A stretch of 26,310 nt of DNA from a virus. A program made the translations under genes and the position numbers. Positions 1 to 26,310 of this stretch are shown here, piece by piece. Numbering within the stretch: the first letter of the stretch is position 1; each line of letters begins with the position of its first letter. The stretch is taken from positions 1 through 26,310 of the IMG/VR virus record IMGVR_UViG_3300027973_000196, one strand, 5' to 3'. The notes under the pieces are model-generated. The model worked only from the letters and a program-made list of their open reading frames with translations. It was not told the origin of the DNA and made no database searches.

Positions 1-387
1 TTGACGGCGCGGCTTATCTTCCGGTTTGTTGGGTACAGAAAGATGGGTCCAGCGATCAAACTCGCGAATGATCTGATCGTATCCCAGGCCGGACGCGATA
101 ATTGTTTTAACTACTTCGTCCGGTGTCATGCCTGGCACTCGAATATCTGCGGCGCATCCAATACGATGCTGGCTTGTATCCTTAGATCCTACTGCGTCAT
201 TGACTTGCTTAGATCTAAATGCTGAGTTGATGATGACGGGCTTATCTCCCAGGGCGCTCTTCACTTCTTCCAAGAAATCAGCCAGGCGTACCAAGTTTGC
301 CATCTCTGCATCGTTTGGTGTGTTGTCAAATTCACGGTGGTCGGTGTGGCTTAATTCTTCCAGGGTGAAATGCTCACTTAGGTTCAT
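1..387 (-). CDS. Peptidase M15A-type endolysin (C-terminus cut by window edge)
   Basis: The first 129 residues were read by hand from the minus strand; no stop is reached before base 1. The protein looks like a zinc peptidase of the M15A group, which cut cross-links in the peptidoglycan and serve as phage endolysins. The motif SAFRS (55-59) is followed by SQHRIGCAADI, giving H74 and D81, and by WTHLSV with H115. These are the three expected zinc ligands, and E109 or D111 could be the catalytic acid. The ATG at 387 has AGAGAG about 10 bases upstream. It overlaps the holin gene by 14 bases, a usual holin/endolysin pairing. There is no signal peptide, so release would depend on the holin. The family call is strong; the exact bond cleaved is inferred. 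Confidence 0.9.
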   Translation of the reverse strand, partial: MNLSEHFTLEELSHTDHREFDNTPNDAEMANLVRLADFLEEVKSALGDKPVIINSAFRSKQVNDAVGSKDTSQHRIGCAADIRVPGMTPDEVVKTIIASGLGYDQIIREFDRWTHLSVPNKPEDKPRRQ

Positions 388-787
388 CTTTTTTATCTCT
401 CTTCATATCCATGATCTTCTCCAGCGTGCGTCCGCCGAAATAGAAAGACATAATCAGCATTCCCCATTGGCCCAAGAGTTCAACGTAATTATTGTTGACC
501 TCAATATCCCAGGCCGACATCATGGCAAACGTTGAATAAACAACCAAGATAAAAACTAAGGTGCCTGGGCGAATGTTCTTGCTTAACCAGGAATCGCTGG
601 CCATGTCAGCCTGGAGCCTGGCAGTAAGTTCGTGTTGCTCCGCCGCGTCGGCGTTGATCTTAGCCAGCTCGCCATTCTGTTGCATCTCTAACAGTTTGAG
701 TTTAGCCTGTTCAGCCTGGGCCGGATCCGGAAATACTTTGTCCAGGATCTTTCCGCCGATGTCAAGTAACGCGCCTAGTGGAAACAT
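374..787 (-). CDS. Holin, 3TM type (GTA/phage release family)
   Basis: This 137-aa protein has an N-terminal amphipathic part (FPLGALLDIGGKILDKVFPDP), a charged Gln/Glu/Lys-rich helical middle, then hydrophobic segments around 75-92 (GTLVFILVVYSTFAMMSAW) and 103-118 (LLGQWGMLIMSFYFGGR). It ends in a charged tail (MKRDKKDEPK). The order and the motif FYFGGRTLEK fit the 'holin of 3TMs' family, which opens the inner membrane at lysis. Its start overlaps the stop of the upstream small gene (TAATG), and its end overlaps the M15A peptidase gene, so holin and endolysin are likely translated together. The family assignment is from recognition, not a search. Confidence 0.8.
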   Translation of the reverse strand: MFPLGALLDIGGKILDKVFPDPAQAEQAKLKLLEMQQNGELAKINADAAEQHELTARLQADMASDSWLSKNIRPGTLVFILVVYSTFAMMSAWDIEVNNNYVELLGQWGMLIMSFYFGGRTLEKIMDMKRDKKDEPK

Positions 788-945
788 TATTTTTTCCCCT
801 TAATTGCGCGGGCCTCAGAGAGTGCGATCGCGACGGCTTGCTTTTGGTTTGTAACCTTTTGGCCGGAGCTGGACTTTAACTTGCCGCCTTTAAATTCGTG
901 CATTACCTTTTGGACTTTCATCATTTGCTTGCTATTCATTGGCAT
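787..945 (-). CDS. Small basic protein, DUF6496-like
   Basis: This 52-aa lysine-rich protein starts MPMNSKQMMKVQKVMHEF and continues GGKLKSSSGQKVTNQKQAVAIALSEAR. The block 'VMHEFKxGxLKSSSGxKVTNxKQAIAIALSEA' is typical of a small family (DUF6496) found in phages and bacteria; its role is not known to me. A longer reading frame begins at 984. I chose the ATG at 945 because GGGGAA lies 8 bases upstream and the extra N-terminal residues do not match the family. It sits between the holin gene and another small basic gene, in a row with overlapping ends. It could bind nucleic acid because of its charge, but that is only a guess. Confidence 0.7.
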   Translation of the reverse strand: MPMNSKQMMKVQKVMHEFKGGKLKSSSGQKVTNQKQAVAIALSEARAIKGKK

Positions 946-946
946 A

Positions 947-1114
947 TTATTTATTCCCCATCGCCTTGGCGCGAATGTTGTCAATCATGTTAGGGTAAGG
1001 GCGGCCCGCTTTCTTGGCCATTGCTTTGGCCGCGCTAAGTTGGCCAGGTGATAACTTCTTTGATTTGCCCAGGGACTTGGGCCGTTCTTTTTCCCATATC
1101 GGTTTTGTTGCCAT
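947..1114 (-). CDS. Small basic phage protein (55 aa), unknown function
   Basis: Hand translation gives a 55-aa protein starting MATKPIWEKERPKSLGKSKK and ending in GRPYPNMIDNIRAKAMGNK. It is rich in Lys/Arg and Ala. The segment KKAGRPYPNxIDNxRA recurs in small phage proteins, but no function is attached to it that I know of. Its ATG overlaps the TAA of the upstream coiled-coil gene (TAATG), and its TAA lies just ahead of the ATG of the next small gene. Two short basic genes side by side in a lysis region is a tidy arrangement and supports both as real. Confidence 0.65.
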   Translation of the reverse strand: MATKPIWEKERPKSLGKSKKLSPGQLSAAKAMAKKAGRPYPNMIDNIRAKAMGNK

Positions 1115-1563
1115 TATTTAATCCCCCAAACTAAGTACCAGGCGATCCAGGCCGCCACTACAAAACAAATAAACTGCACGCGTCGCACGTCTCTTAATTG
1201 TTCGTCATAAAACTTTTTGCTATTTTGTTCCATGGTTTCGATTTCTTTCTTAATCTTCAAAACTTCTTCCCATTCTTTTGCACCGTACTTCTTTATGAAT
1301 TCAATCTTGGCCTGGTATTCTTTCTCGCTTATTACTTTACGGTGCCGGTACTCTTCGAGCGCTTTGTAGATGGCGCGCTCTTTGAGGAGCGCGGCCTTCC
1401 TCTCGGCCGCTTTGCGCTCGCTGGCTTGTCGCTGGGCAACGTCGAAGGCGTCTCCTTGAATTCCTTCGATACTTTTACTGAGCTTGTGACTGGCTTCTCG
1501 CGCTCCATCAAGCGATGCACTAAGGACCTTAGCCCCTTCAGTAATCCCAAAGTCATCGACCAT
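1114..1563 (-). CDS. Coiled-coil protein with C-terminal membrane anchor
   Basis: 149 aa, not assigned to a named family. Residues 20-125 are highly charged and helical (for example RQASERKAAERKAALLKERA and KIKKEIETMEQNSKKF), which predicts a long coiled coil. Residues about 129-147 (VQFICFVVAAWIAWYLVW) form one transmembrane helix close to the C-terminus. It lies between an XhlA-like membrane protein gene and the holin/endolysin genes, so a role in lysis, for example as a spanin-like or holin-accessory protein, is possible. There is no lipobox or signal peptide, which argues against a classic spanin. The start is the ATG at 1563, with GGGAAAG rather far upstream. Confidence 0.6.
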   Translation of the reverse strand: MVDDFGITEGAKVLSASLDGAREASHKLSKSIEGIQGDAFDVAQRQASERKAAERKAALLKERAIYKALEEYRHRKVISEKEYQAKIEFIKKYGAKEWEEVLKIKKEIETMEQNSKKFYDEQLRDVRRVQFICFVVAAWIAWYLVWGIK

Positions 1564-1572
1564 ATCATGAGC

Positions 1573-1776
1573 TTACTTTCCCATGGCTTTATAAACAATG
1601 TCAATCATCCAGCCAAAGACTGCGCCGACCATTAAGAGAATGGCGCCAGCTCCGCGCCAGCGATTCATCTGATCGCTCATGGTTTTAATGCTACCTTTTA
1701 TATCAGTCATGTCGCGCTGGAGTTGCTCGACGTGCGCTTCAAGGCGGCCAATTTGCTGGTTAAGTTCGTCGCTCAT
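1573..1776 (-). CDS. XhlA-like small membrane protein
   Basis: 67 aa: an amphipathic helix with heptad spacing (LNQQIGRLEAHVEQLQRDM, DIKGSIKTMSDQMNRW) followed by one transmembrane helix (GAGAILLMVGAVFGWMIDIVY) and a short basic tail. This layout is that of haemolysin XhlA-type proteins, which are often found beside holins and help lysis. The reading frame can be extended to a TTG at 1785, but the ATG at 1776 lies one base after the upstream gene's TGA and is preferred. The function is inferred from shape and neighbourhood, so the holin-accessory role is tentative. Confidence 0.6.
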   Translation of the reverse strand: MSDELNQQIGRLEAHVEQLQRDMTDIKGSIKTMSDQMNRWRGAGAILLMVGAVFGWMIDIVYKAMGK

Positions 1777-1777
1777 A

Positions 1778-1996
1778 TCATCCAACTAAAGCTTTCACTT
1801 CATCTTGGGTTAAACCTAATGCGGCTAGTTTAGCTAGTGCAGAAGCCTTTGTATCGATGACTGCTTGTGCATCAGCTTCAGCCTGTGCAGTTACGGCTTC
1901 AAGGTCGTAAACTACTTCATTGTCATTTTTGTCATAAGCCACATTGTTAATAGTATATTTAACTTGTGGATATAGTTTATAAATAGCACTTTTCAT
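1778..1996 (-). CDS. Small tail-associated protein (72 aa), possible fibre chaperone
   Basis: 72 aa with an N-terminal beta-like part (YKLYPQVKYTINNVAYDKND) and an Ala-rich helical C-terminus ending in ALAKLAALGLTQDEVKALVG. That kind of ending is common in tiny genes next to phage tail fibre genes. The start forms an ATGA overlap with the stop of the upstream fibre-like gene, so the two are probably translationally coupled. It is the third of three small genes that each follow a fibre-like gene here. Fibre assembly is a plausible role, but no direct evidence is visible. Confidence 0.6.
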   Translation of the reverse strand: MKSAIYKLYPQVKYTINNVAYDKNDNEVVYDLEAVTAQAEADAQAVIDTKASALAKLAALGLTQDEVKALVG

Positions 1997-2478
1997 CCTG
2001 CAATCTCCATTAAGGTAATTGTGGTTAAACTATTATTACCACCAGTTCCGTTTGCATTAACATACCAAGCAGCACCATCACCCCTAAATTGAATTGAATA
2101 AGTGGTTGATGAAGTTGTTGATGGAGAATCTAAATAATTAACAAATCTTTCAAGTGTAAACGCATAATCAGGTGTGCCTGAAGTAGCAGGAAAAGAACCA
2201 TCCAAAGCAGTTGAATTTCTTATTAACTGGCTGTAAAGAGTAAGCGACCCTGCTTTTGAACCTGAACAAGATATTCTAGCAATTACCAAAACTTTACTTG
2301 TAGAAAACTTAGGAGTAATGGTTGCAGATAATCCTGTTGGGGTTACAAAGCTAGTACTAGAAGATGAAAAAATTGTTGTACTTGTTGTTTGAACTACTTG
2401 CAACACATTACCAGCACTAGCTTGTGTAGTAGCGTTGTTAAATGTTAGACCATTAGTCCCATCAATAATCATAGACAT
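1993..2478 (-). CDS. Tail fibre / receptor-binding-like protein (161 aa)
   Basis: This protein begins MSMIIDGTNGLTFNNATTQ, a short N-terminal motif seen at the start of many phage fibre-tip proteins. The rest is Ser/Thr/Asn-rich with alternating hydrophobic residues, predicting a beta sandwich (LVIARISCSGSKAGSLTLYS, SIQFRGDGAAWYVNANGTGG). No enzyme motif is visible. It is joined to the 58-aa gene upstream by an ATAATG overlap and to the 72-aa gene downstream by ATGA. Base composition is AT-richer than in the head and tail genes, which fits exchange of host-recognition genes. Which sugar or surface it binds cannot be told from the sequence. Confidence 0.6.
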   Translation of the reverse strand: MSMIIDGTNGLTFNNATTQASAGNVLQVVQTTSTTIFSSSSTSFVTPTGLSATITPKFSTSKVLVIARISCSGSKAGSLTLYSQLIRNSTALDGSFPATSGTPDYAFTLERFVNYLDSPSTTSSTTYSIQFRGDGAAWYVNANGTGGNNSLTTITLMEIAG

Positions 2479-2654
2479 TATTCATTCTCCGCTGGTAATG
2501 GTGTGTTGCCTTCAGCCACCCATTTTAGGTAGGCTTGGTAATCTGTGTTGGCTTCATCTACTGGAAATGAAGTATACGAACCATTACCATTATCTTTAAT
2601 TACATGGTGTTGGTCATTACCAGCAATATTTTTAACTGTAATTGTTTTATACAT
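2478..2654 (-). CDS. Small tail-fibre-associated protein (58 aa)
   Basis: A 58-aa protein found by translating the gap. It starts MYKTITVKNIAGNDQHH and ends DYQAYLKWVAEGNTPLPAENE. The ending 'YxxYLxWxxEGNTPLPA' is typical of small proteins and assembly factors next to phage fibre genes and resembles the C-terminal part of Tfa-type chaperones. The ATG at 2654 follows the stop of the 370-aa fibre-like gene by a few bases, and its TAA overlaps the ATG of the 161-aa gene (ATAATG). A chaperone role is inferred from resemblance and position. Confidence 0.65.
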   Translation of the reverse strand: MYKTITVKNIAGNDQHHVIKDNGNGSYTSFPVDEANTDYQAYLKWVAEGNTPLPAENE

Positions 2655-2655
2655 T

Positions 2656-3768
2656 TTATAACTCCGCAGATAGGGCTACTGACGCAGTTGAATCATTACT
2701 ACCCATTAGTTGGTATGTTTTTTCCGATGTCAATCCTGAACTTGTACAACTTAGGCTTGATGTAAAAGGGTTAGAATCACCTGAAGGTACTGTAACTGCT
2801 GAAACTGAAAATACTGTTGCCCCTGACCAAAGCCCTACTGCACCAGTTGTAGTAACTGAAGAAGGTATAGTTCTCATTGGTACTTGCATAAATATAGTAA
2901 TAAAAGCAGTTGTTGATGAGTTTGCAGGACCTACACCCATTCTTGCATACTGAGTTGCACCACTAATTTTATAAAAATACCGTTGGCAAAGACTTAATTC
3001 AGTAGTGTATTGACGATACTCAAATCCAGTAGCACTACTTCCTACTTCTAGTTGAACACCAGTAATGTAGAAGGTTGCCCCGCTTGTTCCTACTACGGAT
3101 GTTGAACCAGTTGGTTGCGAAGCCCAAGTTCCACCAGTCCATGTGTTTGCAGTTCCGCTAAATGTTGAGCCAGCCCCAAGGCTAAAATAAACTTGAATGC
3201 CGTTACCATTATCTGTTAGCCAAGTTCCAGTAGTATCACCAGCAATTGTTACTGACTTTTGTTCCCAAGTGTTTGCGGCAGAAATTGTGTAACTATATGG
3301 GTAACTTCTATTTGCGGCAGAATTAAACAACGAACCACCAAAAGTTCCAGTTAAAGAACTGCGAACCCAAAACGATAAAGTAACTGTTTTTGCGTTAGCA
3401 GTTCCCCACCCTAAATCAGCAACATTTAACCCCTCAATAGACTGCCTAAATCCAAAATAATCACCAGTCAAAACCGAATATGCAGATGATGAAGTTACAC
3501 CTAAATAATTAGTAAATCCTACTGGTGGAGTAACAGAACCAGCATTTTGTTGCGTTGTTAATTTAGATGTTTGCGCTAATGAAAAATACCATCTGTCTAA
3601 TGTATAACTACCACTAGTAGGTGTAACACTAGCACCAGCATTTCTTTGGTCAATAACCATTGCACCATTGATAATGCGATTCTTCATAAGGCTTGCGTTG
3701 CCGCCGCCTAGTATGCCGCCAGGAGTTGTAGTCGTTACTGTATCAACATTGATATTTCCGTAAGGCAT
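2656..3768 (-). CDS. Tail fibre / carbohydrate-binding-like structural protein (370 aa)
   Basis: Residues 30-60 contain NRIINGAMVIDQRNAG and, after a short stretch, YTLDRW. This motif pair marks a large family of phage and prophage fibre proteins with a jelly-roll, carbohydrate-binding-module-like fold. The middle (ADLGWGTANAKTVTLSFWVR, GVQLEVGSSATGFEYRQY) matches the rest of that fold. The end (290-370) is Ser/Thr-rich and probably more variable. No catalytic motif is visible, so a depolymerase role is not supported. Both ends are coupled to tiny genes (54 aa upstream through an ATAATG overlap, 58 aa just downstream). The likely role is binding to a cell-surface glycan. Confidence 0.7.
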   Translation of the reverse strand: MPYGNINVDTVTTTTPGGILGGGNASLMKNRIINGAMVIDQRNAGASVTPTSGSYTLDRWYFSLAQTSKLTTQQNAGSVTPPVGFTNYLGVTSSSAYSVLTGDYFGFRQSIEGLNVADLGWGTANAKTVTLSFWVRSSLTGTFGGSLFNSAANRSYPYSYTISAANTWEQKSVTIAGDTTGTWLTDNGNGIQVYFSLGAGSTFSGTANTWTGGTWASQPTGSTSVVGTSGATFYITGVQLEVGSSATGFEYRQYTTELSLCQRYFYKISGATQYARMGVGPANSSTTAFITIFMQVPMRTIPSSVTTTGAVGLWSGATVFSVSAVTVPSGDSNPFTSSLSCTSSGLTSEKTYQLMGSNDSTASVALSAEL

Positions 3769-3932
3769 TATGCTAACTCCTCATCTGTTGGTTTAGCTAG
3801 TGTTGGGTGTTCCCATTTAGCGATGTAATCGCCTTTGCCGTCTGAATCGTTTTGTAAAACAATGCCGTGGTTTATCCAAGGCTCGTTTGGTAATTCAGGA
3901 TATATTTGTTTAATTTTTTCAGATAATGTCAT
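3768..3932 (-). CDS. XkdW-like small tail protein (54 aa)
   Basis: A 54-aa protein read from the gap, starting MTLSEKIKQIYPELPNEPW and containing IVLQNDSDGKGDYIAKWEHP. The core 'IYPEL...I.LQNDSDGKGDYIxxWxHP' is that of XkdW/YorD-type small phage proteins, which sit beside fibre genes and may help fibre assembly. Both ends overlap neighbours through ATAATG: its ATG with the stop of the 185-aa-frame fibre gene, its TAA with the ATG of the 370-aa gene. The family resemblance is clear; the function is inferred. Confidence 0.7.
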   Translation of the reverse strand: MTLSEKIKQIYPELPNEPWINHGIVLQNDSDGKGDYIAKWEHPTLAKPTDEELA

Positions 3933-4477
3933 TATAAAGTCCTTGCTAAACAGCCTTGTAGCCTTACCTGTGATTGAACTGTTGAATATGATGCTAGTGC
4001 TGTGTAATCGTAAAAGTATGCGTAAAGCTCTATTGTGTCTCCAGTACCGTTCATAGGTACTAAGGTAGTTATAACTGGACTAAACGAAGCCCCTGTGCCA
4101 GAAACAAAAGAGTTTTCAGTACTTAAATACGTACTACCATTTTTATAAATTAGTAAGGTAAAACCTATTTGCCTACCTGCAGTAAAGTCTATTCTTATTT
4201 GACCAGATATATTGTAGTAACCAGCAACTGTGGGTGTAAATGTAGATGATGCAAAATTATTATTTGTGTCGTATTGTTCTGTTTGTAATAATATTTTTGT
4301 AAGTGTATTGTTAGTTATAGTTTGAGATGATGATGGACTTGCACTAAAAGCTGGCATATTACCGCTAACCATTACATCACCAGTAGCGGCTGGTAGCGTA
4401 TGCGTAAAGTTACTAGCCGTTGCTGGCTCATTGATAGTTACTGAACCACCACCTGAAGAATTAAGTACGATGCTCAT
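3932..4477 (-). CDS. C1q/TNF-like jelly-roll fibre protein
   Basis: About 181 aa. After a short leader (MSIVLNSSGGGSVTINEP and THTLPAATGDVMVSG) comes a C1q-like trimeric jelly roll: MPAFSAS, then LLQTEQYDTNNNFASSTFTP, TVAGYYNISGQIRID and GDTIELYAYFYD. The 'AF.A........F.......F.P..AG.Y......' pattern is the C1q signature and is common in phage fibre tips. The frame opens upstream at a GTG (4489), but the ATG at 4477 forms an ATGA overlap with the stop of the main fibre gene and is preferred. It likely sits at or near the tip of the stalk made by the upstream gene; direct attachment is inference. Confidence 0.7.
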   Translation of the reverse strand: MSIVLNSSGGGSVTINEPATASNFTHTLPAATGDVMVSGNMPAFSASPSSSQTITNNTLTKILLQTEQYDTNNNFASSTFTPTVAGYYNISGQIRIDFTAGRQIGFTLLIYKNGSTYLSTENSFVSGTGASFSPVITTLVPMNGTGDTIELYAYFYDYTALASYSTVQSQVRLQGCLARTL

Positions 4478-6027
4478 AATATTATCCACCTTTGACCACT
4501 TGGTACGGTTACACTTGCGCCGCTATTGATTGTTACGGGGCCAACACTAAAACCATTTTTGCTGGTAGTGAGTGTATAACTTGCCGTAACTGTTGTCGCA
4601 TTTTCAAAGATAACACCACCAGCTTGTGCGCCACCTACTCCACCCCAGGCACCACCAACATATCCCTCAAAGGATGCAAGCGAGGAATTGTATCTAAAGT
4701 ATCCATTGGCCGGTGAGCCATCACGCTCGCCAGTTGTACCCGATGGAATAATTGATGATCCAGTAGCAGATGTTTTTGAAGTAATCGTTGATAGATTGAT
4801 TGATGCCGCACTAGCCGCCGCCGCAGTCGCACTACTGGCCGCGGATGTTGCTGAGTTGCTGGCATTAGTGGCAGAAGTGGCGGCGTTTGTTGCGGAAGTT
4901 GTTGCGGCAGTTGCCTGAGTTGTGGCCGTCGATGCTGAATTGCTTGCGTTGGTTGCACTTGTTGACGCATTGCTGGCAGAAGTCGATGCCGCGCTTGCAC
5001 TACTAGCCGCGTTGGTTGCACTTGTTGATGCGCCGCTTGCTGACGTACTAGCATTAGACGCCTGGGTTGTTGCAGTTGACGCACTATTACTGGCCGACGT
5101 TGCGCTTGTTGCCGCATTCGTCGCAGAAGTTGTAGCGCTAGTTGCCTGAGTTGTTGCAGTTGAGGCAGATCCGGACGCGCTTGTTGCTGAATTGGCCGCG
5201 TTCGTTGCTGAAGTTGACGCATTGCTGGCCGACGTACTAGCGCCACTTGCAGAAGTTGACGCATTTGTGGCCGATGTTGAGGCGTTTGATGCAGAAGTAG
5301 AGGCCGCACTAGCTGAACTAGCGGCCGCACTTGCTGATGCCGCGGCGGCAGTAGCAGATGAACCGGCGGCGGCCGCGTCCACTACCAGGTCCCACTTAGC
5401 GGAATCCGCATTCGAACTAATTGGCGTTGTGCCGACAGAAGTATGAGCAGTATTAGCGCGATATACGTTTGAATTACTAGAATCTTTTACCAGGTCACGG
5501 ACGGTATAAGCCTGACCAGCGGCCCAGTTACCACGCCAGTTACCAATCTCTTCACCAACAGTAGGATTACCAGTCGAATCAAATGCCAGGATCTTTCCAG
5601 CGCGGGAAGTTTGCACCGGCAATACCATATTGATAGAGGCCGGGTCCGTTACTGGAGCCAAGATCGCACGACCCAAAGCTTCAGCATTTTGCTGATTGAA
5701 AATGGTTTGCTGGTCCAGCTCTAAGTTTAGAGATGCCGCAGTAAAGTCGCCACCAGTTACGTAATCAGATGCACGGGTAATATCCCTGGCACCCACAATC
5801 GTGATCCTCTTAGTGGATCCAGGAGCAGTAACAAAGGTGACTGAGCCGGTACCGTTCGCATTGATCGTTACCGTGTAATCAGTTGTCAGCGTTTTGAGAG
5901 TTGAATCAACATACACGTCGATGTCAGTTTGCGCCAATATTTCAAAGGTAAATGCGTACGGCCCTACACCAGCCGAGCCGGTATAGACTGCGCGTCGCAC
6001 TACGGGTGATATTGGAAAATCAGCCAT
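4474..6027 (-). CDS. Tail fibre protein with T7-type N-terminus and Ala-heptad stalk
   Basis: 517 aa. Residues 1-140 match the T7 tail-fibre N-terminal domain that binds the tail (YTGSAGVGPYAFTFEI, DYTVTINANGTGSVTF, TAASLNLELDQQTIFNQQNA). Residues 164-213 look like a small carbohydrate-module-like insert (GNWAAGQAYTVRDLV...VYRA...AKW). Residues 222-403 are 26 perfect seven-residue repeats with Ala at positions 4 and 7. Residues 404-517 form the end, including GTTGERDGSPANGYFRYNS and a beta-rich finish of the type 'SYTLTTSKNG...GPVTINSG...VPSGQRW'. The C-terminus has no obvious large receptor-binding domain, so recognition may rest with the fibre-like proteins encoded just downstream. Another gene joins it by ATGA at 4477. 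Confidence 0.88.
   Translation of the reverse strand: MADFPISPVVRRAVYTGSAGVGPYAFTFEILAQTDIDVYVDSTLKTLTTDYTVTINANGTGSVTFVTAPGSTKRITIVGARDITRASDYVTGGDFTAASLNLELDQQTIFNQQNAEALGRAILAPVTDPASINMVLPVQTSRAGKILAFDSTGNPTVGEEIGNWRGNWAAGQAYTVRDLVKDSSNSNVYRANTAHTSVGTTPISSNADSAKWDLVVDAAAAGSSATAAAASASAAASSASAASTSASNASTSATNASTSASGASTSASNASTSATNAANSATSASGSASTATTQATSATTSATNAATSATSASNSASTATTQASNASTSASGASTSATNAASSASAASTSASNASTSATNASNSASTATTQATAATTSATNAATSATNASNSATSAASSATAAAASAASINLSTITSKTSATGSSIIPSGTTGERDGSPANGYFRYNSSLASFEGYVGGAWGGVGGAQAGGVIFENATTVTASYTLTTSKNGFSVGPVTINSGASVTVPSGQRWIIL
4819..5364 (-). repeat. 21-bp-period repeat encoding 26 Ala heptads
   Basis: The coding DNA repeats with a 21-base period across 546 bases, encoding heptads such as STSASNA, STSATNA, SNSASTA and TTQATSA. 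Ala is fixed at positions 4 and 7 and Ser or Gln at position 3; there is no break in phase. A higher-order pattern is visible: the pair SNSASTA-TTQA occurs at the 14th-15th and the 21st-22nd heptads, with a near copy (SGSASTA-TTQA) at the 10th-11th. Codons vary between copies, so this is protein-level repetition kept by selection more than a recent DNA expansion. The 3-4 spacing of Ala fits a tight, probably trimeric, coiled coil. Confidence 0.85.
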
Positions 6028-6077
6028 TTTTTTCTCCTGATAATTTATACCTTAAACTGGTAAGTTTTGCCATCATT

Positions 6078-8573
6078 TTATTTCCTTCTTGGCGGGGGTT
6101 CCGCCGTTATTTTCTCAAAATCCGGGGCGCGTTCAGGTTCGGTATCGCCTGGCGCCCACCAATAGCGTTGGCCAGTTTCTCGTCTGTAACGTGCTTCCAT
6201 TTCCCGCATTCGTTGTTTAGCTTCAGGATCGCCCCAAATCTGTAAACGATCCAGGAGTTGACGCTCTAATGCCAGGCGCAAATACCATATTGAGGACCCT
6301 GGGGTATAGCGTCCACCGTATGAAATCAGCTCACGCATGAAGTGGGTATCCTTGCCAGTTGCCAATTCCTGAAGGTTGCCGATAGTTAAACGGCGCGTAT
6401 CGTCCAAGAATCCTACTACCGGGCCGGCCACGGTTTGCTCTAGGCCGCCGCCAAAACGGTTTACGTCATTAAATAGGAAGTCTCCCAAGATACCCAGGCC
6501 ACCGCCCTGGAGCAATGCCGCACCCCAAAACTCAGGGGTCATTACCGTACGGGGATCGCGCCCCTTGGTAACTTCTTTAAGTTGCATGGCCATGGCGCCA
6601 AATAGAGTTGTCGAGATAACTAGGTCAGCAAAGTACGCACCCTTCTTACCAAAGTTTTCCTGGTTCACGGCGCGCATTACGTGAGTGTTTAATAACGTAA
6701 CTGGGAAATTCTTATACATAGCGAACGACCTAGACAATTCACCCACAAACGTACCAGGGCGCGATTCTCCTACCAGCATGACGCGACCACGAACAGATGC
6801 CGATGGTACGGCAAACTCCGTCTCAGTCTGAATCATCTCTAGCATACGTGTCGCTAGATCGTCAGCGCGTCCTGGTTGCAGATCATTACGTAAGGCAATC
6901 TCTTCAGGGCGTAGGAATGTTGCGCCTTCGTGTTCGTATAAACCGGAAGAACGGATGACATCCCAATTACCCTCGGCCATGCCGTACCTGGTCAAAGTAT
7001 CCTGGAGCGGCTTGTCTAACTCATTGAATTTCTTACCAGCATTCTCGGCCAGGTATCCCATAAATTCCATACCAAAGGCCCAACGTCCGGCCTGGGTCCA
7101 TGGGGATAACCCTGTAATCCGCATGACGGTATCTGAAATGCGACGCGTGATTTCAGGGCCAGTCATATCACCTACAAAACGTGCCTGGGCAGTCGCAACG
7201 CTGGTCCAGTTTTCTGCGATCAATCCCAGGCGCGATGCCAGGCGTCCTTTTTCGTCAATGTTCAGCGGCACCAGGTTATCCATTACTCGCTTGATTACAT
7301 CGGATGCGGGTATTCCCGATGCTTTAGCGGCAATGCGCTGGAAGTTTAAGTCAGTCAATGCAGATACCGCGGCCGCGCCAAGTTGCGCCGATTGTAGTAT
7401 TTGACGCAAGCCGGCAAAGCCCCTGGCTACGTTGCCATCGACTGGCGATGCAGTAGATCCATTTAGGATCGCGTACATAGAATCAAACATTCCCATCTGA
7501 GAGTTGGCCTTATCGACCATCTTTCCTTCAGGATTATTTGCTTCTTTAAGCTTGGCGTCTTGCATGACGGTTTGATGGATATAGCGAATAGTCGCATTAG
7601 GGTTAGGCCCTAGTATCTCCATCATGGATATATCCCGTGACATTCCTTCTAGGTGATTAACCATGGTAACGAACGGTTCGGGATTTCCAAATTTCTCCTG
7701 GTACTCTAGCCAAGCATCAGCATTCTTAAATGATAAGAATCGATGATCCTGGTTACGGTTAGCCAGGGACCGGCCACCACCAGCTCCGGACGGTTTAACC
7801 TTATTCCATCCTTCCGTCGCAATAGAATCAAAGACTTGTGCTAGGGCCAGCTCTAATCTTTCGGGCGTAAACTTTAGGCCGCTACGCTCATCAATCATCT
7901 TTTGAGGATCTAAACGCTCGCGAATAAAGTTTGTCCACTCTTCGCGCCCAGCCTTGCGTACAAGCATCGAATCATGGATCTGAGGCATACCCCAATCCTT
8001 ACGATTTGGAATGGCACCACCGGCCGCATTAAAGCGCTGGCGGGCATAATCGGCCGCAGTTGACCAGGACTGTGCTAATTCTTTTGCGGCGGCCGATCCG
8101 GTATCTTCTCCGAATACTTCGCGCACTAGGTCCTTGGCCATAGCTTTATTACCCAGGCTACCAGTTGCGCCGCGACGTCTAAAGGTTGCCAGGACGTCAT
8201 CCATCTTAGAATAGATTTGACCGAGTACGGCTTTGCGCCTGGCTTCCACGTTGGAATACTTGGCAAACTCATCTCGATCTAGTAGTGCCTGGGCCGCTTT
8301 ACCCAGGCTTTCGCCATTGGCATACTGGTTTAAATCAAAACTAATCTTTTGCCAGTTGCGGATCTGCAACATTTTGACGCGCTTACTTTCAATGGCTTCT
8401 TTTTGCAATGCGTCAAACGTATCCTTGGCGGCCTGATTGCTGGCCTGTTCAGGACCCATCTTTGTCGCGTACTCTGCCTCTAGCTCATCAAATAGGCCGC
8501 GGGCTTTTGCCGCCTGGTTAGCTGAGATCTTGCCTTCGTTCTCGCCATTATCAATACATTCTCTAAAGCTCAT
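6078..8573 (-). CDS. Large internal/ejection-type virion protein (831 aa)
   Basis: 831 aa, largely helical. The N-terminal 150 residues are charged helices (SFRECIDNGENEGKISANQA). The middle holds conserved-looking stretches such as NRNQDHRFLSFKNADAWLEY and DISMMEILGPNPNATIRYIH. The C-terminal third contains hydrophobic segments around 645-660 (LVISTTLFGAMAMQ) and 684-698 (ALLQGGGLGILGDFLF), then TPGSSIWYLRLALERQLLDR and GQRYWWAPGD. The last blocks recur in large phage virion proteins that follow the gp16-like gene and may contact or cross the membrane during DNA ejection. I chose the ATG at 8573 over the GTG at 8582 because it makes an ATGA overlap with the upstream stop and has AGGGTG six bases before it. 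The precise role is inferred. Confidence 0.65.
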   Translation of the reverse strand: MSFRECIDNGENEGKISANQAAKARGLFDELEAEYATKMGPEQASNQAAKDTFDALQKEAIESKRVKMLQIRNWQKISFDLNQYANGESLGKAAQALLDRDEFAKYSNVEARRKAVLGQIYSKMDDVLATFRRRGATGSLGNKAMAKDLVREVFGEDTGSAAAKELAQSWSTAADYARQRFNAAGGAIPNRKDWGMPQIHDSMLVRKAGREEWTNFIRERLDPQKMIDERSGLKFTPERLELALAQVFDSIATEGWNKVKPSGAGGGRSLANRNQDHRFLSFKNADAWLEYQEKFGNPEPFVTMVNHLEGMSRDISMMEILGPNPNATIRYIHQTVMQDAKLKEANNPEGKMVDKANSQMGMFDSMYAILNGSTASPVDGNVARGFAGLRQILQSAQLGAAAVSALTDLNFQRIAAKASGIPASDVIKRVMDNLVPLNIDEKGRLASRLGLIAENWTSVATAQARFVGDMTGPEITRRISDTVMRITGLSPWTQAGRWAFGMEFMGYLAENAGKKFNELDKPLQDTLTRYGMAEGNWDVIRSSGLYEHEGATFLRPEEIALRNDLQPGRADDLATRMLEMIQTETEFAVPSASVRGRVMLVGESRPGTFVGELSRSFAMYKNFPVTLLNTHVMRAVNQENFGKKGAYFADLVISTTLFGAMAMQLKEVTKGRDPRTVMTPEFWGAALLQGGGLGILGDFLFNDVNRFGGGLEQTVAGPVVGFLDDTRRLTIGNLQELATGKDTHFMRELISYGGRYTPGSSIWYLRLALERQLLDRLQIWGDPEAKQRMREMEARYRRETGQRYWWAPGDTEPERAPDFEKITAEPPPRRK

Positions 8574-11500
8574 TTTACGCACCCTATCAAGCGCTCTAAC
8601 ATAGACTTGTCTTGTTCAAAGTCTGCCAAAATTTCTCTTACAGTTGTCACTTCCGATACTCTTTCACCAGTTTGTGGATCAATTCTTTCCGCTACCGGTA
8701 TCTCTAAATCCATTAGATCCTGATTGCGCTTGCCGTTCGTGCCGATCTGTGCTAATGTTAAGTCAGGAGTGTCCTTTATGAAATCATCTAAAAAAGTAGA
8801 ATTTCTCGATGTTGAAGGTATCCCGGTGACTTTAGGTTCGGTTCCCGGTTTCGCTGGCCTTTGCGCCGCCTGGGATAAATCTTCCCCAAGAGCCTTCCCA
8901 GCTGATTCAGCGTTACGTAACGGTGCGCCGATTGATAAGGCCGAGTTCGAACGATTGAGAACGGCCGCTAACGCTTCATCGTAAGCCGGCTTCATTTCAG
9001 CATTCATTGAATCAATTCTTGCTTGTTCCGCTTTAGTAGGTTGACGATTCTCGCTAGAGATCATACGTAACATTTTGTTGCGTTCAGCATATAGATCGTG
9101 ATAGTTATCTTTGACGGCCATAAATTCCGGGACGCTAATTTGTATCTCAGCAATATGCCCTTCAATCTCAACATTCATTTTAATGTCGCGATAACCGCCA
9201 TCCATTGATTTCATTTGTGGATCTAATAGATTTCTGAATCCACTATCTAAAACATTATGTACGTTGCGTATTTCCTTTAGCGCGACGCCAGCTTGTTGAA
9301 ATGTATCAACGATTAATGTTGCTCTTAGTATGTCTTTGATTTGACTTGCATCACCAGCGTAATCAAATAGAATTTTTTCTACTGCACGGCTTGATCCTTT
9401 TAGATCTGCACCTTTGTATTCTGCATTGACCAGGTTAGCAAGTTCACGGTTTACTCTATCAAAATTTTCTTTTCTGATTGCCGCGTCCTGGTACAAGCCT
9501 CGCAACACTTCCTGATCTTGTGGCGCAAGCTTAATGATGTCATCTTCATTTAATGACTTAGCAACATACTCATCAACGGTAATCGGTTTTCCGCCGCCAG
9601 GGATCTCATCTAGCAATGAGTTTTGCATAAGATCGCCCTGGGCTTTTGCACCAGCTGATCCAGGGCCTTCGTCAAAAGTTTTTAGCTCGTCTGCGCCTGG
9701 TTCTGCGATTCGATTGTTTTGCGCCGGAGTTGTGAAATCGCCGCGATCTCCGCCATTTGGTACCCTTTCATAACTCCCGTCCTCAATTGCTCTCCGGACA
9801 CTTTCGGTAAATTCGCGGACGTAAGCTTCAGTTTTGGTTCCGCCCCCGTCTTTCCACGCCTTGGCGATTCGGGTGAGATTGTCTGAGATGGGTCCCCGGA
9901 CGTTTGCGTTATTTTCAATGATAGCGATTGCTTTGCCATAAATAGCCTCTTTTTCTTCGTTAGTCATTTTGGCCAAAGTGTTGCCGGCCTTCTCAATATC
10001 AGTTGCATTTTTTACCAGGGTCGCAAACAGTTCGCGATCCTTACGCATTTCTTTCATGGCGCGATCAAGAATCTTGGCCCGCTCCAAGAATAAGCTTTCT
10101 GCAATATCTTCGTCGCCAAATAATCCGCCTTGTTCGGTTTTTATAAAACCGGCCTCTCTTGCCTGGCGTACGATTTGCTCTGCCTGGATCGCATTCGCTG
10201 GTTCCAGGCGTTTAAGTAATTGAAGGATTGCAAGTTGCTGAGTTTCTTCTGTAATGTACCGACCAACAATTGCGCCATAGTGTGGCGGCACTACATCATT
10301 AACGACTGCGTTAAATGCTTTAGGACCAAGCGTCGCAAGTTCATTTGCTTGTTTTACAAACTGCGAACGTGGCGGCAATGACTTAATTAGTTCAGGCGCG
10401 TCTCTTAATATCTTGGCCGCATCGACCAGGGTGCCGGTGCCTTCTGCTAGGTTCTTGCCAGCGGCCGTTGCCCTGGCATAACCAGGATCAAATCCATCTT
10501 TTTCGCGAATCTTAAAAGCATAAATTTGAATGTCTTGTGTTGGGTCAGCTTCTTGCAAGCGCTTTGCCAGGCCCAGGCGTTGATGGCCGTCAGCAATAAA
10601 TGTCCGTCCGTCTGCAAATTCATAAACGATTGCCGTATTGGCTTTAACTGGATCCCACTTGCTGATGTCCTTTAATCTTTCTGTAACGCCCAGGACATCG
10701 CCACCAGCTTTAAACTGAAATAGCTCTGCATTGACCAGGAGATCTTTTGGTTTGTACGCAAAAATCTCATTGTTTAGGTTGTCATGAAAATAAATATCGG
10801 TAGAGCGAACGATTGCGCTTTCAGGCGGCACAGTTGTGATCTTAGTTGAATCACCATTGTTTACTGCGTTATAAGACTGATCGATGCGGGCATTATGTTC
10901 TAAGTTGCCGGTGTCATCCTTTAAAACATTGCCTTGATTTGTAGTGTCATAAATACCATCCATCTCTTTCATCAGCTTTACATCGGGATCCATCTCATAC
11001 GGACGACCCTCTTTAGCGGCCTTGGCTTTGCCTAGTGCCTCAATGCCATTGATGAGTTGATTTTTAGTAAATTGGAATGCGGGTTTTGCACCCATTAAAA
11101 CGCCGGTGACTGCGCCAGCTCCAGCGGCGGCCATTCCCACGTTAGTAAAAAATGTTTTGTAATCGTATGGAAGATCGAGTTGCTTATACCAGTCTGCGAC
11201 TTCTGTTTGAATAACCGCTTCTGATCCAGCTCCAATGACTGCCTGGCGTAATACTTCTTTTGCAATATTGCTAGATCCACCACTAACTACCATGGCCGCA
11301 AGGTTTGGCGGATCAGTTATTGATGAGACTATGCCACCAGCCATTTCACCTAAAAATCCAGTAAAGGTTTGGCGAGATGCTACATCAACGTTAACGTCTC
11401 CGGATTTGATTGCGCTCTTTTTTGCTCTTTCAAATATTGCGTCATTGTCAAGACTAATCAAATCCGGAAAAACGTCAGGTTGTTGTTTGACAAAATCTAG

Positions 11501-11791
11501 TATTTGCTTTGATGAATAGTTGTAACCTCTAATTGGCGTATCAGGGGATGCCGCGTAACCGCCAAGATAGTTACCTGGGTTATTAAACTTTTTCCCAGTT
11601 TTTTCTTGTATCTCTTTGACAATTGGATCCCATTGCTCACGTAAATTTACGGGGCGTGAATCACTACGGTTAAGCTTTAAAGTTGCCTGGTATGCCGCAT
11701 CATAGTTTTCAGAAAAGCCAGTATCTTCTCCACCACCAAGAGGTTTGAATGGAGTTGCCGTTGGGTTTATTTCGTCAAAAACGAAACTCAT
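8570..11791 (-). CDS. gp16-like ejection protein with ParB-like and RelA/SpoT-like segments
   Basis: 1073 aa; by position and size the counterpart of the T7 gp16 internal core protein. Residues 145-235 are Gly/Ala-rich and hydrophobic (EMAGGIVSSITDPPNLAAMV, AAAGAGAVTGVLMG), as in proteins that form the ejection channel. Residues about 345-430 resemble the ParB/DdrB-like fold, with DGRTFIADGHQRLGLAKRL at 394-412. A helical part follows (437-670). Residues 790-905 look like a RelA/SpoT nucleotidyltransferase: K798-x7-K806, IKDILRATLIVD with D820, GGYRDIKMNV with Y867, AEIQIS with E882 and Q884, and H898. D820 and E882 line up with the Mg-binding Asp and Glu of (p)ppGpp synthetases. Lys replaces the usual His after the GYR motif (K871). 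No lytic transglycosylase motif is visible. Domain calls are by eye; activity is not shown. Confidence 0.75.
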   Translation of the reverse strand: MSFVFDEINPTATPFKPLGGGEDTGFSENYDAAYQATLKLNRSDSRPVNLREQWDPIVKEIQEKTGKKFNNPGNYLGGYAASPDTPIRGYNYSSKQILDFVKQQPDVFPDLISLDNDAIFERAKKSAIKSGDVNVDVASRQTFTGFLGEMAGGIVSSITDPPNLAAMVVSGGSSNIAKEVLRQAVIGAGSEAVIQTEVADWYKQLDLPYDYKTFFTNVGMAAAGAGAVTGVLMGAKPAFQFTKNQLINGIEALGKAKAAKEGRPYEMDPDVKLMKEMDGIYDTTNQGNVLKDDTGNLEHNARIDQSYNAVNNGDSTKITTVPPESAIVRSTDIYFHDNLNNEIFAYKPKDLLVNAELFQFKAGGDVLGVTERLKDISKWDPVKANTAIVYEFADGRTFIADGHQRLGLAKRLQEADPTQDIQIYAFKIREKDGFDPGYARATAAGKNLAEGTGTLVDAAKILRDAPELIKSLPPRSQFVKQANELATLGPKAFNAVVNDVVPPHYGAIVGRYITEETQQLAILQLLKRLEPANAIQAEQIVRQAREAGFIKTEQGGLFGDEDIAESLFLERAKILDRAMKEMRKDRELFATLVKNATDIEKAGNTLAKMTNEEKEAIYGKAIAIIENNANVRGPISDNLTRIAKAWKDGGGTKTEAYVREFTESVRRAIEDGSYERVPNGGDRGDFTTPAQNNRIAEPGADELKTFDEGPGSAGAKAQGDLMQNSLLDEIPGGGKPITVDEYVAKSLNEDDIIKLAPQDQEVLRGLYQDAAIRKENFDRVNRELANLVNAEYKGADLKGSSRAVEKILFDYAGDASQIKDILRATLIVDTFQQAGVALKEIRNVHNVLDSGFRNLLDPQMKSMDGGYRDIKMNVEIEGHIAEIQISVPEFMAVKDNYHDLYAERNKMLRMISSENRQPTKAEQARIDSMNAEMKPAYDEALAAVLNRSNSALSIGAPLRNAESAGKALGEDLSQAAQRPAKPGTEPKVTGIPSTSRNSTFLDDFIKDTPDLTLAQIGTNGKRNQDLMDLEIPVAERIDPQTGERVSEVTTVREILADFEQDKSMLERLIGCVK

Positions 11792-14046
11792 TTGATGCCT
11801 TCTCTTTGTTTAACGCGTTCAGCAAGATCCCTAAAGTTAACTGTTAGAGCGGATCTATCTTTGATGGTAAATGCTAGTGGGCTTGTTTTGCCGCGATAAT
11901 CTTCGTAATACCATACGGCGCGATCTGCGTCGATAAATGCGGGATAACCCTTACGTAAGCGCTCAATAGTAAACTTTCTGCCCTGGTCATCTTCGGGCAA
12001 ACCATTAGATACTGCGGCAAAATCATCATACGTTGCGCGCTTAATGATGTCTTTAAAACTGTCCTGGGCAACGTTGCCTGGAATTGGAATGCGTGTACCT
12101 TGATACTCAATGATGCCGCCATAGGGTTTGCCATTTTTAGCGACTGTCATTCCGGATGCTTCCTGGAATGCTTGCTTATACATATCATCATCAAATACAG
12201 TTTTACCGGCAACAATAGCGCGCTGAGTGTAAATATTATCAGCCGTTGAAATAATTGCAGAGCGTGTCTTAGGTGCAAAAGCATAGGCGCTACCTAATTG
12301 GTCAGCAATAACGCTTTTCTTGGCCATGGCATCGCCCGATCCTTCGAATGGTTTATTGCCGGCTTGAAGTTGCTTCATACCATTTAATGAATCGTACACG
12401 GTTTGCTTGTTGGCACCGGCAATAACTAATCCACCAGCATGAGCAAACTCCGGCGCAAACTTAGAGATCTCGCCCATAGCATTTCTTGAATCTTTTCCGA
12501 ATCCTTGATTCATTACACCAAGCAATGCAATTTGCTGGTCAGGACTAGCGCTTTGCAAAAATGTAGTTAATGCGCCAGCTTCATCCTGGGAGAAGTATTT
12601 GGGCGTTATGCTCATGTTTGCCGCAAAAGTTTTAGATTGCGTAATGCGCTCGCTAATTTGTTTTGTCAGATCTACTGGGGCCGCGGCAAAATTAAGCGTC
12701 TTAACTTCGGTAAATCCAGTTTGATTCATGTAGCTAACCGGATCTTTTTCCAGCATAGATGTTTTATGGCTTAATGATTTTTGAGCTACATCAATCAGCA
12801 TTGCTTGTTCAAGAGACGCGCCACCAGTTGTTTTTGACTGTGCATCGCGAACCCAGTCGCCCAATTGCATGGGTGACATTTTATTAAATCCAATAGAGTT
12901 TTGACGCAATACACTTAGGTAATTAACCTGGCGCATAGTTGGATCATTTGCCGGTAATCCCAGGCTACGGGCGCGGCCCATTATTTCATTGACTACGCCT
13001 TCGCTTGGTACCTGGCCAAGAGTAATAATGCGTAATGATTCGCTTACGTCCGTCTTTAACTCTGTACGCAACGCTCTAAACTGTGCGTCCCTGGAGCGTA
13101 GATCCGCCTCAATCTCATTGACCAGGGCTCCCATTCTGTTTACATCAATGCCGCGAGTAACGCGATCTTGCTTTAATGGATTACCTTCTTTGTCGTATAG
13201 ATCGCCAATAGGACCACGGCCCAGGTCGGCCTTGACTTGTTTTAAGAATGCGGCTTTGTTAGGAGACTTTTCATATTCTCTTCTAAATCGCGCCATGTGA
13301 GCTTGCTCTGCAACGCTTTGCATTTGACGCTCTACTTCTACTGGACCAAAACCACCGCCAATTGCAAATTGTTTTAGAGCTTGTAATTCCTGAAATAGCA
13401 TTGCCTCTGAGCCGTTAACTCCGCTTGACATGATACGAATTGCGTCCTGGCCACGTTGATCTAATCCGGCCAGGGTTGTTGCTTTTAATTGTTGTGCTAC
13501 ACGATCGTTATGCTTTTCTGAAATTTCCAAGAAACCAACATTTTTCATGCGATCTAAATCGCCAGCTATGCGGCCACGATATTTAGGATCTACTAAATCT
13601 ACTACCGATTCCAGGCCATCTCTTACACCAGCCGTATCCGCTATAAATTGAATTGGATCGGCATTGGGGTCATTCTTATAGGCCTGGATTTTTTCGCTAA
13701 CAAGACGACGGCCATCGTTTTGCAGTTGCAAAATAACCAATTCATTAGCTTGATCGTATGCGGCTTTGTCAAAAGCAGAGCGCGGCATTCCACTTTCTTT
13801 TGTAGATTGCAATACTTGTTTTGCTTTTTCTGCCGTATCTACTGACGCGCGACCTTGTTCCTCGGCTTGTTCCATACCAATCTTGCCGGCATATTTAATT
13901 ACCGCATCAAGCGAGCGTTGTTGCGATTCAGCCAGGTTTCGGCTTTCGCGCATAATCGGGACATATTCCACGCCAGGCATTTGAGCTGGCCTAAATGGGT
14001 CAATTGCGACGCCTGTTGATTGATACCTTGGAAGTCTCTCTGCCAT
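11788..14046 (-). CDS. gp15-like internal virion protein (752 aa)
   Basis: 752 aa, close to the 747 aa of T7 gp15, and in the same place between gp14-like and gp16-like genes. It is mostly helical and polar, with long charged stretches (GMEQAEEQGRASVDTAEKAK, KHNDRVAQQLKATTLAGLDQ). The C-terminal region (ATYDDFAAVSNGLPEDDQGR ... RKGYPAFIDADRAVWYYEDY) resembles the end of gp15-type proteins. T7 gp15 forms part of the inner core and of the tube through which DNA enters the cell. Its ATG is two bases after the gp14-like stop, and its own stop overlaps the next ATG (ATGA). The sequence itself is not distinctive enough to name without the context. Confidence 0.7.
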   Translation of the reverse strand: MAERLPRYQSTGVAIDPFRPAQMPGVEYVPIMRESRNLAESQQRSLDAVIKYAGKIGMEQAEEQGRASVDTAEKAKQVLQSTKESGMPRSAFDKAAYDQANELVILQLQNDGRRLVSEKIQAYKNDPNADPIQFIADTAGVRDGLESVVDLVDPKYRGRIAGDLDRMKNVGFLEISEKHNDRVAQQLKATTLAGLDQRGQDAIRIMSSGVNGSEAMLFQELQALKQFAIGGGFGPVEVERQMQSVAEQAHMARFRREYEKSPNKAAFLKQVKADLGRGPIGDLYDKEGNPLKQDRVTRGIDVNRMGALVNEIEADLRSRDAQFRALRTELKTDVSESLRIITLGQVPSEGVVNEIMGRARSLGLPANDPTMRQVNYLSVLRQNSIGFNKMSPMQLGDWVRDAQSKTTGGASLEQAMLIDVAQKSLSHKTSMLEKDPVSYMNQTGFTEVKTLNFAAAPVDLTKQISERITQSKTFAANMSITPKYFSQDEAGALTTFLQSASPDQQIALLGVMNQGFGKDSRNAMGEISKFAPEFAHAGGLVIAGANKQTVYDSLNGMKQLQAGNKPFEGSGDAMAKKSVIADQLGSAYAFAPKTRSAIISTADNIYTQRAIVAGKTVFDDDMYKQAFQEASGMTVAKNGKPYGGIIEYQGTRIPIPGNVAQDSFKDIIKRATYDDFAAVSNGLPEDDQGRKFTIERLRKGYPAFIDADRAVWYYEDYRGKTSPLAFTIKDRSALTVNFRDLAERVKQREGIK

Positions 14047-14048
14047 AA

Positions 14049-14588
14049 TTACGTACTCTTATCTGTTACTGGGGCCGGCGAACTTCTGCCAGACATTGAA
14101 GAATACGCCGCGGCCTGGCCAACCGTGCCAATTGCCTGGTACAAGCCAGCTTGTTTTGCCGCCGCTCCTGATGCGCGTAAAATGTCTGCGTTTGCCGATC
14201 CGGAATATCTATAAACGTTGGCCTGGAATCCAGCAGATGAAGATGCTAATTTTGCATTTTCCTGGGATAAATCAAAATCGGTATAACCTTCGCGTAATGC
14301 GTAAGTTTGTAATGATCCAGCTGATCCGCTAAATGGATCAATTGCACCGGCACCAGCTCTCGCTCTTACAGTTGAGAGTGTGCGATTAATGTTTACAAGT
14401 GTTTTAACGCCTTCCTGGCGGGCGCGAATTGCCTCGGTACGCCCTTGCATTTCAGCTTGTTGTGCTTGAAAACCAGCCTGGATGTTAGCCTGTTCAGCCT
14501 GGGCGTTGTAAATTTTTTGCTGAGTTTTGCCCTGTTCATATTGCCCATAGGCGGATACCAGCATTGCGGCGATTGCGACGGCGGCCAT
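14049..14588 (-). CDS. gp14-like internal virion protein (179 aa)
   Basis: 179 aa. It begins with a hydrophobic Ala-rich stretch (MAAVAIAAMLVSAYGQYEQG), then a Gln-rich helix (KIYNAQAEQANIQAGFQAQQ) and small-residue-rich segments. T7 gp14 has 196 aa, a similar Ala/Gln-rich helical make-up and the same place after the tail tubular B gene. In T7 this protein leaves the virion first and enters the outer membrane. The gene lies two bases after the tail tubular B stop and two bases before the gp15-like start. The call rests on order, length and composition together. Confidence 0.7.
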   Translation of the reverse strand: MAAVAIAAMLVSAYGQYEQGKTQQKIYNAQAEQANIQAGFQAQQAEMQGRTEAIRARQEGVKTLVNINRTLSTVRARAGAGAIDPFSGSAGSLQTYALREGYTDFDLSQENAKLASSSAGFQANVYRYSGSANADILRASGAAAKQAGLYQAIGTVGQAAAYSSMSGRSSPAPVTDKST

Positions 14589-14590
14589 AA

Positions 14591-16570
14591 TTATTGTCCT
14601 ATCGAAACTTTAAATTCCATGTTGAGCAAATTAAACTTTAACGGTTCTCCTTGCGTTACCGTTATTGTTCCCTCTTTATCAAAACCTAGCAATGGTCCAG
14701 CTTTCTTAACGCCGGTATATTCTTGAATTGCAGTATCCAGGACGCTTGCACCAAATTGTCTAAACTGAATTGGATTGTCGTTGATAGTCATTGACTGGGT
14801 TTTATAAACGTCGGCATTAATCTCTATCATGCGTTTTTTAAAGCCACGAATATTACCGGATGCCATCTTTGCTTCGACTGGCATTGTCTTTAGGTTAATG
14901 TTGTAATTTAAACCCACTTGCCAGGAAGATGACGCCGCGGTTGAAAAAGTTACTGTTCCGCCGCCTGGTACTGTCTTATCAGCTTCCAGGATGCCGTCGC
15001 GAATTGTTTTAACTGTCTTGCCTACCAGGTGCGCCATTGATGCTGATGCGGCCCCGGAGCTGGCATACTTAGCGCAATCAGTAGTTAGATCGCGATTAAA
15101 CACTTCAACGTAATATGCGGTTGCGCTATTAACTACTCTAGCCACAATAACGTAAACCGTATTTACATCAACAGATACGGCTTTAAATAACCCGTCTGTT
15201 ATTAGCTCAGATGGCGCGATTACACTTTGCGATCTAAGTAATGAGATATTCATAATCGTGCCATCATCGCCGTTTACTACGTATAGCCGATCAGTATCGT
15301 CGGTTGATGTTGCACGATTAAGGGCCATGTCCACCGGGTTTTTTACCAGGTGTCCTGATAGCAAGGTTACGTTGTTGGCAATATAGGTCGCCTCAGTATC
15401 GGTAAACAATAGCTCGTTAACTGATTTGCCCTGGCGTTGTAGGAATAGGGTTCCTGAATCTAAACCAATAACCGGAAAATTATTCTTTGAGCCAATCTTA
15501 GTTGACGTACGAATAATAAAATTAGTCGGTGTAATTGGTTCTAAGGTTGCCTGGGGGACATAAAACTCGCCGCCAATACTAAAGATCTGCAAGTCACGGC
15601 CTGAATAAATATCGGTAATAGTGTTCAGTTGTGACGTATCAATTGTCGCCTCTACGGCCTCATCATCCAATCCTTCGCCATATTGGAAGTTAAAGAAATC
15701 AGAGACGCGCGATCCCCAAACCGTAGTCGGCCTGGACTTGGCACCAGCAAAGAATAAGCGTCCTTCGTGAAAAGTTACTGCCCTGGGCCATCCACGGCCA
15801 GCGCTCCAGGATGGCTCGTATCCGCGCTCGATCTCCCAGTTACCCTGGGCGATGGCGGTGGTATCAAAAAATGGAATCTCTATAATTGCTTTAACTACTG
15901 TGCCGCTAATGTATTGGACAATCTTTGCCCGGCCCTGGGGTTCTGCGTTGATGTATTGGCCGACATCGGTGCCGGCAAAAAAAGATGATGCGGATGTTAA
16001 TGTAATGTTTCCGCTTGTTCCGGATGGTGTTAGGGTGCCGGCGCTTGGAGTGGTCACGGTTAGCGTATAGGCATACGAAGGGATCTCTTCAAATGTAATT
16101 GTTGAGACGGTCCAGCTGGCATCGGTTCCGCCGCGAACAAACTTAGTTGGAGCAAGATCTTCCTGGACGAAAATAATCGTATCAGCTGATTGCGTAATTT
16201 TTAGTCCTGGAATGATTGCGGCAGTAAACGCGGCAACGGCCAGGTAACTATTACCTGATCCATTGATATTAGTAATCAGGGCTTTATTCTTATAAATATA
16301 AACGCGCCCAGGCACGATTGCAAACATATATGAATCATTGACGCTAAACTGAAACGGCACTAAACGAACGGCCTGGCTTGCCAGGTTGGCCGGCAAAGTG
16401 TCAATATATTGCAATCCTTCGCGACGACGTGCGCCGCCCTGGGGTTGAATAACTACGTTAGTTGCTTTTTGTAATGCGTTGTAATACTGGTTTAAGTCAA
16501 TGCGGCCGCGCAGTAGCGGGTCCAATTCTCCCACTACAAAATTGGTTTGAATTAAAACTGAACGTGGCAT
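14591..16570 (-). CDS. Tail tubular protein B (gp12-like tail nozzle)
   Basis: 659 aa. The N-terminus (MPRSVLIQTNFVVGELDPLL and RGRIDLNQYYNALQKATNVV, then IQPQGGARRREGL) is the conserved opening of this podovirus tail-tube/nozzle family. The rest is beta-rich, with motifs such as FHEGRLFFAGAKSRPTTVWG and SRVSDFFNF that recur in the family. T7 gp12 has about 794 aa, so this is a shorter member. It forms the lower part of the short tail and contacts the fibres. TAATG overlap with the gp11-like gene upstream supports co-translation and matched supply of the two tail proteins. Confidence 0.85.
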   Translation of the reverse strand: MPRSVLIQTNFVVGELDPLLRGRIDLNQYYNALQKATNVVIQPQGGARRREGLQYIDTLPANLASQAVRLVPFQFSVNDSYMFAIVPGRVYIYKNKALITNINGSGNSYLAVAAFTAAIIPGLKITQSADTIIFVQEDLAPTKFVRGGTDASWTVSTITFEEIPSYAYTLTVTTPSAGTLTPSGTSGNITLTSASSFFAGTDVGQYINAEPQGRAKIVQYISGTVVKAIIEIPFFDTTAIAQGNWEIERGYEPSWSAGRGWPRAVTFHEGRLFFAGAKSRPTTVWGSRVSDFFNFQYGEGLDDEAVEATIDTSQLNTITDIYSGRDLQIFSIGGEFYVPQATLEPITPTNFIIRTSTKIGSKNNFPVIGLDSGTLFLQRQGKSVNELLFTDTEATYIANNVTLLSGHLVKNPVDMALNRATSTDDTDRLYVVNGDDGTIMNISLLRSQSVIAPSELITDGLFKAVSVDVNTVYVIVARVVNSATAYYVEVFNRDLTTDCAKYASSGAASASMAHLVGKTVKTIRDGILEADKTVPGGGTVTFSTAASSSWQVGLNYNINLKTMPVEAKMASGNIRGFKKRMIEINADVYKTQSMTINDNPIQFRQFGASVLDTAIQEYTGVKKAGPLLGFDKEGTITVTQGEPLKFNLLNMEFKVSIGQ

Positions 16571-17196
16571 TATCCAAACCGTACATTGATAAGTGGGAAT
16601 GCGTCCTGGTGATCTAAGGTCACGGACGGACGGCTTTGTGCGTCAATTGACATTACCTGGCGGAAGTACCCGCCGCGCATGTTCTCTTCCGGTAGTCCGA
16701 ACGCAAGGCGCTGGTAGTATTCGGCTTTTGTCAGCTGGTCAGTTACCATTTGTGCAAAATTGGCCGCCAGGACGTACTTTAAGAAATTGACAAAATATGA
16801 AGGCATTTCGCTTTCAGGCGTACGGTACTGGTAATCGACCCAAGCCTCTTCAATGTTGGTCATTAACTTATCTTGCTGAACGTCAAACTCTACGGTAGAT
16901 GGATAATTTACTGTGTCGTCCGCATATACGGCACGTACTCCAGCAAGACGATCACCTGGTAACTGGTACAAGTATTTCCAGCCAAATGCTGGGGTATCTA
17001 CCAGGCGAGCTAATTGGGTTTTCTTAAATGAAAAACTCCAGGGGTACATACAAATGACCATATCCCGGATGTCGTCATATAGACGGTCGCAGATCTGCGA
17101 TGAATCAGATACTTCAGAAAATGACGTTAGTGGTTTTTGCCCTAGATAAATTAGAGCATCAGAACATATTGATAGTTTTGTATCACCCGACGCCAT
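16570..17196 (-). CDS. Tail tubular protein A (gp11-like adaptor)
   Basis: 208 aa, near the 196 aa of T7 gp11. It starts MASGDTKLSICSDALIYLGQ and has CDRLYDDIRDMVICMYPWSF and FGWKYLYQLPGDRLAGVRAV, which are characteristic of the adaptor family that sits between portal and nozzle. The end (LPEENMRGGYFRQVMSIDAQ) also fits. It is the first gene after a strong terminator-like hairpin, so it is probably read by transcripts that pass that hairpin, as gene 11 is in T7. TAATG couples it to the nozzle gene downstream. Confidence 0.85.
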   Translation of the reverse strand: MASGDTKLSICSDALIYLGQKPLTSFSEVSDSSQICDRLYDDIRDMVICMYPWSFSFKKTQLARLVDTPAFGWKYLYQLPGDRLAGVRAVYADDTVNYPSTVEFDVQQDKLMTNIEEAWVDYQYRTPESEMPSYFVNFLKYVLAANFAQMVTDQLTKAEYYQRLAFGLPEENMRGGYFRQVMSIDAQSRPSVTLDHQDAFPLINVRFG

Positions 17197-17215
17197 AGAA
17201 ATCCTTTAATGATGA

Positions 17216-17245
17216 AAATCCAGGCGAGAAAACTCGCCTGGATTT
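17216..17245 (-). terminator. Perfect 13-bp hairpin after the capsid genes
   Basis: A perfect inverted repeat (aaatccaggcgag / ctcgcctggattt) with a 4-base loop lies between the small head protein gene and the tail tubular A gene. In the minus-strand transcript the stem is followed by a short run of four U, so release is probably partial. The place matches the T-phi terminator of T7, which follows gene 10 and lowers expression of later genes. Confidence 0.8.
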
Positions 17246-17256
17246 ATTCCTACTAC

Positions 17257-17541
17257 TTAGTCGGAATCAGTATTTGATAGTGTTGTACCATCATTTACGT
17301 CAACCACACCAGCGCTAGTATTAGTCAATACATAAACTAAAGTGCCTACTGCGGTGCTACCAGTTGATGTAACGCAATAAATTAAATCGCCTACGCTTAC
17401 CACGTCGGTTACTGAATTAAAGTAACCTTCTGTGTTTACGTCAGCGATTGTATCGGTAGTTTTGTAACCCCACATAATTGGAGAGTTACCTCTTTTTGAT
17501 ACGTTACCTACTGGACCAAAATTGTCTCTTGTGAATGCCAT
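17257..17541 (-). CDS. Small head protein, possible decoration protein
   Basis: 94 aa, starting MAFTRDNFGPVGNVSKRGNS, then PIMWGYKTTDTIADVNTEGY, FNSVTDVVSVGDLIYCVTST and an end with VYVLTNTSAGVVDVNDGT. The pattern 'YxTTDTxAxV...YFNSVxDxxxVGDLIYV' is common in small genes directly after podovirus capsid genes. It predicts a compact beta barrel that may bind the capsid surface. It lies 12 bases after the capsid gene and before a terminator, in the same high-expression unit. The decoration role is inferred; no experiment on this family is known to me. Confidence 0.65.
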   Translation of the reverse strand: MAFTRDNFGPVGNVSKRGNSPIMWGYKTTDTIADVNTEGYFNSVTDVVSVGDLIYCVTSTGSTAVGTLVYVLTNTSAGVVDVNDGTTLSNTDSD

Positions 17542-17553
17542 GATCTAGTCTCC

Positions 17554-18405
17554 TTATTCGGTGCAAGTGATTTTAACAATGCCGTCAGAATCAATTGCTA
17601 CTGAACCAGCGCTGAACATAGATGCTACTAAGAAAGAAGTTTTCTCAGCAATATAATCAACACGGCTAGTTTGATTGAGACCAATTGCCATGCCTACTGC
17701 ATCGCGATGGAATGCGAATACAGTACGATCAGAAGATGAAAGTGGCAAGCCGCCTTCATCGCGATCACCCAGGGTCACAAACTTAAAGCCCAAGAAGGTA
17801 TCTACTTCACCAGTTACCAAAGCTTTAACTGTATTAAAGTCAGAGCTGGTCACGGATGTTAGACCTAACAGAGCAGACAAGTTGTTTGCATGGAGAACAA
17901 TTGTACGGCCTTCCATTGGTACATTCTTTGCGTCCAAAGCTTTCTTGGCGGCGCGAAGTTTACCAACGTTTAAGTTTGATGCTGAACCAGTCGAACCGTC
18001 ATCGGCAATAGTCTTAGCGACTGTACCGGTGCTGGATGCGGCGATTAGTGCATCAATAATTACTTGGTCCATACGACGGCCAATAGCACCGGATACAACC
18101 TGAACAAGCTCTTGACGCTCATTAAAGTTAACACGTTGCTGATGGAAAATATCGCTATATTCTGCGGCGATATAGTCAGTCATAGTGGCAGTTACCTGGG
18201 AATAGGAAACGTTTAAAGGTACTACGTCAGTTTGTGGTACACGAACAGATGCAGATCCCTTACCAATTTTTGGGAATTTTACAGTTGAGCCTTCAACGTT
18301 GGTACGCTCGCGAGCTAAACCAGCTAAAGCGCGTTGCGCTTGATAAGCCTGTTTTACTTCGCTATCGAATAACGTGACGAAAGCATTAGAGATTTGGATA
18401 CTCAT
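17554..18405 (-). CDS. Major capsid protein
   Basis: 283 aa, somewhat short for a capsid protein of the HK97 fold. It has the expected order: an N-terminal arm (SNAFVTLFDSEVKQAYQAQR), KFPKIGKGSASVRVPQTDVV, the helix NERQELVQVVSGAIGRRMDQ with 'VIIDALIAASS', a P-domain-like part (LNVGKLRAAKKALDAKNVPM, RTIVLHANNLSALLGL), and an end with FAFHRDAVGMAIGLNQTSRV. The ATG at 18405 has AAAGGAAG five bases upstream, a very strong ribosome site that suits a highly made protein. Its own leader with a direct repeat and terminators on both sides suggest separate control. Confidence 0.88.
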   Translation of the reverse strand: MSIQISNAFVTLFDSEVKQAYQAQRALAGLARERTNVEGSTVKFPKIGKGSASVRVPQTDVVPLNVSYSQVTATMTDYIAAEYSDIFHQQRVNFNERQELVQVVSGAIGRRMDQVIIDALIAASSTGTVAKTIADDGSTGSASNLNVGKLRAAKKALDAKNVPMEGRTIVLHANNLSALLGLTSVTSSDFNTVKALVTGEVDTFLGFKFVTLGDRDEGGLPLSSSDRTVFAFHRDAVGMAIGLNQTSRVDYIAEKTSFLVASMFSAGSVAIDSDGIVKITCTE

Positions 18406-18456
18406 CTCGACTTCCTTTCATTATCAAAGTTTAAAAAGTTAAAAACTACTCTTTTT

Positions 18457-18515
18457 GCTTTGCGATTATCCGATGCGGGTCGCTACGCGTAGATCAACGG
18501 GCCTTGCGGTTATCC
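18457..18515 (-). promoter_or_regulatory. Direct repeat and palindrome in the capsid leader
   Basis: Two copies of a 15-base element lie in the same direction (plus-strand gctttgcgattatcc at 18457-18471 and gccttgcggttatcc at 18501-18515; 13 of 15 bases equal), 44 bases apart, about four helical turns. A 10-base palindrome, ctacgcgtag, sits between them at 18483-18492. They are placed after the scaffold terminator and before the capsid gene, where a promoter is expected. I see no good sigma70 -35/-10 pair there. Possible readings are tandem phage promoters or protein-binding sites; the sequence alone does not decide. Confidence 0.4.
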
Positions 18516-18534
18516 ATTACGTAACACTATAAAT

Positions 18535-18574
18535 AAAAAAAGAGCGCGTTGCAACAAGCTTCGCGCTCTTTTTT
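18535..18574 (-). terminator. Rho-independent terminator after the scaffold gene
   Basis: An 8-bp GC-rich stem (agagcgcg / cgcgctct), extended by A/T pairs on the outside, closes a 13-base loop. In the minus-strand transcript it is followed by six U, the usual form of an intrinsic terminator. The hairpin lies 17 bases beyond the scaffold stop. Because A-runs flank the other side too, it could also stop transcription from the opposite direction. It separates the terminase-portal-scaffold genes from the capsid genes. Confidence 0.8.
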
Positions 18575-18590
18575 ACCATGACTGGGAAGT

Positions 18591-19448
18591 CTAACGGCTT
18601 CCCTCTCCATACATAGAATAGACCATATCTTCCACTTTTTTGGTGTAGGACGGATCTTTTCCATACTTCGGATCGGCCATCATTGACTGAACGTCATTCA
18701 AGCTTACCTTTTGATTTTCTTGCATTTCAAGTCCAGGGATGTCCGTCTCCATATAGGAGCCACGGATCTTATGCAATGCGGAGATAAAAGACGCATTGTT
18801 GCTGGCGCGCCCAATAGCTTCGATTTCATCCTGGTTTAAAGTGCCTGAAGTTTGCATTTTGGTTAACCATTGCTCGGTAGATTGAACAATCTTGTCCGCA
18901 TTGCGGCCTAGCTTTTTCATTTCTGCATCGCGACTGGTTTTGATTTGATCTTCCATCATGCCCATGTGGCCGGTATAGAGATCAATCATTTGGTCAAACT
19001 GCTCCTGGCTTAACCCTTGCTCTTTTGCCAGGCCTACAAAGTCTTTAAGCATAGGATCGTCATCTGTAACGCCACGATCCTTCAAGCTGGTAATCTCATA
19101 CTTACCATCTTTTGGGGCCTTGTGTTTACCAGCTGACATTTTGGCGCGTAATTCAGAGTACGCTTTGGCTAGACCCTCAACGTCCGGGCCGGATTCTTCA
19201 TCCCAAAAATTTTCAGGGAAAAATTCCGGGCGAACAAAATCTAGCTCTTCAGCGCTATCTACTTCCTGGGCTTTGTCGTTTGGATCTACTTCAAGGTGCG
19301 GCGCAGATAGATCATCCATTTTGGCGGTTGATTTTTCAGCTGGTTTAACGTTCAGTAAGCTACCTGAATCGTCCTTAGTGTTGCTTGTTGCGTTGTTTCC
19401 GGCTTGGTTATCGCTAGTTTCAGCGGTCAAGTTATCGGTATCGCTCAT
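18591..19448 (-). CDS. Scaffolding (capsid assembly) protein
   Basis: 285 aa, acidic and without cysteine, lying between the portal genes and the capsid gene, as gene 9 does in T7. The first 90 residues are disordered-looking (Asp/Ser/Asn-rich), then comes EFFPENFWDEESGPDVEGLA, LAKAYSELRAKMSAGKHKAP, and helices to the end. The block 'PEnFWD...d.e.LakaYseLr.k' is common in podovirus assembly proteins. The ATG at 19448 is preceded by GCGAGG. The protein would shape the procapsid and leave before DNA filling. Confidence 0.8.
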   Translation of the reverse strand: MSDTDNLTAETSDNQAGNNATSNTKDDSGSLLNVKPAEKSTAKMDDLSAPHLEVDPNDKAQEVDSAEELDFVRPEFFPENFWDEESGPDVEGLAKAYSELRAKMSAGKHKAPKDGKYEITSLKDRGVTDDDPMLKDFVGLAKEQGLSQEQFDQMIDLYTGHMGMMEDQIKTSRDAEMKKLGRNADKIVQSTEQWLTKMQTSGTLNQDEIEAIGRASNNASFISALHKIRGSYMETDIPGLEMQENQKVSLNDVQSMMADPKYGKDPSYTKKVEDMVYSMYGEGSR

Positions 19449-19450
19449 GT

Positions 19451-19711
19451 TTAAGACCTCGCTCGTTTAATTCGCCGCTCTAATTCCCGGACCAGGGAGT
19501 TTTGACCCTCGCGGGCAAACCCATGGGATGGGTCCTCGCCCGGATACCAGGTCGGCTGTTCGATGGTTGTAGCTCTTAGCCATTCCAAGAGCTTTACGCC
19601 ATCATCGGTAGAAAAGACACGGGTGACAAGGAGATCAATCTCATTATCACCAGGGCCTTTTTGCTTGATCTCCGCTGGGCGGAGTCCTTCCCATCCTTCT
19701 TCCATCATCAT
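19451..19711 (-). CDS. Bbp19-like head-region protein
   Basis: 86 aa, with LVTRVFSTDDGVKLLEWLRA, TWYPGEDPSHGFAREGQNSL and VRELERRIKRA. The pattern 'vFstddGxxvLxwLr...WyPGexxsxxfaREGQRxLVRxIxxxi' marks small proteins related to Bbp19 of Bordetella phage BPP-1, encoded between portal and scaffold in many podoviruses. Its role is not clear to me. Three Met codons in a row open the gene, so the exact start is uncertain by one or two residues. It lies 3 bases after the portal stop and 2 before the scaffold start. Confidence 0.7.
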   Translation of the reverse strand: MMMEEGWEGLRPAEIKQKGPGDNEIDLLVTRVFSTDDGVKLLEWLRATTIEQPTWYPGEDPSHGFAREGQNSLVRELERRIKRARS

Positions 19712-19714
19712 GTT

Positions 19715-21280
19715 TTAAACCTGTTGTGCTTGTGGTTGTTCGGTACCAGCTGGCGCCTGGGCGGCCTGGGCCATTTGTGCGGCCTGGGCCATTTGCGCCA
19801 TAATTGCCTGGCGTTGCTCTTTTGAGTTAATCAAATAGCTTGGCACTCCCAGGCGATCGGCCAAGTAATCTGCCAGCTCTTCCTGGTTGATTGCCAGCTG
19901 GGCGCCAAGACCTACTTGGCCAGCGACCTGGACGAATTGCAATACGTCATTAACTTCTTGCATATTCTGAGCCTGGGCCAATGATCCAGTAGGCACTACC
20001 TTAACTTCTGCGCCATCTACGCGCAATGGGAAATCAATTAAACCCATCTCATCCATGACTTCCATGGTGCGACGCACGATAGGTTGCATGACTTCGGTAA
20101 TGAGACGGCCATAAGCTGGGCCAATGTTTTGAGATAACTCTTTCATGCGCTCCGCGACTTCGGTTGCGGACCGTGCGCTCATGGTATCCGGCGGCAAGGT
20201 GTCATCTAACAACATTTTTTTAATGGCGTTACTCAGATCGTTGATAACAAGCTGGGACACGTTAAAGTCACCACCGGATCTCAATGGGCGCAAGCTCTCG
20301 CCCTGGGGGCCACCGTTACGGGCCACCGGAATGATCGCTCCAGGAGCAATTCTAACTGTCGCCGGGTTCAATACGCCATCATCTGCGGCCGTATATACAC
20401 CGGCAACGGAGATCGACGCGTTTTTTAAGAGTAATTCTTTAACTTTGTTAAGTGTTTTGATGTCAGGTAATGCGTTGACCAGGGGTCCGCGGCCATAAAC
20501 CTCACCGGCCACCTTCATGTAACGGCCTACCACCCAGGGAGAACTCTTTTTTAGCTCGCGATAAACGATCTCGTTCTTGCCTTTAGGTTCAACAACGTAA
20601 TAACAAACTGCTCCAGTTTGATAGTTGTAGATCGTGGCTTCCAGGAGATCAATTTCTTCTTCCGGTTTACGATCAATCTTGATTTGTAGGTCCGGCGGGA
20701 TCTTGGCGTCTTTCCATTGCGTGGTGATCGCCTCACCCTTAACGCGTAACTTACGATAAACGTTGTCAACCGTGCCGTGCTGACCCTCTTCAAATGAGAC
20801 TAGGTATTGCGGCACCGCAGTAAAACGAATCGGGGTGTCTTTATCGCCTGGCATGATAAGCAAAACGCCAGTACCTACGGCCATATCCAGGAGCATTTCC
20901 GAGATTGCCAGGTCAAAGTTGGTTTGCCGCAAGACTTCAAAGAATTTATCAGAGTAAATATCCAGGGCATCGGCAATATCCTTGCGCTTGTCCTTCGGAA
21001 TGCTGGACCCTGGGGTCAGTTGCATCCATTTACGGTACGGCGGGAAGAGGCCCGACTGAATACGGTTAGCAAAACGCTGGGTCGAATTGATTGCAGTTGA
21101 ATCAAACACGCGGGCGCGCTTATGTTGACCAGGAGTTTTGCCTTCATACTGCCCGGAGTAGAGATTACGCTGGGGTAAAGCAAACTCATAGCACTCTTCG
21201 TAGATCGAACGCCATAAATCTTTACGCGAATCAGCTAATTCGGCGCGCTTTAGTACGTGTGCTACGGGCATTTTTTTCAT
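19715..21280 (-). CDS. Portal protein (T7-type head-tail connector)
   Basis: 521 aa, close to the 536 aa of T7 gp8. Typical motifs are EECYEFALPQRNLY (28-41), RVFDSTAINSTQRFANRIQS, GLFPPYRKWMQL and, later, RSATEVAERMKELSQNIGPA, YGRLITEVMQPIVRR. These are hallmarks of the head-tail connector family PF12236. Twelve copies would form the ring through which DNA is packed and leaves. The C-terminal tail is a Gln/Ala/Met-rich stretch (QAIMAQMAQAAQMAQAAQ), as in many members. The ATG overlaps the stop of the 55-aa gene upstream. Confidence 0.93.
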   Translation of the reverse strand: MKKMPVAHVLKRAELADSRKDLWRSIYEECYEFALPQRNLYSGQYEGKTPGQHKRARVFDSTAINSTQRFANRIQSGLFPPYRKWMQLTPGSSIPKDKRKDIADALDIYSDKFFEVLRQTNFDLAISEMLLDMAVGTGVLLIMPGDKDTPIRFTAVPQYLVSFEEGQHGTVDNVYRKLRVKGEAITTQWKDAKIPPDLQIKIDRKPEEEIDLLEATIYNYQTGAVCYYVVEPKGKNEIVYRELKKSSPWVVGRYMKVAGEVYGRGPLVNALPDIKTLNKVKELLLKNASISVAGVYTAADDGVLNPATVRIAPGAIIPVARNGGPQGESLRPLRSGGDFNVSQLVINDLSNAIKKMLLDDTLPPDTMSARSATEVAERMKELSQNIGPAYGRLITEVMQPIVRRTMEVMDEMGLIDFPLRVDGAEVKVVPTGSLAQAQNMQEVNDVLQFVQVAGQVGLGAQLAINQEELADYLADRLGVPSYLINSKEQRQAIMAQMAQAAQMAQAAQAPAGTEQPQAQQV

Positions 21281-21447
21281 TACATATACTCTTTTTTACG
21301 TTTCATCTTGTTGGCCATCTCGCTCTTATGCTCGACCTCTACACGGCCTTTAACTTCCTTGGCATAGTTGCGGGCCGCGACCATACCGGCCTTTGTATAC
21401 GCAAATTTCTTTAGGACGTTGCCCTTCTTGTCATAGACTTCGGGCAT
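21280..21447 (-). CDS. Small basic protein before portal (55 aa)
   Basis: Translated by hand: starts MPEVYDKKGNVLKKFAYTKA, continues GMVAARNYAKEVKGRVEV and ends KMKRKKEYM. It is strongly basic and probably mostly helical after a short beta hairpin. The TAA overlaps the portal ATG (ATAATG), so it is probably translated together with the portal protein, and GGCGGAA precedes its start. I do not recognise a named family. Similar small basic genes are common ahead of portal genes; whether the protein is structural is unknown. Confidence 0.6.
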   Translation of the reverse strand: MPEVYDKKGNVLKKFAYTKAGMVAARNYAKEVKGRVEVEHKSEMANKMKRKKEYM

Positions 21448-21449
21448 GA

Positions 21450-21716
21450 TTACATTCCGCCAGTTGTGTTGGTGCCACCTGATCCAAGTGTATCCGGCAC
21501 GATGCCAAGAGCTGGATTTTCGCGTTGCTGGCTAAATAATAAACGCATCCCGCCAGTTTGACGGGCGCGCTTGGTAGCTTGGAGACGTTGTTGCTGGGCT
21601 TTTTCTTGTGCCGTAAGACGCTCCTCTTGTTTTTGCTGATTGGCCGCAATCGCTGGATCAGGAGCCGGTGCCGGTTGTGGTGCTGGTATTGATGGTGAGC
21701 TAAATAGTCCGCCCAT
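21450..21716 (-). CDS. Proline-rich small protein, paralogue of next gene
   Basis: 88 aa. It opens MGGLFSSPSIPAPQPAPAPD, then a Gln-rich helix (QQKQEERLTAQEKAQQQRLQ), then RARQTGGMRLLFSQQREN and a Gly/Thr-rich tail. The layout 'MGGxFS - Pro-rich - helix - RARxxxGxRLLF' is shared with the gene just upstream, so the two probably arose by duplication. Small MGG-Pro genes are common between terminase and portal in podoviruses. No function is known to me; the N-terminal Gly-Gly and Pro run suggest a flexible adaptor in the head. Confidence 0.6.
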   Translation of the reverse strand: MGGLFSSPSIPAPQPAPAPDPAIAANQQKQEERLTAQEKAQQQRLQATKRARQTGGMRLLFSQQRENPALGIVPDTLGSGGTNTTGGM

Positions 21717-21726
21717 AATTTTCTCC

Positions 21727-21990
21727 TTACGCTAAAGTGTTTTGACCTGGGCCAGCGTCGCCACCCAATGTCATTTGATTTTGACCAAGACCAGCCGAAC
21801 GGTCCGCATTAAACAAAAGCCTGGTACCCATACGGCGACGTGCGCGAGTATTTGATGCCAGTTTGTTTTCCTCGGTAGTTGCCTTTACTGGTTCCGGTGC
21901 CGCTGGAGCCGGTGCCGGTGCCGGTGGTGGTGGTGGTGCTGGTGGTGGTGCTGGTGGTGGCGAGCTTGGCCCACTAAATATTCCGCCCAT
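21727..21990 (-). CDS. Proline-rich small protein, paralogue of previous gene
   Basis: 87 aa. Starts MGGIFSGPSSPPPAPPPAPP, has a Pro/Ala run to about residue 33, then a short helix (VKATTEENKLASNTRARRRM) and GTRLLFNADRSAGLGQNQMT. The Pro run is encoded by near-repeats of ccaccagc-like units. Its start overlaps the end of the GNAT-like gene by 17 bases. Compared with the 88-aa neighbour the ends are alike, but the middle differs (Pro/Ala here, Gln-rich helix there). Confidence 0.6.
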   Translation of the reverse strand: MGGIFSGPSSPPPAPPPAPPPPPAPAPAPAAPEPVKATTEENKLASNTRARRRMGTRLLFNADRSAGLGQNQMTLGGDAGPGQNTLA

Positions 21991-22477
21991 GATTTAATCT
22001 CCTATACATAAAATGCGATTCACCGGTAGGGCCAAAGCCTCTCATCTCGGATTCCTTTTCGAAGTATAAGAACTCTGCCCATTTTGTCGCGCGTACATTT
22101 GACGAACGCACGATGATTTGAATGCGCCGTAGTTGCATAGTGGTTTCAGCCCAATCAAAAAATTGCCTGGCACAACGGCATAACGGTATCGTCACGGTAT
22201 CAATATCCTTATCGGGGACCATCCAGGCCTCTGCTAACCCTGGCCAAATAGGAATAATTCCAAAAGAAAGCATCGGTTTGCCGTAATACAGTCCGGTAAA
22301 TGCTGGCCCCATGCTGGTTTGGTGCTTTAATCGGTCCAGCCAATCAGGAATATGCGCCCTGGCATCGAGATCATGCTCGTTAAGATTCATCAAAGCGACG
22401 TGACCGTAGAAAAATGGGACAAGTTTTCCCCCTTCCGGTAGCCGCACCTTAGAAGTGAAGTTAGTCGTATCGATCAT
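21974..22477 (-). CDS. GNAT-fold protein, T7 gp13-like
   Basis: 167 aa. The middle MLSFGIIPIWPGLAEAWMVP gives the central beta strands, and RSSNVRATKWAEFLYFEKES, then MRGFGPTGESHFMYRR, matches the 'N..A.....LGF..EG......G.d..my.r' end of GNAT acetyltransferases. Phage proteins of this type (DUF2833, T7 gp13) are linked to virion assembly, and here the gene lies between terminase and portal. The acetyl-CoA loop 'RxxGxG/A' is not clearly present, so it may have lost enzyme activity. ATGA overlap with the terminase stop ties it to DNA packaging genes. Confidence 0.65.
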   Translation of the reverse strand: MIDTTNFTSKVRLPEGGKLVPFFYGHVALMNLNEHDLDARAHIPDWLDRLKHQTSMGPAFTGLYYGKPMLSFGIIPIWPGLAEAWMVPDKDIDTVTIPLCRCARQFFDWAETTMQLRRIQIIVRSSNVRATKWAEFLYFEKESEMRGFGPTGESHFMYRRLNHGRNI

Positions 22478-24024
22478 AGGATATCAAAATCAAACTCAGC
22501 CGTGTATTGTTGGCCATAACCGGATGAAGAGCTACTCCTGGTCAGGCGTTTATACTCCCCGCCCCCTAGCATGAGATAAGAAAACGCGTCCCCGACGTGC
22601 GAATGCTGGTTTTTATTCGGTGCATCCCTAAATCTTTCTTCACCTGGTATGCCCACTCGTTTAAAATGGTAGCCACCAGCAAGCGCCTTCCGTAATTTTG
22701 GACACGTGCGCGCCACTCTCAGACCCGGTTTTCGATCGATCAGCCGTATCATGGGCGCGGCGCCAGCTTCACGACGTACTCCAAAGTCATTGGTCGGCGC
22801 GGGTTGGACCTTGCTAAAGCCTAGGGTCCGCAAGTGATCGAATGCCGTTGTTTCGAAGATTGGATCGCGAGCCTGGCCGGCCGGATCGCCCGTCAAGATT
22901 ACCTCGGCCTTCGGATACTTCATGTTGAGTTGTTGCAAAAGCATTTGTCCAAACCTTTGTAGGCCCATATCCTCGGTGACAATCTCTTCCAGGATGTGCC
23001 AGGCGCCGGACGGCAAACGTTGTCCAATTACCGCCGCGGGAGTTAAACCGAAGTCGCATCCGATTAGCAATGGTAATTCCGGGGTATAGACCAGGGTATC
23101 GTCCGTCATTGTGGAATCGTCATACTCGGCCCATACTGCTTTACCTTCCTGGACATACACGTATTGCGCGCCCACGTAGCAACGGATCCAGTCCAGGTTC
23201 TTGCCACCTAACTGTTGCTCATAGTAGCCAATCGGCAAATTGCGTACGTTTTCCGCGTTCGGGTTATCAAGCCAATGCTTACCGGCCGCGTAGATCGCAC
23301 CCGAAGTATCGGCCGGGACCTCGATCATGCCACCTGGTTGGGTATAAAAATTCCACTTGTATTTACCCTTGACCGGTTCTTTCTCGGCCAGGCGATACCA
23401 CCAGCCGTCATCATCGGGCGGGTTTGTGTCGGCCCATATCCCGCGCCAGGTGCAACCGCCGTGAGTTTTGCTAGGGTATCGTCCTACACGGGCCGTCAAT
23501 CCATGGATCACGGCAAGCGGCAATTCGCGCGCCTCGTTACACCAGCCGCCAGTCACTTCCAGGGACAAGAGTTTACGTACCGACTTGGTATCGTCCAGGG
23601 CCAGGAAGATTACTTCACAATCTAATCCTGGCACTCCGTCTCTAGTGGGCAGTTGCAGATGGTGAGTAATCGGCGGGGACCAGCGAATCGGACCCCAAAT
23701 ATGCTCCGGGAATATTTCAAGCCAGGTTCGAATCGTCGTGGTCCGAAGTTCCCCGTAGGTATTTCGAATGACCACAAACCGAGTGTAACGAACATTATCC
23801 ACCGGGGAAGGCGCTTGCCGCACCGCGCGCAAGAGTATTTCCGCCGCGCATCCGTACGACTTCCCGGAGCCGACCGGTCCCATAAGACCGCGAAAAAAAG
23901 AATCGTCAGATAAAAATTTTGAAGTCGTTGGACTTGTCGAGAAGTCCAGGCTAAGATCCCCCAGCGCATCTAATTCATTCCCCGTCTGTCGGTTCCGACC
24001 CGTCGCGCCCATTTTCCTTGGCAT
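22474..24024 (-). CDS. Terminase large subunit
   Basis: 516 aa. Walker A is GPVGSGKS at 49-56. The segment LSLEVTGGWCNEARELPLAV contains the Walker-B-like and catalytic Glu region. The nuclease part has LLIGCDFGLTPAAVIGQ, AEVILTGDPAGQ and HSHVGDAFSYLMLGG, supplying the acidic metal ligands of the RNase-H-like fold. The enzyme cuts concatemers and drives DNA into the head with ATP. The ATG at 24024 has GAGG seven to eight bases upstream and lies 50 bases inside the small subunit gene, an unusually long overlap. Whether it cuts at cos or makes terminal repeats cannot be told. Confidence 0.93.
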   Translation of the reverse strand: MPRKMGATGRNRQTGNELDALGDLSLDFSTSPTTSKFLSDDSFFRGLMGPVGSGKSYGCAAEILLRAVRQAPSPVDNVRYTRFVVIRNTYGELRTTTIRTWLEIFPEHIWGPIRWSPPITHHLQLPTRDGVPGLDCEVIFLALDDTKSVRKLLSLEVTGGWCNEARELPLAVIHGLTARVGRYPSKTHGGCTWRGIWADTNPPDDDGWWYRLAEKEPVKGKYKWNFYTQPGGMIEVPADTSGAIYAAGKHWLDNPNAENVRNLPIGYYEQQLGGKNLDWIRCYVGAQYVYVQEGKAVWAEYDDSTMTDDTLVYTPELPLLIGCDFGLTPAAVIGQRLPSGAWHILEEIVTEDMGLQRFGQMLLQQLNMKYPKAEVILTGDPAGQARDPIFETTAFDHLRTLGFSKVQPAPTNDFGVRREAGAAPMIRLIDRKPGLRVARTCPKLRKALAGGYHFKRVGIPGEERFRDAPNKNQHSHVGDAFSYLMLGGGEYKRLTRSSSSSGYGQQYTAEFDFDIL

Positions 24025-24391
24025 AGATTACCTCTTCCACTTTTGATAAATTCAATTTAATTCCGATCATTGTCGGGCGATTACTTTCTTCCGGAGTTTG
24101 GTCCATCATGCCTGTCGCGCGGGCCAGCATACGCAACGCGCCCAGTTTGTCGTGCATCTCTACCTCGATTGCGTTGCCATACTTGCCAGGCGTGATCTTG
24201 ACCTTCTTGATGGCTTTACGTACGTGCGGGGCCAGGGTATCGCTGGAGTTAAGTACGGCTACGTCACCGGTCCAGGAGATCACGTCCGTTATATCCGCCT
24301 GGGCAATGTGGCCCAATTCGGTCGATACCTTCTCCTGGTTCTCCGGGGACGTCAGTAAGGCACGTGCCTGGCGCACGGTTAGCTTAGTCAT
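23975..24391 (-). CDS. Terminase small subunit
   Basis: 138 aa, directly upstream of the large subunit and overlapping it. Motifs include ADITDVISWTGDVAVLNSSD, then HVRKAIKKVKITPGK, and IEVEMHDKLGALRMLARATG. The pattern 'DvxxwdG....ks.........aI..vk........vkl.dKl.AL..la...G' is that of the Terminase_2-like small subunit, which recognises phage DNA and feeds it to the large subunit. The N-terminal 30 residues may be a helix-turn-helix. The C-terminal end (KENGRDGSEPTDGE) is acidic and probably disordered. Confidence 0.82.
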   Translation of the reverse strand: MTKLTVRQARALLTSPENQEKVSTELGHIAQADITDVISWTGDVAVLNSSDTLAPHVRKAIKKVKITPGKYGNAIEVEMHDKLGALRMLARATGMMDQTPEESNRPTMIGIKLNLSKVEEVIYAKENGRDGSEPTDGE

Positions 24392-24560
24392 CTTCTACCA
24401 TCCTCTCCACCGTTGTAAAACGCGTATCGCATGACAAGCATTGCCGGCGTCGTTGGTTATAAAGCATATCGGTTGCCGGGTCCAGGTATTGCCTTGTCTC
24501 TAAGACCTCTGTTTTTGAGAAGTAATATCCGGTATCGTCAACGCAAAATTGGCAGATCAT
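24384..24560 (-). CDS. Stand-alone NrdR-like zinc-ribbon protein (58 aa)
   Basis: Translated by hand. The protein has MICQFC (C3, C6) and, after about 34 residues, RRRQCLSCDTRFTTVER (C41, C44). The second block is almost identical to the 'RRRRECLxCxxRFTTYER' motif of the zinc ribbon in the ribonucleotide reductase regulator NrdR. The ATP-cone domain of NrdR is absent, so only the ribbon remains. It overlaps the small terminase gene by 8 bases and the upstream DUF3310 gene by 4 (ATGA). DNA binding is likely from the fold; a link with nrd genes is not shown here. Confidence 0.72.
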   Translation of the reverse strand: MICQFCVDDTGYYFSKTEVLETRQYLDPATDMLYNQRRRQCLSCDTRFTTVERMVEDD

Positions 24561-24766
24561 CTAAGATTTACCTCGATAAGCTTGTCCAAGTAGTGGCGAG
24601 CCTTCCTAAGATCCTCGATGCCGCCCTTTGCGCGCCAGCGCGACACGTATTTGACGACATTACCCTCTAGGTAGCCAAGTTCATTGGCCACGATATAGTC
24701 CCAGGGTTGAATTGCTTTGCTGGTGTAATGGGTGCCGCCGATTTGATTATTGTTTGCCTGGTCCAT
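24557..24766 (-). CDS. DUF3310 protein
   Basis: 69 aa. It contains IGGTHYTSKAIQPWDYIVAN, then GYLEGNVVKYVSRWRAKGG and IEDLRKARHYLDKLI, the full signature of DUF3310 (the 'GGxHY...iqpwd.i......l.y..gnvikYv.R...K.g.eDlkKA..Yl..li' pattern). This small helical family is widespread in phages; its role is unsettled. I place the start at the ATG at 24766, which has AAAGGA five bases upstream, rather than at 24772. The ATGA overlap with the zinc-ribbon gene indicates coupling. Confidence 0.85.
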   Translation of the reverse strand: MDQANNNQIGGTHYTSKAIQPWDYIVANELGYLEGNVVKYVSRWRAKGGIEDLRKARHYLDKLIEVNLR

Positions 24767-24938
24767 ACGCATCCTTTATTAAAAGTTTCTTTACTCGCTC
24801 AACTTCATATTTAAGTTCACCATAATCATCGACGCGATCTGCGTAAATAATCAGCCTTCCTACTGCCTGGGCTAGTTCTAGGTAATTGGCACACCAAAAT
24901 TCGCACCTGGTTTCCCAGTATTTCTCGTCTAAATTCAT
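24747..24938 (-). CDS. Small protein, unknown function (63 aa)
   Basis: 63 aa: MNLDEKYWETRCEFWCANYL, then ELAQAVGRLIIYADRVDDYG and ELKYEVERVKKLLIKDAYGP. It predicts two or three helices and has no known motif. It overlaps the DUF3310 gene by 20 bases and is the first gene of this minus-strand run after the plus-strand island. The frame keeps the Trp/Tyr/acidic mix of a real soluble protein, but no family is recognised. The 18 bases to the divergent GNAT gene leave little room for promoters, so promoters for one or both must lie inside genes. Confidence 0.5.
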   Translation of the reverse strand: MNLDEKYWETRCEFWCANYLELAQAVGRLIIYADRVDDYGELKYEVERVKKLLIKDAYGPGKQ

Positions 24939-24956
24939 ATTCCAGTTACCTTTTCA

Positions 24957-25394
24957 ATGTATTTTATGTTTATGGTTTATTTCAAGCAAATAAAAGTTAC
25001 TACCGATAGCAAGCCCATGTTGGTGCGCTTGCAGAAAACTTGTTTGCCCCACGATAAGCTTTGCACTTCAAAGACTGCCGTTTGGTGGGTCGGGTTTGAT
25101 GGAGATACCCCCGTCGCGTTTTGTGTTTTATCGCCATCGCGCAAGTGGGCGGACACGGCATACCTGGCAAGATCCGGCGTTATCCCGGCATATCGCGGCA
25201 AGGGGTTACAAAAACGCATGATTACCATCCGGGAGAAATACGCCAAGCGTAAAAATTTCACCTGGGTTATTAGCGACACTACCGCTAACCCGCCCAGCTC
25301 CAATAGCTTGATTAAACGGGGTTATCAATTGTTCGAACCCAGCAGTCCATGGGCCTGGGTGCATAGTCTTTACTGGAGAAAGAGGATTAAATAA
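24957..25394 (+). CDS. GNAT-family N-acetyltransferase
   Basis: Up to 145 aa. The acetyl-CoA motif is ARSGVIPAYRGKGLQKRMIT (71-90) with RGKGLQ as the pyrophosphate loop. VISDTTANPPSSNSLIKRGY (104-123) holds the usual Asn and 'NSxxxxxGY' end. The gene is on the opposite strand to almost everything else and is followed without a gap by an HNH gene (TAA then ATG). Start codons at 24957, 24966 and 24972 are all possible and none has a clear ribosome site. The substrate is unknown; the enzyme could modify a host or phage protein or a small molecule. Confidence 0.8.
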   Translation: MYFMFMVYFKQIKVTTDSKPMLVRLQKTCLPHDKLCTSKTAVWWVGFDGDTPVAFCVLSPSRKWADTAYLARSGVIPAYRGKGLQKRMITIREKYAKRKNFTWVISDTTANPPSSNSLIKRGYQLFEPSSPWAWVHSLYWRKRIK

Positions 25395-25796
25395 ATGCCT
25401 TATAAGGATCTCGCAGTCCGCAGAGAAAAGAACAAAGAGGCAAATAAGCGCTGGTATCAGCGGAATAAAGAAAAGCACCAAAAAACTACCATTAAAAATA
25501 AACGGGATTACCGTCAACTGTGGATGGAGTTTAAGGCGACGCAAGATTGTACGTTTTGCGGATTCTCTCACCCGGCCGTTATTGACTTTCACCATGTCAT
25601 TCGCACGGAGCCAAAGTTTTCCGTAAACGAATTGGCGCAAAATAGCTCGTACAAGCGCGCCATGGAAGAAATTAAAAAGTGCATTCCGCTTTGTGCTAAC
25701 TGCCATCGCATTCTCCATTGGCAAGAGGCGCAAGATGGCAAAGAAGATCGCCGAAAGCGTCGCAAAAAGAAGAAAAAGACCGACGGGCATCCATAA
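25395..25796 (+). CDS. HNH endonuclease
   Basis: 133 aa. A basic N-terminus (RREKNKEANKRWYQRNKEKH) is followed by CTFC (C52, C55), IDFHHVIRTEPKFSVNEL with H66/H67, EEIKKCIPLCANCHRILHW (C100, C103, H104, H108), and a Lys/Arg-rich tail. The four Cys form the zinc site and DFHH...CHR...H the active centre of the HNH fold. Such genes act as homing endonucleases or packaging nucleases. Here it sits on the plus strand and ends base to base against a minus-strand gene. It is not next to the terminase, so a homing or accessory role is more likely than packaging. Confidence 0.85.
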   Translation: MPYKDLAVRREKNKEANKRWYQRNKEKHQKTTIKNKRDYRQLWMEFKATQDCTFCGFSHPAVIDFHHVIRTEPKFSVNELAQNSSYKRAMEEIKKCIPLCANCHRILHWQEAQDGKEDRRKRRKKKKKTDGHP

Positions 25797-25946
25797 TCAT
25801 TTCCCGATTGCCGTCAGCACCATGCCAATATTGCTGATCGCAAACCCAAAAAACATGATTGCCTGGCCAAGTGTTGCCTGTCGAGCGAACGTTATCGCCA
25901 CAACCAGGTAAATCAGCCCCACAAACCCGATTAACCATGGACCCAT
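25797..25946 (-). CDS. Small two-helix membrane protein (49 aa)
   Basis: Translated by hand: MGPWLIGFVGLIYLVVAITF, then ARQATLGQAIMFFGFAISNI, then GMVLTAIGK. Two hydrophobic helices of about 17-18 residues are joined by a short polar turn. Small two-helix proteins of this kind are common in podovirus genomes; some act as holins, others are unassigned. The stop TGA abuts the TAA of the HNH gene on the other strand, with no terminator in between. Position far from the endolysin makes a holin role less likely. Confidence 0.6.
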   Translation of the reverse strand: MGPWLIGFVGLIYLVVAITFARQATLGQAIMFFGFAISNIGMVLTAIGK

Positions 25947-26104
25947 TTTTTATACCCAAAAAAGTTGAAAAATCTAGAGCGATCGCCCCGTACAGTTAAG
26001 TCAATGGGGGGGACCCCCAAAGCCTGTTTTTGTTGCATCGCGCAAAAACGCACCCCCTGGCCGGTTGCAAAGGCCAAACGTTCGATTGGCTTTTGTAAAT
26101 TCAC
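25931..26104 (-). CDS. Possible small protein (57 aa), uncertain
   Basis: An open frame starting with GTG at 26104, which overlaps the stop of the upstream gene (GTGA). The protein begins (GTG read as Met) NLQKPIERLAFATGQGV and ends FFNFFGYKKWVHG. No motif or family is recognised, and it contains a G/C run from the tract at 26005-26016. The overlap with the previous stop and with the next start is in the style of this genome and supports it. It could equally be a spacer with an open frame by chance. Confidence 0.35.
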   Translation of the reverse strand: MNLQKPIERLAFATGQGVRFCAMQQKQALGVPPIDLTVRGDRSRFFNFFGYKKWVHG

Positions 26105-26310
26105 TCTAATCCGCCCCACTTTGCCACTTGGTCCAGCGTCATCGGTGGATCCTTGCGGTTTTTCCGGTTGTCGATGGTCGCCTGGACTGCCAGCTCCAGC
26201 ACTTTGCCGGCATCCACGCCCTTATCTGCCAGGCGCCTGGCGCATTCCAGGCTTGCCGCCACGTCGCGGACCACGCCGGACCCGCGCTCGACGCCCTGGC
26301 GGAATGCTTG
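26101..26310 (-). CDS. C-terminus of unknown protein (cut by window edge)
   Basis: The last 69 residues of a gene running in from beyond the right edge: QAFRQGVERGSGVVRDVAAS, LECARRLADKGVDAGKVLEL, AVQATIDNRKNRKDPP and MTLDQVAKWGGLE, then TGA. The sequence looks helical and real (good codon pattern, three CCWGG motifs). No family is recognised. A short internal ATG lies before MTLDQV, but the open frame continues to the edge. Its role cannot be guessed from the end alone. Confidence 0.5.
   Translation of the reverse strand, partial: QAFRQGVERGSGVVRDVAASLECARRLADKGVDAGKVLELAVQATIDNRKNRKDPPMTLDQVAKWGGLE

What the first reader, a model, noticed from the sequence alone, without database searches (positions are those of the whole stretch)
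9075..9423. RelA/SpoT-like nucleotidyltransferase segment inside an ejection-type virion protein
Residues 790-905 of the 1073-aa protein show, in the right order and spacing, the core motifs of (p)ppGpp synthetase folds: K798-x7-K806, IKDILRATLIVD (D820), GGYRDIKMNV (Y867), AEIQIS (E882, Q884) and H898. D820 and E882 align with the Mg-binding Asp/Glu. If active, the phage would deliver with its DNA an enzyme that transfers pyrophosphate to nucleotides or, as with toxSAS enzymes, to tRNA. It could act as an early host-takeover or anti-rival effector. The change of His to Lys (K871) after the GYR motif hints at another substrate. Polyvalent virion proteins with toxin-like domains are known in phages; this combination deserves a check.
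Basis: partly seen in the sequence, partly recalled or inferred. Interest (0 to 1): 0.8.

Follow-up and report, generated by a model that had tools for sequence, protein, structure and literature searches.

The report
Swappable alarmone-synthetase cargo in phage protein
A short-tailed phage protein that is probably injected with the DNA carries a domain built like the bacterial toxins that make alarm nucleotides, and in related phages the same slot holds a different toxin or nothing, so these phages seem to swap the enzyme they deliver into the host.

Summary
Residues ~749-953 of the 1073-aa protein (window 8570-11791, minus strand) form a RelA/SpoT-type synthetase fold (AlphaFold2 pLDDT 90; best solved matches: the exported alarmone synthetase SaEAS and Tas1; family profile hits Tas1 at 1e-31). 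D820, E882, K798, R802, K806 and R823 are conserved, and the domain is under purifying selection. It is nearest the Tas1/Apk toxins that make (p)ppApp, but its acceptor motif (GYRDIK) fits neither the guanosine (SxH) nor the adenosine (GxN) signature, so the product is open.

In 65 relatives the slot holds RelA/SpoT-like, zeta-toxin or ADP-ribosyltransferase-like domains or nothing, with at least 20 cargo changes on the tree. Several RelA-cargo phages also encode an alarmone hydrolase, found in no long zeta, ART or empty-slot record.

RelA/SpoT and ART domains in injected phage proteins, and zeta in MuF fusions, were predicted in 2017, and MuF-Apk2 toxins are proven, so this is a new variant of a known kind. 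Activity and injection are inferred, not shown.

The parts
8570..11791 (-). 1073-aa polyvalent protein in the gp16 (ejection protein) position
   Evidence: ORF; gene order; homologous middle in the gp16-position gene of cyanophage P-SCSP1a
8933..9547 (-). RelA/SpoT (Tas1/Apk)-like synthetase fold, residues ~749-953
   Evidence: AlphaFold2 model; Foldseek and VIA; profile hit to Tas1 1.2e-31
8717..9598 (-). Exchangeable cargo slot, residues ~732-1025 (boundaries from comparison with the zeta-cargo relative L013)
   Evidence: Homology stops and resumes; cargo types; tree
9374..9400 (-). Donor-site basic motif K798, R802, K806
   Evidence: Invariant
9323..9334 (-). Syn2: catalytic D820 and R823 (DILRAT; R-x-T as in Tas1 RNT and Apk2 RYT)
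9179..9196 (-). Syn3 acceptor motif GYRDIK (Y867, K871)
9140..9148 (-). Syn4: catalytic E882 and Q884 (EIQ)
9098..9100 (-). H898
   Evidence: Nearly invariant
9692..10729 (-). Conserved middle region, residues ~355-700; its first part has a ParB/Noc-like fold with the motif ADGHQR
   Evidence: model pLDDT 77.5; Foldseek to Noc 1e-4 and ParB 1e-3
8573..8716 (-). Conserved C-terminal tail, residues ~1026-1073 (VREI..EQDKSMLERLIGC)
11788..14046 (-). 752-aa protein in the gp15 position
   Evidence: phrog_992 head protein 3e-14
14049..14588 (-). gp14-like internal virion protein
   Evidence: PF24072 1.3e-4 (below the Pfam cut-off); phrog_418 3e-7
6078..8582 (-). 834-aa virion structural protein downstream
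   Evidence: phrog_684 1e-182

Best explanation
The protein is a polyvalent ejection protein of a short-tailed phage. It is packaged in the virion in the gp16 position and enters the host with the DNA. Its conserved N-terminal, ParB-like middle and C-terminal parts serve packaging and entry, while an internal slot carries a swappable enzyme. In this phage the enzyme is a Tas1/Apk-like 3'-pyrophosphokinase: it moves the pyrophosphate of ATP to the 3'-OH of an acceptor, most likely an adenosine or guanosine nucleotide, from the moment of entry. This would drain ATP/GTP and raise alarmones, shutting down host growth or rival replication. In close relatives a phage-encoded alarmone hydrolase, made inside the infected cell, would later turn the effect off or protect late virion production. 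Shown here by computation: fold, conserved catalytic residues, purifying selection, gene position, cargo swapping, and co-occurrence with a hydrolase in part of the group. Inferred: injection, catalysis, product, physiological role, and the hydrolase as antidote.
For: Fold and residues. Purifying selection, dN/dS 0.05-0.13 in the domain. Gene order of a podovirus ejection module and gp16-position homologue in an autographivirus. Cargo replaced by zeta toxin (PF06414 up to 1e-22), an ART-like domain or nothing between conserved flanks, at least 20 changes on the tree. Same domain in other virion-linked genes (MuF-like L031; after the portal in PHB04 and L030's phage). Alarmone hydrolase in 7 GYRD-cargo records and in L074's phage, in none of 13 zeta, empty or ART records of at least 27 kb. 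Characterised parallel: MuF-Apk2 toxins of phages make (p)ppApp (PMC12226406).
Against: No experiment: packaging, ejection and activity are unproven. The acceptor motif is neither SxH nor GxN, so the substrate is uncertain. No immunity gene next to the gene, unlike Apk2. The hydrolase is missing at the matching site in G008, which has the same cargo type, and in G013 and G057, and the positives are mostly one clade. No sequence hit names the protein a gp16 homologue.
Confidence: 0.6

Rival explanations
1. Competitor-directed toxin: the cargo is injected mainly to arrest or kill cells, or to stop rival phages and plasmids in them, as proposed for MuF toxins of temperate phages, rather than to help takeover of a productive host.
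For: Cargo types (RelA/SpoT, zeta, ART) are those of polymorphic toxins and are swapped often, as expected of an arms race.
Against: The RelA-cargo records of the window's group show no integrase, so there is no lysogen population to protect; a phage that kills its own host at entry gains little without an off-switch.
Confidence: 0.2
2. The enzyme pyrophosphorylates tRNA 3' ends, as toxSAS do, and blocks translation rather than making alarmones.
For: Same superfamily; the acceptor motif is atypical; structural similarity to CapRel (Z 11.8) and FaRel2 (Z 6.7). From general knowledge, small alarmone hydrolases can also reverse this modification.
Against: The family profile hits Tas1 at 1e-31 and no tRNA-directed toxSAS up to E = 1; structural match to Tas1, SaEAS and RelQ/RelP is better. 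The hydrolase of L074's phage matches a (p)ppApp hydrolase at 5.8e-34.
Confidence: 0.12
3. A RelA/SpoT-like fold kept for binding or structure, without catalysis.
For: SxH changed to DxK in the acceptor motif; the domain alone gives no Pfam hit.
Against: Catalytic residues kept across highly diverged cargoes; dN/dS about 0.1; alternative cargoes in the slot are also enzymes.
Confidence: 0.08

Closest known systems
Tas1 / Apk1 (type VI secretion effector, (p)ppApp synthetase, PDB 6OX6)
   Same: Closest solved relative by sequence (profile 1.2e-31, 24% identity in the structural alignment), same fold and catalytic residues, R-x-T at syn2
   Different: Delivered by a PAAR/type VI system with an immunity protein; syn3 is GYSGVN (GxN), here GYRDIK
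Apk2 MuF polymorphic toxins of prophages (PMC12226406)
   Same: Alarmone synthetase fused to a phage head/ejection protein; hydrolase encoded by the same phage
   Different: MuF carrier, temperate phages, C-terminal toxin, immunity genes adjacent; here a gp16-position carrier, internal slot, hydrolase gene (where present) in a distant part of the genome
Polyvalent proteins (Iyer et al. 2017, PMC5512222)
   Same: Injected multidomain proteins; RelA/SpoT, ART and ParB-type domains listed there, zeta in conjugative elements and MuF fusions
   Different: RelA/SpoT cases there were from spirochaete and epsilonproteobacterial (pro)phages and MuF; neither the podovirus gp16-position carrier nor swapping within one slot turned up in the passages searched
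SaEAS exported alarmone synthetase (PDB 8VX3, PMC12691689)
   Same: Top Foldseek match with Tas1, 4.3e-7; alarmone synthetase that acts outside its maker
T4 Alt (injected ADP-ribosyltransferase)
   Same: Enzyme packaged in the head and injected to modify the host (as described in PMC5512222)
   Different: Different enzyme, different carrier, no known cargo swapping

Membership tests
RelA/SpoT-type synthetase superfamily | Synthetase fold | tested here: met
   Model pLDDT 90; Foldseek 4e-7; VIA Z up to 14.6
RelA/SpoT-type synthetase superfamily | Catalytic Asp and Glu plus basic ATP-site residues | tested here: met
   D820, E882, K798, R802, K806 and R823 conserved
RelA/SpoT-type synthetase superfamily | Passes the Pfam PF04607 cut-off | tested here: not met
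   No hit for the window domain; the homologous domain of PHB04 passes, 30.6 against 27 bits
Canonical (p)ppGpp synthetases (RSH, RelQ, RelP) | Syn3 SxH acceptor motif | tested here: not met
   GYRDIK in place of GYxSxH
Adenosine 3'-pyrophosphokinases (Apk/Tas1) | Closest sequence relationship | tested here: met
   Tas1 1.2e-31, next hits about 1e-3
Adenosine 3'-pyrophosphokinases (Apk/Tas1) | Syn3 GxN signature | tested here: not met
   DxK in the window
Adenosine 3'-pyrophosphokinases (Apk/Tas1) | Makes (p)ppApp | not testable with these tools
   Needs an assay
Polyvalent proteins | Disparate domains in one polypeptide of a virus or plasmid | tested here: met
   ParB-like middle and synthetase
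Polyvalent proteins | Packaged and injected | not testable with these tools
   Inferred from gene order
MuF polymorphic toxin | MuF domain | tested here: not met
   No PF04233 or phageSPP1_gp7 hit in the window protein; relative L031 has one
MuF polymorphic toxin | Immunity gene adjacent | tested here: not met
   The window neighbours are virion proteins
T7 gp16-type ejection protein | Gene position after gp14/gp15 | tested here: met
T7 gp16-type ejection protein | Sequence homology to T7 gp16 | tested here: inconclusive
   No family named gp16 was hit; such proteins diverge quickly

The most novel reading that the evidence does not exclude
A polymorphic effector system of podoviruses: the gp16-position ejection protein is a delivery chassis with an internal slot into which different nucleotide- or NAD-using enzymes (RelA/SpoT-like, zeta-like, ART-like) are recombined. 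In part of the group the injected synthetase is paired with a phage-encoded alarmone hydrolase at a distant locus, forming an 'inject the on-signal, express the off-signal' timer. Its product may be a nucleotide other than (p)ppGpp or (p)ppApp.
Probability: 0.4. Interest if true: 0.85.

Novelty: new variant of a known kind. Interest (0 to 1): 0.68.

Why it matters
It would show that podoviruses use the swappable-toxin logic of polymorphic toxin systems with the DNA-ejection machinery as the delivery route, and that a phage may deliver an alarmone-type signal at the first moment of infection. It gives a directly testable set: closely related chassis proteins (L071/L074, L079/L084) with different cargoes. 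It also predicts that many 'hypothetical' internal virion proteins carry host-directed enzymes.

Tried and rejected
Polyubiquitin hits in the PDB search are repeat-summing artefacts of a weak 43-residue similarity. Pfam gave nothing for the full protein. The bacterial genome scan gave only two distant relatives, Nitrosomonas and Sphingomonas, and plasmids two, so no host link was found. T7-type RNA polymerase (PF00940) was not found, but the control genomes were silent too, so that says nothing. The cargo of L074, L076 and L110 (WG[FW]R type) is only weakly RelA/SpoT-like: 19-25 bits to the family profile, and L074's gave no meaningful solved-structure match (the KRas hits are taken as chance); its assignment is tentative. 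I first thought the hydrolase tracked RelA cargo strictly; the phages of L028 (G008), L109 (G013) and L082 (G057) disproved that. Literature searches for internal virion protein with polymorphic toxin, zeta or RelA found no description of this slot; the library lacks most subscription papers.

Full report
WHAT WAS CHECKED. The window is a virus record of 26,310 bases. It holds a short-tailed phage structural module on the minus strand: terminase (24.4-22.5 kb), head-tail adaptor/portal, a T7-capsid-assembly-like protein (PF05396, 1e-22), major capsid protein (PF19821, 6e-76), tail tube and nozzle, a gp14-like internal virion protein, a gp15-position protein, the 1073-aa protein of the finding, an 834-aa virion protein (phrog_684, 1e-182) and fibres. 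The order corresponds to T7 genes 11-17. In cyanophage P-SCSP1a (Autographiviridae) the homologous middle region lies in the gene at the gp16 position.

THE DOMAIN IS REAL. A 166-aa stretch finds Tas1 (PDB 6OX6) at 6e-5 with phmmer. Thirty relatives were aligned; their profile finds Tas1 at 1.2e-31, then (p)ppGpp synthetases at about 1e-3. AlphaFold2 on this alignment gives pLDDT 90.0 and pTM 0.86. Foldseek top matches are SaEAS 8VX3 and Tas1 6OX6, both 4.3e-7. VIA-align gives RelQ 14.6, RelP 14.1, SaEAS 13.8 and Tas1 13.7 (2.7 A over 167 residues, 24% identity), well above unrelated rows at 7 or less. D820, E882, K798, R802, K806 and R823 are conserved down to about 25% identity, Y867 and Q884 in 90% or more. 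dN/dS in the domain is 0.05-0.13.

SUBSTRATE. According to PMC12226406 guanosine enzymes carry syn3 SxH and syn2 AVR, Apk2 toxins GxN and RYT. The window has RAT at syn2 (like Tas1 RNT) and GYRDIK at syn3 (DxK, neither). K at position 871 recurs as GYFDRK, SYFDKK and NFFDRK across divergent cargoes of this group, so it is a family feature. I therefore call the domain Tas1-like and leave the product open.

THE SLOT. Searching with the conserved middle region gave 140 confirmed relatives in viral contigs, of which 80 were kept. Complete ones share a conserved middle and a conserved tail (VREI..EQDxSMLDRLxGC). What lies between varies: RelA/SpoT-like, zeta toxin (PF06414, 8e-12 to 1e-22), an ART-like domain (L096; DUF3990 2e-4 and ART-PolyVal 2.5e-3, both below the cut-off), or nothing (tails of 75-140 aa), as in Dunaliella virus SI2. 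On a maximum-likelihood tree of the middle region (65 rows) the cargo changes at least 20 times; well-supported branches alone force 10 for RelA and 9 for zeta. Pairs show clean cassettes: L074 and L071 are 92% identical over residues 1-847, have unrelated cargo, and 83% identical tails; L079 (RelA) and L084 (zeta) behave alike. Even between two RelA-cargo phages the cargo is far more diverged than its surroundings: window against L011 dS is 1.25 in the domain, 0.22 in the middle and 0.07 in the tail, which suggests replacement by a divergent allele.

THE MIDDLE. The AlphaFold2 model of residues 320-720 (pLDDT 77.5, pTM 0.63) matches Noc at 1e-4 and ParB at about 1e-3. The conserved ADGHQR motif fits a ParB-like domain, as in other polyvalent proteins. 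TM-scores are low, so this covers only part of the model.

OTHER VIRION CONTEXTS. The same domain is C-terminal to a MuF/SPP1-gp7-like head protein in L031, in the gene just after the portal of Bordetella phage PHB04 (PF04607 4.4e-7) with an HD hydrolase two genes on, and in the gene after the portal of L030's phage, where it shares the linker that follows the domain. The cassette thus occurs in different virion-linked proteins.

HYDROLASE. PF13328 hydrolases occur in the GYRD-cargo phages G001, G002, G003, G005 and G006 (all such records of at least 27 kb) and in the fragments G023 and G024, but in none of 13 zeta, empty or ART records of at least 27 kb. In G001-G003 the gene lies between a YqaJ-like and a serine-recombinase gene; in the zeta-cargo relative G004 both neighbours are collinear and the gene is absent. 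The window ends about 1.9 kb before that place, so whether its own phage has the gene is not seen; its 98%-identical relative G001 does. L074's phage (weakly RelA-like cargo) has a hydrolase beside the matching recombinase, and it matches a solved (p)ppApp hydrolase at 5.8e-34. The G001 hydrolase matches alarmone hydrolases in general (best 3.6e-16). Exceptions: G008 (GYRD cargo), G013 and G057 (YFD-type cargo) cover the recombinase site without a hydrolase. Because the positives are largely one clade, this is a suggestive association, not a proven pair.

WHAT IS KNOWN. Iyer et al. 2017 (PMC5512222) already predicted RelA/SpoT and ART domains in injected polyvalent proteins, zeta kinases in conjugative elements and MuF fusions, and alarmone-based host shut-down. 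Apk2 MuF toxins of prophages make (p)ppApp and are paired with hydrolase and inhibitor immunity proteins. Bxa-type MuF proteins swap ART, deaminase and alarmone synthetase domains. So neither the domain nor the general idea is new. New, as far as the held library shows, are the gp16-position podovirus chassis, the internal slot with its dense record of swaps, the DxK acceptor motif, and the distant hydrolase locus.

SHOWN VERSUS INFERRED. Shown by computation: fold, residues, selection, gene order, slot, swaps, partial hydrolase co-occurrence. Inferred: packaging, injection, catalysis, product, role in takeover, hydrolase as antidote.

Noticed in passing
L013:8001-11324 (G004:C1:10063-13386): Close relative of the window protein with a zeta-toxin domain (PF06414 6e-18) in place of the RelA/SpoT domain.
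   Followed up: yes
L014:5077-8037 (Bordetella phage PHB04): Gene after the portal with a RelA/SpoT domain, followed by an HD hydrolase and a calcineurin-like phosphatase; looks like a toxin-immunity cluster.
   Followed up: partly
L096:9018-9968: ADP-ribosyltransferase-like cargo (FYHGT motif, ART-PolyVal 2.5e-3, below the cut-off) in the same slot.
   Followed up: partly
L109, L060 and L056 C-terminal inserts: A second ParB-like stretch (LLDGNSTYAIA) appears to precede the RelA/SpoT-like domain in these larger inserts; judged by eye only.
   Followed up: no
L015:3796-12981 (Ruegeria phage 45A6): Giant protein sharing the middle region, then helicase, methyltransferase and GNAT domains (DarB-like).
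   Followed up: partly
L128:4709-5296 (G001): Small protein with an LPD29 domain (PF18847 2.7e-21), a domain known from large polyvalent proteins, near the replication region.
   Followed up: no
window 4474-6027 (-): Tail fibre with a weak carbohydrate-binding module (CBM_5_12, 5e-4, below the cut-off).
   Followed up: no
window 374-787 (-): Holin of the gene-transfer-agent type (PF11351 6e-11).
   Followed up: no
window 24957-25796 (+): GNAT acetyltransferase gene and a gene with a weak HNH hit on the opposite strand beside the terminase genes.
   Followed up: no

Follow-up and report, generated by a model that had tools for sequence, protein, structure and literature searches.

The ParB fold is described in the accessible text of PMC12704722 as a versatile NTP switch, in a survey based on PF02195 and TIGR00180. 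In phages, DdrB-like ParB and RelA/SpoT domains occur in polyvalent proteins according to the accessible part of PMC5512222, which gives the DdrB-like lineage a specific Asp/Asn after strand 2 and an extra helix with a Tyr, and it is to these proteins that the idea of the first-pass annotation of our locus, a ParB/DdrB-like motif in a virion protein, belongs. The closest described system by gene position is that of T7, where gp16-C is described as binding DNA irrespective of sequence and as ratcheting the genome in; that it clamps the genome near 850 bp is put forward as a hypothesis (available excerpts of PMC8954989).

The window analysed here is a virus record of 26,310 bases (a freshwater phage, recorded as linear and perhaps incomplete). 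Read in the direction of transcription, its minus-strand genes run from the large terminase (phrog_2) through the portal (PF12236), the capsid (PF19821) and tail tube genes to a gp14-like gene, a gene in the gp15 position, an ORF of 1073 aa, a phrog_684 virion protein and the tail fibre genes (Table 1). The 1073-aa ORF sits in a T7-like ejection-gene cluster, and the position among virion genes first claimed for it is borne out by its neighbours, which match virion PHROGs and Pfam families. The peptide on which the first-pass annotation rested occupies exactly residues 394-412 of this ORF, and the domain drawn around it, residues 345-430, corresponds to about 10502-10759 of the window. Elsewhere in the window, a tail fibre-like protein (4474-6027, minus strand) carries long Ala/Ser/Thr/Asn repeats, and two small Pro/Ala-rich genes between the portal and terminase genes (21450-21716 and 21727-21990, minus strand) are adjacent and alike and are possibly paralogues.

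Table 1. Features of the 1073-aa ORF and its neighbours, in window coordinates
Feature	Position	Strand	Remarks
Module-bearing ORF, 1073 aa	8570..11791	-	Between gp15-position gene and phrog_684 virion gene
Reported peptide DGRTFIADGHQRLGLAKRL, residues 394-412	10556-10612	-	Inside the 1073-aa ORF
ParB N-terminal (nucleotide-pocket) domain, predicted, residues ~343-450	10442..10765	-	AlphaFold2; VIA 7bm8
Box I equivalent FQFK...GVTERL, residues 358-373	10673..10720	-	Q359 and K361 near-invariant in A3
Box II equivalent G402-H403-Q404-R405	10577..10588	-	GERR in chromosomal ParBs compared
Box III equivalent AGKN(447)LAEGTGTLVD, residues 444-457	10421..10462	-	ENxQR in ParB, K-N here
ParB/Noc-type HTH DNA-binding domain (predicted), residues ~452-550	10142..10438	-	VIA 6y93, hhalign
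Conserved β-hairpin (LFGD) and long helices, residues ~534-672	9776..10192	-	AlphaFold2
RelA/SpoT-like nucleotidyltransferase fold, residues ~739-949	8945..9577	-	Variable cargo position
C-terminal tail, residues 1024-1073, near-terminal Cys	8573..8722	-	Common to relatives with other or no cargo
Neighbour in T7 gp15 position	11788..14046	-	phrog_992
Neighbour resembling T7 gp14	14049..14588	-	PF24072, below cut-off
Neighbour, virion structural protein	6078..8582	-	phrog_684

The conserved family comprises ~340 residues around the peptide, and after one seed round at least 570 viral contigs were found to encode a relative. In prokaryote genome contigs, 105 pattern matches yielded 39 loci, many with Alphaproteobacteria in the title. 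A tblastn search of 50,697 phage records matched 23, in which the domain itself was matched in Dunaliella viridis virus SI2 (two records), Ruegeria phage 45A6, an uncultured Mediterranean phage and 17 P-SCSP1 isolates, and the match in Bordetella phage PHB04 (two records) is confined to the RelA/SpoT-like part; in the named phages found here the module is annotated as hypothetical only. To compare residues we aligned 64 diverse members (alignment A3), namely the 67 representatives left by clustering at 70%, minus four (loci L015-L018), plus the window. H403 and R405 stand in 64/64 of these, a count that is circular because GH[QN]R was part of the pattern that had retrieved most members, and we therefore collected loci afresh with patterns drawn from the second half of the module. 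Two such scans gave 160 loci, many of them near copies and some on contigs already sampled, and G-H-x-R is present in all 159 that cover the motif, so that the conservation of H403 and R405 among relatives, set beforehand as the test of the first-pass reading, was found. Outside the search pattern, Q359, G368, A444 and N447 are invariant in A3 (64/64 each) and K361 and D457 nearly so (63/64 each); a second Ala is among the further invariant positions. This conservation indicates that the peptide is more than a chance motif.

AlphaFold2, run on the 64 sequences of A3, returned a model with a pLDDT of 90.8 and a pTM of 0.82, in which a ParB N-domain is followed by a helical domain, a β-hairpin and long helices. 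The best structural matches were not to an unrelated fold: in a Foldseek search of the PDB, ranks 1-18 were all Noc, ParB or Spo0J (best E 5.7e-5, prob 1.00; three at E<=0.001). In VIA comparisons, where whole-module rmsd is large (5-13 Å) and unrelated helical proteins reach Z 7.9, the module matched ParB 7bnk (Z 9.7), Noc 7nfu (Z 8.4, rmsd 5.4 over 192 residues, model 3-215) and KorB 8qa9 (Z 7.5 over 189 residues), the N half matched ParB 7bm8 (Z 8.9, rmsd 2.6 over 94, model 8..118) and the HTH half matched the Noc DNA-binding domain 6y93 (Z 8.3, rmsd 3.4 over 96, model 119..217). Given this helical background the HTH match is weak on Z alone, and the assignment is carried by the ordered two-domain match together with the sequence comparison below. 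The predicted fold is that of ParB, with a ParB N-domain leading directly into a ParB/Noc-type HTH domain, and model and structure searches thus agree with the ParB/sulfiredoxin superfamily fold first proposed. The helical region said to follow the motif is also present, but as a ParB/Noc-type HTH domain rather than a DdrB-type one, and because these helices form that domain the unit spans residues ~343-550; the original extent of 345-430 held the motif part within limits that were too narrow. A counterpart of the C-terminal dimerisation domain of ParB was not identified, the fold search barely covering the part beyond residue 550.

Pfam and NCBIfam scans of the window protein detected no ParB model, and a sequence search of PDB chains returned no ParB, its matches being to unrelated proteins such as coiled coils and designed helical repeats. 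PF02195 was above cut-off in 0/14 carrier phage records. A DUF1015 match (E 0.03-0.05) spans the ADGHQR stretch of the window protein. Weak Pfam matches to Lipase_chap and Arm_3 in the same protein were set aside as helical noise. A single sub-cut-off partial match to PF02195 in the record of locus L095 is placed outside the module, the L095 protein having none at E<=0.1. With hhalign, the module and 13 chromosomal-type ParBs from 16 genomes carrying the family were collinear over 188 columns (P=3.8e-6), the N half giving P=4.6e-4 and the HTH half P=5.2e-5, and 0/200 column shuffles reached the full, the N-half or the HTH-half score. Crossed pairings of the N half with the HTH half gave P 0.01 and 0.25; as controls, eight other phage families gave P 0.13-0.83, reversed ParB 0.7 and five further shuffles 0.038-0.81.

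A second route to ParB passes through gp43 of Salisaeta icosahedral phage 1, annotated as a 'structural protein', which tblastn matched to the family domain at E 1e-7. The A3 profile scores 32.3 bits over its residues 1818-1899, and PF02195 is above cut-off over residues 1823-1916, overlapping the A3-profile match, so that gp43 forms an independent bridge between the A3 family and PF02195. It has FQPR where the family has FQFK, which indicates that FQ-K of the family stands for the Q-P-R of Box I. Like the window protein, gp43 is large, and under its annotation as structural it has ParB_N and family-profile matches; unlike it, it belongs to a tailless phage, and the family profile covers the N-domain alone, with no HTH seen. 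Over its 2319 aa (L427:864-7823) gp43 also holds a methyltransferase-like region beside the ParB_N domain.

Set against Noc, chromosomal ParB and KorB, the window family has the two domains in the same order, the GxxR of Box II, the N of Box III and the Q of Box I. It differs in reading GHxR and KN where ParB has GERR and ENxQR, canonical residues that we did not find in the family, and in being embedded in a large late-gene protein, with neither ParA nor a canonical parS found. Titles of PDB entries among the Foldseek matches include the ParB mutants Q52A and E93A, which we take to alter catalytic residues, with putative equivalents in the window protein. As the pocket and the HTH are kept and the ParB glutamates are replaced, the simplest reading is an NTP/DNA-binding switch with hydrolysis altered or lost. 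Our preferred interpretation, to which we give an even chance, is that the module is a divergent ParB-like, NTP-switched DNA-binding unit in an ejection-cluster protein and acts on incoming DNA.

The resemblance of fold and HTH to ParB and KorB would also suit a phage-plasmid ParB with a genuine role in partition or regulation. The canonical parS sequence had 0 matches in the window and 11 records, and a palindrome census that took in six related contigs besides the window showed none with three or more copies in one contig; palindromes common to the closest relatives apparently lie in the same places and require no special explanation. ParA (PF13614) was found in 0/14 phage records, many of them fragments, and no plasmid match was found. 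These negative searches speak against a partition role, and they give no loading site; with the module embedded in late genes as well, we regard a phage-plasmid ParB as highly improbable.

The DdrB-ParB family (PF18763) is like the window family in belonging to the ParB/Srx superfamily and in occurring among phage late genes in large multidomain proteins, as far as the accessible part of PMC5512222 describes it. The two clear members examined read S-G-N-G-R, whereas the window family has G-H-x-R plus an HTH. PF18763 was present in 3/249 genomes searched, two strong matches carrying SGNGR; no A3 member reached E<=0.068 against it among the matches listed (best 25 of 61 families), and the window domain was not matched up to the limit of E 10. 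The DdrB-ParB assignment of the first-pass annotation was accordingly not borne out by these comparisons. The window protein does have the character of a phage polyvalent protein, with ParB plus HTH and a RelA/SpoT-like part in one chain and in a late-gene context. It might be that the unit is an NTP-regulated, sequence-nonspecific DNase or nickase delivered against host or rival DNA: nuclease activity is reported for several domains of the ParB fold and has been proposed as the role of DdrB-ParB (accessible part of PMC5512222), and the same protein holds a RelA/SpoT-like effector domain. We consider this unlikely, because neither profile nor motif marks the unit as DdrB-type, the HTH is kept, which fits binding better than cutting, and Pfam gives the window protein no extra nuclease motif.

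The association with virion genes extends to relatives. At least 34/67 representatives adjoin one or more homologues of the virion genes of the window, and at least 18/67 lie exactly between the gp15-position and phrog_684 genes, both figures being lower bounds as the loci are cut. Among 64 N-terminal regions, Pfam gave three portal counts by member family (Phage_portal_2 two, Portal_Mu one), and PHROGs, whose families may share members, gave portal, transglycosylase, endolysin, phrog_342 T7-gp16-type (two) and virion RNA polymerase (one). In locus L180 a portal (25-512) is followed by the module at 710-1041, in L099 a transglycosylase match (413-559) precedes it and in L117 endolysin and peptidase matches do so. 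By these matches, the module is fused to portals, cell-wall hydrolases and a virion RNA polymerase in other phages. Very large module proteins (2500-4200 aa) with long further regions occur in L016, L103, L109, L123 and L018. Portal fusions and a location within the head and tail genes would also be expected if the module served as a structural element, in the internal core or the portal, for binding packaged DNA and were inactive after ejection, but a passive scaffold needs no invariant nucleotide pocket, and we think this quite improbable. From gene order and the fusions in relatives we infer that the 1073-aa protein is packaged and ejected with the DNA.

The RelA/SpoT-like part first reported in the same protein was recovered by fold search, the best match being Tas1 6ox6 (E 6.3e-6, prob 1.00), followed by exported or small alarmone synthetases and Rel/SpoT chains. 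Its model has a pLDDT of 71.3, a quality probably lowered by the underlying alignment (A8), which mixes RelA/SpoT-type and Zeta-type C-terminal regions. Pfam matched Zeta_toxin in 15/41 chosen C-terminal regions (the count is taken from Pfam, as sorting by regular expressions caught RelA-like members but its P-loop pattern caught none of the Zeta members that Pfam found), and 38/169 complete C-terminal regions, contig duplicates included, are under 150 aa, a further 38 ending at contig ends. The near-terminal Cys tail recurs across many C-terminal regions. The module is thus constant while the cargo changes between a RelA/SpoT-like domain, a Zeta-type kinase and none. In the window, 8573-9649 (minus strand) has the appearance of an exchangeable cargo slot between the ParB-HTH module and the tail; C-terminal regions of the family also include ART-PolyVal, helicase and LPD matches, and two relatives (L012:6364-10095 and L030:7936-11685) have an additional segment of ~150 aa before the RelA/SpoT-like part, for which no identity was found. 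In Bordetella phage PHB04 (L019), a gene adjoining the portal resembles the window protein in its RelA/SpoT-like part, and a separate nearby gene is annotated as (p)ppGpp synthetase.

Such variation of cargo (RelA/SpoT-like, Zeta-type kinase or none) would be compatible with an NTP sensor that steers the attached cargo or protein refolding in the cytoplasm, the HTH being a structural relic, and so would the poor conservation of the HTH recognition-helix residues across the family, few HTH-helix residues being fixed compared with an invariant pocket. The persistence of the module with a short or absent C-terminal extension argues that it has a job without cargo, and leaves a sensor of this kind rather doubtful. 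Under the preferred interpretation of an NTP-switched DNA-binding unit, the pocket would bind an NTP, CTP or ATP, this binding would switch the hold of the HTH unit on DNA, and the HTH unit would grip, slide on or protect the genome of the phage as it enters; the RelA/SpoT-like domain would be a separate, exchangeable cargo that makes or alters nucleotides in the infected cell.

By analogy with T7 gp16-C, we propose that the module may serve a similar clamp or ratchet step in the window phage. T7 gp16 (phrog_342) and the window protein are alike in gene position, after a gp15-like gene, and in a proposed DNA-handling role; they differ in that T7 gp16 is without the ParB module and the window protein is without the phrog_342 match that T7 gp16 itself gives. 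With the A3 profile the module was found in neither T7 gp16 nor P-SSP7 gp16, so that ejectosomes do not all include it; T7 gp16, considered as a family member, scored 5.7 bits over a helical stretch only and was rejected. Gene 21 of Prochlorococcus phage P-SCSP1a does bear the module, differing from the window gene in its length of 2572 codons and in its C-terminal region, and the accessible text of PMC9860041 offers the speculation that g20/g21 of this phage, which its authors could not annotate, are internal virion proteins; in the available part of the P-SCSP1u cryo-EM paper the terms 'core protein' and 'gp25' were not found. A more specific version, which we advance tentatively and regard as unlikely, makes the module an NTP-gated, ParB-type sliding clamp that is loaded onto the leading genome end and serves as clamp or ratchet during entry. 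Our literature searches found no paper combining ParB with the ejectosome, and found neither ParB, internal virion protein and ejection together nor ParB, virion, phage, ejected and helix-turn-helix together, which does not prove that such a paper is absent from print.

On these data the ParB N-domain and the HTH travel jointly in portal, ejection and polyvalent proteins of a large environmental phage population, in a module that standard domain profiles miss, and the exchangeable cargo suggests a delivery platform for effectors. What grips the leading portion of a T7-like genome and pulls it into the cell is unsettled in the available excerpts of PMC8954989, and a ParB-type DNA switch encoded in the corresponding gene neighbourhood is a concrete candidate. 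If the sliding clamp were to prove true, it would give a molecular identity, in the phages that carry it, to an activity only inferred for T7 gp16-C.
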